This document shows, in pieces, positions 1-64,000 of a stretch of DNA of 64,000 bases (position 1 is its first letter; every line of letters begins with the position of its first letter). The notes below the pieces were generated by a model. It ran no database searches and had not been told where the DNA came from. It was given only the letters and a program-made list of their open reading frames with translations. The DNA is from an uncultured Gemmatimonadota bacterium (GTDB lineage: Bacteria; Gemmatimonadota; Gemmatimonadetes; Gemmatimonadales; Gemmatimonadaceae). The stretch spans positions 3,409 to 67,408 of the forward strand of contig CADEDA010000005.1 in NCBI GenBank assembly GCA_902825965.1, in the 5' to 3' direction. A program made the translations under genes and the position numbers.

Positions 1-296
1 TAGTTGAAGAACGCGGCCGAGAGCGGCATGACGGCGAGGAACACCATCGTCGTGCCGTGCATCGTGAACAGCTGGTTGTAGGTGTCGGCGGACACGAAGC
101 CCATGTTGGGGCGCATGAGCTGGGTGCGGATCAGCACCGCCTCCAGGCCGCCGACGAGGAAGAAGAAGAGCGCCGTCCAGAGATAGAGCGTGCCGATCCG
201 CTTGTGATCGACCGTGGTGATCCAGCTCCAGATCCCCGTCTGCTCCGCGGACGCGCCCGCGTGGGCCGCATGCGTCGGTTGTGCGATGGTAGCCAT
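1..296 (-). CDS. ctaD: Cytochrome c oxidase subunit I, N-terminal part (cut by window edge)
   Basis: This is the first 98 residues of the haem-copper oxidase catalytic subunit, an inner-membrane protein that reduces O2 and pumps protons. The visible residues include TVDHKRIGTLY before the first helix and FTMHGTTMVFL, whose His is the expected low-spin haem a ligand; both are hallmarks of the family. The start is the ATG at 296, with GGAG about 12 bases upstream. The gene lies 18 bp downstream of ctaC on the same strand, which is the usual ctaC-ctaD order, so the two are almost certainly co-transcribed. The rest of the protein lies left of the window. Confidence 0.95.
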   Translation of the reverse strand, partial: MATIAQPTHAAHAGASAEQTGIWSWITTVDHKRIGTLYLWTALFFFLVGGLEAVLIRTQLMRPNMGFVSADTYNQLFTMHGTTMVFLAVMPLSAAFFN

Positions 297-314
297 TGGG
301 TGGGGTCTCCGGGA

Positions 315-1580
315 TTACTTGAGCGAGAGCAGGTACGCGACGACGTCGGCGATCTGCCGGTCATCGAGTCCCGCCGCGACGGTGGTCTTCAGCACGGGGT
401 CGTACTCCCCCTTGCCGATCGTCTGCATCAGTGACCCCGGCTTCATGTGCCGCGCGTTCTTGATCCAGCGCGCCAGCGAGGGCCCGTCCATCTTGTAGAG
501 GCCACTGGCGATGGTGTGCCGCGAGGCGATGTGCGTGAGGTTCGGGCCGGTCTGCGAGATCGCGCCCGGCACGCCGTTGATGGCGTGGCAGCCGATGCAG
601 CCGCCCATCAGGAAACCCTGCGTCGCACCGCGCGTGGCATCACCGCCGGCGAGCAGCGCGTCGTCGTACGTCAGTCCGGCCGGGAACGGCGTCTGCGGGA
701 TGACGTGCGCCGAGAGCTTCTCGGCCGGGAACACGTAGCCGGCTGCCGAGTCCACCGCGGGCGCAGCCGCCGCCGCGGTGCTGACCGGCCGGGCCGGCGT
801 CGCCGGCGCGGCCGCAGCCGCCATCGCCGCCGCCTGCGGGTTGAACACCGCCGGCTTGGCCTGGTGCCGCGCCCAGCTCTCGAACTCGTCCGGCTGCACC
901 ACGTAGAGCCGGATGCGCATGTTCGCATGGCTCGAACCGCAGTACTCGGTGCAGAAGCCGTTGTACGCCTCCGACGGGAGATCCGCGTTCGGCGTGAACC
1001 ACATGTAGTTCGTCTTGTTCGTGATCAGGTCGCGCTTGCCCCCCATCTGCGGGATCCAGAAGGAGTGCAGCACGTCCTTGGTCGTCAGCTCGAACGCGGC
1101 CGTCTTGCCCGCCGGGACGTAGACCTCGTTCGCGGTCACGATCCCGAGGTCCGGATAACGGAACTCCCACCACCACTGGTGCCCGATCACCTGGATCTTG
1201 ATCGCATCGGCCGGGGCCGGCGCCTGCGTCTGGAAGATCGTCTTGACCGTCGGCACGGCGATCAGCACGAGGATCACCGCCGGGATCACGGTCCACGTGA
1301 TCTCGAGGACCGCGTTGCCGTGGATCTGCTTGGCCGCCGGGCCGCCGGGGCGCTTGCGGTACTTGATGATCGTGTAGAGGAGCGCGAGCTCGACGACCAC
1401 GAAGACGATCGTGCCCCAGAGCAGCAGCGGCTCCCAGAGCGAGTCGATCGAGGAGTTCAGATCGGTGAGGCGCGTGAACGTCGAGTTGGGATACTCGGAC
1501 TGTCCGCACGCGGAGAGCATCAGCAGCGCAACGGCCATCACAACGGCCGGCATCGCCTGACGCAGGCGCAGCTTCGACAT
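315..1580 (-). CDS. ctaC: Cytochrome c oxidase subunit II with fused cytochrome c domain (caa3 type)
   Basis: This 421-aa subunit accepts electrons and passes them to subunit I. It starts with a lipoprotein signal (LSAC, Cys25), followed by two membrane helices (about 52-72 and 93-113). The cupredoxin domain carries the CuA ligands His172, Cys210, Cys214, His218 and Met221 (CTEYCGSSHANM). An Ala/Pro-rich linker (about 245-280) leads to a class I cytochrome c domain with CIGCH at 328-332. The fused haem domain marks a caa3-type oxidase that can take electrons directly from a soluble or membrane cytochrome. I chose ATG 1580 because it gives a proper lipoprotein signal and lies 55 bases below a promoter-like element; in-frame starts further upstream would precede that element. 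Confidence 0.95.
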   Translation of the reverse strand: MSKLRLRQAMPAVVMAVALLMLSACGQSEYPNSTFTRLTDLNSSIDSLWEPLLLWGTIVFVVVELALLYTIIKYRKRPGGPAAKQIHGNAVLEITWTVIPAVILVLIAVPTVKTIFQTQAPAPADAIKIQVIGHQWWWEFRYPDLGIVTANEVYVPAGKTAAFELTTKDVLHSFWIPQMGGKRDLITNKTNYMWFTPNADLPSEAYNGFCTEYCGSSHANMRIRLYVVQPDEFESWARHQAKPAVFNPQAAAMAAAAAPATPARPVSTAAAAAPAVDSAAGYVFPAEKLSAHVIPQTPFPAGLTYDDALLAGGDATRGATQGFLMGGCIGCHAINGVPGAISQTGPNLTHIASRHTIASGLYKMDGPSLARWIKNARHMKPGSLMQTIGKGEYDPVLKTTVAAGLDDRQIADVVAYLLSLK

Positions 1581-1635
1581 CGATAGGATGAGGCTGGGGG
1601 GAAACGCGATGGGCAACACGCGCACAAGCGAGCGA

Positions 1636-1664
1636 AACCTAGCCCACCCGTTCGGGTGGGGCAA
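1636..1664 (-). promoter_or_regulatory. Putative promoter of ctaC-ctaD
   Basis: On the minus strand TTG (1664-1662) is followed after exactly 20 bases by TAGGTT (1641-1636). This matches the TTG-N19/21-TAnnTT form also seen before gyrA and leuS in this window. Assignment is by pattern only. Confidence 0.5.
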
Positions 1665-1741
1665 GGCAAAAACCATGGACCGAGTGAGGGGAGTATCGAC
1701 CGATCCCGCTTGGACTTGACTCACCTCGACGGGTCCGGGAC

Positions 1742-2116
1742 TCAGCCGTCCGCCGTCTCGATCGGCACGGAGTGCTGGTCCTTCACCTTGGCGGCGGAGA
1801 TCTCCAGCGCGGTCCGGATCTGCGCGACGAACTCGCGCATCGCCCGGACCTTCAGCTGGTCGCCGCCGCCACGCCCCGACGCGAGGATCATGGCGGAGAC
1901 CTGGTCGGCGATGAGACCGAACTGTCCCTTCAGCTGCCCCTGCAACGGCGTCGCGATCCGCTTGATCTGCTGCGGGATCACGCCGGCCCCCTTCTGGTTC
2001 TTCACCTCGATGGACATGCGCTCGACCATGCCGTGGATGGTCTGCAGGGTCTTCAGCGCTTCCTCGATGGTCTTCATCTTCTGCGCACCGGCGCCGTCCA
2101 GCTTCACACCCGCCAT
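1742..2116 (-). CDS. Small conserved-looking protein of unknown function, coupled to aspA fusion
   Basis: This 124-aa, Lys/Gln/Ala-rich, mostly helical protein has no signal peptide, membrane segment or cysteine motif. Its middle (about residues 14-100) reads as two or three amphipathic helices, beginning with a heptad-like stretch (KTIEEALKTLQTIHGMVERM). It starts 4 bp after the stop of the cNMP/aspartase gene and is therefore translated from the same mRNA. I do not recognise the family. The genetic link suggests either a helper of the lyase or an unrelated passenger. Codon use matches its neighbours, so it is likely a real gene. Confidence 0.75.
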   Translation of the reverse strand: MAGVKLDGAGAQKMKTIEEALKTLQTIHGMVERMSIEVKNQKGAGVIPQQIKRIATPLQGQLKGQFGLIADQVSAMILASGRGGGDQLKVRAMREFVAQIRTALEISAAKVKDQHSVPIETADG

Positions 2117-2120
2117 GGTA

Positions 2121-3977
2121 CTACCCCCTGGCCCCGGTCATCCGGGACGGGTCGAGGATCTCGTCGATCTGCTGCCGTGTGAGCAGCTGCTTGGCGAGCA
2201 GGAGCTCGACCACGCCACGCCCGGACTCGAGCGCTTCCTTCGCCACCTCGGTACAGACCTCGTACCCCAACTCGGGCAGCAGGGCCGTCACGATGCCGAT
2301 CGACCGCTCGACGGCATCCCGCATCACCTGGGGATTGGCTTCGATGCCGACCACGCACTTCTCGCGCAGGATCGCGCAGGCCGCCGTCAGCGCACTGATG
2401 TTGCGCAGCAGCCGGAACGCGATGATGGGTTCGAAGACGTTCAGCTGCAACTGGCCCGCCTCGGCCGCCATGGTCACGGTGATGTCGCCACCGATCACGT
2501 CGAAGCAGACCTGGTTCACCGCCTCGGGGATGACGGGGTTCACCTTGCCCGGCATGATGCTCGACCCCGGCTGCATCGCCGGCAGGCGGATCTCGGCCAG
2601 CCCGGTCCGCGGCCCGCTCGAGAGCAGGCGCAGGTCGTTGCAGACCTTGGACAGCTTCACGGCGCAGCGTTTGAGCACCCCCGAGACCTGCACGAAGGCG
2701 CCGGTGTCGCTGGTCGCCTCCACGAGGTCCGGCGCCGTGATCATCTGGAGCGCGGTCACCTTGCTGAGCTGCAGCCGCACCTGCTCGGCGTACCCTCCCG
2801 GCGCGGTGATGCCCGTGCCGATGGCGGTGGCCCCCATGTTCATCTCGCGCATCAGCGCCTTGGCCTCGTCGAGCCGCTCGATGTCCTCGGCGATGGTATG
2901 CCCGAACGCCGCGAACTCCTGGCCCAGCGTCATCGGCACGGCGTCCTGCAGCTGCGTGCGGCCCATCTTGATGTGCGGCGCGAACTCCTTGCCCTTGGCG
3001 AGGAAGGCGTCCACGAGGAAGCGCATCTGCACCTGCAGCCCGCCGATGGCGGCGTGCAGCGCGAGCCGGATCGCCGTGGGATAGACGTCATTGGTGCTCT
3101 GCGCGAGGTTCACGTGCTCGTTGGGATGCACGCGCGCGTAATGGCCGCGCGGCTCGCCCAGCAGCTCCAGCGCCCGGTTGGCGATGACCTCGTTGGCGTT
3201 CATGTTGGTGGACGTCCCGGCGCCACCCTGGATCATGTCCACGCGGAAGTGCTCGTGGTGGCGCCCGGCCTGGATCTCGCGGCAGGCGCGCACGATGACG
3301 TCGAACACGTCGTCCGGCAGGTCGCCGAGGGCGTGGTTGGCCCGGGCAGCGGCCTCCTTCACCTGGGCGAGTGCGACGATGAGCTCGGGGAAGTCGCGCA
3401 GCGTCTCGCCGGTGATCGGGAAGTTCTCGATGGCCCGCATGGTCTGCACGCCGTAGAGCGCGGCGTCCGGCACGTCGCGTTCGCCGAGGAGGTCGTGCTC
3501 GCGGCGCGTGGCCCCGTGGGGGCTGTAGCCGAGCAGACGTCCCTGGCCGGTGAGCGACGCATCGGCCTGGCGGAGCCGGTCGCGGATGGCCCGCGCCGAG
3601 CGCGAGACGAGCGCGGCATAGAGCGCGGGTCGGTCCTTGAGCAGGGGCTCGAGTGACTCGCGCGAGAACCGCATGGCCTTCACCTGCACGGTCGCGCGCC
3701 CGGTGGTGGAGTGGGTGTTCTCGTCGAGCAGGATGGATTCGCCGATGACCTCACCGGCCCCGAGGGTGGAGAGGCGGATGGGTGTGCCGTCCTCGATGGC
3801 CTCGATGGCGAGGGTGCCGGCGAGGATCACCCAGAACGCCTCGCGCTTCTGGCCGGTCTGGAAGAGCAGCGACTCGGGCGGGTACTCGATGGTCTCGCCG
3901 GCCTTGGCGAGGTGCCAGAGGAGCTGGTCGCCGAGGCCTTCGAAGAAGGGGATGGATTGCAGGGGAGACGACTGCAT
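2121..3977 (-). CDS. aspA: Aspartate ammonia-lyase with N-terminal cyclic-nucleotide-binding domain
   Basis: The enzyme reversibly deaminates L-aspartate to fumarate and ammonia. Residues from about 155 to 618 are a complete class II fumarase/aspartase lyase, with the substrate loops GTSTNMNANEV and STNDVYPTA and the signature GSSIMPGKVNPV starting at residue 471. Comparison with the E. coli enzyme (signature Gly near 317) indicates an extra head of roughly 154 residues. That head (about 8-125) is a cyclic-nucleotide-binding fold with a phosphate-cassette-like stretch (GEVIGESILL, then GRATV with Arg94). This suggests allosteric control by cAMP, c-di-nucleotide or another ligand, which is inference. 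The frame is open without interruption across the joint. A 124-aa gene follows after 4 bp. Confidence 0.92.
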   Translation of the reverse strand: MQSSPLQSIPFFEGLGDQLLWHLAKAGETIEYPPESLLFQTGQKREAFWVILAGTLAIEAIEDGTPIRLSTLGAGEVIGESILLDENTHSTTGRATVQVKAMRFSRESLEPLLKDRPALYAALVSRSARAIRDRLRQADASLTGQGRLLGYSPHGATRREHDLLGERDVPDAALYGVQTMRAIENFPITGETLRDFPELIVALAQVKEAAARANHALGDLPDDVFDVIVRACREIQAGRHHEHFRVDMIQGGAGTSTNMNANEVIANRALELLGEPRGHYARVHPNEHVNLAQSTNDVYPTAIRLALHAAIGGLQVQMRFLVDAFLAKGKEFAPHIKMGRTQLQDAVPMTLGQEFAAFGHTIAEDIERLDEAKALMREMNMGATAIGTGITAPGGYAEQVRLQLSKVTALQMITAPDLVEATSDTGAFVQVSGVLKRCAVKLSKVCNDLRLLSSGPRTGLAEIRLPAMQPGSSIMPGKVNPVIPEAVNQVCFDVIGGDITVTMAAEAGQLQLNVFEPIIAFRLLRNISALTAACAILREKCVVGIEANPQVMRDAVERSIGIVTALLPELGYEVCTEVAKEALESGRGVVELLLAKQLLTRQQIDEILDPSRMTGARG

Positions 3978-4378
3978 CTGGACTCCAGCTGGGCGTGCGA
4001 TGCGGGGAAGGGCGATGCGGGGTACTCTCGCGATGTCTTGATGACGACTGAGTGGGCCGAACTGACACTATCCTTCGCGTGTCCAAGTTCGACTCCTTCG
4101 GCCGCCCGTCGCGCCAACGAACCGAGGGTCCTGGACCCTCCGCCGACGCCTTCGGTGGCGCCGAGTCCTCAGAGTATCGGCGCGACCCGGTCGAACGCCT
4201 GCAGACCGGTCGGATCGCCCTCGATGAGTCCGACCCGCCCGGCAAACGCGTGGTCTCAGGTCGCCGACGCGCACGCAGCCTCGCGCCCCGTCCCGCGTCG
4301 TTCGAGTGCCGCATCGCCGGTCACATTCCGCATCTCCCCTTGGAGCGGTAGCTTGGGCCAGCCTCCAATCCCCGCCCG
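3978..4378. other. Divergent intergenic region between aspA and glycosylasparaginase genes
   Basis: These 401 bases separate two divergent genes. I find no convincing coding frame: short open frames exist on both strands but none has family features or a ribosome site. Near the aspA side is a short direct repeat (gcgatgcggg at about 4000 and 4011). A 7-bp inverted repeat (4055-4061 / 4097-4103) lies further in, and a TAGCTT element lies near the right end. The region probably holds both promoters and perhaps regulator sites. Confidence 0.5.
4349..4354 (+). promoter_or_regulatory. Putative -10 element of the glycosylasparaginase gene
   Basis: TAGCTT lies 24 bases before the ATG, the same spacing as the TAGATT element before lpdA and one base more than that before leuS. 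A TTC sits 20 bases upstream where TTG would be expected. Confidence 0.35.
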
Positions 4379-5401
4379 ATGACCACCCGCCGCGATTTCC
4401 TCTCGCAAGCCGCCGCCGCAGCCGCCCTCACCGCGGCGCCCGCATCCCTCCTGTCCGCATCCCCGCCACGCGCCGCGACGCGGCCCGTGGTGATCGCGTC
4501 CGCAAATGGTCTCCGCGGCGTGAAGGTCGCCTACGACCGCATCATCCGCGGCACGGACACCCTCGACGCCATCATCGCGGGCGTCAACATCCAGGAGCTC
4601 GATGCCGAGGACCAGTCGGTGGGCATCGGCGGCTTTCCCAACGCCGACGGCGTCGTGCAACTGGACGCGAGCTGCATGCACGGTCCCACCAAGCGCGCAG
4701 GCTCCGTGGGGGCCCTCGAGGGCATCGCGACCCCGAGCCTCGTCGCGAAGGCGGTCATGGACTACACCGACCACATCATGCTGGTCGGCGAAGGCGCGAA
4801 GCGCTTCGCACTCGCCATGGGCTTCAAGGAGCAGAATCTGCTCACCGAGAAGACCCGGCAGGACTGGCTGCGGTGGAAGGCGCGGCTCAATCCCAACGAC
4901 TTCTGGCTCGACCACGACGACGACGTGGCGATCAAGTACTCGACCGGCACCATCAACATGAACGCCGTGAACGCGGCAGGTGACCTCTCGTCGGTCACCA
5001 CCACCAGCGGCATGGCGTGGAAGATCCCCGGCCGGATCGGCGACTCACCGGTGATCGGGGCGGGACAGTACTGCGACAACCTCGTGGGGGCGGCGGGATC
5101 CACCGGCCGCGGCGAGGCGAACATCAAGGTCTGCGGCGGCTTCCTCGCCGTCGAGTTCATGCGCCAGGGCGTGGCGCCGGAACAGGCCGTGCTCAAGACG
5201 CTCGAGCGCCTCGCCGCCATGACCGAGCAGCGACTGCTCCGGCCCGATGGGCGTCCCAACTTCGACATCCAGTTCTACGCCGTGGCGAAGGACGGTCGCT
5301 ACGCCGCCGCCTCCCTGTACGAGGGCGCGTCGTTCGCGGTCTGCGACGAGCGCGGGCCCCGCGTGGAGAAGTGCGCCTTCCTCTACGCGCGGGGGCGGTA
5401 G
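4379..5401 (+). CDS. Secreted N4-(beta-N-acetylglucosaminyl)-L-asparaginase (glycosylasparaginase)
   Basis: This 340-aa Ntn-hydrolase removes the glycan from asparagine in degraded N-glycoproteins, giving aspartate and a glycosylamine. The N terminus TTRRDFLSQ followed by an Ala-rich stretch is a Tat signal, so the folded precursor is probably exported. The family core is clear: GIGGFPNADG (83-92), the autoprocessing site before Thr191 (STGTINMN), and the substrate loop TTTSGMAWKIPGRIGDSP followed by GAG and GSTGRGEA. Thr191 should become the N-terminal nucleophile after self-cleavage into alpha and beta chains. The gene stands alone and faces the MCP gene, with only 7 bp between the two stop codons. 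Confidence 0.92.
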   Translation: MTTRRDFLSQAAAAAALTAAPASLLSASPPRAATRPVVIASANGLRGVKVAYDRIIRGTDTLDAIIAGVNIQELDAEDQSVGIGGFPNADGVVQLDASCMHGPTKRAGSVGALEGIATPSLVAKAVMDYTDHIMLVGEGAKRFALAMGFKEQNLLTEKTRQDWLRWKARLNPNDFWLDHDDDVAIKYSTGTINMNAVNAAGDLSSVTTTSGMAWKIPGRIGDSPVIGAGQYCDNLVGAAGSTGRGEANIKVCGGFLAVEFMRQGVAPEQAVLKTLERLAAMTEQRLLRPDGRPNFDIQFYAVAKDGRYAAASLYEGASFAVCDERGPRVEKCAFLYARGR

Positions 5402-5408
5402 CCGGGGC

Positions 5409-6779
5409 CTACGACCGCGCGCCGAACTGCTTCGCCGCGTGGCTGACCCGCTCGGCCGCCGCCATCAGCGCCGAGGAGGCCGCGGCGATCTCCTCCGTGC
5501 TCGCACTCTGCTCCTGGCTGGCCGCCGCGACGTCGTGCATCGCGCTCGCGAAGCTCTGCGTGCCGGCGGAGAGTGAATCGAGCTTGGTCGTGATCTCGGC
5601 GGCGAGCGTGCTGCCGGCCTGCGCCGCGGAGGCCATCGTGCCGATCCACTGATCGGCCGCGTCCACCGTCACCTCCACCTGCGTGAAGGCCTGGCGCCCG
5701 TGCTGCGTCGCCGCCCGCACGGTCTCGACCGTCGTGAGGGACCGCGCACTGGTCTGTCGCGCGATCTCCATCTGCGCGATCAGCTCCTGCATGAGCTGGT
5801 GCGTGTGCTCGGCCGCCTCCGCCGCACCCTGCGCGAGCCGGCGCACTTCGTTGGCGACCACCGTGAAGCCCTCACCCTGCTCGCCGGCGCGGGCCGCCTC
5901 CATCGCCGCGTTGAGCGCCAGCAGCTTGGACTGCCGCGCGATCTTCTGCACCAGCACCACGAAGCCGCGGATCTGGTCCGACGCCGTCGCGAGCGATTCG
6001 GTCGCCCGCGCACTGGCCTGGACGTCGCTCACCAGCACGTCGAGCCGCCGGGCACTCTCGTCGAGCTGCTCGTGGCTCTCGGTCGCCAGCGCCTTCAGCC
6101 GCTCGTTGCGCTCGATGCCCTCCGCCGCCCCGGCCGCGATGTTGGTCGAGAGCGAGTTGAGCCGTCCGGCGTCGAGCGAGAGCAGGCGGATGGTGTCCGC
6201 CATGTCGGTGGCCTGCATCGACAGCACACTCGCCGTCTCGGCGATGCCCGAGGCGGCCGTCGCCATGTGTTCCGTCCCGCCGGTGATCTCCGTGGACCGC
6301 CGCGCGGTCTCGGCCGCATTGTCGCGGATGAGGTTCGCGAGCCGCTTGAGCTCCTCGCTCATCACCACCATCGCCCGGCCGAGGCGCCCGATCTGCCCGC
6401 CGTCCGCCGCGACCTTGGGCCGCTGGCTCAGGTCGCCCGCGGCGATCGCCTCCGCGACGTCCGCGAGGTCGCGGTTCATGTCCTCGATCTTCGGCGAGAG
6501 CCAGACGATGAAGATGACGGCCGAGACGCCGATCGAGAGCGTCGTCGCGAGACCGGCGATGAGCCAGATCTCGCCGTGCTCGAGCATCTCGGCGAGCTGG
6601 TCGAGTCCCGTGACCACGAGTGTCACGAAGATCACGGCCGCCCCGACCGCGAGCCACTTCGCGGCGCGGTCGATGATGTGCTGCTGGACCTTCTCGGTCG
6701 GCTCGGCGACCGTCGGTTTGGTTCCCGTCGCGGCGGCGGCTAGATTGCTCAGATTCCCATCCCCAGACGATGACAGCAC
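5409..6779 (-). CDS. Methyl-accepting chemotaxis-like transducer without periplasmic sensor domain
   Basis: This is a 456-aa protein if GTG 6779 is used; a GTG at 6821 would add 14 residues. Two membrane helices (about 41-59 and 71-94) are separated by only about a dozen residues, so there is no extracellular ligand domain. A HAMP-like segment follows (about 95-150), then a long coiled coil with the signalling hairpin at 279-316 ([20 protein letters not shown], then [13 protein letters not shown]). No che genes are nearby. It may sense membrane state or an internal cue, or act in a non-motility array. Its start region overlaps the 5' end of the divergent leuS gene, so the exact start is uncertain. 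Confidence 0.85.
6718..6746 (+). promoter_or_regulatory. Putative promoter of leuS
   Basis: TTG (6718-6720, within TTTG) is followed after 20 bases by TAGATT (6741-6746), 23 bases before the leuS ATG. It lies inside the first codons of the divergent MCP gene. Confidence 0.55.
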
Positions 6780-9250
6780 CTGTTGAGCCGATCGGCTACG
6801 ACCCGTCGGCAGTCGAATCACGCTGGCGGCAGCGTTGGGCCGAGCGTGGCACCCATCGCAGCGACCTCGCGCGCGGGAAGGATCCCTTCTACGCGCTGAT
6901 GATGTTCCCCTACCCCTCGGCCGAGGGGCTGCACGTCGGGAACCTCTTCGCGTTCACCGGATGTGATATCTACGCGCGATTCCAGCGCCTGCAAGGGCAC
7001 ACGGTCTTCGAGCCGCTGGGCTACGACGCGTTCGGCATCCACTCCGAGAACTTCGCGCTGAAGGTCGGCAAACATCCGATGGCGCTCATCCCGAGCAACA
7101 TCGCGAACTTCCGCCGGCAACTCGACCGCGCGGGCCTGATGGTGGACTGGTCGCGCTCCGTCGACACCACCGATCCTGCCTATTACAAGTGGACCCAGTG
7201 GGTCTTCCTGCAGCTCTACAAGCGCGGGCTGGCGTACAAGAAGGCGGCGGCGGTCAACTGGTGCCCCTCCTGCAAGACCGTGCTGGCGAACGAGCAGGTG
7301 GAGGGCGGGCACTGCGAGCGCTGCGGCACGCTGGTGGAGCAGCGGTTCCTGGAACAGTGGTTCTTCAAGATCTCCGACTACTCGGCGCGGTTGCTCGGCA
7401 ACCTCGAGACACTCGATTGGTCGGAGACCACCAAGCAGGCGCAGCGGAACTGGATCGGCCGCTCGGAAGGCGCGCGGCTGCGCTTCCGCGTGCTCGACCC
7501 GCTCACGGACGCGGGGTCGGCGTCGGTCTCGGTGACCACCGAACTCACCATGGACACCGCGGAGGTCGAGGTCTTCACGACGCGACCGGACACGGTCTTC
7601 GGCGCGACGTACCTGGTGCTCGCACCGGAGCACCCGCTGGTGGAGACCATCACCACCGCTGCGCAGCTGGCGGCGGTGCAGGCGTACCGCGCACGGGCGG
7701 CCAAGCAGGACCTGGTGAGCCGCAAGACCACCAAGGCGAAGACCGGCGAGTTCACCGGCGCGTACGCGGCGAACCCGGCGACCGGCGAACTGATCCCGGT
7801 GTGGATCGCGGACTACGTGCTGATGGAGTACGGCACGGGCGCGATCATGGCGGTGCCGGGGCACGACGAGCGCGACTTCGAGTTCGCGACGGCCTTCGAC
7901 CTGCCGATCGTGCGCGTGGTCGCCGGCGAGGGACAGACGGCCCGGACGCCGTTCGCCGGCGAGGCCTACACGGGCGACGGCGTGCTGGTGAACTCCGAGG
8001 AGTTCGACGGCATGCCGGTGGCCGAGGCGAAGCAGGTGATCACCGAATGGCTCGCGTCGAAGCGGGCGGGCCATGCGGTGACGAACTACCGGCTGCACGA
8101 CTGGTGCATCTCGCGCCAGCGGTACTGGGGTCCGCCGATCCCGATCATCTACTGCGACCGTTGCGGCACGGTGCCGGTGCCGGAGTCGCAACTGCCGGTG
8201 GTGCTGCCGAACATCGCCGACTTCAAGCCGGACGACTCCGGCGTCTCGCCGCTGGCGCGCCACGAGGAGTGGTTCCGCGTGGACTGCCCCTCCTGCGGGG
8301 CGAAGGCCCGCCGTGAGACCGACGTGAGCGACACCTTCCTCGACAGCGCCTGGTACTTCCTGCGCTACCCGAGCGTGGGGCGCGACGACGTCGCGTTCGA
8401 CCCGGCCACGACCAGGAAGTGGCTGCCGGTCACGACCTACATCGGCGGCAACGAGCATGCCGTGCTGCACCTGCTGTACTCGCGCTTCATCACGATGGTG
8501 CTGCACGACATGGGCCTGCTCGACTTCGAGGAGCCGTTCACGAAGTTCCGGGCGCACGGCCTGATCATCCGCGAAGGCGCCAAGATGTCGAAGTCGAAGG
8601 GCAACGTCGTGAACCCCGATGAGTACATCAACCAGTGGGGCGCGGATTCCTTCCGCACCTACCTGATGTTCCTCGGGCCCTTCGAGGAAGGCGGCGACTT
8701 CCGCGACTCGGGCATCAGCGGCGTGAAGCGGTTCCTCGACCGCCTGTGGGCCTCCGTGCGGGACAGCTCCACCGAGGGCGCCCCCGACGCCGAGGTGCTG
8801 CGCAAGCTGCACGCGACGATCAAGAAGGTCGGCGAGGACATCCCCGCGCTCAGCTACAACACGGCGATCGCGGCGATGATGGAGTACATGAACACGCTGC
8901 GGAAGGGCGAACGCCGCCCGCACCGCGCGGAGGTGGAGCCGCTGCTGCCGATGGTCGCGCCGTTCGCGCCGCACATCGCCGAGGAGCTGTGGGAGATGCT
9001 CGGGCACGGCACGAGCGTGATGGACGCGGCCTGGCCCCGGTTCGATCCGGCGCTGCTGGTGAGCGACACGTTCGAGCTCGTGGTGCAGGTCGGGGGCAAG
9101 ACCCGTGGCAAGCTCGTGCTGCCGAAGTCGGTCACGCAGGACGAGGCCCTTGCGGCTGCCCGCGCGGACGCGACCATCGGGAAGTTCATCGTCGGGGAAC
9201 CGACGAAGGTGATCCTGGTGCCGGGCCGGCTGCTCAACGTGGTGGTGTGA
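6770..9250 (+). CDS. leuS: Leucyl-tRNA synthetase
   Basis: This cytosolic class Ia synthetase charges tRNA-Leu. It is 826 aa, a normal bacterial length. The HIGH-type motif is within [13 protein letters not shown] (46-58) and the KMSKS motif is at 605-609. Two Cys pairs near 165-185 (WCPSCK, CERCG) and two more before the KMSKS half (YCDRCG, DCPSCG) are zinc-ribbon-like. The CP1 editing domain is present, with a [11 protein letters not shown]-type threonine-rich stretch and a GHDERDFEF loop. The ATG at 6770 puts the conserved [10 protein letters not shown] at residue 10, as expected. No Shine-Dalgarno is obvious. A strong hairpin follows the gene. Confidence 0.97.
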
Positions 9251-9277
9251 GCGCCTGATCGGTGCTCCCCCAACAGG

Positions 9278-9311
9278 CAGGGGCGCCGCGACGGGAGTCG
9301 CGGCGCCCCTG
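9278..9311. terminator. Perfect 15-bp hairpin between convergent leuS and M14 gene
   Basis: Left arm 9278-9292 and right arm 9297-9311 are perfectly complementary around a GGGA (GNRA-type) loop. It lies 27 bp after the leuS stop and 40 bp before the stop of the convergent peptidase gene, so it can serve both. There is no T-tract. Confidence 0.75.
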
Positions 9312-9351
9312 CGCCACTTCGGCTACCGCGTGCGTCGACCTGCCGCCGACG

Positions 9352-11157
9352 TCAGCGCGACCGCAGCGACGACACCCCGCCCTTCACCGCGTCCACGGTC
9401 ACGGTGAACGGGCCGGCACCCTGAACGATCCACTTCACGCGCACGGCCGAGTTCCCCGGGATGTTGCGCACGCGGATCGTGGCCGGGTCGCGTTTCTGCT
9501 CGGTCGCGTCGCCGGTCACGGGATTGTCGATCACGAAGCCGGCCACCACGCGCCCGCCACTGAGGGAGATCAGGTCGGGACGCGTGATGCTGTTCTCGAC
9601 GTCCTGCTGCGTGTGCGTCGGGGCGAGCCGCGTGTTGAGCACCACCGCGGTCACCTCGGTGAGTCCGCCGCCCAGGCTGCGTGTGGTCACGGAGTCCACG
9701 CGCACCAGGGGCATCTGCGCGGTCTGGAACAGCGTGAACATCATGTTGCGGTGTCCGTCGCTCTGCAGCAGGAATCCCGGCTCGACGCGGCCGAAGTTCT
9801 TCTTGGTCCCGCCGATCTCGACCTTGCCGTACTGCGGGTGGTCGACCTCGGTCCACTCGACCATCGCCTCACCCATGAGCAACAGCGAGTTGAAGCGTGA
9901 TTCCGTGGTCTGGTAGCGCCGGTTCTGCGCGCCGCCGCCCGGCCCGCCGCCACCCTGCTCCTGGCGATTGAAGTAGAGGAAGGGCGTGAACAGCTCGTTG
10001 GAGAACGTGAGGATGCCCTTCGCCCCGTAGAACCAGTCGAGCTCGCCGCCCCAGACGATGTAGAGGTCCTTCCACACGATCATGTAGCGGTAGCCCGGGA
10101 GGATCTCCTCGCCGGCGCGGCCGATGACGTCGTAGACCTGCACGTCCTGCGGACGGTACTCGTCCTGCGGCACACCCGGGCCGCGGAGCAGCATACCGCC
10201 CGAGTTGTGGTAGCTCTGCGCCCCCGCGATGTTCGGATGCGCCGTCACGAACCTGATGACGTTCTGCGTCTCGACCAGCGACGTCGGATACGGATCGGAG
10301 CCGCCCTGCACGTACTGCGGCATCCAGCGCCAGGGCCAGTTGCGGTTGGGATCGTATCCGCCGTCGGCGTCCTCGTTCACGAACCCGTCGCCGTCATTGT
10401 CGAACCCCTCCTGCCCCAGCAGGTCGTACTCGCCCTGTTCGCCGGGCAGCACGGGGATGAGGAGACGCGGGTCCTCCGGCGACACCTTGAAGCGCCCGTT
10501 CACGTTCCGGCGGCGCATCTGCGTGATGTGCCCGTCGCCGTTCAGGTCGTCGAGGTTGTCCTCGTCGACCCGCCCGTCTCCGTCGTTGTCGCGCGGCGCG
10601 AGGCCGGTGCGCGGCGAACTCGCCGTGTTGGGCTTGTGCATGAAGTGGTCGCGCGCGTCGGGATTGATCGACGGCACGATGTACAACGTGTACTGCGTGA
10701 GCAACGAATCCACCGCCGGCACCCGGTCGGCCATCTCGGCCAGGTACCAGGCCGTGTACAACGAGAACTCGGCGCCCTGGATCTCGTTCGAGTGGATGTT
10801 GCCGTCGATCCACATCGCCGGTTTCCGATCGGCATCACCGCTCTTGAAGTTCGAGACGGTGAGCAGGAACATGTCGCGTCCCTGCGTGCTCTTGCCGATG
10901 CTGCCGAGCTTGACGCGCTCGGGGTGTGCCGCCGCGATGCGGCGTGCGATCTCATGCAGTCCGGCGTGGTCGTAGAAGCGGTCCCAGTGCACCGCGACCT
11001 TGGGGTTGGGCGGTGCGCCCAGCGCCGCGAGGGCACCGGCCACCGGTACCTGCGTCGCACGCGGCGTCGGCGGTGTGGTGGGCATACCCTGCGCGGCGAG
11101 CAGCGCGGGACCGGCGAGCAGCGCGAGCGCCGCCGCGAGGGAACGGATCGTCGTCAT
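9352..11157 (-). CDS. Secreted M14 zinc carboxypeptidase with calcium-loop insertions (active-site complete)
   Basis: This 601-aa protein has a signal peptide ending in LLAAQ (about 23). The M14 fold shows zinc ligands His122 and Glu125 (NIHSNE) and His317 (SYHNSGG), the substrate-binding NRN at 271-273, and a candidate catalytic Glu in TFSNELF. Inserted in the catalytic domain are Asp-rich loops (DNDGDGRVDEDNLDD at 190-204, LNGDGHI, and DNDGDGFVNED at 253-263), typical of calcium-binding dockerin or thrombospondin-like repeats. The C-terminal 170 residues look like a beta-sandwich. It should trim peptides outside the cytoplasm. It lies 6 bp after its degenerate paralogue and is likely co-transcribed and perhaps complexed with it. 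Confidence 0.9.
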   Translation of the reverse strand: MTTIRSLAAALALLAGPALLAAQGMPTTPPTPRATQVPVAGALAALGAPPNPKVAVHWDRFYDHAGLHEIARRIAAAHPERVKLGSIGKSTQGRDMFLLTVSNFKSGDADRKPAMWIDGNIHSNEIQGAEFSLYTAWYLAEMADRVPAVDSLLTQYTLYIVPSINPDARDHFMHKPNTASSPRTGLAPRDNDGDGRVDEDNLDDLNGDGHITQMRRRNVNGRFKVSPEDPRLLIPVLPGEQGEYDLLGQEGFDNDGDGFVNEDADGGYDPNRNWPWRWMPQYVQGGSDPYPTSLVETQNVIRFVTAHPNIAGAQSYHNSGGMLLRGPGVPQDEYRPQDVQVYDVIGRAGEEILPGYRYMIVWKDLYIVWGGELDWFYGAKGILTFSNELFTPFLYFNRQEQGGGGPGGGAQNRRYQTTESRFNSLLLMGEAMVEWTEVDHPQYGKVEIGGTKKNFGRVEPGFLLQSDGHRNMMFTLFQTAQMPLVRVDSVTTRSLGGGLTEVTAVVLNTRLAPTHTQQDVENSITRPDLISLSGGRVVAGFVIDNPVTGDATEQKRDPATIRVRNIPGNSAVRVKWIVQGAGPFTVTVDAVKGGVSSLRSR

Positions 11158-11163
11158 CGCGGC

Positions 11164-12879
11164 CTACCTCGCACGAAGGGTGATGGTCTCGGTCACTGCA
11201 CCCGTGTTGGGTGCGCCGACCCGGAGCGTGAGGGTCGCGCCGGCATCGCCGACGACCACCCACTCGAAGCGTTGGGTCCCGCCGGAGCCGCGGAGCGACT
11301 CGATGAACTGCTGCTTGCGTCCGCTGCTCAGCGTGATGCCGGTGGGAAGCGCGAGCTCCACCATCACGCGTCGCGGCAGCCGCGAACGGGCACCGATGGC
11401 CGCGTTCGTCGGCAGATAGTTGGTGTTCACCACGTCGGCGGTCAGCCGCCAGACGCGCGGGCCCACGCTCGTGACGGTCACGGGGCCGGCGAGCTGCGTC
11501 CTGGGCAGCATGCGGGTCAACTCGAGCACCCATCCGGCCTGCTGCAGGCCGAGGGAGTCGAGCGTCGCTGCGGCGGGGTTCAACCGCGCGAACGGCGCGA
11601 AGCCGCCGACCTCCACCGGCTTGCCGTCGATGGTGAGGCCCGCGACCTCCTTCCACTCGACGAAGCCGCTCGGGTCGTGGGCCTTCAACCAGCGGTAGTC
11701 ATTGCGCTCCGTGGCGATGGGATCTGGCGTGGGGGCGCGACGGCCGGCCGCGGTGTCGGCCGGTGGACGACCGGGCCACCAGACGCGCGAGCCGAAGGCG
11801 AAGCGGCCCATGTGATAGTACGCCCACGAGAGCGGGTCGCCGTTCTCTGCGGCACTCACCGGATCGATCGCGGCGACCGGCCGCGGCGCCTTCTTCGCGA
11901 TCTCGGCGTACCAGGTCGCGTCCTCGGGGAGGATCGCCGTGAACGGACCGCCGGCCGAGGTGCCCTGCGGCGAACCGCCGATGCCCGGCGTGCGTCGGCC
12001 TTCCCACGGCTTGATGAGGTTGTCCTGCATGCCCAGCACGTAGACGGCGGCGAGGTTCGTCCGCGCCGTCACGAACTCGGCCACCGCCCGCGTCTCCGCG
12101 GCGGAGAACTGATGCTCACCGGCTCCGGCCACGAAGAACTGGTAGTTGTTCGCGAAGTTGATCGAGGGATCCGTCCCGCCGGGTCCATCCTCGTTGTAGA
12201 GTCCGTCCCCGTCGTCGTCCCGGCCCTCGATGTAGAGCTTGTAGAGACCTTGCTCGCCTTTCAGCGGGTCCGCGCGGCGCAGGAGGGCGGGATCGACCGG
12301 ATCGGGCATCCATTCCCCGCCGCCGCCGGGCCCCGTCCGCACGCGCATCATCGTGATCATGCCGTCGCCGTTGAGGTCGTCCGCGGCGTCCTCGTCCACG
12401 ACATGGTCGCGGTCGTCGTCGGAACGCTCGTCGTTCCCTCGGCGCTCGTGCCTGAGCGTGGCGAAGTACGCCTCGGCGGCATCGGGATTCAGCCGCGGGA
12501 CCACGTAGAGCGTGTAGTCCGTGAGCAACGCCCGCGTCGCGGCGTCGCGCTGCACCCGGGCGGTCACTTCGCGCACGAGGCGCAGCGCCACCTCGCTCGA
12601 GGCGAGCTGCGGGCCGAAGGCGCCCGCGAGGACGAGCAGCCCCGGCTTCTCGTCCGCGCCACCGATCCGCAGCACCTGCACGGGGCGACCGCCCGGTGAG
12701 GTCGCGAGCGTGGTGACGCGCACGAGTTGGGGGTTCGCCCGGCCGATGGAATCGACGACGGCCGCGAGGCGCGCGGCACTGTGGTAACCGGCGGTCCGCG
12801 ATTGGGCGCCGACCGGCGCGGCGGCGACGAGGACCGCCGCGAGCGTCAGCGCGCGGCGGAGGACTGGTGTGAGCGGCAT
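11164..12879 (-). CDS. Secreted M14-like protein lacking zinc ligands (pseudo-peptidase)
   Basis: This 571-aa paralogue of the downstream gene has a signal peptide ending in APVGAQ. It keeps the M14 layout, including the calcium-type loops (DDDRDHVVDEDAADD, LNGDGMI, DDDGDGLYNED). The zinc motif HSNE is ASSE (Ala93, Glu96), the NRN substrate motif is SIN (239-241), and the third ligand region reads VLGMQDN with no His. It is therefore very unlikely to be a zinc peptidase. A scaffold, a substrate-binding partner of the active enzyme or a decoy role are possible; this is inference. The ATG at 12879 gives a clean signal peptide and lies 28 bases below a TAGATT element. Confidence 0.85.
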   Translation of the reverse strand: MPLTPVLRRALTLAAVLVAAAPVGAQSRTAGYHSAARLAAVVDSIGRANPQLVRVTTLATSPGGRPVQVLRIGGADEKPGLLVLAGAFGPQLASSEVALRLVREVTARVQRDAATRALLTDYTLYVVPRLNPDAAEAYFATLRHERRGNDERSDDDRDHVVDEDAADDLNGDGMITMMRVRTGPGGGGEWMPDPVDPALLRRADPLKGEQGLYKLYIEGRDDDGDGLYNEDGPGGTDPSINFANNYQFFVAGAGEHQFSAAETRAVAEFVTARTNLAAVYVLGMQDNLIKPWEGRRTPGIGGSPQGTSAGGPFTAILPEDATWYAEIAKKAPRPVAAIDPVSAAENGDPLSWAYYHMGRFAFGSRVWWPGRPPADTAAGRRAPTPDPIATERNDYRWLKAHDPSGFVEWKEVAGLTIDGKPVEVGGFAPFARLNPAAATLDSLGLQQAGWVLELTRMLPRTQLAGPVTVTSVGPRVWRLTADVVNTNYLPTNAAIGARSRLPRRVMVELALPTGITLSSGRKQQFIESLRGSGGTQRFEWVVVGDAGATLTLRVGAPNTGAVTETITLRAR

Positions 12880-12907
12880 GGAGCCTTGGGTGTGGGTGGC
12901 ACTGCCC

Positions 12908-12913
12908 AATCTA
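12908..12913 (-). promoter_or_regulatory. Putative -10 element of the M14 gene pair
   Basis: TAGATT on the minus strand, 28 bases before the ATG. No TTG at 19-21 bases upstream. Confidence 0.4.
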
Positions 12914-12976
12914 CGGGCGCCGCACAGCGAGTGCTGTACGGCGTGGCCCGCGGCCGCGGGGACGGGCCCCGTCGCG

Positions 12977-14128
12977 CTAGGAGACGGTCGAGCGGATCAG
13001 CACGCCGCGCTTGCCCAGCTCGGCGACGTAGCGCTCGCCCGGCATGCACTCGTCGGGTGTATGCACACCCGCCGGCTTCACGGCACCCTCGGCCTGCAGC
13101 TGGCCCGTGATCGAGAGCGAGTACCCGGTGGTCCGCATCATCGCGCTGATGCCGTGCGCCGCATCGTAGCGGTCCACCAGTTCGAAGGTGTGCGTCATCG
13201 GCTTGCCACCCTTCGTGCCCTTCACCACCACCCGCAGCGCCACCAGGTCGGGGCTGTTCTTCTTGGTGAGCCGCGGCTGCATCTGCGCGATCGCCACCTC
13301 ACGCGGCACCACGCGCGTGCCCTTCACGTCCACGGGCTCCAGTTCGAGCAGCCCGAGCTCGCGGATCGCCTCCATGATCCGCGCGTGCCCCGGATACCGC
13401 AGCGTCTTGTACTCCATCGTGGGGATCCTCCCCTCGTAGCGATGGGCCATGGTGGAGAGCCCGCCGGCGGTGTGGAACGCCTCCAGCTCCCCCACCGGGG
13501 CATCGAACCGCACCGGCTCGATCTCGCTGAGCGCCTTCACCGTCACGCGCTTCCCGTCGCGCACGACCCACGAGAGCGTGGTGTAGTAGTCGAGCACGCC
13601 CTCGATCGAGTAGACGATCTGGTACTTGAGCGGTCCTTCCGGCTGCTGCGGCAACCCGCCGACGAAGATCCGCACGGACTCGGTGGCATCGAGCCGGTCG
13701 ATGCCCAGCTGCGCGAGGATGTTCACCATGCCGGGCGCCAGCCCGCAGTCCGGCACGATCGTCACGCCCGCGGCGTCCGCCTTGGCCTGCAACTGCTTCT
13801 GCTGTTGCACGATCTCGGTGTTGCCGCCGAGGTCGCAGAAATGCGCCCCGGCCGCGATCGCGGCCTCGCTCATCGGGAGGTTGAAGTAGTACGGCAGCGC
13901 GCACATCACCGCCTGCACGCCCGCCATGGCCGCCGCGACGGCCGCGGCGTCCTTCACGTCGAGTGTGATCAGCTTGAGCCGTGTACCGCCGACGTACGGC
14001 TGCAGGAACGCCGGCAGGCGATCCACGTGCTGATCCGCGAGCCGCACCTCGGCCACCGCGGGGTTCTGCAACAGGTCATATGCACACGCCGAGCCCTGCA
14101 GGCCGGCACCAAGGACGAGCATCCGCAT
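12977..14128 (-). CDS. Saccharopine dehydrogenase / lysine dehydrogenase family oxidoreductase
   Basis: This 383-aa cytosolic NAD(P)-dependent enzyme starts directly with the Rossmann motif RMLVLGAGLQGSACAYDLL. The middle has the family's GLAPGMVNILAQ stretch, where the domain closes back on the dinucleotide site. The length and the very short N terminus resemble lysine 6-dehydrogenase and bacterial saccharopine reductase-like proteins better than the fungal bifunctional enzymes. Substrate cannot be settled from sequence: lysine, saccharopine or carboxynorspermidine are candidates. ATG 14128 was chosen because the Rossmann fold begins there and CGGAGAACGTC supplies a ribosome site. The gene is divergent from the CoA-binding gene. 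Confidence 0.85.
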   Translation of the reverse strand: MRMLVLGAGLQGSACAYDLLQNPAVAEVRLADQHVDRLPAFLQPYVGGTRLKLITLDVKDAAAVAAAMAGVQAVMCALPYYFNLPMSEAAIAAGAHFCDLGGNTEIVQQQKQLQAKADAAGVTIVPDCGLAPGMVNILAQLGIDRLDATESVRIFVGGLPQQPEGPLKYQIVYSIEGVLDYYTTLSWVVRDGKRVTVKALSEIEPVRFDAPVGELEAFHTAGGLSTMAHRYEGRIPTMEYKTLRYPGHARIMEAIRELGLLELEPVDVKGTRVVPREVAIAQMQPRLTKKNSPDLVALRVVVKGTKGGKPMTHTFELVDRYDAAHGISAMMRTTGYSLSITGQLQAEGAVKPAGVHTPDECMPGERYVAELGKRGVLIRSTVS

Positions 14129-14172
14129 GACGTTCTCCGAACGAGGGGTATCACCCGCACTGACAGCCCCGC

Positions 14173-14178
14173 AATTTA
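14173..14178 (-). promoter_or_regulatory. Putative -10 element of the saccharopine dehydrogenase-like gene
   Basis: TAAATT on the minus strand, 44 bases before the ATG, in an AT-richer patch of the 81-bp divergent spacer. Confidence 0.35.
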
Positions 14179-14209
14179 CCTTGGACTTGTCCGACTTTTC
14201 ACCCCTCGA

Positions 14210-14647
14210 ATGCCTGATTCCCCCCAGCTGATCACCTCCGACGACGGGATCAGCGCCCTCCTCGAGCGCGTCCGCACCGTCGCGGTGCTCGGCATCAAGC
14301 CGCCCGAGGCCGGCGGCCCGGCGTTCTACGTGCCCGAGTACGCGCAGCGTGCGGGCCTGCGCATCATCCCGGCGCCCGTCTACTTCCCGGACGTCACCAC
14401 CATCCTCGGCGAGCCCGTATTCCGCCGCGTGGCCGAGATCGGCGAGCGAGTGGACCTGGTCGACGTCTTCCGCCGCAGCGTCGACATCCCGGCGCATGTG
14501 GACGACCTGCTCGCGGCGAGACCCCACGCCGTGTGGTTCCAACTCGGCATCCGGAACGACGACGTCGCGGCCCGGCTCGCGGCCGCAGGCATCGCGGTGG
14601 TGCAGGACCGCTGCCTGCAGATCGAACTCAAGAAGCGCGGGCGCTGA
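14210..14647 (+). CDS. CoA-binding protein (YccU/CoA_binding_2 family)
   Basis: This 145-aa single-domain Rossmann-like protein carries the features of the small CoA-binding family related to the succinyl-CoA synthetase alpha N domain. These are TVAVLGIKP near 23-31, VDLVDVFRRS (81-90), VWFQLGI (108-114) and VVQDRC (130-135). Family members bind CoA, but no reaction is firmly known. The ATG at 14210 gives the full domain; a much longer upstream open frame is not coding. It converges with the retropepsin-like gene, with only 15 bp between stop codons. Confidence 0.88.
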   Translation: MPDSPQLITSDDGISALLERVRTVAVLGIKPPEAGGPAFYVPEYAQRAGLRIIPAPVYFPDVTTILGEPVFRRVAEIGERVDLVDVFRRSVDIPAHVDDLLAARPHAVWFQLGIRNDDVAARLAAAGIAVVQDRCLQIELKKRGR

Positions 14648-14662
14648 GCCGGCGGGCGCGGC

Positions 14663-15712
14663 CTATCGCGCGACGACCACCGTGGACTGGCGCGGATCGA
14701 GATGCCAGCGGGCACCGCGCAGCAGCGTACGGGCCGCCGGGCTTTCGATCGCCACCGGCGGGCGCCCCACCTGCGGCACGAGCCAGAGACCCGGGAACCC
14801 CAGCGCGAACGGGATCTGCTCTACCGCTGCCGACGCGGGAGCCGCCTGCGGCGCCGCGCGTGCCGCCGCCGGGACTGCCGCCGAGACCGCCGCCGGGACC
14901 GTGACCGTGCTGAGCTGCTCGTCGAACTGCAGCTCCAGGGTCCAGACCACATCCATTCCCACGCGCACCTCATCCGCTGGCAGCGCCGGATCCACCCGCG
15001 CCGCGAGCCCGCCGATGCGGCACTCGCCGATCCAGACCTCCGGGAGGAGGAGTGGCTCGCCGGCGGTGGACGGCCGCTCGCGCTGTCCCGCGAAGCGCTG
15101 CGGCTGCAGCGCGGCATCGTCCGCCCGGGCGATCGTGATGCCCTCGACGCGGGGATCGATCACGGCACGCCGCTCACCGGCGCGGCCTCGGATCACGAAC
15201 GCGCCCAGCGTGCGCCCGTCGGTGTGGAACGTGAACGGCACCGTCGCCGGCACAGTCGCCGGCACGTCGTCCGGGTCGCCCGCGCGGGACGCGAGCCGTG
15301 CGCGTTCGCGCTCACGCTCGGCCGCAGGGAGGCGCAGTCCGGGGATGCGCCGACGATCGATTTCGGGCCGATAGGCCGCGATGGTCATGAGCGCCTGCGC
15401 CACGGTTGCGGTGTCGGCGCCGAAGCGCAGCGCCTCCGCGAACAGGACCTCGGCGATGGTGAAGCGGCCTCGCGAAGCGAGGTAACGCCCCAGGGCCCCG
15501 CGCGCCTCCGGGGCCCGCGGGGCCCGTGCGACGTCCGCGTACAGTGTCTCCTCCATCGCCCGCAGCCGCCCCTGCGCGAACAGCGACTCCGCCCGTGAGG
15601 GTGGCGGCGGGTCGATGCGGGTGTGGCGCGCCGCGGGGAGTTGGGCGGCGAGCGCGAGTGGCGAGACGCAGAGCCACAGCATCGCCGGTCGGAGGCCCCG
15701 CGCGACGGTCAC
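14663..15712 (-). CDS. Secreted protein with degenerate retropepsin-like domain
   Basis: This 349-aa protein has a signal peptide ending in LALAAQ. Residues about 35-110 look like tetratricopeptide-type helices. From about 160 the sequence has the layout of bacterial retropepsin-like proteases: a beta strand, then AVIDPRVEGITIARADDAAL where the family has a DTGA active loop, and later VGMDVVWTLELQFDEQLSTV where the family has the GMD..L....I strand pair. The catalytic DTG is replaced by IDP, so protease activity is doubtful. The assignment rests on pattern likeness and is tentative. Its ATG overlaps the TGA of the M1 peptidase gene (ATGA), so it is the last gene of a coupled operon. Confidence 0.65.
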   Translation of the reverse strand: MTVARGLRPAMLWLCVSPLALAAQLPAARHTRIDPPPPSRAESLFAQGRLRAMEETLYADVARAPRAPEARGALGRYLASRGRFTIAEVLFAEALRFGADTATVAQALMTIAAYRPEIDRRRIPGLRLPAAERERERARLASRAGDPDDVPATVPATVPFTFHTDGRTLGAFVIRGRAGERRAVIDPRVEGITIARADDAALQPQRFAGQRERPSTAGEPLLLPEVWIGECRIGGLAARVDPALPADEVRVGMDVVWTLELQFDEQLSTVTVPAAVSAAVPAAARAAPQAAPASAAVEQIPFALGFPGLWLVPQVGRPPVAIESPAARTLLRGARWHLDPRQSTVVVAR

Positions 15713-17360
15713 GGCGTGGTGAAGATCCCGAGCAGGTCGGCGCGCGGATCGATGCGGATCGACGTGGGGGCGGTGGGGAAGGTTCCGCGCAGCGGCAGTT
15801 CCGCGCGTCCACTCGCGGGCACGAGCACAGTGGCCTCCGCCTTCACGCCGTCGGCGAACACGAGCTCCACGGTGAGCGGCAGGCGGTAGGGACCGAAGCG
15901 CTCGCCCTGCTCCACGACCAGCGTCAGCGTGCGGCGCGCCGCGTCATGCACGGGCCGTACGCGCAGCTCGGCGAATCCCGGCCGTCGCAGCCATTGGTCG
16001 AAGAACCACGAGAGGTCCCGTCCCACCTCGCGCTCCATCACCGCCCGCAGGTCGTCCGTGAGTGCGGTCCCGTGCAGCCGCGGCGTCCAGTAGGCCCGGA
16101 TGGCCCGGAAGAACGCCGAGTCGCCGACCTCGCGCCGCAGCATGTGCAGCACGAACCCGCCCTTCTGGTAGCTGTTCGCGTTGAGCAGCGCGAGCAGCTC
16201 GGTCTGCGCGGTGTCGATCACCGGGCGGGAGGTCGCGACCTCGGCGCGCAGCACGGCCGTCCGGATCCCCTCGCGTTCGGCGCGGAAGGCGCTGTCGCCG
16301 AGCGACTTCTCGGTGTAGAGCGCGGCGAAGTACGTCGCGAAGCCTTCCGAGAGCCAGAGGTGGCCCCACTCGCGCTCGGTCACCGCGTCCCCGAACCACT
16401 GGTGGGCGACCTCGTGTGCGATCAGTCCCACGCTCACGCCCGCCGGGGAGCGGAAGAGGGCGTCGTTGTAGAAGATCGCCCCTGCGTTCTCCATGCCGCC
16501 GAAGCGCGTGGAGCTCTGCAGGTGCGCCAGCTGCTCGTACGGGAAGGGCCCGACGGTCCGCGCGAAGAAGGCGACGATGGAGTCCGCCTGCGAGAAGTTG
16601 CCCGGCATCGCGCCCGCTTGCTCGGGCGCCGTGTACACACGCTGCGGCACGCAGCGTCCGACCGCCGCGAGCCCGCAGGCCGTCTGGCCGAGCTCGGTCG
16701 CGGTGAGCGGCGCGGCGGCGATCACCATGAGATAGGTGGGGATGGGCGCGGCGGTCGCCCAGGTGCTGCGCGTGCGGCCACCGCTCGCACTCTGCGCGCG
16801 CGGCGTCCCGTTGGCGACGACCGTGCGTCCCGTCGGGGCATCGACGACGAACTCGACCAGGGCCTTGTCGGACGGATGGTCATTGCTCGCGAGCCAGTGC
16901 CGCGCGCGGTTGGGCCAGTTGTCGCCGAACGCACGCCAGCGCCCGGCACTGTCCGTCGAGATGATCAGCCCGTCGGCGGGAGCGCCGTCGTAGCGCAGGC
17001 TCACGCAGGTGGTGTCGCGCGGCGGCGGCGCGGTGGGGCTGATCGGCGCGCGCCCGTCGACCACGAACGGTGCGAGCGGGATACTGACCACCTGGCCGTC
17101 GTGCGTGGGTGTCGCGGCGACGGCCTTGGCGTCGCAACCGACCGTCGCGCCGCGCACCGTCATGGGCGCGAGGAGGTCGAGGCGCAGCGCGTCCACTCCC
17201 GGCGCGCGCACGAACCTCACCTGCGTCTCGCTGCGGATGGTCCGTCCGGTGTCGGGCAGCGTGAGTGCGAAGCGGTACCGCAACACGTCCACGCCGGGCT
17301 GCTGCGCCGGCAATGCCGTCGCGCCGGCGAGCAGGGCGGCCACGACCCACGTGCGGCGCA

Positions 17361-17361
<1 letters not shown>
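15709..17361 (-). CDS. Secreted M1-family aminopeptidase
   Basis: This 550-aa zinc metallopeptidase has a signal peptide ending in ALPAQ. The GAMEN-type motif is GGMEN (288-292) and the zinc site is HEVAH (316-320) with the third ligand Glu339 (LSEGFATYF). It should remove N-terminal residues from peptides in the periplasm or outside. It is shorter than the 850-aa PepN type because it ends soon after the catalytic domain. The start ATG at 17361 overlaps the kinase stop (TGATG), and its own stop overlaps the next gene, so synthesis is coupled in both directions. Confidence 0.93.
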
Positions 17362-18437
<1,076 letters not shown>

Positions 18438-18439
18438 GC

Positions 18440-19420
18440 TCACGCGGGCATCCCTCCGTCGCCGATCAGGGCGCGCAAACCATCCCATTCGATGTTGCCG
18501 CCGCTGAGCACGCACACGGTCGGACCCTGCACGGACACCTTCCCCTCGAGCAACGCGGCCACCGTGATCGCCCCACTCGGCTCCGCGACCAGTTTGGTGC
18601 GGTCCAGCAGCATCTGCATGGCGCAGGGCAGTCCGCCGTCCTCGATGGTGACGACGTCGTCGAGGTACTGCTGCAGATGCTCGAAGTTGCGCGTGCCGAT
18701 GCGTACCGCAAGGAGTCCGTCCGCCAGGCCGCCGGGATTCGCCGGGATGGTCACCGGCGCACCTTCGCGGCGCGCGGCCGAGTACTTGGGCGAACCGGCG
18801 GGCTCGACGCCGATCACGCGGGCACGCGGCGCGAGCAGCTTCACCGCCGCGGCGACACCGGAACTGAGTCCGCCCCCGCCGATCGGCACCAGCACGGTAT
18901 GGACGTCCGGCCGATCCTCGGCGATCTCGGCGCCGAGGGTGCCCTGCCCCGCGATGATCGTGGCGTCGTCGAACGGCGGCACCATGGTGAGCCCCTCCGC
19001 CTGCTGGATCTCGGTGGCCTTGGCCATCCGTTCGGCGGTGGTGACCCCTTGGTAGAAGCAGCGGGCGCCGAGGCGCACGGCGCCGTCCTTCTTCGCCCGC
19101 GGCACCGTGGTGGGCATGACGATCGTCGCCGGCACCCCGAAGAGCTTGGCCGCGAGCGCGACCGCCTGTCCGTGGTTGCCCGAGCTCGCGGTGATCACGC
19201 CCTTGGCCCGCGCCTCGGGGGAGAGCTTGGCGAGGAAGGTGTACGCGCCGCGGAACTTGAACGCCCCGCCGCGCTGCAACATCTCCGGCTTGAGGAGCAC
19301 CGGCGCGCCGAAGCGCTCGGAGAGTGCGTCGAAACCGAGGAGCGGGGTGCGGACCGCGACGCCGTGCAGGATGCGCTGCGCGGCGCGCAGGTCGTCGAGC
19401 GTGATCAGCGCGTCGGCCAA
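18440..19420 (-). CDS. Threonine dehydratase-type PLP enzyme (catabolic length)
   Basis: This 326-aa fold-type II PLP enzyme deaminates threonine or serine to the 2-oxoacid. PLP is bound by Lys55 in GGAFKFRGA. SSGNHGQAVA (79-88) and the glycine loop GGGGLSSG are standard. There is no C-terminal ACT regulatory domain, as in TdcB-like or serine racemase-like members, so substrate choice between threonine, serine and racemisation is open. No in-frame ATG fits; TTG 19420 gives the expected N terminus (ADALITLDDLRAA) and overlaps the upstream gene by 16 bp. Confidence 0.85.
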   Translation of the reverse strand: MADALITLDDLRAAQRILHGVAVRTPLLGFDALSERFGAPVLLKPEMLQRGGAFKFRGAYTFLAKLSPEARAKGVITASSGNHGQAVALAAKLFGVPATIVMPTTVPRAKKDGAVRLGARCFYQGVTTAERMAKATEIQQAEGLTMVPPFDDATIIAGQGTLGAEIAEDRPDVHTVLVPIGGGGLSSGVAAAVKLLAPRARVIGVEPAGSPKYSAARREGAPVTIPANPGGLADGLLAVRIGTRNFEHLQQYLDDVVTIEDGGLPCAMQMLLDRTKLVAEPSGAITVAALLEGKVSVQGPTVCVLSGGNIEWDGLRALIGDGGMPA

Positions 19421-20757
19421 CGCTGCACCGTCTGCCCGCGCGCCTGCAGCTCCATGTCCACCAGCGACACCGAGAGCGCGCGGTCGGTGTCCGCGCGTCC
19501 GCCCACCGTGAAGCGGGCGGTGAGCGTCATCGGCGTGCGCAGCACGTCGAACTGCCGGGCGGTGGCACGCGGCACGCGCCAGAGCTCGGTCGCGTCGTAG
19601 GTCATGCCGGCATCGGGCATGCACCAGAAGGCGGGCCGCGTGAAGCAGGCGAGCGTGAGCTGGCTACGCCCATCGCGCGTCGCGGGCAGGCGCATCGCGT
19701 CGACCGCGAACTCGAGGATCTCGCGGTCCGGGTCGTAGCGCACGAGACGGACGGGCATGGTCACCACGAACGAGCGCCGCGTGTTGCGGAAGAACTCCGT
19801 CTCGCGCCGCTGGTACTCGGCCAGCGCGGCTGCGCGTCGGGCCTCGTACTCCTGCGTGCTCTCGTACGGATCACGCACCACCTCGGGCGGCGGCGCGTCC
19901 ATCACCGCGATCGCCTCGCGCGACATCGTCGCCAGGGCATCCGTGAACTGCGTCGTCGTGACGGACTCGAGGCGATCGGCCATCACCACGCCGGAGGTGG
20001 CGTCGCGCGTGATCATGCGCACGGCATCCACGCGACCGGCGGGACGGTTGGCGGCCGTTGTGGACGCGGTGCCGGTGCGCGGCGCATTCGTGCGCGTGGT
20101 CGCGCTGCCCGCCCCGGACGCGGTGGCTGCCGGCGGAGTGCTGACCCGCGGTGTCGCCGTCGCAGGCGGGTTCGTGGCCGGCGTCGACACCGGCGCGGGA
20201 TTCGTCTGCGCGGAGGGCGGGGTCGCGACCGGTCGGTTCGGGATCGACTCCGCTGCGGGACGCCGCACCACGGGGGCCGCCGTCGGCGGGGCCGCGGTCT
20301 GCGTCGCCGGTGGGGTGGCCTGCGTGGTCGGCGTGGTCGTGGCGCCGGTGGACGCCGCGACGCGTGAGGCCGCGCTGCCGGGTTCGACGTCCGTGCAGAA
20401 CGGCTGCGAGGTCGGCGCGTCCGCAGGATCCGTGGCGGACACGATGACGAAGCACTTCACCGGCGAGAGCGCGGGATGCGAGGCGTTCGCCGCCCACGCG
20501 TTCATGGAGCCGAACGCGATGGAGACCTCGGCGCCGCTGGTCGGCGTGAAGCGGAGTTCCTTGAGGTCGGTCGCGAAGAGCTTCGTGCGCCCGTGGTGCG
20601 TACGCTGGGCCGCCGCGAGCCGCGAGAGGTCCCGCTTCACGGCTTCCGCCACGCGCGCCTTCTCGCCGGCGAGAGCGGGGCGCTGCGCCGCCAGGGCCGA
20701 CGGGGCAGCGAGCAGGGCTGCGACTAGGAACGCGACAGGCGGGGTGAAGCGAGCCAT
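19405..20757 (-). CDS. Secreted protein with pilin-like head and Pro/Thr linker
   Basis: This 450-aa protein has a signal peptide ending in SALAAQ. Residues about 35-130 resemble the globular part of type IV pilins of this kind of bacterium: a helix AVKRDLSRLAAAQRTHHG, then LKELRFTPTSGAEVSIAF, AANASHPAL and a Cys pair (CFVIV, FCTDV). It lacks the prepilin N-terminal helix and FTxxE site. A 130-residue Thr/Pro/Ala linker (about 135-265) connects to a C-terminal domain with no recognised family and two Cys (ACFTRPAFWC). It is the first gene of the five-gene unit. A role on the cell surface is likely; the specific function is unknown. Confidence 0.75.
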   Translation of the reverse strand: MARFTPPVAFLVAALLAAPSALAAQRPALAGEKARVAEAVKRDLSRLAAAQRTHHGRTKLFATDLKELRFTPTSGAEVSIAFGSMNAWAANASHPALSPVKCFVIVSATDPADAPTSQPFCTDVEPGSAASRVAASTGATTTPTTQATPPATQTAAPPTAAPVVRRPAAESIPNRPVATPPSAQTNPAPVSTPATNPPATATPRVSTPPAATASGAGSATTRTNAPRTGTASTTAANRPAGRVDAVRMITRDATSGVVMADRLESVTTTQFTDALATMSREAIAVMDAPPPEVVRDPYESTQEYEARRAAALAEYQRRETEFFRNTRRSFVVTMPVRLVRYDPDREILEFAVDAMRLPATRDGRSQLTLACFTRPAFWCMPDAGMTYDATELWRVPRATARQFDVLRTPMTLTARFTVGGRADTDRALSVSLVDMELQARGQTVQRWPTR

Positions 20758-20797
20758 CTATTCGGAGCTCCGAGGTCCAGCCGGCGGGAGTCAGGGG

Positions 20798-20830
20798 TCG
20801 CGCCCGAGGGGGTTACACCCACGGGCGCGA
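20798..20830. terminator. Hairpin after phosphatase gene or in leader of the five-gene operon
   Basis: Perfect 9-bp arms (20798-20806 / 20822-20830) enclose a 15-base loop. It lies 55 bp after the phosphatase stop and 41 bp before the next start. Because a promoter-like element sits between them (20839-20867), the hairpin could be a terminator or the first structure of the operon's 5' leader. Confidence 0.45.
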
Positions 20831-20838
20831 ATGCGGGT

Positions 20839-20867
20839 AATCTGCGGTCCCGCAGAGACTTCCGCAA
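20839..20867 (-). promoter_or_regulatory. Putative promoter of the five-gene kinase/peptidase operon
   Basis: On the minus strand TTG (20867-20865) is followed after 20 bases by CAGATT (20844-20839), one base off TAnnTT. Start of transcription would be near 20832. Confidence 0.4.
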
Positions 20868-20884
20868 CGCTGACACCCCCTACT

Positions 20885-21463
20885 TCAGGGGCGCATCGCA
20901 GTGGTTGCGCAGGGCGCCGTCTCGGGCGGGTTCGGGGGACCGTAGTGGCCTGCGATCAGCCGTGCGGTCGCCCCATCCAAGACGAGCGTGTAGATGCCGT
21001 CGTAATGGTGGTCGCAGAGGTCCGGCCGCTTGGGACCGCCCAAGGCGGCGATCCAGGGCATCACGGTGTTGGAGTGGCCGACGATCAGCACGGTCTTGCC
21101 CGCGTGCTTCTTCACCGCCTCCTGCACCGATGCGGTCATGCCAGCCATGCCCTGCCCGCCGATCAGTTCCACCGGCACGCCCGCCTGCTCGGCCGTCGGG
21201 CGCGCAGTCTCGCGCGTGCGCGTGGTGTTGGTGGAATACACCGCCGCGACCTTCGACTCGGCGAGCACGGCAGCCAGGGCCTTGGCACGCGCGACCCCGG
21301 TTTCCGTGAGCGGCGGGTCGTTGGCCGGCTGCGCCGCCTTGTCGGCGTGGCGCACGATCACGACGACGGTCGGCGCCGACGCGGACTGCGCGAGCGCGGA
21401 CAGTGGCAGGATCGCCGCGGCGAGGAGCGCGCTGGCGCTGGAGCGGAGGAACGAACGGCGCAT
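20885..21463 (-). CDS. Exported histidine phosphatase (phosphoglycerate mutase-like) family protein
   Basis: This 192-aa protein starts with RRSFLRSSASALLAAAILP, a Tat-like or Sec signal ending near ALAQ. The catalytic RHADKAA carries the phospho-acceptor His; STNTTRTRETA and VGHSNTV are the further family blocks with the second His. The substrate is unknown: exported members include SixA-like phosphatases and phytase-like enzymes. I use ATG 21463; a GTG 9 bases earlier is possible. It follows the DUF486 gene on the same strand after 60 bp. Confidence 0.85.
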   Translation of the reverse strand: MRRSFLRSSASALLAAAILPLSALAQSASAPTVVVIVRHADKAAQPANDPPLTETGVARAKALAAVLAESKVAAVYSTNTTRTRETARPTAEQAGVPVELIGGQGMAGMTASVQEAVKKHAGKTVLIVGHSNTVMPWIAALGGPKRPDLCDHHYDGIYTLVLDGATARLIAGHYGPPNPPETAPCATTAMRP

Positions 21464-21523
21464 CGGGGTCACCGGCTGGGGAGGGGAGCGTGGGGCATCA
21501 CGTTGTGACTACACCGCGGGGCG

Positions 21524-21880
21524 TCAGGCGGCCGCGAGGTTGCCCCGGAACACGAAATACACCGCACCGAGCAGGCAGAGCGCGGCCCACAGGAAATCGA
21601 GCTTGAGCGGTGCCTTCATATAGAAGACCGCGAAGGGGATGAACACGCCGATCGCGATGACCTCCTGCAGCATCTTGAGCTGGCCGAGCGAGAGCTGCGT
21701 GAAGCCCAGGCGGTTGGCCGGTACCTGCAGGAGGTACTCGAAGAGTGCGACACCCCAGCTCACGAGGGCCGCGACGTACCACGCGCGATTCGCCTGATGC
21801 TTGAGGTGCCCGTACCAGGCGTACGTCATGAACAGATTGGACGCGATGAGCAGCAGCGTCGTACGGAGGAGGATCGACAT
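21524..21880 (-). CDS. DMT-type small membrane protein (DUF486)
   Basis: This 118-aa inner-membrane protein has four predicted helices. TYAWYGHLK near residue 19 and VLQEVI/FVFRGN-type positions near the C terminus match the DUF486 family, related to drug/metabolite transporters. The function of the family is not established. It begins 9 bp after the stop of the second RND pump gene and is probably the last gene of the efflux operon. Confidence 0.85.
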   Translation of the reverse strand: MSILLRTTLLLIASNLFMTYAWYGHLKHQANRAWYVAALVSWGVALFEYLLQVPANRLGFTQLSLGQLKMLQEVIAIGVFIPFAVFYMKAPLKLDFLWAALCLLGAVYFVFRGNLAAA

Positions 21881-21889
21881 GCCGGGAGA

Positions 21890-24800
21890 TTAGGCGCGTC
21901 GCCGACGTCCCGCCAGCATCGCGGGCAGGATGAGCATCGCCCCGATGGTGCCGGCGACGGTGCCACCGGCCGTGGCCAGGGCGATGGCCCCGAACAGCGT
22001 GTCGGCGCTGGTGCCGACCGCGAGCGGCACGAGCGAGGCGATGGTCGTGAGCGTGACCATCATGATCATGCCGGAACGGTCGAGCGCAGCGCGATACACG
22101 CGCCCCGGCGGCAGGCGGCGCAGCGGCGATGCGAGCCGCCGCTCGAGGGCGTCGTCCACGAGCAGGATGCTCTGGTTCACGGCGAGGCCCACCACGAGGA
22201 TGACGCCCACTGCCGCCTCGCGGGTGAAGGCCGCGTCGGCGAGCCAGAACGCCGCCATCACGCCGCCGAGCGCGAGCGGCAGCGAGAGGAAGACCATCCA
22301 GGCGCCCCAGGTCGAGTTGAACACCATTGCGACGCTCAGGATCACGAGCACGACGCCGATCGCGAACACGAGCCACAGTCCGCGTTGCGACGTGTCCTGC
22401 TCGCGCCGGAAGACGTTCTCGTCCACCACGCCGAATCCCGGGGGTACGCTGATGCTCTTCATGAAGGCGTCGTGGGTGCGGTTGGCCAGGCGGGCCGGGC
22501 CGCGGAACTCGTACGCCACCACCCGCAGATACTGCTGGTCCTCGCGCGAGATCGTGCTCAGGCCTTCGCGTTCCCCGACGTCCGACAGGTCGCTGAGGCG
22601 CACCGCGCCACCGTTCGGCGTGGGGAGCAGGGCGTCCCGGAGTTCATCGAGCGACCGCTCGCGCGAGCCCTGCGCCTTCACCGACACGGGGATCTCCTCG
22701 CCGCCGATCTCCAGGCGCTGCCCACCGACGGACCCCCGCACCTCGCGCCGCACGGCGGCCGTGAACTGCGCGGCCGTCACGCCGTAGCGGGCGAGTGCGT
22801 CCCGGTCGGGCTCGAGTGTCACCGCGAACGCGCGGTCACCGCCGAAGAACCCGCCGCTGCGCACGACGGCGTTCCGCACCCGCGTGATGTTCTCCAGCCG
22901 CCGCCGGATGTCCTCGGCCAGTTGCTGCACCGCGGCGAACGAGTAGCCGGTGACGCGGATGCTGAAGGTGCTCGACGTGCCGATGCCGCCGCCGGAGCTG
23001 AAGGCGTTGCCCTGGCCCCGCACGGAGATGCTCGCACCGCCCACGTAGATCGCTCGCCCCGTGAGTTCCTCCTGCAGTTGCAGCGGGATCGCGGAGTTGT
23101 CGTGCTCCGGCGTGAACGTCACCAGCATCTGCGCGCCGAAGATGCTGCCGCTCGCGACCACCTCCTCCACCCCCGTGCGGCCCACCACGATGCGCTCCAT
23201 CTCGGCCATCGCGGCGTCGAGCGTGGCCGGGTCCGACCCGCGCGGGAAGCTGATGCCCACCTGGATGGTGGTGCGCTGGTTGCCACCCAGGCCGCGGAAC
23301 GAGAACCGCGGGACCTTCTCGACGAACACGTACGTCAACCCGCCCATCGTGGCCGTCGTGAGCAGCAGCGTCACCCAGCGCCAGCGCAACGCGCCCCGCA
23401 CCAGCCAGGCGTACACACGCTGCAGCCGTGGCCACGGCGTCTCGGTGATGCCGTGGCCCTTGGCCAGCGCGGGGATCATCACCACGGCGGAGAGGATCGA
23501 GCAGAACAGGGCGAGCGTGAACGCGGCCGCGAACGGGAAGAACGCGGCGCGGGCGTTGCCCTGCAGGTAGAGGAACGGGAACAGCACCACCGCCGTGGTG
23601 AGCGTCGACCCCAGCACCGCCGGCACCATGCGCTGCGCCATCTCCGCACGCCCCCCCTCGGTATCGGGCGCGAAGCGGAGTCGCTCCACGATCACGAGGC
23701 CGTTCTGCACGAGCACCCCGATGCCCATGGCCAGGCCGGCCAGCGTGAGCATGTTGGCCGGGATGTCGAGCAGGAAGAGCCCCAGTGCCGTGCCCGCGAT
23801 CGCGACGGCCGCGCTGCCCATCACCAACGCCACCGCGCGCCAGTTGCGCAGTGCGATCACGAGCACGAGGGTCACGGCCGCGAAGGCGATGCCGCCGCGC
23901 AGGAAGAGGTCGTTGAGCTGGCGGTTGAGATTGCGCGAGTCGTCGCTGGTGATGCGGTACCGCACGCCGCCGGGCAGCGTCGGCGCCAGCGCCTGCAGCG
24001 CGCGACGGACGTCGCGCGCGGTCTCGATCGCATCGGCCGTCGCTTCCCGCGTGACGGTGAAGCTCAGCGCCGTGCGTCCGTTCACCCGGTAGAATCCCCC
24101 GCGTGCGTCCTCCTCCGGGCGCACGATCGCCAGGTCGCCGAGCCGGAAGACCTGGTTGCCGCGTCCGCGGATGGGCAGGTTCGCGAGCTCCTCCAGCGCC
24201 GCCGGCTGGTCGCGCAGCACCACCTCGCGCTTGGAGGCCCCGATGCGTTCGGTGCCCAGCGCCGCGACCACGCGGGCACCGCCCACCGCGTCCGTGAGAG
24301 CGGTGGGCGAGATCCCGAGCTGCCGCAGGAGGCGCGCATCGTAGCTCACCGTCGCGCCGAACTCGACACCGCCGCCGACGCTCACCCCGCCGACGCCGTT
24401 CACGGCGCCGAGCCGCGGCAGGATCTGCTCGCGCGCGATGCGCTCCATCGCGCCGGGGGTGTACGGCCCGTTGAGCTGCACGCGCATGAGCGGCGCTTCG
24501 GTGAGTTCTTCGGGCACGTAGTTGCTCACCGTCGGCGGCGCCACGCCCACGGGATACTCCGAGCGCAGCAGCTCGAGGCGCTCGAGGATCGCGAGCCGCG
24601 TGAGCTGCACCGGCGCATCGGGGTCGAGCTCGATCGTCAACCGCGAGCTGCCCTCGCGCGACTCGCTGCTCGTGCGGCGCACCCCGCGCACGGCCTGCGC
24701 CGCCGCCTCGACGGGCGAGGAGATGTACATCTCGATGAGTTCGGCCGACGCACCCGGCCACTGCGCACTGATCAGCAGGCGCGGCAGTTCGACCTCGGTG

Positions 24801-24904
24801 GAGGTCGCGAGGGCGAGCCGCGCGAAGCTCACCGCACCGCCGAGCAGCACGATGACGGTGATCGCCCAGACCACCGCCGGACGCGAGACCGCCCAGCGGA
24901 TCAC
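21890..24904 (-). CDS. RND efflux pump subunit, atypical (no TM4 aspartate)
   Basis: This 1004-aa inner-membrane protein has the RND layout of twelve helices with two large periplasmic loops. In helix TM4, where proton-driven pumps have Asp (LVDN in the partner), this protein has VLVQNGLVIVE with Gln400. Helix TM10 has GLAVNQSILLVDD. Proton translocation through this subunit is therefore questionable. It starts with GTG overlapping the stop of the first pump gene (GTGA), so the two are made together. They may form a mixed trimer in which one subunit type drives transport, as in heteromeric RND pumps. Confidence 0.9.
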   Translation of the reverse strand: MIRWAVSRPAVVWAITVIVLLGGAVSFARLALATSTEVELPRLLISAQWPGASAELIEMYISSPVEAAAQAVRGVRRTSSESREGSSRLTIELDPDAPVQLTRLAILERLELLRSEYPVGVAPPTVSNYVPEELTEAPLMRVQLNGPYTPGAMERIAREQILPRLGAVNGVGGVSVGGGVEFGATVSYDARLLRQLGISPTALTDAVGGARVVAALGTERIGASKREVVLRDQPAALEELANLPIRGRGNQVFRLGDLAIVRPEEDARGGFYRVNGRTALSFTVTREATADAIETARDVRRALQALAPTLPGGVRYRITSDDSRNLNRQLNDLFLRGGIAFAAVTLVLVIALRNWRAVALVMGSAAVAIAGTALGLFLLDIPANMLTLAGLAMGIGVLVQNGLVIVERLRFAPDTEGGRAEMAQRMVPAVLGSTLTTAVVLFPFLYLQGNARAAFFPFAAAFTLALFCSILSAVVMIPALAKGHGITETPWPRLQRVYAWLVRGALRWRWVTLLLTTATMGGLTYVFVEKVPRFSFRGLGGNQRTTIQVGISFPRGSDPATLDAAMAEMERIVVGRTGVEEVVASGSIFGAQMLVTFTPEHDNSAIPLQLQEELTGRAIYVGGASISVRGQGNAFSSGGGIGTSSTFSIRVTGYSFAAVQQLAEDIRRRLENITRVRNAVVRSGGFFGGDRAFAVTLEPDRDALARYGVTAAQFTAAVRREVRGSVGGQRLEIGGEEIPVSVKAQGSRERSLDELRDALLPTPNGGAVRLSDLSDVGEREGLSTISREDQQYLRVVAYEFRGPARLANRTHDAFMKSISVPPGFGVVDENVFRREQDTSQRGLWLVFAIGVVLVILSVAMVFNSTWGAWMVFLSLPLALGGVMAAFWLADAAFTREAAVGVILVVGLAVNQSILLVDDALERRLASPLRRLPPGRVYRAALDRSGMIMMVTLTTIASLVPLAVGTSADTLFGAIALATAGGTVAGTIGAMLILPAMLAGRRRRA

Positions 24905-27900
24905 GGCGCGCGCTCCGCGCGCGCCGCCATCCAGCCCTCGAGCTGCGCGTAGGCGACCGGGAGCAGGAAGAAGGTCACGATCTGCGCGGAGATGGCGCCG
25001 CCGATGACCGCGGCCGCCAGCGGCTGGTACAGCGCCCCACCGCTGCCGATGCCGAACACCAGCGGCAGCACGCCGAAGATCGTCGTCAACGACGTCATGG
25101 TGATCGCGCGCAGGCGCTGCCGCCCGCCGAGCAGCACGGCCTCATGAATGGAGTGCCCCATCTCACGAAAGCGCCGGATGGCGTCGAGCTTCACCACCGC
25201 CTCGTTGTCCGCCATGCCGATCATCACCACGATCCCGATCAGCGACACGGCGTTGATGCTCTGCCCCGTCACCCACAGGAGCACGAAGCCGCCCGCCGCC
25301 GCGAGCGGCACGGTGATCATCACCACGAGCGGGATCGTGAACGAGGCGAACTCGCCCGCCAGCACGAGGAACACCAGCGCCACGGAGAGCAGGGCGACGA
25401 GCGCGAGCTCGTTCGTCGTGCGTCGCTGCTCGATGTCCGCGCCGGTGATCGCCCAGGTGAGCCCGGCGGGCGGCTTGAGCTGTGCCAGTTGCGCCTCGAC
25501 GTCCCGGGTCGCCCGCGCCGTGCCGCCCTGTTCGATGAGGCCCTCGACGATCGAGACCGGCCGCTGGTCCACGCGCACCACTTCGATCGGGGCCCGCACC
25601 TCCGCCCAGCGCACCAGCTGGCTGAGCGGCACGCCACTCACCGGGGTCTGCAGCGCGGTCTGCAGGTCCTCGTTGGCGTTGCCCGCGAAGCGCACGCGGA
25701 TCGGCGTGCGCCGGTCGGTCTCGCGGAGCTCGCTCGCCTCCACGCCACCGAGCCCGCCCTGCAGGGCGCGCTGCACCGCCTGCACGCTGATGCCGCGCTC
25801 GGCGAGTCGTGCGCGTTCGAGCTCCACTTCGATCTGCGGCTGTGTCGTGGCGAAGGCGTCGCGCACGTCGGAGAGCGTGGGCAGCGTGGCGAGCCGACCG
25901 CGCACGGAGTCCGACCAGACCTGCGACTCCGCGAGCGTGCGGGCGCTGATCTCCACGCGGACCAGGCGGCCTTCACGCCCGATGAGCGAGCCGAACTCGG
26001 ACTGGCCCGCGAGGTCCAGCGCGAGTGCGCCCGTCGCGAGATCCGGCACGCCGGCGCGCAGCGCCTGCGCGAACCCGGCCGCGTCGCGGCCCTCCGGCAC
26101 CGGGACGAGCAGCTGCCCCGTCGCCGAGGTCCCCGGTTCGGCACCGGCGAGCACCTCCTCGTCGGTGGCGATGCCCACGCGCGTGTACACGCCGCTGGAC
26201 CCGAGGGACTTCGCGACCGCCTCGATGCGGGCCGCCTGCCGGGTGGTCTCCTCGATGGCGGTGCCCTCGGGCAGCTTGAGCGCCGCGACGACCATGCCTT
26301 CGTCCACCTGCGGCAGGATCTCCTTGGGGAGCGTGTTGATCAGCAGCACCATCACGCCGAACAAGCCGAGCCCAAGCGCGAGCATCGCCCGGGGCGACGC
26401 GAGCGCCCACTCCATGCCGGCTTCATAGAGGTCCGCGAACCGCGCACCGATGCGGTCGAGCCGGTCCAGGGACGAGGCCGGTCCGGGCTCCGCTGCCGCT
26501 GCGGCCTGCGATTCCGCCGCGGCCGGCTCGCTCCCGCCCGATCCCGCTGCCAGCGGCTTCCGCCGTCGCCCGACGATCATCACGGGCATCAGCGTGAGTG
26601 CCAGCACCAGCGAGCCGCCGGTGGAGAGCACCACCGCGAGCGAGAGGTCGCGGAAGAGCGCCGCCGCGAGGCCTTTGACGAACACGATGGGGCCGAACAC
26701 CAGCAACGTGGTCAGCGTGCCCGCGAACAGCGGCCCCGCGACCTCATCCGTCGCGGTGATCGCATTGTCCGCACCACCCTCACCCGTCTCCTCGCGCCGG
26801 CGGCCCGCCGCATCGGCCACCACGATCGCGTTGTCCACCAACAGGCCGACGCCGAGCGCGAGCCCGCCCAGCGAGAGTACGTTCACCGTGACGTCGAACA
26901 CCTGCAGGAACACCAGCGCGATCAGCACCGACAGCGGCAGGATGGTCGCGATGGCCAGCGACGACCGCCAGTCGCGCAGGAACACGAGGATCATGAGCAG
27001 CGAGAGCACGCCGCCGAGCACGATCTCCTGGCCGAGGTTGGAGAGGGCGTCGACGACGAAATCCGCCTGGGCCGCCACCACGTGCATGCGGATGTCCGGG
27101 AACTCGGTCTGCAGCTGCGCGATCACCTCGCGCATCCGCGCCGTGACGGCGACGGTGTTGGAACCGGCATCCTTGTACACGACCAGGCCGACCGCTGCCC
27201 CACCATCGAGGCGGGTCAGGGTCCGTGGCTCGGCCATCGTGGACGTGATCGTCGCGATGTCGCTCAGGCGATAGCCCGCCCGCACCGGCCCGATCGGGGT
27301 CGCGGCGATCTCGTCGAGCTGACGGAACTCCGTCATCGCGCGCACGGAGAACCGGAACTGCCCGCGACGGATCGTGCCGCCCGCACCGTTCGCGTTGGCG
27401 GCCTGCACGGCCGTCGCCACGTCGTTGGTGGTGAGGCCCAGCGCCCGCATCTTCTCGGGATCGACCTCGATGCGCACCTCATCCTCAGGGGCGCCGGTCA
27501 CGGCCACGCTGGCGACGCCCGCGATCTGCTCGAGCCGGCGCGCATGCACGTCGGTGGCGGTGCGCCCGAGCAGGCGCAGGTCGTTGAGGCCGGTGAGTCC
27601 GACCACGGCGATCGGGCGCTCGCCGGGATCGCTCGTCAGCAGGGTCGGGCGGTCCGCCGCCTCGGGCAGGCGCGAGCGGGCCTGGTCGAGCCGCTCACGG
27701 ACCGTGAGCAGCGTGGTCTGCATGTCGGTGCCCCACGCGAAGCGGGCCGTCGTCACGGCTTCCCCGTTGCGGCTCACCGAGCGCAGTTCCACGATGCCCG
27801 GCGTCGCGGCGATCGCCGTCTCGATGGGCTCCGCGATGAACCGCGACACCTCCTCCGCCGCGGCCCCCGTGTACACGGTGCGGATGGTGAGCACGGGCAG

Positions 27901-28023
27901 CGTCACATCCGGCAGCAGCGTCACCGGAAGCCGCGACAGCGACACGCTGCCGAGCAGGATGATGGCGAGCGTGGCGGCCACCGTCGTGACCGGACGGCGG
28001 ACTGCGGACGAAGTCAGGGACAC
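24901..28023 (-). CDS. RND efflux pump subunit
   Basis: This 1040-aa inner-membrane transporter of the AcrB/HAE superfamily has the proton-relay Asp397 in GLALGVGLLVDNAIVV (TM4) and GMADNEAVVKLDAIRR in TM10. An insertion rich in Ala/Glu/Gly (near residues 490-520) lies in the cytoplasmic linker between the two halves. It starts with GTG, 24 bp after the adaptor gene, and overlaps the second pump gene by 4 bp. No outer-membrane channel gene is present in the window, so a shared TolC-type protein encoded elsewhere would be needed. Confidence 0.93.
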   Translation of the reverse strand: MSLTSSAVRRPVTTVAATLAIILLGSVSLSRLPVTLLPDVTLPVLTIRTVYTGAAAEEVSRFIAEPIETAIAATPGIVELRSVSRNGEAVTTARFAWGTDMQTTLLTVRERLDQARSRLPEAADRPTLLTSDPGERPIAVVGLTGLNDLRLLGRTATDVHARRLEQIAGVASVAVTGAPEDEVRIEVDPEKMRALGLTTNDVATAVQAANANGAGGTIRRGQFRFSVRAMTEFRQLDEIAATPIGPVRAGYRLSDIATITSTMAEPRTLTRLDGGAAVGLVVYKDAGSNTVAVTARMREVIAQLQTEFPDIRMHVVAAQADFVVDALSNLGQEIVLGGVLSLLMILVFLRDWRSSLAIATILPLSVLIALVFLQVFDVTVNVLSLGGLALGVGLLVDNAIVVADAAGRRREETGEGGADNAITATDEVAGPLFAGTLTTLLVFGPIVFVKGLAAALFRDLSLAVVLSTGGSLVLALTLMPVMIVGRRRKPLAAGSGGSEPAAAESQAAAAAEPGPASSLDRLDRIGARFADLYEAGMEWALASPRAMLALGLGLFGVMVLLINTLPKEILPQVDEGMVVAALKLPEGTAIEETTRQAARIEAVAKSLGSSGVYTRVGIATDEEVLAGAEPGTSATGQLLVPVPEGRDAAGFAQALRAGVPDLATGALALDLAGQSEFGSLIGREGRLVRVEISARTLAESQVWSDSVRGRLATLPTLSDVRDAFATTQPQIEVELERARLAERGISVQAVQRALQGGLGGVEASELRETDRRTPIRVRFAGNANEDLQTALQTPVSGVPLSQLVRWAEVRAPIEVVRVDQRPVSIVEGLIEQGGTARATRDVEAQLAQLKPPAGLTWAITGADIEQRRTTNELALVALLSVALVFLVLAGEFASFTIPLVVMITVPLAAAGGFVLLWVTGQSINAVSLIGIVVMIGMADNEAVVKLDAIRRFREMGHSIHEAVLLGGRQRLRAITMTSLTTIFGVLPLVFGIGSGGALYQPLAAAVIGGAISAQIVTFFLLPVAYAQLEGWMAARAERAP

Positions 28024-28047
28024 GGATGTGCTCGGTCGTGGGCGGGA

Positions 28048-29208
28048 TCAGTCCTGCGCACCGGCCCCTTGCTCACGCTTCGCCACCACGCGCACCGGCG
28101 CATCGTGCGTGAGCGTGAGGTGGCCTTCGACGATCACTTGATCGCCCGCGTTCACCGGGATGATGCCGGACACCGAGTCCGGCAACACCTCGGTCTGCCG
28201 CCCGTTCGAGCGTCCGGGCAGGATGTACGTCCACTGGGCGCGCCCGTTCTTGATCACGAACACCAGCGGGCGTCCGTCGCGTTCGATGATCGCGCGTGTC
28301 GGCACCAGGCGGCGGTTCGGCAACCGCTGTGCCTCGAGCCGCACATCCGCGTACATGCCGGGACGCAGGCCACCGCTCCCCGACGCGCGGACGAACGCGC
28401 GCCCCGCACGCGTCGTGCTGTCGACCAGGGGCAGCAACGCCTGCACACGCCCGGCGAAACTCTTGCCGGCGAGCGCGGCACTGGTGATCACCGCCTCACC
28501 GCCCACCTTGATCAGCGGCAGGTCGTGTTCGAGCACAGCCGCCTCGATGCGCAGGTTCATGAGATCCACGATCGTCGTGAGCTCCTGCCCGGCGGAGATC
28601 CGGTCGCCCGGCACCACCAGCAGGCGATCCACCACACCGTCGAAGGGTGCGACCATCGTGGCGCGGTCGCGGTTCAGCTTCGCCTGGTCGAGCCGCACGC
28701 GCGCCGCTGCAAGCCCCGAGCGGATCACCGAGGCGTCAAGGCGCGCCTTCGATGGCATCTGCCCCGTGGCCATCGAGTCCGGCCGGTAGTTCTCCTGATG
28801 CGCGAGCGTCGCCACATCGACCGCCACCTGCGCCTCATCGACCGCCAGGTCGAACTGGCGCATGTCGAGGCGCAGCAGCACCTGGCCCTTCCGCACGCGG
28901 TCCCCCGGACGCACGAGCACCTCGGCCACGGGTCCACCGACCTCGGCGCGGAGCCGGCCTTCGGCGTCGGAGCGGACCTGGCCCGTCGTGTTGATCGTCA
29001 GCACGAGGTCGGCATCGGTGACCTCGTCGGCGACGACCGGCAGGTTCACCGCGGCGGTGGAACCGCCGGTGTTGGAGGTATCGGCAGCGGATGCGGAATC
29101 CGCCGCTGCACCACCGCCAGCCGCCGAGGAGAGTTTGTCGCAGGCGCTCGACGCGAGGGCGACGACCACGAGCAGGAGGAACGGAACGACGCTACGAGTG
29201 AGGCGCAT
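28048..29208 (-). CDS. RND efflux periplasmic adaptor lipoprotein (HlyD/MFP family)
   Basis: This 386-aa lipoprotein has lipobox SSAC with Cys23. A Gly/Ala/Ser-rich spacer leads to a lipoyl-like half (VAEVLVRPGDRVRKGQVLLR), a helical hairpin (about 125-190), the second lipoyl half (APFDGVVDRLLVVPGDRIS) and beta-barrel and membrane-proximal domains. It links the RND pumps to an outer-membrane channel. It is the first gene of the efflux operon (adaptor, pump, pump, DUF486). The substrate range cannot be told from sequence. Confidence 0.93.
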   Translation of the reverse strand: MRLTRSVVPFLLLVVVALASSACDKLSSAAGGGAAADSASAADTSNTGGSTAAVNLPVVADEVTDADLVLTINTTGQVRSDAEGRLRAEVGGPVAEVLVRPGDRVRKGQVLLRLDMRQFDLAVDEAQVAVDVATLAHQENYRPDSMATGQMPSKARLDASVIRSGLAAARVRLDQAKLNRDRATMVAPFDGVVDRLLVVPGDRISAGQELTTIVDLMNLRIEAAVLEHDLPLIKVGGEAVITSAALAGKSFAGRVQALLPLVDSTTRAGRAFVRASGSGGLRPGMYADVRLEAQRLPNRRLVPTRAIIERDGRPLVFVIKNGRAQWTYILPGRSNGRQTEVLPDSVSGIIPVNAGDQVIVEGHLTLTHDAPVRVVAKREQGAGAQD

Positions 29209-29310
29209 CTGCCGGGGACGGGGAACGGGTGGGACGGACGAATGCGAAACCTTTGTCCCCCTCCTGGAAGGAAGGGTTGCCGAGCGGGACGAGCAGTCGC
29301 GAGGCGAGGG

Positions 29311-30471
29311 TCAGCGGCGGAGGACCTTGGTCCGCTGGATGTGCCAGCCACCACTCGCGGTGTCCGCCTGTGCGAAGAGCAACTCACCGTTCGGGTGCAG
29401 GCCGAGCGGAAGGCCCAGGCCCGTGGTGGTGCCAGTATAGACACCATCAGAGCCGAAGACGTCTACGACGGCCGGCTGCACGGCGTGCGGCGTGCGAAGC
29501 GCCCACATGGTGCCGTCCGAGAGCAAGGCGACGTCGAACACGGCCGGATACGTGGTCGCCACGCCCTGCCGTGCCATGAGTGTCTCCACCGGCACGACGC
29601 AACTTGGCCCCCCGGCGCCCATGCCAATCCGCATGCCTTGGGGATACAGGGTCCGTACATCGTCGGCGGTCGGCGCACGGGGTGCCGTGGTCCGGCGGAT
29701 GCTGGCGATGGGCCGCGGCCCCTCGTACAGGCGCAGGTCGTATGCGGGCTGGGCGTTCACCAGGATGCGCGCGGTGGCGGTGGCCATGGCGATCTGCGGC
29801 GCGAAGAGCGGCACCGTGCGTGGGCTGGTGATGCAGCCGAGGTCAGCGGTGGCGCCCACCGGCACGACGACCCGCTGCAGGGGCGGGGCCCCGAGCGTGT
29901 CAGCGTAGACCGCGGTGACATTGGCGTCGTCGCGCGCATCGGTCCGACGGAACCAGACGCCGCCCTGTCGGAACGTGAAGGCCTCGGCGCCGGCGAGCGC
30001 GCCGACCAGTGGGTAGTCCGTCGTGGGCGACAGGTCGGGGGCGAATCGGGCGAGACCCCGCTTGGCCGCGTCGACGACGTAGAGCGTGTCCGACATCGCG
30101 CCGAGGGCGACCGGGAGGCGGAACTCCCCGGGTCCACTGCCGACCCGTCCGACGCTGCGCTCGTAGCGGCCGTCGCGGCCGAACCGCACGATCGCCGGAT
30201 CCCGTGTGAGCACGTACGTGCGGCCCGCGCGGTCGGTGAGCACGAAGTGACGCGGAAGCATGCTGAACAGCCACGGCTGGCCGGTCGAGTCCCGCAGCAC
30301 GTCGATCCGCTCGAAGCGCCACGGCAACGGGCGGTCCGGCATGCTCGACGTGATGAGCTTCACGCCTGCCGAGTCGGCGCGGGTGACGCCTGGGCGATCG
30401 ACCGGCGTCCGATCACATGCGGTCGCGGCGATGGACGCCAGGAGCAGCAGGAAACGGCAGGGGCGACACAT
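29311..30471 (-). CDS. Lipoprotein with 6-bladed beta-propeller
   Basis: This 386-aa protein has lipobox TAC (Cys19). Repeated strands of about 45 residues contain the GSGPGEF motif near residue 110, a hallmark of NHL-like 6-bladed propellers of the DUF5128 type, and LLSDGTMWALRT / FGSDGVYTG blade signatures near the end. Such proteins bind ligands at the cell surface; no catalytic motif is visible. It shares the GPGEF blade with the upstream gene but is separated from it by a strong hairpin, so it may have its own expression. Confidence 0.8.
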   Translation of the reverse strand: MCRPCRFLLLLASIAATACDRTPVDRPGVTRADSAGVKLITSSMPDRPLPWRFERIDVLRDSTGQPWLFSMLPRHFVLTDRAGRTYVLTRDPAIVRFGRDGRYERSVGRVGSGPGEFRLPVALGAMSDTLYVVDAAKRGLARFAPDLSPTTDYPLVGALAGAEAFTFRQGGVWFRRTDARDDANVTAVYADTLGAPPLQRVVVPVGATADLGCITSPRTVPLFAPQIAMATATARILVNAQPAYDLRLYEGPRPIASIRRTTAPRAPTADDVRTLYPQGMRIGMGAGGPSCVVPVETLMARQGVATTYPAVFDVALLSDGTMWALRTPHAVQPAVVDVFGSDGVYTGTTTGLGLPLGLHPNGELLFAQADTASGGWHIQRTKVLRR

Positions 30472-30505
30472 GCCTGTAGATGTGCCCGTGCAGAGGGAGA
30501 GTCAA

Positions 30506-30548
30506 GACGACGCGGGGGCGCCGGCTGCGCCGGCGCCCCCGCGTCGTC
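30506..30548 (-). terminator. Perfect 20-bp hairpin after propeller gene 30561-31796
   Basis: Arms 30506-30525 and 30529-30548 are fully complementary with a 3-base loop. It follows the stop of the upstream propeller gene by 12 bp. No T-tract follows. It is the longest perfect hairpin I saw in the window. Confidence 0.75.
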
Positions 30549-30560
30549 CACCACCCACGT

Positions 30561-31796
30561 TCAGCCCTTCAGCTTGATCTCGTTCATGGCGTGCCGGCGC
30601 AGCGTCAGCAGGTCATCCTCGTCCGCGAGTGTGGTGTAGATCGCGTCCTTGCCGAAGCCCACGAGGTTCACGCGTTCCGGGAAGCGCACCTGGAAGAGCA
30701 GCTTGCCGTCCGCACCGATCACGTCGAACAGCGCTCCGCGCGGGTCCGTGGACGCGGTGGTCCGGCGCACCCAGAGGTCGCCGTTGGGCGCCGCGTACAC
30801 CGCGGCATCCCCGCGGCGGAAGGGCGGCTTCACCTCCGGCCAGTCGGTGAGCGGCGGCAGCGGCGGCGCGTTGGCGCCCGGCCCGACGCCCGCCTGCGTG
30901 GAGATGCGGCCGTTGTCGTTCCGCATGGTCATCGCCATCTGGTTCACGCGCGCCCGGTTGCGGAGGTCCTCCTCATGCTTCTTCTCCGCCTCGGTGACCC
31001 GGATCGGCGTGTACTTGATCGCCGGGGTCGAGCGCCGCTCGCCGTTGGGCAGCATCCAGTCGATCCGATAGTCCTTCGCGCGCACGACCGCGACGCGACC
31101 GTCGGGGAAGACGTTCCACACGTCCTCGGCGGCCAGCGGGTTCGCCTGGCCGATCATGACGCGCATATTGCCCTGGCCACCCGAGACCTGCGCGTTCCCC
31201 TTGGCGGCGTTGATCCAGAGCAGCGTGTCGAGCTTCTTGGAGTCGCGGTCGTAGCGGAGGATCGCCACGGAGTCCGCCGGGGCGGGCTGGCCATCGGCCC
31301 CTTGGGCGAAGCGCGCGGACTCGAAGTAGATGCGTCCGCGCGCATCCGCGGTGCGCGGGACGTTGATGCTCATCATCCGCGGCCCGGGCCCGCCCGCGGC
31401 CGGCACAGCGAGCTCCGGCATGAAGGTCGCGCCCGGCTTGCCGTCGGCGCCGATCACGAGGTAGCGCGAGTTGCCGAGGTCGAAGAGATAGGTCTCGTCA
31501 CCCTTGCCGGTCACGAGCCGGATCGGCAGGCCGAACTCCCCGGGCCCGCTGCCTTCGCGGCCGATCTTGGTCATCGCACCGGCGGCGAAGTCGACCAACG
31601 CGACCACTTTGTCGCGGGCGTCGGCGACGAGCACCTTGCCGTTGGAGAGTTCGCGCAGGCCGGAGACCTGCGAGAAGGGCTCGTCGAACGTGGCGGTGGG
31701 CGCCGGGAGGGCGCGCGGCGCCTGCTGTGCGCCGGCGGCCAGGGGCAGGAGCGCGGCGACCGCCACGATGCGGCGGACGGGAGGTTGCGTCAGCAT
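30561..31796 (-). CDS. Secreted 6-bladed beta-propeller protein
   Basis: This 411-aa protein has a signal peptide ending in AAGAQQ. The first blades contain GLRELSNGKVLVAD and GREGSGPGEFGLP, the same GPGEF motif as the downstream lipoprotein. A charged helical insertion (about 265-290, TEAEKKHEEDLRNRARV) sits between blades. There are no catalytic motifs; a binding or sensing role at the surface is likely. The gene ends in a strong hairpin. No recognisable promoter element lies in the spacer after gyrA, but a gyrA terminator hairpin precedes it. Confidence 0.8.
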   Translation of the reverse strand: MLTQPPVRRIVAVAALLPLAAGAQQAPRALPAPTATFDEPFSQVSGLRELSNGKVLVADARDKVVALVDFAAGAMTKIGREGSGPGEFGLPIRLVTGKGDETYLFDLGNSRYLVIGADGKPGATFMPELAVPAAGGPGPRMMSINVPRTADARGRIYFESARFAQGADGQPAPADSVAILRYDRDSKKLDTLLWINAAKGNAQVSGGQGNMRVMIGQANPLAAEDVWNVFPDGRVAVVRAKDYRIDWMLPNGERRSTPAIKYTPIRVTEAEKKHEEDLRNRARVNQMAMTMRNDNGRISTQAGVGPGANAPPLPPLTDWPEVKPPFRRGDAAVYAAPNGDLWVRRTTASTDPRGALFDVIGADGKLLFQVRFPERVNLVGFGKDAIYTTLADEDDLLTLRRHAMNEIKLKG

Positions 31797-31847
31797 ACGA
31801 AGGAGGAGGGAAGGAGGTGGAAGGACGGACGTTGATTCGTCACCCCG

Positions 31848-31874
31848 TGGCGCCCGGAGGGTTTCCGGGCGCCA
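31848..31874 (-). terminator. Hairpin after gyrA
   Basis: Perfect 11-bp arms (31848-31858 / 31864-31874) with a 5-base loop, 25 bp after the gyrA stop. No T-tract. Confidence 0.65.
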
Positions 31875-31899
31875 GCACTACCCCCCAGGGCCCGCCGGG

Positions 31900-34425
<2,526 letters not shown>

Positions 34426-34472
34426 TTTCAGAGGGGAGGACGAGGGATTCAGGCGCTCTCGTGCGACCCCCA

Positions 34473-34501
34473 AACCTAGTCGCGCCGCAGGGCCATTTCA
34501 A
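34473..34501 (-). promoter_or_regulatory. Putative promoter of gyrA
   Basis: On the minus strand TTG (34501-34499) is followed after 20 bases by TAGGTTTG (34478-34471), an exact match to the TTG-N19/21-TAnnTTTG form of Bacteroidetes promoters. Confidence 0.6.
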
Positions 34502-34597
34502 TCAGCGCGCACGATGCACCACGTGCGGCGCGCGACCGTGCACACACGCGCGGACGCCTGCGCGCGGCCCCCCACGCCCCGCCGTGAGTCCCTGCCG

Positions 34598-35296
34598 TCA
34601 GTCCGCGCCGTCCTCGGCGGACGCGTTCGAGCGGTCGATGGCGTCGCGCTCCTCGCGGAAGCGCTTGTACCAGCCACGCGTCACCTCGCCCGCGAGCTCG
34701 CGGTTGCCGAGCCCGAAGGCCAGCGCCAACGCCAACGCCACGGCGCCGAAGATGATCGCGAACGCCGTCGTCACGATGCCGGTCGCCACCCCGAGGGCGT
34801 CCAGGGACATGAACACCGCGAGCAGCACCACGCCGCCCTTGCCGAACCGCGCCAGCGTCGGGCCGCCCTCGAGCCGCGGCGTGCTCGCGAGGATCAACGC
34901 CGCGACGAAGTCGCCCAGCACCAACCCCAGGATCACGATCACGATCGCCGCGATCACGCTCGGCACGTAACTCACCAGCACCGAGAACTCCTGCCCGAGA
35001 TAGTCGATCCCCAGCGCGTCGGCCGAGACCAGCATCGCGGTGAAGAGCACGAACCAGAACACGAGGTTCGCCACCACCCGCGTCGGGTTCACCGGGGCGC
35101 CGAGGTGGTCCCGCGCGGGGATGCCGCCGCGCGTGAGCACGTCGTTCAGGTGCACGCGGCGCAGCACGCTGTTCACGCCGCGCTGCGCGAGCTTCGCGAT
35201 GAAGAAGCCGACGGCGAACACCACCGCCGCCGCGAACAGCGACGGCACCCAGGCCCAGATGCGCAGCAGACTCTCGGTGAGTCGGTCGAGGAACAT
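34598..35296 (-). CDS. Conserved TM-helix / mechanosensitive-channel-like membrane protein
   Basis: This 232-aa protein has about five helices. The first part (LLRIWAWVPSLFAAAVVFAV, then FFIAKLAQRGVNSVLRRV) and the repeated helix with VPSVIAAIVIVILGLVLGDF match the conserved TM-helix repeats found in CmpX-like and small mechanosensitive-ion-channel relatives. The MscS beta domain is absent; the C terminus is a charged tail (WYKRFREERDAIDRSNAS). It starts 12 bp after the upstream membrane-protein gene on the same strand, so they may be co-expressed. Channel activity is inferred from family only. Confidence 0.8.
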   Translation of the reverse strand: MFLDRLTESLLRIWAWVPSLFAAAVVFAVGFFIAKLAQRGVNSVLRRVHLNDVLTRGGIPARDHLGAPVNPTRVVANLVFWFVLFTAMLVSADALGIDYLGQEFSVLVSYVPSVIAAIVIVILGLVLGDFVAALILASTPRLEGGPTLARFGKGGVVLLAVFMSLDALGVATGIVTTAFAIIFGAVALALALAFGLGNRELAGEVTRGWYKRFREERDAIDRSNASAEDGAD

Positions 35297-35308
35297 CTCA
35301 GGATCCCA

Positions 35309-36460
35309 TCAGAAGGTGAACCGCAGGAGCGTGTGGGCGCCGGGCCGGCCGGTCGCCGCCGCCACCGCGCCCAAGGGCCGGAGCTCCACGCGCTCGAGGA
35401 ACGCGAGCCGTCCGCGGTCGCGCGCCGGCTGAAGATAGCGCTCCGTCATCGCCACGCCGCCGATCGCACCCGCGGTCGCGAACCCGAACGTCAGGGACTC
35501 GCCACGGTCGGCCTCCCCCGCAATCAGGATGCCGAGTCCGATGCCCATGAGCGCCCCGGCGGTGCCGCCCAGCGCCAGCAGGTTGCCCTCGGCGCGCGTG
35601 TGGTCGTAACGGCGCACGAGGAACCGCTCGCTCGCCCACGCGCCCAGCAGCGACCCGCCGAGCAGGGCGCCCGCCACAGTGCGGTCATCGGGATCCGCGC
35701 TCGCGATGGTCGTCGCGGCGCCGAGGGCACCGATGGTCGTGCCGATCCAGAGCGCCTGCACGTCGCCCACCGTGACGTTGTGCGGCGCGCGTCTGGCGTA
35801 CGCCCGCCCCACGCCGTACCCGAACCACCCGGCGACGGTCGCCGCCGCGATCGTCCCCTCGTCCGACAGGCCTTCATCGGAGGTCAGCAGGCTGCCGTGG
35901 ATGAGCGTGATCGCCGCGAGGGCCGAGAGCGCGGCCATGTCGTGTCCATACACCGTCGCGGCCGCCTCGCCCCCGGTCAGCCCCTTGCCCAGCATGAGCC
36001 CGGCGCCGGTGCCCGCGAAGCCGCCGAGCAGCGTCACGGCGCCGACGCTGCGCGCCCCGGCATCGCCGGTGCCCGACAGGGCGAGCGCCGCACCCGCCGT
36101 GCGCCAGGCCATCGCCGTCGAGAGCAGGTGCCGCGCCTCGGTGATGTCCATCCGGCGCGAGAGCTCCGCCGATGCGAAGAACGATCCACCCGCCATCACG
36201 AGGTACGCGGCGCCGGCCGTCACGCCGTCGTCCGCCACCATCGCCGCGAAACTCGGCCCGTACACGGTGAACCCGAGGATGGTCTGGTCGCGCACGAACC
36301 GCGTCCGCAGTTCGCGCGAGGTCCGCGAACGGAACGAGGAGTCGGCGCGCAGCTCCGGCACCTCGGCCCGCGGCGAAGCGTCCTGGGCCGCGAGCGGCGT
36401 GCCGAGTGCCGCGAGGGCGACACAGAGCGCGGCGAGCGGGGCGTACGAGGGGGATCGCAT
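35309..36460 (-). CDS. Exported Gly/Ala-rich multi-helix protein of unknown function
   Basis: This 383-aa protein has a signal peptide ending in TPLAAQ. A charged segment (about 30-60) is followed by a long series of Gly/Ala-rich hydrophobic helices (GGFAGTGAGLMLGKGLTGGE, TVAGWFGYGVGRAYARR, GGSLLGAWASERFLVRRYD). The periodic G-x-x-x-G runs resemble outer-membrane-attached glycine-zipper proteins. I do not recognise the family. The ATG at 36460 lies only 7 bases below a TAGATT element, so the mRNA is probably leaderless. Confidence 0.7.
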   Translation of the reverse strand: MRSPSYAPLAALCVALAALGTPLAAQDASPRAEVPELRADSSFRSRTSRELRTRFVRDQTILGFTVYGPSFAAMVADDGVTAGAAYLVMAGGSFFASAELSRRMDITEARHLLSTAMAWRTAGAALALSGTGDAGARSVGAVTLLGGFAGTGAGLMLGKGLTGGEAAATVYGHDMAALSALAAITLIHGSLLTSDEGLSDEGTIAAATVAGWFGYGVGRAYARRAPHNVTVGDVQALWIGTTIGALGAATTIASADPDDRTVAGALLGGSLLGAWASERFLVRRYDHTRAEGNLLALGGTAGALMGIGLGILIAGEADRGESLTFGFATAGAIGGVAMTERYLQPARDRGRLAFLERVELRPLGAVAAATGRPGAHTLLRFTF

Positions 36461-36467
36461 GTCGCGC

Positions 36468-36473
36468 AATCTA
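36468..36473 (-). promoter_or_regulatory. Putative -10 element directly abutting the start codon (leaderless mRNA)
   Basis: TAGATT on the minus strand is separated from the ATG at 36460 by 7 bases, so transcription would start at or next to the start codon. Confidence 0.45.
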
Positions 36474-36608
36474 GTGCGGACGCGACCGTCAGGAACGGTC
36501 CCCTCGATGATGCGGCCCGCCCCTCGTGCACGGCGCACGGTCCCCGACGGCGCGTGAGCGTCCCCTCGGACCGGGCAGCTTGCGGACGTCTCGCTCCCTG
36601 AGGTTCCG

Positions 36609-37373
36609 ATGTCGTTCGTCCGCGCAGTCCCGCGCCGACTCCCCGGTGTGCTCCTGCTCGCTGCCCTCGCGGCAGCGGCCGGCTGTCAGTCCCCCACCCG
36701 ACCGCTGCCGGACGGCGGCCGGCGGGTGCTCTTCGTGGGCAACAGCCTCACGTACTACAACGACCTGCCGCAGACCATCGCCGCGATGGCCAAGGCCGTC
36801 GGCGAGGAACCGCTGGTGTACCGGAGCGTCGCCAAGCCCGACTACGCGCTCGAGGACCACTGGTACGACGGCATCGCCAGCAACATCCGCAACGGCGGCT
36901 GGCAGCTGGTGGTGATGCAGCAAGGCCCCTCGTCCCTGCTCGCGAACCAGGAGTTCCTGCGGGTGTGGACGGTGCGGCTCGACAGCGTCTCGCGATCGGT
37001 CGGTGCGCGCAGTGCGCTCTACATGGTGTGGCCCTCGGTGGACTTCCTCACCAGCTTCAACGCCGTGCGCACCTCGTACCGCAACGCCGCCGTCGCGGTC
37101 GACGGGATGTTCATCCCCGCCGGGGAGGCCTGGCAGACCACCTGGGCCGCCGACTCGTCGTTCCGCTTCTACGACGTGGACGGATTCCATCCCTCGCCAC
37201 TCGGCACCTATATGGCGGCGTTGGTCCACTTCGAGATGATCTACGACCGCCCGGCCACCGAACTGCCCGACGTGGCGGTGGTGGATGGCCGCGCACTCAC
37301 CCTCTCCGCCGATCGCGTCGCATTCCTGCAGGCGCGTGCGCACGAGACCGTCCTCGCCTGGGGGATCCGATGA
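36609..37373 (+). CDS. SGNH-hydrolase-like lipoprotein
   Basis: This 254-aa lipoprotein has lipobox AAGC (Cys26). Near the mature N terminus is FVGNSLTYYND with the candidate nucleophile Ser46 (block I, GNS instead of GDS). VVMQQGPSS is the Gly/Gln block, and DGFHPSPLGTYM supplies Asp191 and His194 (block V). This set suggests a GDSL/SGNH esterase or acetylhydrolase acting on surface or extracellular substrates. GAGG lies 5 bases before the ATG. Its stop overlaps the start of the SMP-30-like gene (ATGA), so the two act together or on the same pathway. Confidence 0.8.
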   Translation: MSFVRAVPRRLPGVLLLAALAAAAGCQSPTRPLPDGGRRVLFVGNSLTYYNDLPQTIAAMAKAVGEEPLVYRSVAKPDYALEDHWYDGIASNIRNGGWQLVVMQQGPSSLLANQEFLRVWTVRLDSVSRSVGARSALYMVWPSVDFLTSFNAVRTSYRNAAVAVDGMFIPAGEAWQTTWAADSSFRFYDVDGFHPSPLGTYMAALVHFEMIYDRPATELPDVAVVDGRALTLSADRVAFLQARAHETVLAWGIR

Positions 37374-38377
37374 TCACGCGTCACCACCTGCGCGCCGCAG
37401 GCCGCTGCGCCGCGGCCTGTGCGGCCATCGCCGTGGCATCCAGCGTGCCCCTCGGCGCGCCGCTCGCCGCGCAGGGCCGCGCCCTGCACGTCCTCGAGGA
37501 CACGCTGCTCTTCCCCGAGGGCATCACGCGCGATGCGCCGCGCGCCCGCTGGCTCGTGTCGTCGGTGCACCAGCGCACGGTGTTCGCGGTGAGCGATGCC
37601 GGGCGACTCAGCCCCTTCGCACAGGACCTGCCCGCCGACGTCGGCGCGATCCTCGGCGTCCGCATCGACCGCACGCGCGACGCCCTCTACGCCACCGCCG
37701 CGTCGCTGCCGCAGATGCGCGGGTACCGCGGCAGCAGCAGCGCGCGCGCCGAGCTGTTGGAGTTCGCCCTCGCCGACGGGCGCCTGCGGCGGCGGGTCAC
37801 GCTCAGCGCCGACTCGGGCCGCGCGCCCGGGGACCTCGCGATCGGACGCGACGGCAGCGTCTACGTGTCGGACGGGCTCGCCGGCGTGCTGTACGTGGTC
37901 CCGGCCGACGGCTCGCCCGTGCGCGAACGGCGATCCCCGTTCTTCGCATCGCTGCAGGGCCTGGTGCTCACGCCCGAGGGGGACGCCCTGATCGGCGCCG
38001 ACTATCGGCACGGACTCGTGCGGATCCCGCTCGTCGAGGCCGACACGGTCACGCCGATCCTCACCGGCGACGGGCGCCGCGCGCAGGGACTCGACGGACT
38101 CGCCTGGCACGGACAGACGCTTATCGCCACGTATAACGGCCGCGCGCCCGGCCGCGTGGTGCGCATCACGCTCAGCGGCGACCGCCGCCAGATCGCGGAC
38201 TTCGCCGTGCTGGAGACACACGACGGCGTGGGGGAGCCGACCCTCGGCGAGGTGCTCGACGACGCGTTCGTGTACATCGCGAACAGCCCATGGGCCGCGT
38301 TCGACGACAAGGGTGCACGCAAGCCCGACGTCCCGCTCGCCAAGCCCGAGCTGCGCCGGCTGCCGCTGGCGCCGTAG
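37370..38377 (+). CDS. Secreted SMP-30/gluconolactonase-like beta-propeller protein
   Basis: This 335-aa protein has a signal peptide ending in PLAAQ. Blade-like repeats include LLFPEGITRDAPRARWLVSS, GDLAIGRDGSVYVSDGLAGV and GLVLTPEGDALIGADY, typical of the SMP-30/gluconolaconase/strictosidine-synthase-like propellers. Metal-binding acids of true gluconolactonases cannot be placed with certainty, so it is named by fold only. It is translationally coupled to the SGNH lipoprotein and abuts the convergent histidine kinase gene with no spacer. Confidence 0.8.
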   Translation: MITRHHLRAAGRCAAACAAIAVASSVPLGAPLAAQGRALHVLEDTLLFPEGITRDAPRARWLVSSVHQRTVFAVSDAGRLSPFAQDLPADVGAILGVRIDRTRDALYATAASLPQMRGYRGSSSARAELLEFALADGRLRRRVTLSADSGRAPGDLAIGRDGSVYVSDGLAGVLYVVPADGSPVRERRSPFFASLQGLVLTPEGDALIGADYRHGLVRIPLVEADTVTPILTGDGRRAQGLDGLAWHGQTLIATYNGRAPGRVVRITLSGDRRQIADFAVLETHDGVGEPTLGEVLDDAFVYIANSPWAAFDDKGARKPDVPLAKPELRRLPLAP

Positions 38378-39472
38378 TCAGGCCACGCGCGCCGTCGGGA
38401 TCACGACCGTGACGCAGGCCCCACCGCGCGGATCGTCCGCCACCGCGAGCTCGAACGCCGTGCCGTAGAGGCGCTCGAGCCGCGCGCGCAGGTTGCCGAG
38501 CCCGATGCCCGACCCGCGGCGCGTCGACGGGATGGCCAGCCCGGGGCCGTCGTCGCGCACCGTGAGCACCACCGTGTCGCCGCTCGAGCGGGCGCGCACC
38601 TCGATGCTGCCCGGTCCGGGCCGGCGCGACAGACCGTGCACGATCGCGTTCTCCACCAGCGGCTGCAGCACCAGCGCCGGCACCACCGCCTCGCGCGCCG
38701 CCGCATCCGATTCGATGCTCACCGAGAGACGGTCGCCGAAGCGGATGCCCTCGATCTCCAGGTACCGCCGCACCAGCTCCAGCTCCTGCGCGACGTGCAC
38801 CTCCTGCGCGTCGGTCGCCGCCAGCGTCGTGCGCAGCAGCTCGGACAGCCGCACCAGCATCCGCTGCGCCGCCGGGGGATCGCGGTCGATGAGCGCCATC
38901 ACCGAGTTCAACGCGTTGAACAGGAAGTGCGGGTTCAGCTGCGCCTTGAGCGCCCGCAGCGTCGCGTCACTGAGGTCGGCCTCGAGCTTCGTGCGCTCCG
39001 CCTGCTGCGCGACGAAACGTTCATGCCAGCGCATCGCCGCGTGCGCGCCCACCACCGCCCAGTAGAACACCAGCTCGAACTCGGCCACGCCGCGCAGCTG
39101 GATGATGAAGTGGCTCTCGATCGAGCGCCCCGGGTAGATGATGCCCATCGCATAGTCCACCGCGACGATGAGCGAGATCATCAGGAGCATCGTGAGCACC
39201 GACAGCGGCACGTGCACGAGCAGCGCGCGCGCCACCCGGCCGCGCTCCAGCGGCACACGATCGCTCACCGCGAAGATCGCGAGGGTCACCGGCACCCAGG
39301 GCGCCCAGTGCGCCAGCGAGATGAGCAGCGCGCCGCCGTAGCCCATCTCCGGGTCGGCGGCATAGGGCACGAGCAACACGCCGAATCCCGCGACCACGGC
39401 GGGCACGATCCACACCAGGAAGAGCAGCAGGATCTTGGTGCGCGAGAACGTCGAGAGCACGCGGGAGGTCAT
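38378..39472 (-). CDS. LytS/YehU-type sensor histidine kinase
   Basis: This 364-aa membrane kinase has four N-terminal helices (about 14-36, 46-68, 85-106 and 128-146). A coiled-coil segment leads to the His_kinase domain: [18 protein letters not shown] with His182, then [10 protein letters not shown] (N box) and [10 protein letters not shown] / [16 protein letters not shown] (G boxes). Partner regulators of this class are LytTR type, but none lies within the window. The ATG 39472 follows GGGAGGTC-like bases. The signal is not known; the membrane part resembles the family's general sensor. Confidence 0.9.
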
Positions 39473-39578
39473 GCCGGAGCTTGCGCGCGTCGGGGCCGTG
39501 CCGCCAGCCACGAGGGACCCGCCGTGCCGCCGCCGGGACCGGGCGGCGGGACCGGCGACCGTCCGGATCGCCGCGCGG

Positions 39579-39818
39579 TCAGTTGCGGGTCCCGCGCTTC
39601 ACGTCGAACAACACGCTCCGATGGCAGGAGGGACAGAGCAACCACTCACGCTTGCGCGCGTACCCCAACCCGAAGCTCCCACCACCGATCGCGCGTTCGC
39701 GCATGCGGACGCCGCACCGCGGACAGTCCGCCGCACCCTGCGCCGCGTACGCCTCGCGCACGGCCTTCTCCTCGGCCGCCTCGAACTGCGCGCGCTCACC
39801 GGTCGGCGGCTCAGGCAT
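39579..39818 (-). CDS. Small zinc-ribbon protein
   Basis: This 79-aa protein has an acidic helix (about 8-28) and a zinc ribbon with CPRCG (about 36-40) and CPSCH (about 61-65) spaced by about 20 residues, ending in a basic tail. It could bind nucleic acid or a protein partner; no family name can be given. The start (ATG 39818) overlaps the stop of the dehydrogenase gene by 8 bp, so it is the second gene of a two-gene unit. Confidence 0.75.
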
Positions 39819-40866
39819 CGGCCACTCGCACCACCACCTTCCCGAACTGCGCGCCACTGGCCAACCGCTCGAACGCGGCGCGGCCCTCCTCGAGTGCGAA
39901 CACGGAATCGATCGGCGGCAACAGGCGCCCCGCCGCGAACTCCGCGGCAACGGCATCGAACTCCGCATCGCTGCCCATCGTCGACCCGAGGATCGACCAC
40001 TGGTTCCAGAACAGCTTGCGTACGTCCATCGTGAGCGCGTGGCCCGAGGTGCCGCCGCAGGTGACGAGGCGGCCCCCGCGCGCGAGCGCGCCCAGCGATC
40101 GCTCCCAGGTCCGCTCGCCGATCGAGTCGATCACCACGTCGACGCCGCGCTTCCCCGTCCGCGCGCGGATCTCCTTGGCAACGTCCACCTGCGCGTGGTC
40201 GAGCAGCAGGTCCGCACCCAGCGCCTGCGCGCGGGCGAGCTTCTCGGCGCGGCCCGACGTCACCCACACGGTCGCGCCGCGCGCCTTGCAGATCTGCAGC
40301 GCCGCGAGCGACACGCCACCGCCGATGCCCCAGATGAGCACCTGGTCGCCGGCGCGCACCCGCGCGCGCGTCACGCACATCCGCCATGCCGTCAGCGTCG
40401 CCAACGTGAACGCCGCCGCGACGTCATCGCCGAGCGTGGACGGGATCACGCGCACGTTGGTGGCCGGCACCACGAGCTCCTCCGCGAGGCTGCCCGGCAG
40501 GTGCTCCCCCAGGAGCCGGAAGCGGATGCACAGCGAGTGCTCGCCGGCGAGGCAGAACTCGCACTGGCGGCAGGAGATCCCCGGATTCACGAGCACCCGG
40601 TCCCCCACACGCGGCGCGGCGCTCGCCGCCGCGACATCCGCGCTCACCTCGCTGATGATGCCGCTCGCGTCGGCCCCCATCGTCCAGGGCGGCGTGATGG
40701 TCACGCCCGGCAGGCCACCGAGCGTCCAGAGGTCGAGTCGGTTGAGTGCCGCCGCACGCACCCGTACGCGCACGTGGCCCGTCGCAGGGAGCGCGGGCGC
40801 GGGCACGTCCGTGCGGCACCGCAACTGCTCCAGGCCACCGTGGGCATCGATGGTCAGTGCGCGCAT
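39811..40866 (-). CDS. Zinc-binding medium-chain dehydrogenase/reductase
   Basis: This 351-aa NAD(P)-dependent oxidoreductase of the MDR superfamily has the structural zinc cysteines Cys99, Cys102, Cys105 and Cys113 ([15 protein letters not shown]). The positions of the catalytic zinc ligands read NRLDLW and MGADASG instead of C-GTD and GHE, so it lacks the catalytic metal, as in the quinone-oxidoreductase-like branch. The nucleotide motif is GIGGGVS. The substrate is unknown. It is divergent from odhB, and the spacer carries that gene's promoter element. Confidence 0.87.
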
Positions 40867-40921
40867 CGCCGCCGCTCGCCGTCTGTGATGGTCATCCGCG
40901 CCGCACTCCCGGCCCACTCGT

Positions 40922-40927
40922 TATATT
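40922..40927 (+). promoter_or_regulatory. Putative -10 element of odhB
   Basis: TATATT, 8 bases before an in-frame ATG (40936) and 56 bases before the family-preferred ATG (40984). No TTG at the expected distance. Confidence 0.45.
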
Positions 40928-40983
40928 CGGGAGCGATGGCCGCGCGGTCGCGCGACCCCTCCTCCCTCGACATCTCTGCCGCG

Positions 40984-42255
40984 ATGATCTCGATCAAGGT
41001 CCCGCCGCTCGGCGAATCCATCACCGAAGCCACCGTCTCCCGCTGGCTCAAGCAGGAAGGGGACGCCGTCAGCGTGGGGGAGACGCTCGTCGAGCTCGAG
41101 ACGGATAAGATCACCGTCGAAGTGCCCGCCCTCAATGCCGGCGTGCTCACCAAGCGCCTGAAGCAGGAAGGGGACGTGGTGCAGCTCGCCGAGGCGCTGG
41201 CCGAGCTCGACGAGAACGCGAAGGGCGCGGCACCGGCCGCGAAGCCGGCGGCCTCCGCCCCCGCCGCTGCCGCAGCCGCTGCCCCGACGACGGCCGCCGC
41301 ACCGGGCGACCTGCGCGCGGCGCCGAGCGCGTCGCGCCTCGCCGCGGAACAAGGCATCGACCTCACCAACGTCGCCGGCACGGGACGCGGTGGCGTGGTC
41401 AGCAAGCCCGACGTCATCGCAGCGGCGGAGGCCGCCGCCAACCGTCCGGCTCCCGCACCTGCAGCGGCACCCGCTGTGACAGCGGCAGCGACACCCGCCG
41501 CCGCGCCGACGGCCCCGGCCGCTCCTGCGGCAGCCGCCGTGACGCGAGCGAGCGGCACGCGCGAGACCCGCGAGAAGATGACGACGCGCCGCAAGCGCAT
41601 CGCCGAGAACCTGCTGCAGGCGCAGCACGCCACGGCTCACCTCACGACCTTCAACGAGATCGACATGTCCGTCGTCTCGGCGTTCCGCGAACGCATGAAG
41701 GAGAAGGTGGAGAAGGAGCACGGCGTGAAGTTGAGCTTCATGCCGTTCTTCGCGCGCGCGGCCTGCATGGCACTCAAGGCCTATCCCATCGTCAACGCCC
41801 AGCTCGACGGCGACGCGATCCTCTACAAGCACTATGTGAACCTCGGCATCGCCGTCGCCAGCGACGCCGGTCTCGTCGTGCCCAACGTGAAGGACGCCGA
41901 CCAGCTCGGCATGATCGGCTTCAGCAAGGCGATGAACGCCGTCGCCAAGCGCGCCCGCGACGGGAAGCTCACGATGGACGACCTCACCGGCGGGACGTTC
42001 ACCATCACGAACGGCGGCGTCTTCGGCTCCCTCGTCTCCACGCCGATCATCAACTACCCGCAGGTCGCGATCCTCGGCTTGCACAAGACGCAGGACCGCC
42101 CCATCGCCGTCAACGGCGAAGTCGTCATCCGGCCGATGATGTACGTGGCACTGAGCTACGACCACCGGATCATCGACGGACAGCAGGCGGTGCTGTTCCT
42201 GGTGCGCATCAAGGAGCTGATGGAAGACCCGACGGCGATGCTGCTCGACGGCTGA
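40984..42255 (+). CDS. odhB: 2-oxoglutarate dehydrogenase E2 (dihydrolipoyllysine succinyltransferase)
   Basis: This is the E2 core of the 2-oxoacid dehydrogenase complex in the TCA cycle. The lipoyl domain (1-77) carries the lipoylated Lys42 (ETDKITVEV). An Ala/Pro linker precedes the E1/E3-binding domain ([20 protein letters not shown]), then a second flexible Ala-rich linker. The catalytic domain (about 190-423) has the active-site DHRIIDG (His394, Asp398). It has one lipoyl domain and the SucB length, favouring the 2-oxoglutarate over the pyruvate complex. An ATG at 40936 would add 16 residues; it lies just after a promoter-like element and could be the true start of a leaderless mRNA. 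E1 is not in the window; E3 is 1.6 kb downstream. Confidence 0.9.
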
Positions 42256-42258
42256 GCC

Positions 42259-43257
42259 TCAGCGCAACCCCATCGCGGCGATCGCCGCCCGGAGCCACCA
42301 GGGTTCCGGGCGGTGTTGCGTCTGGAGGGTGCCGGCGACCGCGCCGAGCCGGCGGGCGAGTTCGAACCGCGCGAAGCGGGCGCCGTCGGCACCGTGCACC
42401 CGTCGCGCCTTGAGCGCCGCGCGTACCCCCGCGATGACACTCAGGTCCTCGCGAACCGCGAGATGCTCGGACCCGAAGCACTCCGCCCGCGCGACGCGCA
42501 GCGACGCCGCGAGACCGAACTCGAGGCGCGCGAGGTAGTCCTCCGTGCAGCGTGCGGGCGGGATGAGGTGCACCAACGATTGGGCGGCGACCACACCCAC
42601 GAGTTCACCCGCCGCCACGGCCCCGAAGACGATCTGGGCGTCGTCCCCGGCGGAGAGCCGCGTGCCCGAACGACCGGTGAGCGAGTAGCGGCCCTGGGCG
42701 GACGCCGCGGCCCAGCGGACGATCGCCTCGCGTCGCGTGACCATGCCCGAGCCCACCGGGAAGAACGTCGCCCAGTGCTGCGCGCTGCCGAACTCGTCCG
42801 CCGCGTGCCGCCGCTCCTGGAAGAACGGACGCATCTCGCGCTCCACCCATGGAGCGACCGGGCCCGTGAACTCCACGTGGATCCGCCCCGCCCCCCACAC
42901 CGAGACCTGCGGCCGTTCGGTGGCCACGCGGATGACGGCGCCGAGGTAGTCGGGCGCAGGCACGTTGTCGTCGTCGAACCACACCAACAGCGAACCCGCA
43001 CTCTCGAGCACCGCCAGCCGCCGGGCGATGGCGAGCCCGGGCGCGTCCGTGCGAAGCACCCGGGCCCAAGGCGCGTCACGCAGGAACGATCGGATGAGGT
43101 CGGTCTCCACGAGCGGGATCCCGCTCGCCGAGTCGATGAGGAGATACTCGCGGGTCCAGCCGGCCGGCACCTCCAACGCCGCCACTGCCGCCACCACCCG
43201 CGACAGCAGGGCGGGGTCCGGGGAACGGGTGCAGGTGACGAGGGAGAGAGTCGGCAT
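42259..43257 (-). CDS. Family 2-like glycosyltransferase
   Basis: This 332-aa soluble GT-A fold protein begins TLSLVTCTRSPDPALL and has the metal-binding DDDN at 95-98 (LVWFDDDNVPAPDYL) and a later acidic loop (SAGDDAQIVFG). No membrane helix is visible. It should transfer a sugar from a nucleotide donor onto an unknown acceptor. It converges with odhB with 3 bp between stops. It is followed upstream on the same strand by the GxxExxY gene. Confidence 0.85.
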   Translation of the reverse strand: MPTLSLVTCTRSPDPALLSRVVAAVAALEVPAGWTREYLLIDSASGIPLVETDLIRSFLRDAPWARVLRTDAPGLAIARRLAVLESAGSLLVWFDDDNVPAPDYLGAVIRVATERPQVSVWGAGRIHVEFTGPVAPWVEREMRPFFQERRHAADEFGSAQHWATFFPVGSGMVTRREAIVRWAAASAQGRYSLTGRSGTRLSAGDDAQIVFGAVAAGELVGVVAAQSLVHLIPPARCTEDYLARLEFGLAASLRVARAECFGSEHLAVREDLSVIAGVRAALKARRVHGADGARFARFELARRLGAVAGTLQTQHRPEPWWLRAAIAAMGLR

Positions 43258-43332
43258 CGGTCGCTTTCAAGTTACAGCGACAGCGTCACCACCGAGCACG
43301 GCGCGCGCGGAGTCGGGGTCTCGACATTCCGC

Positions 43333-43791
43333 TCAGGTCGCGAACCGACGGACGCCATCCACCAGCCGCGCCTCGTTGAAGTTGATCAACAATCCCCGAT
43401 GGTGCCCCGCCAGACGCAGGTAGGTGCGCAATCGGGCGTCGTGTACCGGCAGCAGGCGCTCAACGCTCTTCAGTTCGACGACGAGGTGGTTCTCCACCAG
43501 CAGGTCGAGCCGGAGGTGCGTGGGGAGGCGAACGCCGTCGTGGTCGAGCGGCAAGTGAACGCCAGTCAGGAATGACATGCCCCGCCGACGCAGTTCATGG
43601 GCCAGGCAGAGCTGGTACACCGACTCGAGCAGGCCCGGGCCGAGAGCCCGGTGCACCGCAATCGCCGCCCCGATGACGTCGCGTGTGAGCGCGTCCCCGT
43701 CACGCGGACCCCGGAAACGCGGACCCGGGGCGCGCGGACCCCGGGCACTCGGTGACCTCGCTGCGCTTGGCACTGACATCCGGTCGAGCAT
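43333..43791 (-). CDS. GxxExxY protein (PD-(D/E)XK-like fold)
   Basis: This 152-aa protein has the family motif GPGLLESVY (about 51-59) and a nuclease-fold core LRLDLLVENHLVVELKS with the Asp, Glu and Lys of a PD-(D/E)XK-type site. Family members occur near surface polysaccharide genes, as here, but their function is unsettled. The first 30 residues (PRAPGPRFRGPRDG) come from a triple cgcggacccc DNA repeat (about 43702-43745) and look like a recent extension; a second ATG at 43779 is possible. Confidence 0.85.
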   Translation of the reverse strand: MLDRMSVPSAARSPSARGPRAPGPRFRGPRDGDALTRDVIGAAIAVHRALGPGLLESVYQLCLAHELRRRGMSFLTGVHLPLDHDGVRLPTHLRLDLLVENHLVVELKSVERLLPVHDARLRTYLRLAGHHRGLLINFNEARLVDGVRRFAT

Positions 43792-43840
43792 AGCCGATGC
43801 ACTCCCACCCGCCGCATCGCGCCTCCGCTCGGCGCATCAT

Positions 43841-43846
43841 TAGATT
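43841..43846 (+). promoter_or_regulatory. Putative -10 element of lpdA
   Basis: TAGATT, 24 bases before the GTG start of lpdA, in the 79-bp divergent spacer. Confidence 0.45.
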
Positions 43847-43870
43847 CCCCAGGTCACCAACCCTCTCCCA

Positions 43871-45286
43871 GTGCCCGACCCCCAGCTCCCCAAAGACCCC
43901 GACGTCGTCGTCATCGGCGGAGGCCCCGGCGGCTACGTCGCCTCCATCCGTGCGGCGCAACTCGGGCTGTCCGTCGTCTGCGTCGAACTCGACAAGACCC
44001 TCGGCGGCACCTGCGTCAACGTCGGCTGCATCCCTTCCAAGGCCCTGCTCGGCTCCTCGGAGCACTTCGAGTTCGCCCGACTGCACGCTGCGGAGCACGG
44101 CATCGAGTACGCCGGCGTGTCGTTCGACCTCGCGAAGATGATGAAGCGCAAGGACGACGTCGTCGCGCAGAACACCAAGGGCGTCGAGTTCCTCTTCAAG
44201 AAGAACAAGGTCACCTGGGCCAAGGGCTTCGGCACCCTCAAGGCCGGCAACGTCGTCGAGGTGAAGGCACTCGACGGCACCGTCACCACCTACCGCCCCA
44301 AGCACGTCATCATCGCCACCGGCTCCGTGCCGATGGAGCTCCCCTTCCTGCCGTTCGACGAGGAGCGCGTGCTCTCCAACGTCGGGGCACTGCGGATCCC
44401 CGAGGTGCCCAAGCACCTCATCGTCATCGGCGGTGGGGTCATCGGTCTCGAACTCGGCTCCGTGTGGCGCCGGCTCGGCGCCATGGTCACCGTCATCGAA
44501 TACGCCCCCACCATCCTGCCCGGCAACGACGCGGATGTGATCAAGGAGGCGTCGAAGATCTTCGCCAAGCAGGGCCTCGAGCTGCATGTCGGCACCAAGG
44601 TCACCGGCGGACACCGCGAGGGGTCACGGATCGTCATCGGTGTCGAGCAGAACGGCGGCGCGCGCACCTTCGGCGCCGACTATGTGCTCGTCTCCATCGG
44701 GCGGCGACCGGCCCTCACCGGTATCGACGCCAAGGCCCTCGGCCTCACCCTCGGTCCGCGCGGCGAGATCGTCGTCGACGACCAGATGCGCACCAACCTG
44801 CCCAATGTGTATGCCATCGGCGACGCCGTCGGCGGCAAGCTGCTCGCGCACAAGGCCGAGGACGAGGGCGTGATCGCCGCCGAGGTGATCGCCGGCAAGA
44901 AGGCCCACATGCATTACCACAACATGCCGGGCGTGGTCTACACGTGGCCCGAGATCGCGACCTGCGGCCTCACCGAGGCCGAGGTGAAGGCGAGCGGGCG
45001 CGCGTACAAGGTGGGCAAGTTCCCCTTCAGCGCGAACGGCCGCGCGCGCACGATGGGCAACACCGAGGGCTTCGTGAAGTTCGTCACCGATGCGAAGACC
45101 GACGAGATCCTCGGCTGCCACATGATCGGCCCCAACGTGAGCGACCTGCTCAGTGAAGTGGTACTCGCGATGGAATACCGCGGCACCGCCGACGACGTCG
45201 GCGCGACCGTCCACTCGCATCCCACGCTGAGTGAAGTCGTGAAGGAAGCCGCGCTCGGCGCGCTGGGACGCGCCCTGCACATCTGA
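43871..45286 (+). CDS. lpdA: Dihydrolipoyl dehydrogenase (E3)
   Basis: This 471-aa flavoprotein reoxidises dihydrolipoamide of the 2-oxoacid dehydrogenase complexes with NAD+. The FAD motif is VVVIGGGPGGYVAS, the redox disulfide is Cys48/Cys53 (GGTCVNVGCIPSK), the NAD motif is VIGGGVIGLELGSVWRRLG, and the active base pair is HSHPT with His450. Start is GTG 43871. It probably works with the E2 encoded by odhB; E1 genes must lie elsewhere. Confidence 0.95.
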   Translation: MPDPQLPKDPDVVVIGGGPGGYVASIRAAQLGLSVVCVELDKTLGGTCVNVGCIPSKALLGSSEHFEFARLHAAEHGIEYAGVSFDLAKMMKRKDDVVAQNTKGVEFLFKKNKVTWAKGFGTLKAGNVVEVKALDGTVTTYRPKHVIIATGSVPMELPFLPFDEERVLSNVGALRIPEVPKHLIVIGGGVIGLELGSVWRRLGAMVTVIEYAPTILPGNDADVIKEASKIFAKQGLELHVGTKVTGGHREGSRIVIGVEQNGGARTFGADYVLVSIGRRPALTGIDAKALGLTLGPRGEIVVDDQMRTNLPNVYAIGDAVGGKLLAHKAEDEGVIAAEVIAGKKAHMHYHNMPGVVYTWPEIATCGLTEAEVKASGRAYKVGKFPFSANGRARTMGNTEGFVKFVTDAKTDEILGCHMIGPNVSDLLSEVVLAMEYRGTADDVGATVHSHPTLSEVVKEAALGALGRALHI

Positions 45287-45287
45287 A

Positions 45288-45317
45288 GCCCGGAGGGGCG
45301 CGCTCGGGAGTCCGGGC
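45288..45317. terminator. Possible weak hairpin between lpdA and DinB gene
   Basis: Perfect 7-bp arms (45288-45294 / 45311-45317) just after the lpdA stop, followed by a GC palindrome-rich run (45315-45334). No T-tract; the hairpin has a 16-base loop. Confidence 0.3.
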
Positions 45318-45337
45318 CGCGCCGCGGCCGCGCCGAC

Positions 45338-45862
45338 TCAGAGGTAGCGCGCCTGGATGACCTCGAGGTGGTGCAGCAGGTGGCCGGCCGTGATCCACGC
45401 GAGGGCGCGCACCGTGATCGGCTTGCCGTTCGCGATCCCCTTGCGTGACCACGCCTCGGGCGGCAGCCCCTCGAACAGCGTCACCGAGGCGTCGCGCACC
45501 GATTCGAGTTCGTTCATGAGGGCACCCATGTCGCGCGCCGTCGCCCCGCTCATCGGCGCATAGGCGTTCTCGTCCCATCCGGGGAGCTCCGTGGCGTCCC
45601 CGCGCGCGAATCGCAGCGCCCGATACGCGAAGATGCGCTCCGCGTCCGCGCAGTGCAGCAGCACCTCCTTGAGCGTCCACTTGCCGGGCGCATACGCCCG
45701 GTCGCCCTGGGCTTCGCTCACGTCGTGCAGCAGCGCCGCCGCGATCTCCGCCCCGCCGATCAGCGCCTCCACCACGTCCCCGTCCGGCACCTGCGCGACG
45801 TACCCGGCGTAGAACGGCGGGTACTCCGAGGGATCGGGTCGCTGCGAGCGGTGCGCGGGCAT
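45338..45862 (-). CDS. DinB-family protein
   Basis: This 174-aa four-helix protein has the metal-binding triad positions of the DinB/YfiT superfamily: His70 in LLHCADAERIFAYRAL, and His161 plus His164/His165 in TAGHLLHHLEVI. Members bind zinc or nickel and include thiol transferases; here no partner is apparent. The gene stands alone, converging with lpdA. A TAGATT element lies 28 bases upstream of its ATG. Confidence 0.9.
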   Translation of the reverse strand: MPAHRSQRPDPSEYPPFYAGYVAQVPDGDVVEALIGGAEIAAALLHDVSEAQGDRAYAPGKWTLKEVLLHCADAERIFAYRALRFARGDATELPGWDENAYAPMSGATARDMGALMNELESVRDASVTLFEGLPPEAWSRKGIANGKPITVRALAWITAGHLLHHLEVIQARYL

Positions 45863-45890
45863 CGAGGAGCCTCCAAGGATGGGTCGGGGG

Positions 45891-45896
45891 AATCTA
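45891..45896 (-). promoter_or_regulatory. Putative -10 element of the DinB gene
   Basis: TAGATT on the minus strand, 28 bases before the ATG, the same distance as for the M14 operon. Confidence 0.4.
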
Positions 45897-45945
45897 CGCC
45901 GAATCCGCGGTCGCGGCGCTCGCGTCCCCGGGTGCGGATGCGAAA

Positions 45946-45973
45946 GAGGGGGCTGCCAGCAGGCAGCCCCCTC
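45946..45973 (-). terminator. Terminator of the sigma factor operon
   Basis: Perfect 12-bp arms (45946-45957 / 45962-45973) with a 4-base loop. On the minus strand the stem is followed by TTTCG, a weak T-tract, 22 bp after the stop of the small gene. Confidence 0.8.
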
Positions 45974-45995
45974 GTGAGCGTCGACCGCGTGCGAC

Positions 45996-46292
45996 TCAGT
46001 CGTCCGCGAGCTTCGACAGGATCTGCTTCGGCAGGTACGCCGGCGTCACCATGCGGCGGCGGCGGCCCGTCTCGGCGCTGATCCGCTTCCACAACTCGAG
46101 CTCGCGCTCGGCGGCGGAGAGCTGCGTCTCCGCGACCTTGTCGCCGTCGAGGAAGGCGTGGACCGCCGGGGGAAGCTCCGTGCGCGGAGGCGTCACCTCA
46201 CGGTCCGACGCGATCGCATCGGTGGGCGTGACGGCACGGGGTTCGGCGAGCGGCTCACGTGCCGCATCACGGGGGTCGAGGTTTTCACGCAT
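45996..46292 (-). CDS. Small protein coupled to ECF sigma factor (candidate regulator)
   Basis: This 98-aa soluble protein has no membrane helix and no Cys or His zinc site. The second half (VHAFLDGDKVAETQLSAAE, then RELELWKRISAE) resembles the start of anti-sigma domains, and the end is basic (RRRRMVTPAYLPKQILSKL). Its ATG overlaps the sigma stop (TGATG), so the two are made in fixed ratio. It may be a short cytosolic anti-sigma factor or modulator; this is inference from position. A terminator follows. Confidence 0.7.
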   Translation of the reverse strand: MRENLDPRDAAREPLAEPRAVTPTDAIASDREVTPPRTELPPAVHAFLDGDKVAETQLSAAERELELWKRISAETGRRRRMVTPAYLPKQILSKLADD

Positions 46293-46864
46293 CACTGATA
46301 CCGATCCTCCAAGAGCTTCTGCAGCGCCTCGCGGGCGCGATGGACACGCATCTTCAGGGCACCGACCGTCGCGTCGAGCAGCTCCGCCATCTCCTCGTAG
46401 GAGCGACCTTCGACGTGCTTCATCACGAACGCTTCCCGCAACGAGGACGGAAGTGACTGCAGCGCGCTGTCGAGATCGCGCCGCATCTCCCCCCGGTCGA
46501 GCTCCTCCTCCGGTGTCTCGAGCCCCGAAGGCTGATCGTCCTCCTCGTAACTGAGGTGCGTGCGCCGGATGTTCTTGAGCCAGTCCTTGCACCCATTGGC
46601 CACGATCCGGAACACCCACGCATCGAACCGGCCGCGCACTTCGGCGAGATGGTGAAACGCCTTGATGAACGAGACCTGCAGGATGTCTTCCGCGACGTCC
46701 GCGCTGCCCGTCATCCCGTAGGCGTGGCGATACAGCGGATCGCTGTACCGCTCGATGAGGATGCCGAAAGCGTTGCGGTCCCCGGCGAGCACGCGGTCGA
46801 TGACCGCCTGATCGGCGTCGAGCGGGTCGTCTGTGTGGGTCGGCTCAGTCGTCTTGAGAGGCAC
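46292..46864 (-). CDS. ECF-type RNA polymerase sigma factor
   Basis: This 190-aa sigma-70 family protein starts at GTG 46864. Region 2 spans YSDPLYRHAYGMTGSADVAE to FDAWVFRIVANGCKDWL (about 30-88) and region 4 spans SLPSSLREAFVMKHVEGRSY to [14 protein letters not shown] (about 130-185). TACACT on the minus strand (46876-46871) sits 6 bases above the GTG, which would make a leaderless mRNA. An in-frame ATG at 46945 would add 27 residues unlike the family. The small partner is translationally coupled. Confidence 0.9.
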   Translation of the reverse strand: MPLKTTEPTHTDDPLDADQAVIDRVLAGDRNAFGILIERYSDPLYRHAYGMTGSADVAEDILQVSFIKAFHHLAEVRGRFDAWVFRIVANGCKDWLKNIRRTHLSYEEDDQPSGLETPEEELDRGEMRRDLDSALQSLPSSLREAFVMKHVEGRSYEEMAELLDATVGALKMRVHRAREALQKLLEDRYQ

Positions 46865-47019
46865 GACGCTAGTGTAACCCAACCACCGCGTCGCGGACAG
46901 TGCCGAACCCCACCGATCGCCCCGGTCGAACCCGGTTCGTCGCATAGGAGGGACGAGCCACCGCAGGGGAGGTCACGGACGCGCCACGGACCGGCGGCCG
47001 CCCCCCGACGCGTGACCGT

Positions 47020-48105
47020 TCAGTCGAAAACACCCCAGCCACGCGCGCGGATGTCGGCGCCCTGTTCGTCGAGGCGCGGCGGTGGTCGGCGCACGCGCGC
47101 CGGCGCCATCGGCGCCACGCCGGTGAGGGCCGAGGCCTCGACGGATTCGAGGGCCTCGAGCACCGGCTTCACCACGCCGCAGGGCACACCCGCGTCCTCC
47201 AATCGCGCCAGCCAATGGGCCGCGCTCTCGCGCCGCAGCGCCGAGGCCATCGCCCCCACCACGCGCGAGCGGGCCGCAAGCCGACCGGCGTTCGTCGCAA
47301 GCGTCGGGTCCGTCGCCAGGGTCTCGAGCCCGAGCGCGCGGACACAGGCCACGTACTGCGCGTCGCTGCCCACGGCGATCACGATCGGCCGGTCCGCGGC
47401 CTCGAAGAGCTCGTACGGCACGAGGTTGGGGTGCGCATTGCCCCAACGCCGCGCCTCGACCCCGGTAACGAGTGCATTCTGCGCGACGTTCACCAGTGCG
47501 GCCGTCGCACTGTGTGCGAGCGAGACCGCGAGGTGCCGCTCGCCGCGGCGCCCGCCCGCGAGTGCCGCCAGCACCTGGATCGCCGCGTCCTTGCCCGCCA
47601 GCACGTCCGCGAGCGCCACACCGACCTTCATGGGCCCACCATGCGCCTCGCCGGTGATGGCCATCCACCCGGACTCGGCCTGCACGACGAAGTCGTAGCC
47701 GGGGCGTGGATTCGACAGCCCGAAGCCCGTCACCGTGCACCAGAGCAACCGCGGGTGTGCGACGAGCATCGCGGCGGGTCCGAGCCCGCGGCGCTCGAGC
47801 GTACCGGGCCGGAAGTTCTCGACGACCACATCCGCGTCGGCGATAAGCTGCGCGATGAGTTGCTGATCCGCGCGGTTGGCCAGGTCGGCGGCAACGCTGA
47901 CCTTGTTGCGATTGACCGAGAGGTAGTAGGCGCTTTCGCCGCGGGAGTCGAAGGGAGGGCCCCAGCCGCGCGTCTCATCTCCGGCCCCGGGACGCTCCAC
48001 TTTGATGACCTTGGCGCCCAGATCGCCAAGAATCATGGTGCAGAGCGGTCCGGCGAGCACGCGGGAAAGGTCGAGTATTCGAATGTTTTCGAGCGGTAGA
48101 GTCAT
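47020..48105 (-). CDS. CaiB/BaiF-family (class III) CoA-transferase
   Basis: This 361-aa enzyme moves CoA between carboxylic acids. It has the family start ILDLSRVLAGPLCTMILGDL, KVIKVERPGAGDETRGWGPP, and VVENFRPGTLERRGLG. The catalytic Asp138 lies in GYDFVVQAESGWMAITG. The acids used (carnitine-like, formate/oxalate, succinate or others) cannot be read from sequence. ATG 48105 gives the family N terminus; the upstream AT-rich spacer (48106-48268) is shared with the divergent phasin/H1-like gene. Confidence 0.9.
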   Translation of the reverse strand: MTLPLENIRILDLSRVLAGPLCTMILGDLGAKVIKVERPGAGDETRGWGPPFDSRGESAYYLSVNRNKVSVAADLANRADQQLIAQLIADADVVVENFRPGTLERRGLGPAAMLVAHPRLLWCTVTGFGLSNPRPGYDFVVQAESGWMAITGEAHGGPMKVGVALADVLAGKDAAIQVLAALAGGRRGERHLAVSLAHSATAALVNVAQNALVTGVEARRWGNAHPNLVPYELFEAADRPIVIAVGSDAQYVACVRALGLETLATDPTLATNAGRLAARSRVVGAMASALRRESAAHWLARLEDAGVPCGVVKPVLEALESVEASALTGVAPMAPARVRRPPPRLDEQGADIRARGWGVFD

Positions 48106-48193
48106 GTTGATGCGCTTATACTGTTCTTCTAATGTGTCTTTACTCAGCGCAATTGTCGCGTCGAACGCGCGCAAATTCCGCTCGGTCAGTCAC

Positions 48194-48221
48194 TTGCATA
48201 CGTGACGAAAAATCATATACT
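48194..48221 (+). promoter_or_regulatory. Strong promoter with overlapping inverted repeat, before the H1-like gene
   Basis: TTGCAT (48194-48199) and TATACT (48216-48221) are 16 bases apart; in the other reading TTG-N19-TATACTTG. An inverted repeat GTCAC-N8-GTGAC (48189-48206) overlaps the upstream box, a possible operator. It lies in the most AT-rich stretch of the window. Confidence 0.6.
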
Positions 48222-48268
48222 TGCGCCCGTTCATTTCGCGCAGCACCTCGCACTGGATCCCACTCCAC

Positions 48269-48856
48269 ATGACTGACTCAGCGAAGCCGGCCGATTCGGC
48301 CGCTCCCGCCGCTGTCCCGCCCAAGCGTCACCCCGGCCACCGCGGACAGGACGTCCGTGACACCGTCGCCGAAATGGCGGCCAAGGCCCACGAAATCTCC
48401 CTCGAAGCCGGTTCCAAGATGGCCGCCGCGATGAAGGACGTCGTCGGCGCCGCCGCGGGCCTCGTCGCCTTCTCCATCGAGTCCGCCCGCGACCTCGTGC
48501 AGTATATGGTCCGCCGCGGCCAGATGACGCAGGACGAAGCCGACAAGCTCGTGCGCGAGGCCGAGGAGGCCTGGCTCAAGAAGAACAAGGGCAAGCCGCT
48601 GCCGAAGCCCTCGGCCGCCTCCGCCGTGCTCAACAAGCCGGCCGGGAATCTCGCGCATCCCAAGCCGTCTGCACTGCCCGCGACGGTCATCACGGGCAAG
48701 CCTGCGGCGAAGGCCGACGCGAAGCCGGCAGCGAAGGCTGCGGCCAAGCCGGCCGCGAAGCCGACCGCCGCCAAGAAGCCCGCTGCGCCCGCGAAGAAGG
48801 CCGCCGCACCGGCGAAGAAGGCTCCCGCCGCGAAGAAGCCCGCCCCCAAGAAGTGA
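48269..48856 (+). CDS. Phasin-like protein with histone-H1-like Lys/Ala tail
   Basis: This 195-aa protein has an N-terminal half (about 25-115) of amphipathic helices including AAGLVAFSIESARDLVQYMV and RRGQMTQDEADKLVREAEEA, resembling the phasin/granule-associated superfamily. The C-terminal 80 residues are repeats of AKPAAK, KKPAAPAKK and AAPAKKA, like histone H1 and the tail of PhaF/AlgP-type proteins. Such proteins can coat polyhydroxyalkanoate granules, bind DNA, or both. It has its own strong promoter and precedes the peptidase operon by 19 bp. Confidence 0.8.
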   Translation: MTDSAKPADSAAPAAVPPKRHPGHRGQDVRDTVAEMAAKAHEISLEAGSKMAAAMKDVVGAAAGLVAFSIESARDLVQYMVRRGQMTQDEADKLVREAEEAWLKKNKGKPLPKPSAASAVLNKPAGNLAHPKPSALPATVITGKPAAKADAKPAAKAAAKPAAKPTAAKKPAAPAKKAAAPAKKAPAAKKPAPKK

Positions 48857-48875
48857 CCGTGGGCGGCGCGGGCCG

Positions 48876-50045
48876 ATGACGCGCATCCCGCGCGGCGACG
48901 CGGTCGCCCTCACGCAAGCCTTGGTCGCCATCGACTCGCGGAACCCGTCCCTCGCGACGGGTTCCGCGGGCGAAGGTGCCGTCGCCACCGCGCTCGCCAC
49001 CACGCTGCGCGAGTGGGGATGCGTCGTCGAACGCCGGGACGCGCTCCCGGGACGGCCCAACGTCGTCGCCCGGATCGCCGGCAAGGGCCGCGGCCGCTCG
49101 CTGCTGCTCAACGGACACCTCGACACGGTCGGCGTCGAGGGGATGACACACGCACCCTACGCACCGACCATCCGCGACGGGCGCCTCTACGGGCGCGGCA
49201 GCGCGGACATGAAGGCCGGTGTGGCCGCGATGTGCGCGGCGGCGGTACGCGCGGCCGACGCCGGACTCGCCGGTGAGGTCATCCTCGCCGCGGTCTGCGA
49301 CGAGGAGTTCGAGAGCCACGGCACGCGGGCCCTGCTCGCCGGCGGACTCCGCGCCGACGCGGCGATCGTCACCGAACCCACGCGACTGGCGATCTGTCCG
49401 GCACACCGTGGCTTCGCCTGGGCCGAGGTGACGGTCGAGGGTCGCGCCGCCCACGGCTCGCGGTACGACGTCGGCGTCGACGCGATCACGCACGGTGCAC
49501 ACCTGCTCGCGGAGCTGGATGCCTACCAGCGCACGGTGCTCGAGCGGCGCACGCATCCGCTGCTGGGCCGGGCCTCCCTGCACGCCGGCACCATCCAGGG
49601 CGGACTCGGGCTGTCCACGTATCCCGAACGCTGCCGGTTCTCGCTCGAGCGACGCACGCTCCCGGGTGAGGACGGACAGGACTTCGTCGGCGAGGTGACG
49701 GACGCCATCGCGCGCGTGCGCGCGCGTGTCCCGGCGCTGCGCGCGCAGGTCGCCCCCGGCGTGGTGCAGGCCCCCAACGACGTCCCGCTGGATCACCCGA
49801 TCGTGTCGGCGCTGCAGGCCGCCGCGCGCGCGACTGGCCGCGCCGCGAGTGTGGAGGGCCTCTCGTGCTGGACCGACGCCGCGCTCTTCACCGCCGCCGG
49901 CATCCCCGCCGTGTGTTACGGGCCGGGCGACATCGCGCTCGCCCACGCGGCGGAGGAATACGTGCCGGTGGATGAGATCACGCGGGCGACGGACGTGCTC
50001 ACCCGCGTCATCCTCGGCTGGTCCGGCCGCGCGGAGGCCGCGTGA
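48876..50045 (+). CDS. M20-family metallopeptidase/deacylase (ArgE/DapE/ACY1 type)
   Basis: This 389-aa cytosolic zinc hydrolase has metal ligands at the usual sites: His81 and Asp83 (LLNGHLDTV), Asp111 (GRGSADMKAG), Glu143-Glu144 (CDEEFESHG), and TEPT near 165. The lid dimerisation domain includes HRGFAWAEVTVEGRAAHGSR. The exact substrate (acetylornithine, succinyl-DAP, acyl amino acid, dipeptide) is not decidable; the absence of nearby arg or dap genes makes a general deacylase plausible. It opens an operon of coupled genes. Confidence 0.9.
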   Translation: MTRIPRGDAVALTQALVAIDSRNPSLATGSAGEGAVATALATTLREWGCVVERRDALPGRPNVVARIAGKGRGRSLLLNGHLDTVGVEGMTHAPYAPTIRDGRLYGRGSADMKAGVAAMCAAAVRAADAGLAGEVILAAVCDEEFESHGTRALLAGGLRADAAIVTEPTRLAICPAHRGFAWAEVTVEGRAAHGSRYDVGVDAITHGAHLLAELDAYQRTVLERRTHPLLGRASLHAGTIQGGLGLSTYPERCRFSLERRTLPGEDGQDFVGEVTDAIARVRARVPALRAQVAPGVVQAPNDVPLDHPIVSALQAAARATGRAASVEGLSCWTDAALFTAAGIPAVCYGPGDIALAHAAEEYVPVDEITRATDVLTRVILGWSGRAEAA

Positions 50046-50257
50046 GCCTCACGGTCGCGCAGTACGACGCGCTCGAACGCGCGATCGTCGATCGCGCGCG
50101 CGTCACGTTCTTCCGTCGCGGCACGGAATACCTGGTCATCCCCGAGCGTATCATCTCGGTGCAGGGCGCCGAGGCGCTCGTGGCGCGGCATCCGACCACG
50201 GGGGCTTCGCTCACGGTGCGGCTCGACGAGACCAGCGGCATGAGCGCGGTGCGATGA
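50042..50257 (+). CDS. Small protein of unknown function (71 aa)
   Basis: It starts with GTG overlapping the peptidase stop (GTGA) and ends overlapping the RNase H start (ATGA). The sequence (VAQYDALERAIVDRARVTFF, RGTEYLVIPERIISVQGAEA) suggests a small alpha/beta domain with no known motif. Similar tiny genes are easily missed; the double overlap and fitting codon use support it as real. Confidence 0.7.
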   Translation: MSLTVAQYDALERAIVDRARVTFFRRGTEYLVIPERIISVQGAEALVARHPTTGASLTVRLDETSGMSAVR

Positions 50258-50868
50258 GCGCGCGGTTCCCGCTGGTGGCGGTGTTCGCGGACGAATCCTG
50301 TCTGGGCAACGGCAAGGAGGGCGACAACCCGGGCGGCGCGGGTGTGCTCGTCGAATACCAGCACGCGGACGGCCGCATCACGCGGCGCGACCTCTGGGTC
50401 TCGGAACCGGCGACGACGAACAACCGCATGGCGCTGCGCTCGGTGATCGAGGCCTTCACCGCCCTCTCGGCCAAGCAGGGGCGCTTCAGCGTGCTGTTCA
50501 CCACCGACTCGCGGTACATCGTCGACGGGATGACGAGCTGGGTGTTCGGCTGGGCGCGCAACGGATGGAAGCGGAAGACGGGGCCGATCGAGAACCTCGC
50601 GCTCTGGCACGACGCGTTGCGCGCGACCACCGGCCATGAGTATGCCTGGCACTGGGTGAAGGGCCACGCCGGCCATCCGCAGAACGAGTACGCCAACGAC
50701 CTCGCGGTACGCGCCGCGACGCAGGGCTCCGCGTCCGGCGGCCTGGTCGCCTCGGAGTTCGAGACCTGGCTCGCGGCGCGACGCGCCAAGGCCGGGGCAC
50801 ACGCCGCCGTCGCGGCGTTCCCGGATGGCGAGCGGTTCAAACCATCCCCATCTTTGCCTCGGACATGA
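50254..50868 (+). CDS. RNase HI-like protein with altered active site
   Basis: This 204-aa protein matches E. coli RNase HI over its first 160 residues: Asp13 in FADESCLGN, TNNRMAL, LFTTDSRY with Asp85, and WVKGHAGHPQNE. The four catalytic acids are changed: Glu48 of the E. coli enzyme aligns with Ala60, and Asp134 aligns with Asn148 (next residue Asp149). The Gly after the first Asp is Glu14, and six residues (GKEGDN) are inserted in the following loop. Glu14 may replace the missing Glu. RNA/DNA hybrid cleavage is therefore uncertain. A C-terminal helix-rich tail of 45 residues is added. Confidence 0.88.
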   Translation: MSARFPLVAVFADESCLGNGKEGDNPGGAGVLVEYQHADGRITRRDLWVSEPATTNNRMALRSVIEAFTALSAKQGRFSVLFTTDSRYIVDGMTSWVFGWARNGWKRKTGPIENLALWHDALRATTGHEYAWHWVKGHAGHPQNEYANDLAVRAATQGSASGGLVASEFETWLAARRAKAGAHAAVAAFPDGERFKPSPSLPRT

Positions 50869-50878
50869 GCCCCTGACC

Positions 50879-51577
50879 GTGGACGCCCTCGATCTCCTCT
50901 TCCGCCGGCTCGTCCTCTCCGCACAAGCGGTGGGGGTGCTGGACCGTCCACTCGAGCTGGGCGAGATCCTCGACCGCCTGGCGCCGTACAGTGCGGCGCG
51001 ACGCGACGGCAAGATCGAGACGCACGACGACTACCAGCACCTGGTCATGCGGCTGGTGGCCGGCGAACGCGATCTGGTCTTCGCCGACGACCTCATGCAG
51101 GACGACCTGCGCGCCGAGCTCGCCTCGCCGAACCCGGACCTGGCGGTGCTGCGCACCTACCTCAACGCGAAGGTGCGGCTCTCCACGGGCGCGATCCAGC
51201 AGGTGCTCGCGGGCGACACGGCGATCGACCTCACACCGCCGACACCGATGAAGCCGGGACCGGCGGTGCGTGCGAGCAAACCGGTCAGCGCCGTCACCGC
51301 GGCGGCACGGGAGCCGGGCGCCGAGGCGCCCTCGGGACCGATCGCCGAACCGATGACGATGCCGCGCGACAACAGTGCGCTCTTCGAGGCGCTCGGGGGT
51401 AATGGAACAGGTTCGGGTGGTTGCCCGTACTGCGCCCAGCCCCTGCCGGAGGGGCGCACCGTCAAGTTCTGCCCGTGCTGCGGGCAGAATCTCCTTGTGA
51501 AGCGCTGCCCCGGTTGCAGTGCGGAGATCGAACAGGGATGGAAGTTCTGCGTGACCTGCGGACGCAAGGCGACGTGA
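50879..51577 (+). CDS. Protein with C-terminal double zinc ribbon
   Basis: This 232-aa cytosolic protein starts at GTG 50879, 10 bp after the RNase HI-like gene; an in-frame ATG at 50825 would overlap that gene. The N-terminal 125 residues are helical with no family match. The C terminus holds two zinc ribbons: CPYC with CPCCG, and CPGC with CVTCG (about 178-230), as in small DZANK-type domains. They may bind nucleic acid or proteins. The stop overlaps the next gene (GTGA). Confidence 0.75.
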   Translation: MDALDLLFRRLVLSAQAVGVLDRPLELGEILDRLAPYSAARRDGKIETHDDYQHLVMRLVAGERDLVFADDLMQDDLRAELASPNPDLAVLRTYLNAKVRLSTGAIQQVLAGDTAIDLTPPTPMKPGPAVRASKPVSAVTAAAREPGAEAPSGPIAEPMTMPRDNSALFEALGGNGTGSGGCPYCAQPLPEGRTVKFCPCCGQNLLVKRCPGCSAEIEQGWKFCVTCGRKAT

Positions 51578-52665
51578 TCCGTCGGCGGTTCCCGCTCCTC
51601 CTCCTCGCGTGGTCGCTCCTCCTCCTCGCCGCCTGTGCGGGGCCGCAGGCCCCGCGCGACGCGCAGGCACCGGTGCTGCGGGGACCCAACTGGCCCGTGA
51701 AGTCCCGCGAGCACGTGGACCTCTGGCTGCACGGCTTCGCGCTGCTGCTCGACGACACGGCCAGCGTGCCGCTCTTCGCGCGCGGGTACCGCGAGTACAT
51801 CACCATCGAGAAGAACAAGCGGGCGGTGTACACGCCGCTCGACTCCCTGCGCAGCAGCCTCGCGGCCACGCTGCGCGCCCGACCCGCGTTGGAAGGCACG
51901 CAGTTCCTCGCCCTCTACTTCGGGTCCTGGGAGGAGATGCAACAGGCGTTCACCTACTTCCTCAAGGCCGAGGGCGCCGCGAACCGCACGGGCAACCGTG
52001 AGGTGGCGGCGATCATCGCGTTCCTCGCCCAGCAGTACCCGCGCGCGGAGGACCGTGCGTTCGCCGCACGGTTCGTCGACGCTCTCGCGGCGGAACGCGC
52101 CGCCTTCCACCATCAGTGGTGGGTCGAGGAGCAGCGCGCGCGGGGGGCCGGACTCGCGCGATTCGACTCGCTGTGGCAGTCGACGTGGCGCCCGGCGCTG
52201 CAGCCGTACTTAAGCCACACCAAGCAGCAGAGTGGCGACCTGATCCTCTCGATGGTGCTGGGTGGCGAGGGCCGCGCCGTGCCGGCAGGGAAGCAGCAGA
52301 GCCAGTATGCGGTCGCCTGGCCACGCACGGCCGACAGTGCCGAGGTGGCGCTGTTCGTGTTCGCCCACGAGGCGGCGAGTGCCGTCGCATCGGTGGCGAT
52401 CGCCGATCACCTCACGCCGGCGCAGCAGCGGGAGGGCGCCGGCGCGCGGCTCGCCTCCGCCGGTCTCGTCCGCGGGGGGGCGTTGCTCGTCGAGCGCATC
52501 GACGCCGCGCTCGCGGAGCGGTACGCGCGTTGGTACCTCGCGCAGGCCGGCAAGCCCGCACCGACCGGCGACGCGATGCTCGCGCTCGCCGAGGCGTTCC
52601 CGATGCCGACCGACATGATCGAGTCCATGCGGCGGCAGATCCGCGCCGCCGGCAGCGGCATCTAG
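51574..52665 (+). CDS. Lipoprotein of unknown function
   Basis: This 363-aa protein starts at GTG 51574, coupled to the zinc-ribbon gene. It has a lipobox LLAAC (Cys21). The rest is largely helical, with no transmembrane segment, no repeats and no catalytic motif; a single HEAAS at about 270 is not a known metal motif. It shows many aromatic and charged positions (WWVEEQRARG, WPRTADSAEVALFVFAHE). I do not recognise the family. Position suggests a surface protein made with the RNase HI-like group, possibly by chance of operon layout. Confidence 0.75.
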   Translation: MIRRRFPLLLLAWSLLLLAACAGPQAPRDAQAPVLRGPNWPVKSREHVDLWLHGFALLLDDTASVPLFARGYREYITIEKNKRAVYTPLDSLRSSLAATLRARPALEGTQFLALYFGSWEEMQQAFTYFLKAEGAANRTGNREVAAIIAFLAQQYPRAEDRAFAARFVDALAAERAAFHHQWWVEEQRARGAGLARFDSLWQSTWRPALQPYLSHTKQQSGDLILSMVLGGEGRAVPAGKQQSQYAVAWPRTADSAEVALFVFAHEAASAVASVAIADHLTPAQQREGAGARLASAGLVRGGALLVERIDAALAERYARWYLAQAGKPAPTGDAMLALAEAFPMPTDMIESMRRQIRAAGSGI

Positions 52666-52692
52666 GATGGACCTCCGGCCCCCGCACGACGC

Positions 52693-53496
52693 ATGAGCGA
52701 GCTGCCCACCGGCCCGCGATCGGCCCCTGACCTCCCGCGTGCGGCGCTCGAGCGGGTGCTGCTCCGTGCGGCCGAGCTGCACACGGCCCAGGGCGAGCTG
52801 CCGGAGGTGATGACGGAGGCCGACCTGCTCAAGCTCGCGGAGGAGGTCGGCATCGCGCCGCTCGCGGTGCGGCAGGCGCTCGCCGAGGAGCGCATGCGTG
52901 TGACGTTGCCGGAGGAACGCGGGATGCTCGCCGCGGTCGTCGGGCCGGCCGGCTTCGCGGCCTCGCGCGTGGTGGGGGGCAGCGCAAAGGACCTGCTCGC
53001 GCGGCTCGACCGTGCGATGGAGTCGGACGAGAACCTCACCGAGCGGCGCCGCTTCCCCGACCGCGTGGTCTGGGGCGCGCGCGGTGGCTTCGCCGGCGCG
53101 GTGCGCGGCCTGGTGCGCCTCGACGGCCGCGGGTTCCCGCTCACGAAGGCCGACGAGGTGAGTGCGACGGTGTTGCAGGTGGAAGCGGGCAAGGTGCACG
53201 TGCGCCTCGAGGCGTCCATGGCGACGCGCCGTGCGCGCACGCTGCGCAACGGCCTGCTCGGCGTGCTCGGCGGCGGCGTGGTCACGGCGGCACTGCTGGC
53301 GATGAGCGTGATGGCCCCGCTCGCGATCGCGGCCGGGGCCGTGCTCGCGGTGAGTGCCCCGCAGCTCGCGCGTCGCGGGTACCGCCGCGACGCGCAGGCG
53401 ACGCAGCTGACGATCGAGCAGACGCTCGACCGCCTCGAGTTCGGCGATGGCAAGAAGCGCACGCTGCTGGACCAGCTGCTGCTCCCCAAGACGTGA
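52693..53496 (+). CDS. Membrane-associated protein of unknown function
   Basis: This 267-aa protein has a helical N-terminal part with a winged-helix-like stretch (MTEADLLKLAEEVGIAPLAV, RQALAEERMRV) and two hydrophobic helices near residues 180-222 (LLGVLGGGVVTAALLAMSV, LAIAAGAVLAVSAP). The end is charged (GDGKKRTLLDQLLLPKT). The N-terminal pattern recalls ligand- or DNA-binding helical domains but is too weak to name. It lies 27 bp after the lipoprotein gene on the same strand. Confidence 0.7.
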   Translation: MSELPTGPRSAPDLPRAALERVLLRAAELHTAQGELPEVMTEADLLKLAEEVGIAPLAVRQALAEERMRVTLPEERGMLAAVVGPAGFAASRVVGGSAKDLLARLDRAMESDENLTERRRFPDRVVWGARGGFAGAVRGLVRLDGRGFPLTKADEVSATVLQVEAGKVHVRLEASMATRRARTLRNGLLGVLGGGVVTAALLAMSVMAPLAIAAGAVLAVSAPQLARRGYRRDAQATQLTIEQTLDRLEFGDGKKRTLLDQLLLPKT

Positions 53497-53532
53497 CGGC
53501 CGCGCCGACTGGTTCCCCCCGTCGGCGCCCGG

Positions 53533-53538
53533 TAGTTT
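53533..53538 (+). promoter_or_regulatory. Putative -10 element abutting the squalene/phytoene synthase start
   Basis: TAGTTT, 7 bases before the ATG at 53546, which would give a leaderless mRNA. Confidence 0.35.
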
Positions 53539-53545
53539 TCCCCCG

Positions 53546-54622
53546 ATGCGCAGCCTCGATGCCTACCGCCCTGCCGCGGACCCGCCCGAGCGGATCCGCG
53601 AGGCGGAACGTTTCGGGACGGCGATCCTGCCCGAGGTCTCGCGCACCTTCGCCATCAGCATCCGGTTCCTGCCGGGCACCCTCGGCCAGGCGGTGCTCAC
53701 GGCGTACCTGCTCTGCCGCATCGCCGACACCATCGAGGACGACAACAGCACCTCGCCCGAGCGCCGCGGCGCGCTGCTCGACGCGTTCCTCGCGGCGCTC
53801 GACGACCGCGATGCCGCCGAGGCCTTCCCGGCGATGGCCCGCACGCTGCAGGGCGACGCGGCCCACCTCGCCCTCGTCGCCCGCACCGACCTCGTGCTCG
53901 TGCTCTTCCGCGCACTGCCCGGGCGCACGCGGGACCGCGTCGCGCACTGGGTGCGCGAGATGGGTGTGGGCATGGCGAAGTTCGTGCGCCAGTACCCCAA
54001 GGGCATCCGTATCCAGACGCTGGCCGAGTACCGCGAGTACTGCTACTACGTCGCGGGCACCGTGGGCTGCATGCTCACCGAACTCTGGCACGAGCACGCG
54101 CCGGCGATCGGCAAGCCGGAGTTCGAGCGCCTCTGGGCTAAGTGCCAGGCCTTCGGCGAGGCCCTGCAGACGGTGAACATCCTGAAGGACATCGCCTGGG
54201 ACGCGCAGCACGAGAACTCGATCTACATCCCGGCCGACGACCTCGCCGCGCAGGGCAGCGGACACGACACCCTGCTCTCGCCGGCCCACCTCGAGCACAA
54301 CCACCGCGTGGTGTCGCGATTCATCGAGCTCGCGCGCACCGACCTGGACCAGGCACTCGAGTACACGCTGCTCATCCCGCGGCGCGCGTTCCGCATCCGC
54401 GCGTTCTGCATCCTGCCGCTGCTCTTCGCGTATGCCACGCTGCGCGACCTCTCCGGGTCGCGGGCCATGCTCACCGTCGGCGGGCAGGTGAAGATCTCGC
54501 GGCGTGAGGTGAAGGCCCTGATGATCGTCGGCCTGCTCTCGCTGGTGAGCAACGCCGCACTCCGGCGGTTGGTGCGCCGCGTGAAGGCCCGGCCCTTCAC
54601 GCTCGCGCCGGTCGGCGGCTGA
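53546..54622 (+). CDS. Squalene/phytoene synthase family protein
   Basis: This 358-aa head-to-head prenyl transferase has two Asp-rich motifs: DTIED (61-65) and NILKDIAWD (211-219). TAYLLCRIAD and YCYYVAGTVG are typical of the squalene-synthase branch rather than CrtB, so it may make squalene or dehydrosqualene for hopanoids or carotenoids. No downstream hopanoid or carotenoid genes are in the window. It is followed after 22 bp by the FAD oxidase gene, which may belong to the same unit. Confidence 0.88.
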   Translation: MRSLDAYRPAADPPERIREAERFGTAILPEVSRTFAISIRFLPGTLGQAVLTAYLLCRIADTIEDDNSTSPERRGALLDAFLAALDDRDAAEAFPAMARTLQGDAAHLALVARTDLVLVLFRALPGRTRDRVAHWVREMGVGMAKFVRQYPKGIRIQTLAEYREYCYYVAGTVGCMLTELWHEHAPAIGKPEFERLWAKCQAFGEALQTVNILKDIAWDAQHENSIYIPADDLAAQGSGHDTLLSPAHLEHNHRVVSRFIELARTDLDQALEYTLLIPRRAFRIRAFCILPLLFAYATLRDLSGSRAMLTVGGQVKISRREVKALMIVGLLSLVSNAALRRLVRRVKARPFTLAPVGG

Positions 54623-54644
54623 CCGGCGCCACGCGCGCCGACCG

Positions 54645-56273
54645 ATGACGCTCCAGCGGCCCGCCCGGTTCCTCGGCGTCTTCCGCACGGACGACGCCGC
54701 CCGCGCCGTCTACAGCGAGGGCGCCGGCGTCGGCCGCATCGTGCCGCAGGCCGTCGCGGTGCCGCACGACGTGGGCGACCTGGTGCACCTCATGGAGTGG
54801 GCCTCGGCACAGCGCGTGCCGCTCACCCCCCGGGGGTCGGCGAGTTCGATGGCCAACGGCGCACTCGGCGCCGGCGTCGTGGTCGACCTCGTGCGCTTCG
54901 ACCGCCTCGGCGTCCTCGCCCATGGCGCGCACTCGCTCCACGCGGGCGCGGCGGTCACCCGCGACCGCATCCAGCAGGCGGCACTGCTCGCCGGGCGCAG
55001 CTTCCCGATCGACCCGTCGAGTTCGGCGTTCGCCACCATCGGCGGCATGGTCGCCACCCACGCCGCGGGCGCGCGCAGCGTGAAGTACGGACCGCTGCGC
55101 GATTGGATCCTCGGACTCGAGTGCGTGTTCGCCGACGGCACGCATGCCACGCTGCGTCGCGGCGACCGCGGCGAGGAGGTGCCTGCCCTCCAGCGGTTCC
55201 TGCGCGACGTCGCGCCGCGGGTGCGGGGTGCCGACCCGGCGCGCCTCCGCCACGCGGGCGTGCGCAAGCAGTCCTCGGGCTACGGGCTCGCGGCCTGGCG
55301 CGACACGGGGGATGCGATCGACCTCCTCATCGGCAGCGAGGGCACGCTGGCCTTCATCGTGGGCGTGGAGGTACGGCTGACCCTGCAGCCCGGCGGCCGC
55401 GCGAGCATCCTCGCCGGCTTCAACGACCTCGAGTCCGCCGCGGCGGCCGCGGTGCAGCTCGCCGCGCACGGCGCGAGTGCGGTGGAACTGCTCGACCGTT
55501 CGTTCCTCGAGATCGCGGCGGACGGCGCTGAGCCCCTGCCACTGCCGAAGGACCTCGAGGCCGTGCTGATCGTCGAGGCCGAGGGCGCGGACCTCGAGGC
55601 CGCGCGTGCACTCGCGCGTGCGCTCGCCGGCCACAGCGAAGCCGCGGGTGCCACGCACCTCGAACTCGCGCTCGCTGCCGACGACGAGGCGCGACTCTGG
55701 CGGCTGCGGCACGCAGCGAGCCCCATCCTCAACCGGCTCGCGCCGCGCTGGCAGTCCCTGCAACTGGTGGAGGACGGCTGCGTGCCGCCCGCACGCTTCG
55801 CGGAGTACGTCCGCGGCGTGCGCGCCGCGCTGGCGGCGACCGCGACACGTGGCGTGATCTTCGGGCACGCGGGCGACGGGCACGCACACGTGAACGCCCT
55901 CGTCGACACCACGGACCCCGGCTGGCGCGCGCGTTGCGAGACGCTGCTGGCCTCGGTGACGGCCCTGGTCGCGTCGCTCGGCGGCACACTCGCCGGCGAG
56001 CACGGCGATGGGCGGCTGCGCACGCCGCTGCTGCCGCAGCTCTGGCATGCGGAGGCACTGGCGCTCTTCGCCGCCACCAAGGAGGCGTTCGACCCCGAGG
56101 GCCTGCTCAACCCCGGTGTGAAGGTGCCGCTGCCGGGTGCACGGCCGCTGGAGCTGCTCAAGTACGACCCGGCGCTGCCCGCGCTGCCGCCGGTCGCACG
56201 CGAGGCGCTGGACCGCGTCGTGCGCGAGAAGGCCTGGAACCACTTCCGGCTCGACCTCATCCCGCCGCCCTGA
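54645..56273 (+). CDS. FAD-linked oxidase (D-lactate dehydrogenase/glycolate oxidase GlcD type)
   Basis: This 542-aa flavoprotein has the PCMH FAD-binding domain (TPRGSASSMANGALGAGVVV, DPSSSAFATIGGMVATHAAG) and the FAD-oxidase C-terminal domain with the metal-site pattern FGHAGDGHAHVN and GEHGDGRLRTPLL. Substrates of this family are 2-hydroxyacids. There is no C-terminal iron-sulfur extension. It follows the squalene/phytoene synthase gene by 22 bp. Confidence 0.87.
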   Translation: MTLQRPARFLGVFRTDDAARAVYSEGAGVGRIVPQAVAVPHDVGDLVHLMEWASAQRVPLTPRGSASSMANGALGAGVVVDLVRFDRLGVLAHGAHSLHAGAAVTRDRIQQAALLAGRSFPIDPSSSAFATIGGMVATHAAGARSVKYGPLRDWILGLECVFADGTHATLRRGDRGEEVPALQRFLRDVAPRVRGADPARLRHAGVRKQSSGYGLAAWRDTGDAIDLLIGSEGTLAFIVGVEVRLTLQPGGRASILAGFNDLESAAAAAVQLAAHGASAVELLDRSFLEIAADGAEPLPLPKDLEAVLIVEAEGADLEAARALARALAGHSEAAGATHLELALAADDEARLWRLRHAASPILNRLAPRWQSLQLVEDGCVPPARFAEYVRGVRAALAATATRGVIFGHAGDGHAHVNALVDTTDPGWRARCETLLASVTALVASLGGTLAGEHGDGRLRTPLLPQLWHAEALALFAATKEAFDPEGLLNPGVKVPLPGARPLELLKYDPALPALPPVAREALDRVVREKAWNHFRLDLIPPP

Positions 56274-56296
56274 GTGGAGAAGCCGGACGCGGCGGT

Positions 56297-56302
56297 TATC
56301 TT
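56297..56302 (+). promoter_or_regulatory. Putative -10 element of thyX
   Basis: TATCTT, 34 bases before the thyX ATG; a GTG sits 20 bases upstream where TTG is expected. Confidence 0.35.
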
Positions 56303-56336
56303 CCTCTCACCACTCCCCACCCTCCTTCGCCGTCCG

Positions 56337-57092
56337 ATGCCGCAATTCTTCACCGCACCCAAGGTCACGGTCCTCTCGCGTCCGGCCTTCACCGAACCCG
56401 GACACCTCGGCGTGCAGTGGATGGGCGAAGGCACCGACGGCGAGCGCCTCGCCGAGTTCGCCGGGCGGCTCTGCTACATGAGCCAGCGGAATCCGGCCGG
56501 CCGCAGTACCCGGGAGTACCTCGAGAACATCAAGAAGCAGGGACACGGCTCGGTGCTCGAGCATGCGAACTACTCGCTGCTGCTCGAGGGTGTGAGCCGT
56601 TCGCTCACGCACGAGCTCGTGCGGCACCGCGCGGGGTTCGCGTACAGCCAGCTGAGCCAGCGCTACGTGGACGAGAGCGATGCGGCGTTCGTCGTCCCGC
56701 CGGCCATCATCGGCGATGAGGCGCTCACCGCGGCCTGGCAGGCGCAGATCGAGAGTGCGCAGGCGACGTACATCGCCCTGGTCGAGAAGCTCATGGACCG
56801 CTACAAGTGGGTCGACGACAAGGTCCATCGCCGCAAGATGGCCCGCGAGGCGGCCCGCGGCGTGCTGCCCAACTCGACCGAGACCAAGATCGTCGTCACC
56901 GGCAACGCCCGGGCATGGCGCACGATGCTGGAGCTGCGCTCCAGCGAGGCCGCGGAGTTCGAGATCCGGCGCATGGCGCTTGCGGTACTGCGGGTGATGC
57001 AGGCGGAGGCGCCGGCCTTCTTCTCCGACTTCGAGATCTACACCGCCGCGGATCGCGTCGAGGCGGGACGGATCGGCTACCACAAGGTGTGA
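56337..57092 (+). CDS. thyX: Flavin-dependent thymidylate synthase
   Basis: This 251-aa enzyme makes dTMP from dUMP with FAD and methylenetetrahydrofolate. The signature is RHRAGFAYSQLSQRY (RHR at 96-98, SQR at 107-109), with eight residues between RHR and Ser where the usual pattern has seven. KQGHGSVLEHANYS and MLELRSSEAAEFEIR are further conserved blocks. The start (PQFFTAPKVTVL) fits. No thyA is in the window. It overlaps the phosphopantetheinyl transferase gene by 4 bp (GTGTGA). Confidence 0.95.
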   Translation: MPQFFTAPKVTVLSRPAFTEPGHLGVQWMGEGTDGERLAEFAGRLCYMSQRNPAGRSTREYLENIKKQGHGSVLEHANYSLLLEGVSRSLTHELVRHRAGFAYSQLSQRYVDESDAAFVVPPAIIGDEALTAAWQAQIESAQATYIALVEKLMDRYKWVDDKVHRRKMAREAARGVLPNSTETKIVVTGNARAWRTMLELRSSEAAEFEIRRMALAVLRVMQAEAPAFFSDFEIYTAADRVEAGRIGYHKV

Positions 57093-57811
57093 GCCGCGCC
57101 GCGGGGGACGCGACCGTCGTCGACGTCTGGCGCGTCGCCCTCGACGCCACGCGTCCCCCGAGCGCCGCGGCCCTCGCCTCGCTCGAACCCTGGGAACACG
57201 AGCGCGCGGCGAAGTTCGCCACCGACACGCTCCGGCATCGCTGGCTGGGCGCACACGTCGCGCTGCGCCACCTGCTCGCCGACGCACTCGGCGTCGCGCC
57301 CGCGACCATCACCTACGGCAAGGGACCGCAGGGGAAGCGCTTCATCGCCGCGCCGGCCGCGCAGGGACTCGAGTTCAACTTCAGCGATTCCGGTGACCTC
57401 GCGCTCGTCGCGCTCGCCCGCGGCGGACCGATCGGTGCGGACATCGAGGCCCGGCGCGCACAACCCGACCTCGCCGCCGTCGCGGAGTCGCACTTCTCGG
57501 TCGAGGAGCGGCAGGCCCTGCTCGCGTTGGACAGCGCCGAGCAGCTCGCGGCGTTCTACCGCCTCTGGACGCGCAAGGAGGCCTACCTGAAGGCCCTCGG
57601 CGCGGGACTCGGGTACGGACTGGGACGGTTCGCCGTGACCATGGACGCCGAGGATGCGCGCCTGGTGCACGTGGACGGCGACCACCGCGTGGCGGCATCG
57701 TGGCGTATCGCCGTGGTCGCGGCGCCGGAAGGCTACGAGGCCTGCGTCGCTGCACCGTGGCCGTTCGCCGCGATCCGCGTGCACGACCTCGACGTGCGCC
57801 GTCTCGACTGA
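57089..57811 (+). CDS. 4'-phosphopantetheinyl transferase (Sfp type)
   Basis: This 240-aa enzyme loads phosphopantetheine onto carrier proteins. Key motifs are KGPQGKRF, FNFSDSGD, GADIE (Asp118, Glu120) and WTRKEAYLKALG (Lys163, Glu164). The start GTG 57089 overlaps the thyX stop. The partner carrier protein is not in the window; members often serve polyketide or nonribosomal peptide synthases or fatty acid synthesis. Confidence 0.9.
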   Translation: MSRAAGDATVVDVWRVALDATRPPSAAALASLEPWEHERAAKFATDTLRHRWLGAHVALRHLLADALGVAPATITYGKGPQGKRFIAAPAAQGLEFNFSDSGDLALVALARGGPIGADIEARRAQPDLAAVAESHFSVEERQALLALDSAEQLAAFYRLWTRKEAYLKALGAGLGYGLGRFAVTMDAEDARLVHVDGDHRVAASWRIAVVAAPEGYEACVAAPWPFAAIRVHDLDVRRLD

Positions 57812-57812
57812 A

Positions 57813-60800
57813 CTAGGGACGCACGGGTACCGGCACGTTGCGCGGGGTCGTGGTGCCGTCGCCCAGCGCACCTTCCAGGTTCTGCCCCCAGCAGAACGTG
57901 CGTCCGAGGTCGCGGATCGCGCAGCTGTGCCCGCCGCCGATGCCGAACGCGTCCCACGCGAAACCGCCGCTCACGAGCACCGGGGTCGTGCGGTTGTCGG
58001 TGCTCGCATCACCCACCTGCCCCGCCGTGTTCTGTCCCCAGCAGTAGAGCGCACCGGCGGCCGTGCGCGCGCAGGTGTGCACGCCGCCCGGCAGGATCTC
58101 GGCGAAGGTCACCCCACCGCTCACCAGCGTCGGCGTCGAGCGCTGTGTCACCGTGCTGCCATCACCGATGCGGCCGGAGGATCCGTTCTGCCCCCAGCAG
58201 TATGCGTCGCCCGCCGTGGTGATGCCGCAGGTGTGTGTGCCGCCGGCCTTGAGCCGCGCGAACACCAGACCACCCGCCACCGGCGTGGGCACGATCCGGT
58301 TGCCGGGCGCCGTGTTGGCGTCACCGGTCTGCCCGAAGCCGTTCGATCCCCAGCAATAGGCGGCACCCGCTGCCGTGAGCCCGCAGGTGTGCAGCGTCCC
58401 GGCACTGATCGAGGCGAACGTGAGTCCGCCCTGCACCAGCGTGGGCTGGTTGCGGCTGAACAGCGTGTTGTCCCCGAGCTGGCCCACACCGTTGGTGCCC
58501 CAGCAGTACGCGGTCCCGGTGAAGGTGAGGCCGCAGCTGTGCGTGCCCCCGGCACTGATCGAGGCGAAGCTCAGTCCGCCGGCGACCGGCGTCGGCGCGA
58601 CGCGACTCACGGTGTCGGCGGTGCCGAGCCGCCCGTTGCTGTTGCTGCCCCAGCAGTACGCGGTGCCCGCCGCGGTGAGCGCGCAGGAGTGCCGTCCCAC
58701 GACACCCACGCTCACGCTCGCGTAGGTCACGCTGCCGCGCGCGCGCACCGGCCGGAGCCGATCGATGGTGGAGCTGTCGCCGAGTTGTCCCTCGACGTTC
58801 CGGCCCCAGCAGAACACCAGCCCGGCCTCCGTCAGCCCGCAGCTGTGCCGGTCACCGCCCATCACGCTCGTGAGGATCATGCCGCGCGAGACCAGCACGG
58901 TCGCGGTTCCCGTGACGCCCTCGCTCAAGGCGGTCACGGTCGCGGTGCCGGCGACGCCGGACGTGACGACACCGGTGTTGGGGTCGATCGCGGCCACGGC
59001 ACCGTCCGAGCTGCTCCAGGTCACGGTGCGCCCACCGAGCACGTTGCCGTTCCGGTCGCGCAGCACGGTGCTCATCGGCTGTACCTCGCCGAGCAGCAGC
59101 GACGCCGATCCGGGCAGCACCTCCACGCTGTCCACCGGCACGGGGATGACCGTGATGCTCGCCGTATCCGCCACGGGCACACCACCGATCCCCGCCGTCG
59201 TCGCGACGATGCCCACCGTGCCCAGCGACACGCCGCGCACGAGGCCCGTGCCGTTCACGGTGGCGACCGCGGCATTGAGTGTGGTCCAGGCGATCGGTCG
59301 ACCCGGCAACGGGACACCACCCGCGTCGCGCGCCGTCGCCGCGAGCTGCGTGGAGTCCGCGAGTTCCACCGAGCCGGCCGACGGCGCGATCTCGACACTC
59401 GCGGGCTCGCTCGGGGAGACCTGCACGGTGAACTCGCGCTCCGCCGCTTGGACACCGCTCACCACGCGCAGCGTGAACACCTGCACGCTGGGCGTGGTCG
59501 GTGTGCCGCTGAGCGTGCCGTCCGGCGCGAGCACGAGGCCCGCGGGCAGCGTGCCCGCGACCAACGACCACGCGTAGCTGCCCGTGCCACCGGTCGCCGT
59601 GACCGATTGCAGGTACGCCGTGCCGACCGTCGCGTTGGGCAGCGTGGTGGTGCTCAGCACGAGCGCCGGCACGATCAGCACCTGCAGCGCGCGTGTCGCG
59701 GTCTGCGGACCGCTGGTGACCTGCACGGTGAAGGAGGCGGTGCCCGGCGTGGTCGGCGTGCCGGAGAGGACGCCACTCGACAGGAGCGTCAGGCCGGCGG
59801 GGAGCGCGCCGCTCAGGACGCCCCAACTCGCGGCCGTCGTCACACCCGTCGCACGCAGCGTGTCGCTGTACGCGGCGCCGACGATGCCGTCGCGGAGTGC
59901 ATCGGTGAGCACCGCGAGTGCCGGTGCGACGGTGACGATGAACTCGCGCGAGACGGCCTGTGCGCCGCTGCTGACGCGCACCGTGAACGTGTCCGTCCGC
60001 GCTGCGCCGAGGGTGCCGCTGAGCACGCCGGCCGCGGACAGGCTGAGGCCATCCGGCAATCGGTCCGCGGGCAGGCTCCACGTGTAGGTCCCCGTGCCAC
60101 CGGCCGCGACGAGGGGCACCGAATAGGCGTCGCCGCTGTTCCCGCCGGGCAGCGTGGCGGTGGTCATGCTCAGCGGCGTGGCCGCGACCAGCGTGAACTC
60201 GCGCGTGGCGCTCTGCGTCCCGGCGACCACCCGCGCGGTGAACGTGCCGCTGCCGGCCGCCGTCGGTGTGCCCCCGAGCGTGCCGTCCTGGAACAGCACC
60301 ACACCGGCCGGCAGTGCGCCGCCCTGCAGGGACCAGGTGAACGGCGCGAGGCCACCGGTCGCGCGGAGCGTGTCGCCGTACGCGATGCCGGTCACGGCCT
60401 CGCGCAGGCCCGTGCTGGTGATCGCCAGCACGTCCACGATGGTGACGTCGAACGCGCGGGTCGCGGTCTGCGTGCCGCTGCTGACGCGCACCGTCGCCGT
60501 GGTGGACTGCGCGGTGGTCGGTGTCCCGCTCACCACGCCGTTGGGCGCGAGCGTGAGTCCGCCCGGCAATGCTCCCGCGATGAGGCTCCAGGCGAAGCCC
60601 CCCACGCCACCACTCGCCGCGAGCGAGTCGCGGTACGGCGTGCCCACGATGCCCGCTGGCGGTGTGCCCGCCGCCGCCACCAGCCGCGCCGTGACGTCGA
60701 CCGTGAAGCGCCTCGTGCGCCGCTTCCCCGCACTCACCACGCGCACATCGAACACATAGCGCCCCGACGTCGTCGGCGTCCCGCTCAGCTGGCCGTTGGC

Positions 60801-61046
60801 GAGGAGGGTCAGGCCCGGCGGGAGTGCCCCGCTCACGACGGTCCAGGTCTTGGTCCGGCCGCCACCGCTGGCCGTGAGCGTGACGGCGTACGGTTCCCCC
60901 TCGATGCCGGTCGCAAGACTCGCGTTCACGATCTCGAAGCGCGGACCGGTGGGACCGTCGCCGCAGCCCAGCGCGCCGAGCAGGGCGAAGGCGCCGAGCA
61001 GCATGCGCGCGGCCCCTCGTCGAAGGGCCGCGCCGCGCCGTGCCAT
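57813..61046 (-). CDS. Large Ig-like and RCC1-repeat surface lipoprotein
   Basis: This 1077-aa lipoprotein has lipobox LGALGC (Cys28). Six He_PIG-type Ig repeats of about 84 residues (about 35-540) each hold a LPxGLxL...SGTPTT pattern. Two Big_2-like domains follow (about 541-705), then seven RCC1-type propeller blades of about 50 residues (about 715-1077). Each blade has a paired Cys pattern, e.g. HSCGLTEAGLVFCWG and HTCGLTAAGAAYCWG, which could form disulfides. An adhesin or ligand-binding role at the surface is likely. An internal Met (start at 61004) would still leave the signal. Confidence 0.88.
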   Translation of the reverse strand: MARRGAALRRGAARMLLGAFALLGALGCGDGPTGPRFEIVNASLATGIEGEPYAVTLTASGGGRTKTWTVVSGALPPGLTLLANGQLSGTPTTSGRYVFDVRVVSAGKRRTRRFTVDVTARLVAAAGTPPAGIVGTPYRDSLAASGGVGGFAWSLIAGALPGGLTLAPNGVVSGTPTTAQSTTATVRVSSGTQTATRAFDVTIVDVLAITSTGLREAVTGIAYGDTLRATGGLAPFTWSLQGGALPAGVVLFQDGTLGGTPTAAGSGTFTARVVAGTQSATREFTLVAATPLSMTTATLPGGNSGDAYSVPLVAAGGTGTYTWSLPADRLPDGLSLSAAGVLSGTLGAARTDTFTVRVSSGAQAVSREFIVTVAPALAVLTDALRDGIVGAAYSDTLRATGVTTAASWGVLSGALPAGLTLLSSGVLSGTPTTPGTASFTVQVTSGPQTATRALQVLIVPALVLSTTTLPNATVGTAYLQSVTATGGTGSYAWSLVAGTLPAGLVLAPDGTLSGTPTTPSVQVFTLRVVSGVQAAEREFTVQVSPSEPASVEIAPSAGSVELADSTQLAATARDAGGVPLPGRPIAWTTLNAAVATVNGTGLVRGVSLGTVGIVATTAGIGGVPVADTASITVIPVPVDSVEVLPGSASLLLGEVQPMSTVLRDRNGNVLGGRTVTWSSSDGAVAAIDPNTGVVTSGVAGTATVTALSEGVTGTATVLVSRGMILTSVMGGDRHSCGLTEAGLVFCWGRNVEGQLGDSSTIDRLRPVRARGSVTYASVSVGVVGRHSCALTAAGTAYCWGSNSNGRLGTADTVSRVAPTPVAGGLSFASISAGGTHSCGLTFTGTAYCWGTNGVGQLGDNTLFSRNQPTLVQGGLTFASISAGTLHTCGLTAAGAAYCWGSNGFGQTGDANTAPGNRIVPTPVAGGLVFARLKAGGTHTCGITTAGDAYCWGQNGSSGRIGDGSTVTQRSTPTLVSGGVTFAEILPGGVHTCARTAAGALYCWGQNTAGQVGDASTDNRTTPVLVSGGFAWDAFGIGGGHSCAIRDLGRTFCWGQNLEGALGDGTTTPRNVPVPVRP

Positions 61047-61093
61047 GGTGCCGACTGCGAGAACGTGGTGACGCCGATCCAGTGGAACGCTCC

Positions 61094-63181
61094 TTAGGTC
61101 GCTTGCCCCCTGCGCGGCACCTTCGCCGCCGCCTCGGCCGGCATCATCTCGAATCCGTGGAACCGCTGCCGTACCGTGCCATGGCCGTGCGTCAGTGACT
61201 GCAGCTTGGTCGCGTACAGGTGCAACTCGCCCATCGGCACCGTGGCGCGCACCAGCGTCCCCACACCGTCCGCCGCCGGCTCCGTCCCCACGATGTGCCC
61301 GCGACGACCACTAAGGTCGCCCATCACGTCACCAAGGTACGCATCGGGCGTCTCGACCTCCACCGTCATGAGTGGTTCGAGCAGCGCGGGTCGGCACTTG
61401 GGCGCGACGGTCTTGAAGGCGAGGATGCCCGCCATCTTGAAGCTCGCCTCGTTGGAATCCACCGAGTGGTAGCTGCCGTCGAAGCACGACACCTCGAAGT
61501 CCACGACGGGGTACCCCGCGAGGACGCCGCGCTCGGCCGCCTCCTGCACCCCCTTGTCCACCGCCGGGATGTATTGGCGGGGAATGACCCCGCCCGAGAT
61601 CTCGTCCACGAACCGGTAGCCGCTGCCGCGCGCCACACCGCGCACCCGGATCCACGCGTCGCCGAACTGCCCCTTGCCGCCGGTCTGCTTCTTGTGCCGA
61701 CCCTGGCCCTCCGCCTGCCCCAGCAACGTCTCGCGGTAGGGGATCGCCGGGGCACGGAGCGTCGCCCTCACGCCGAACTGACGCTCCAGGCGCTGCAGGG
61801 CGACCTCAAGGTGCCGCTCGCCCAAGCCCTCGATGATCGTCTCGTGCGTCTCGGGCTCGAAATGCACCTGGATCGTCGGGTCCTCGTCGTGGAGCCGATG
61901 CAGGCCGAGTTGCAGCTTCTCCTCGTCCGCGCGCACCGCGGACTCGATCGCGAAGCGGACCAGCGGCTCGGGGAACGGGATGGCCGGCATGCGCACCGGG
62001 TGCTCGCGGGTGCTGAGCGAGTCGTTGGTGTGCGTGCCCTTGAGCTTCGCCACGCAGCCGATGTCGCCGGGGAACAGCCGCGCGACGTCGAGCCGTTCCT
62101 TGCCCTGCGGCACCGCGAGGTGGGCGATCTTCTCCGGGACACCGCGCGTCGCGTTGAACACCTCCGCCCCGTTCTCCAGCACGCCGCTGAAGGTTCGGAA
62201 GTACGAGACCTCGCCCACGTGCGTCTCGCTCGTCGTCTTGAACACCAGCGCCGTGAGCGGCGCGTCCGTCCGCGGGTGGATCTCCACCACCCGGTCGCCC
62301 TCGGCGCCCTTGAGCGCGTGGATCTCCTCCATCTCGTACGCACTGGGCATCAGCTGGACGAGCAGGTCGAGCAGCGTCCGCACGCCCCAGGTGAGCTGCG
62401 ACGAGCAGGCCAGCAGCGGGAACAGCTCGGCGCGCTTCATCGCTTCCTTCATCGCGCGCATCTCGTCGTCGCCCGGGATCTCCTCGCCCGCGAAGAACCG
62501 CTCCAGCAGCGCGTCGTCGGTGGAGGCCACCGCCTCCACCAGCTCGGCGTGGTACCGCTCGAACCGCGCGCGCTCGGACTCGGGGATCGGCCCTTCCTCG
62601 AACTCGCCGGCTTTGGTCCCGGGCTTGAAGAGGTGGGCCTTCTTGGTGAAGAGGTTGATCACGCCGCGGAACTGCGCGCCTGCGCCGATCGGGATCTCCA
62701 CCGGCACGACCTTCGTGGTGAGCTTTGCCTTGATCGCCGCGTAGGCGGCGTCGAAGTCGGCGTGCTCCTTGTCCATCATCGCGACCACGAAGAGCACCGG
62801 GTCCTGCCGCTTGATCGCTTCGCGGAACATCCGCTCGGTGCCGACCTCCACCCCTCCCGTGGCGCCGACGGTGACCAGTGCACCGTCGGCCGCGACGAGC
62901 CCGGCGATCGCGTCGCCGGCGAAGTCCGCATAGCCGGGGGTATCGAGGAGGTTGAGCTTGGTGTCCCGCCATTCGGCGTGGGCGACGCCGAGGGAGATGG
63001 AATAGCCGTGGGCGGTCTCCTCAGGCGACGTGTCGGTCAACGTCGTCCCGTCCTTTATCGAGCCATGGCGTCGAGACGCCCCAGAAACGAAAGCGAGCGC
63101 GTCGACCAGTGTGGTCTTCCCGCTCGCTCCATGGCCCACCACCGCGATGTTCCGGATCGCCTCGCTCTTGTACTCCCGCAT
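61094..63181 (-). CDS. Elongation factor G-like GTPase (paralogue)
   Basis: This 695-aa protein has the EF-G domain layout. The P-loop is GHGASGKT (16-23) rather than AHIDAGKT, switch II is DTPGYADF, and the NKxD element reads AMMDKEHADF, as in the EF-G-like (FusA2) branch. The C-terminal domains IV and V are present (VMGDLSGRRGHIVGTEP). It probably has a special role, such as ribosome recovery or stress, rather than bulk translocation. ATG 63181 has a strong GGAGGAG ribosome site 8 bases upstream; a GTG 9 bases earlier is less likely. Confidence 0.9.
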   Translation of the reverse strand: MREYKSEAIRNIAVVGHGASGKTTLVDALAFVSGASRRHGSIKDGTTLTDTSPEETAHGYSISLGVAHAEWRDTKLNLLDTPGYADFAGDAIAGLVAADGALVTVGATGGVEVGTERMFREAIKRQDPVLFVVAMMDKEHADFDAAYAAIKAKLTTKVVPVEIPIGAGAQFRGVINLFTKKAHLFKPGTKAGEFEEGPIPESERARFERYHAELVEAVASTDDALLERFFAGEEIPGDDEMRAMKEAMKRAELFPLLACSSQLTWGVRTLLDLLVQLMPSAYEMEEIHALKGAEGDRVVEIHPRTDAPLTALVFKTTSETHVGEVSYFRTFSGVLENGAEVFNATRGVPEKIAHLAVPQGKERLDVARLFPGDIGCVAKLKGTHTNDSLSTREHPVRMPAIPFPEPLVRFAIESAVRADEEKLQLGLHRLHDEDPTIQVHFEPETHETIIEGLGERHLEVALQRLERQFGVRATLRAPAIPYRETLLGQAEGQGRHKKQTGGKGQFGDAWIRVRGVARGSGYRFVDEISGGVIPRQYIPAVDKGVQEAAERGVLAGYPVVDFEVSCFDGSYHSVDSNEASFKMAGILAFKTVAPKCRPALLEPLMTVEVETPDAYLGDVMGDLSGRRGHIVGTEPAADGVGTLVRATVPMGELHLYATKLQSLTHGHGTVRQRFHGFEMMPAEAAAKVPRRGQAT

Positions 63182-63257
63182 GGGACACACTCCTCCGGCC
63201 TCCGGCCGGCGTCACTGGGGAGTACAGGTTGGCGACGGGACTCAGGAGCGACAAGAA

Positions 63258-63291
63258 GGGGGAAGCCGCAACATGTGTGCGGTCTTCCCCC
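63258..63291 (-). terminator. Terminator of the gene at 63355-63906
   Basis: GGGGGAAG-type stem with one bulged base and a 7-base loop; on the minus strand it is followed by TTCTTG. It lies 63 bp after the stop of the upstream gene and 76 bp before the EF-G-like start. Confidence 0.65.
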
Positions 63292-63354
63292 TCTTGGGTT
63301 CGCGCCAGTGCGCGAACAGCGGTCGCACGCCCAGGCGTGCTCCCCGCGGTCCTG

Positions 63355-63906
63355 CTACTCCTCGTCGAAGTCCCCGCCGTCGGCTTCGCGCATCGCCGTC
63401 AGCGTGTCCGAGCCGCGGGCGGGTCCCGCCACCGCGAGCTGGAAGCTGAGCGCACGGCGCGTGCCCTCGGGCCACTCCGGCATCAGCAGTCCGGCCAGCA
63501 AGCGACGGATCGCCTGGCCGCCCTCGGCCAGCAGGTCGCCCGCCGTCTCCTTGAGCACCGTCAGCGGGATCACCAGGTCCTGCCGGATGAGCTCGCCGGT
63601 GCGACGATCCGTCCAGGCCGCATCCCCGACGGCGCCGGTGGTCTCGGTCACGTGCAGCTCCCGCAGCGCGTTGGGCCCGTGTGCCGAGCGGCGGGACTCG
63701 ACGGCGGCGGCGAGGGCGAGGGCGAGTGACTCCGGCGTGGGCATGCCGTAGAGCGTCACGACGTCGCGCGACGGCGACTCGAGCGTCTCGGGCGACGCCA
63801 CCGAACTCACCCGCGCGATCGACGGGGATCCCCCCGCCTGCTCCCACTCCACCATCACGTCCATCATCGTCCCGCCCATCCTTCGGTTCAGTGAATCGTG
63901 CGACAT
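63355..63906 (-). CDS. Protein of unknown function (183 aa)
   Basis: This soluble, acidic-ended protein (GGDFDEE) has no signal peptide or membrane helix. It is mixed alpha/beta (VIPLTVLKETAGDLLAEGG, RRLLAGLLMPEWPEG). No family is recognised. An in-frame ATG nine codons in (63879) would give a shorter start (MGGTMMDVMVEW). It ends before a terminator. Confidence 0.7.
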   Translation of the reverse strand: MSHDSLNRRMGGTMMDVMVEWEQAGGSPSIARVSSVASPETLESPSRDVVTLYGMPTPESLALALAAAVESRRSAHGPNALRELHVTETTGAVGDAAWTDRRTGELIRQDLVIPLTVLKETAGDLLAEGGQAIRRLLAGLLMPEWPEGTRRALSFQLAVAGPARGSDTLTAMREADGGDFDEE

Positions 63907-64000
63907 CCGTCTTCGACCGTTCTACCTCTACTCGTTGAACAGTGTCACAACAGTTGGCGGCGAGCAGCAGGTCGTCGACAAGTGTTTCATCGTCGTGACC
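63907..64000. other. Intergenic end of window
   Basis: The last 94 bases hold no coding frame I can support. They probably form the upstream region of the 63355-63906 gene. No TTG-N19/21-TAnnTT element is visible. Confidence 0.4.

Follow-up and report, generated by a model that had tools for sequence, protein, structure and literature searches.

A Gemmatimonadota type-1 RNase H with its second catalytic acid, a glutamate, apparently on strand 1

The window, by which we mean the whole 64,000-nucleotide stretch of DNA that was analysed, encodes a 204-residue type-1 RNase H that very probably is a housekeeping RNase HI of the LC9-RNase H1 kind, cutting RNA/DNA hybrids with metals held by way of a glutamate, Glu14, on strand 1. 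By its sequence, the protein most likely removes RNA from hybrids as the housekeeping RNase HI of its host, because its gene is the sole PF00075 gene that the genome has, beside one normal RNase HII with the motif DEVGRG. The re-wiring of the active site is in itself already known, since it was published in 2013 for LC9-RNase H1 (PDB entry 4IBN), a protein 63-65% identical to the one described here. What is added by the present analysis is modest, and consists of the fixation of the arrangement throughout the class, an apparent single origin, and a fourth ligand that drifts. The enzyme is a clear example from nature of a catalytic residue that has changed its place in a fold while the enzyme itself was retained, and the outcome converges with the layout seen in RNase H2; annotation by motif could wrongly label RNases H of this Asp-Glu type as dead.

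Fold and active-site residues

The protein scored 100.4 bits (E 1.2e-28) against the PF00075 RNase_H profile, for which the cut-off is 25.8, and this was the only one of the two RNase H families that it matched; the single PF01351 match of the genome lies on another contig, and the protein is thus not an RNase H2. It is not a canonical DEDD enzyme either. With NF001236, the equivalog profile for RNase HI, it reached 129.1 bits, below the curated cut-off of 160, and alanine stands at the position of Glu48.

Alignment with E. coli RNase HI paired D10 with Asp13, G11 with Glu14, E48 with Ala60, D70 with Asp85, H124 with His138 and D134 with Asn148, the last of which is adjoined by Asp149. A preliminary description of this DNA had recognized the signatures of the RNase HI fold, the exchange of Glu48 for alanine in TNNRMAL and of D134 for asparagine, and the extra glutamate right after the first aspartate; all of these were borne out, the fold by the PF00075 match and by the structural match to 4IBN. 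The six-residue insertion that it had also proposed was reduced by the alignment to a net four residues after SCLGN relative to E. coli (DESCLGNGKEGDNPGGAG vs DGSCLGNPGPGGYG).

Features of the RNase H gene and its neighbours (positions in the window)
Feature	Position	Strand	Evidence
M20-family ArgE/DapE-type deacylase, at the head of the run	48876..50045	+	TIGR01910 247 bits; neighbouring gene in nearly all relatives of the family that were read
71-aa protein	50042..50257	+	4-base overlap at either end, with the M20 and RNase H genes
Type-1 RNase H (RNase HI), LC9/DEDN kind, 204 aa	50254..50868	+	ORF (ATG start 50254, TGA stop 50866-50868), PF00075, 4IBN match, model
Asp13-Glu14 (codons GAC GAA), first catalytic Asp and putative relocated catalytic Glu, strand beta-1	50290..50295	+	Alignment with E. 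coli and 4IBN, model
Ala60 codon, vacated Glu48 position, start of helix A	50431..50433	+	TTNNRMAL, conservation, helix 56-75
Asp85 codon, third catalytic acid (E. coli Asp70)	50506..50508	+	Invariant column
Asn148 codon, fourth position (E. coli Asp134)	50695..50697	+	Alignment, N/D/H counts
C-terminal extension, about residues 160-204, ends FKPSPSLPRT, partly helical	50731..50865	+	Similar sequence in 4IBN; model helix 169-180
Double zinc-ribbon protein, probable GTG start at 50879	50879..51577	+	PF12773 E 9.5e-8; follows RNase H in nearly all relatives of the family

An AlphaFold2 model built from 40 aligned sequences (mean pLDDT 91.2, pTM 0.88) places Asp13-Glu14 in the first strand (residues 7-16) and Ala60 in a helix comprising residues 56-75. 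Its top fold match was 4IBN (65% identity, TM 0.90, Z 29.4, rmsd 2.1 over 200 residues), which was also the best match in the PDB by sequence (E 6.9e-83). Entries for E. coli RNase HI ranked next, with Z at most 19.7, and the model contains the elements of the RNase H fold and the basic protrusion, with the catalytic His138 invariant among relatives.

The title of 4IBN reads 'Crystal structure of LC9-RNase H1, a type 1 RNase H with the type 2 active-site motif'; the corresponding publication is Nguyen et al. 2013 (FEBS Lett 587:1418, doi 10.1016/j.febslet.2013.03.020), which is entered in the reference list of PMC4423430 under a title containing 'atypical DEDN active site motif'. Both proteins carry the motifs ADESCLGNG, TTNNRMAL, TTDSRY and NEYAN, and the residues that define the DEDN type, namely Asp-Glu on strand 1, alanine at the Glu48 position, the third aspartate and asparagine in fourth place, are identical in the two. 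They also have the loop insertion and the C-terminal extension in common, and over approximately 200 residues they differ by ordinary sequence divergence only. LC9-RNase H1 derives from a metagenome, whereas the window gene is found in a genome with a family-wide gene order. For LC9-RNase H1 it is reported that the glutamate has shifted off helix A and onto strand 1, where RNase H2 also has it; mutagenesis is said to have supported the DEDN motif, and the properties of the enzyme are reported to be RNase H1-like.

With E. coli RNase HI and the other canonical DEDD enzymes the window protein has in common the fold, the two core aspartates, the catalytic histidine and the basic protrusion. In the canonical enzymes, on the other hand, the second acid is located on helix A (Glu48), the fourth acid is an aspartate, and a C-terminal extension of this kind is missing. 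The extension is about 45 residues long and is retained throughout the class; it has a conserved tryptophan and an end that is variable and often acidic or proline-rich. What is proposed for the active site does not account for it, and it may bind a partner.

Position 34 of the protein (50353-50355) is a glutamate on strand 2 where E. coli has arginine, and it was invariant in 166 of 166 sequences of the Asp-Glu type. Glu34 may pair with conserved arginine residues of this group, or it may belong to the altered site.

The putative metal site and alternative readings

By analogy with the LC9-RNase H1 homologue and with RNase H2, from which both metal binding by Glu14 and enzyme activity are inferred, two divalent metals would be held by Asp13, Glu14, Asp85 and Asn148. 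Glu14 on strand 1 would take the place of E. coli Glu48 on helix A, holding metal B and reading the 2'-OH of the RNA, in parallel with the glutamate of the DE pair in RNase H2. With the RNase HI fold, the catalytic histidine and the basic protrusion retained, the enzyme would cut RNA in RNA/DNA hybrids. The same two-metal site, with the glutamate supplied by a strand, appears to be the simplest reading. The preliminary description had likewise suggested that the second carboxylate moved from helix to strand to give a re-wired metal site, and this is supported by the invariance of Glu14 and its pairing with Ala60, by the title of the LC9 homologue, and by the Asp-Glu pair of RNase H2.

The preliminary description also considered that the protein might bind hybrids without cutting them. 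Such a homologue, having lost Glu48 and Asp134, would resemble E48A/D134N, a mutant of the active site that has been engineered in E. coli RNase HI (1wsg), and one would expect the E. coli enzyme to be crippled by these two losses by themselves. However, the new glutamate beside the first aspartate is fixed in every member of the Asp-Glu type, the core aspartates and the histidine are invariant, the basic protrusion is kept, the genome holds no other type-1 RNase H, and the title of the solved homologue presents it as an RNase H bearing a type-2 active-site motif, not as a dead protein. We therefore give this idea very little chance; a dead enzyme was rejected on the grounds of conservation and of the solved homologue, and a protein that only binds hybrids is unlikely.

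An equally improbable alternative is that the relocated glutamate confers the behaviour of RNase H2, that is, nicking at single ribonucleotides in DNA. The Asp-Glu pair is indeed that of RNase H2: in the T. maritima enzyme the pair D18-E19 is situated at the end of strand 1, and Glu19 occupies a position similar to that of the second acid of RNase H1, though it comes from another part of the fold (PMC3025331). RNase H2 is nevertheless another family, with the fourth acid placed elsewhere and with a junction-specific reading of the substrate, for which it uses a GRG motif and a tyrosine that stacks on the next sugar (PMC3025331). Neither this motif nor the stacking tyrosine was evident in the window RNase H, which has kept the basic protrusion of RNase HI, and the genome already has its RNase HII. 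The LC9 enzyme, moreover, is reportedly RNase H1-like. Hybrid cleavage by an RNase HI with a strand-borne glutamate stays the preferred reading.

Gene neighbourhood

The RNase H gene is the third in a run of four (M20 peptidase, 71-aa protein, RNase H, zinc-ribbon protein), the first three of which are linked by 4-base overlaps. The 71-aa protein gave no Pfam match even at E 10. The preliminary description had regarded an operon with a zinc-ribbon and a 71-aa protein as unusual, but the order is the standard one of the family, kept in nearly all of the family relatives examined. Throughout the family the 71-aa gene is directly upstream of the RNase H; in parts of the order it is near, sometimes further away, and the zinc-ribbon gene too is near the RNase H in part of the order. 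In other orders, the RNase H had none of these three genes next to it within flanks of 1.5-2.5 kb. The gene order is a marker of lineage and provides no evidence for a special system.

Conservation, distribution and origin

A homologue was present in 95 of 99 relatives. Conservation was assessed with 168 distinct sequences from the class (183 loci), taken from whole genomes and from a genome collection. Asp13, Glu14, Ala60, Asp85, His138 and Glu145 were invariant or nearly so. Glu14 was found in 166 of the 168 sequences, and the co-variation of Glu14 and Ala60 that the preliminary description had asked about was strict, with alanine in 165/165 of the Glu14 members for which the column was readable. 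The two remaining sequences have the canonical Gly/Glu pair, and no intermediate, with Glu14 and the helix glutamate together or with neither, occurred among the 168. With 165 distinct relatives showing these residues too, the pattern is not a product of chance.

The fourth position behaves differently. Among distinct members it is asparagine in 122, aspartate in 33 and histidine in 8, and a FastTree tree computed with this column left out requires 20 changes. Glu14/Ala60 is therefore held fixed, whereas the fourth ligand varies, and 'DEDN' is one of three states. For E. coli RNase HI, structures of the corresponding D134N and D134H mutants have been solved (1kvc and 1kvb, respectively).

In a tree of 84 sequences, whose alignment included the motif columns, though these are few, the 61 Glu14 sequences and the 23 canonical ones were split on one branch (SH-aLRT 99, length 0.92), which is consistent with one origin of the Glu14/Ala60 arrangement as far as the sequences tell. 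The RNases H of the other class of the phylum are short and different, and their TDG/NNxAEY motifs are of the ordinary kind. It is a doubtful, wider proposal that a one-time relocation of a carboxylate in a housekeeping enzyme underlies the whole class, that the fourth ligand was then freed to be Asn, Asp or His, and that the relocated site might alter substrate or metal preference compared with canonical RNase HI.

Of 389 matches in the named genome collection, the 80 best came nearly all from Gemmatimonadota. Three among these 80 are labelled Gammaproteobacteria (L183, L184 and L192); they are near copies of Gemmatimonadota sequences (L176/L186) and group with Gemmatimonadota in the tree, as does a 'BD2-11 clade' bin filed under Pseudomonadota. 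The three Gammaproteobacteria-titled bins are probably mislabelled. By this distribution, the genome that holds the window very probably belongs to Gemmatimonadota as well.

A phage or plasmid origin was considered and rejected: the 55 RNase H relatives that IMG/VR yielded all lacked the Asp-Glu pair, a motif-rich 60-aa query gave no match among plasmids, and among phages it gave one weak match (37% identity).

Two genomes of the same class, G196 and G248, were found to carry a canonical RNase HI instead of the Asp-Glu type (L260, 6639-7304, minus strand, and L261, 4896-5567, plus strand, respectively). The G248 copy has a Lys-rich N-terminal extension that contains cysteine, and G173, of the same genus as G196, keeps the Asp-Glu type. 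Because the two canonical proteins are 74% identical and have neighbouring genes in common, it seems likelier that the lineage enzyme was replaced than that these are contaminants.
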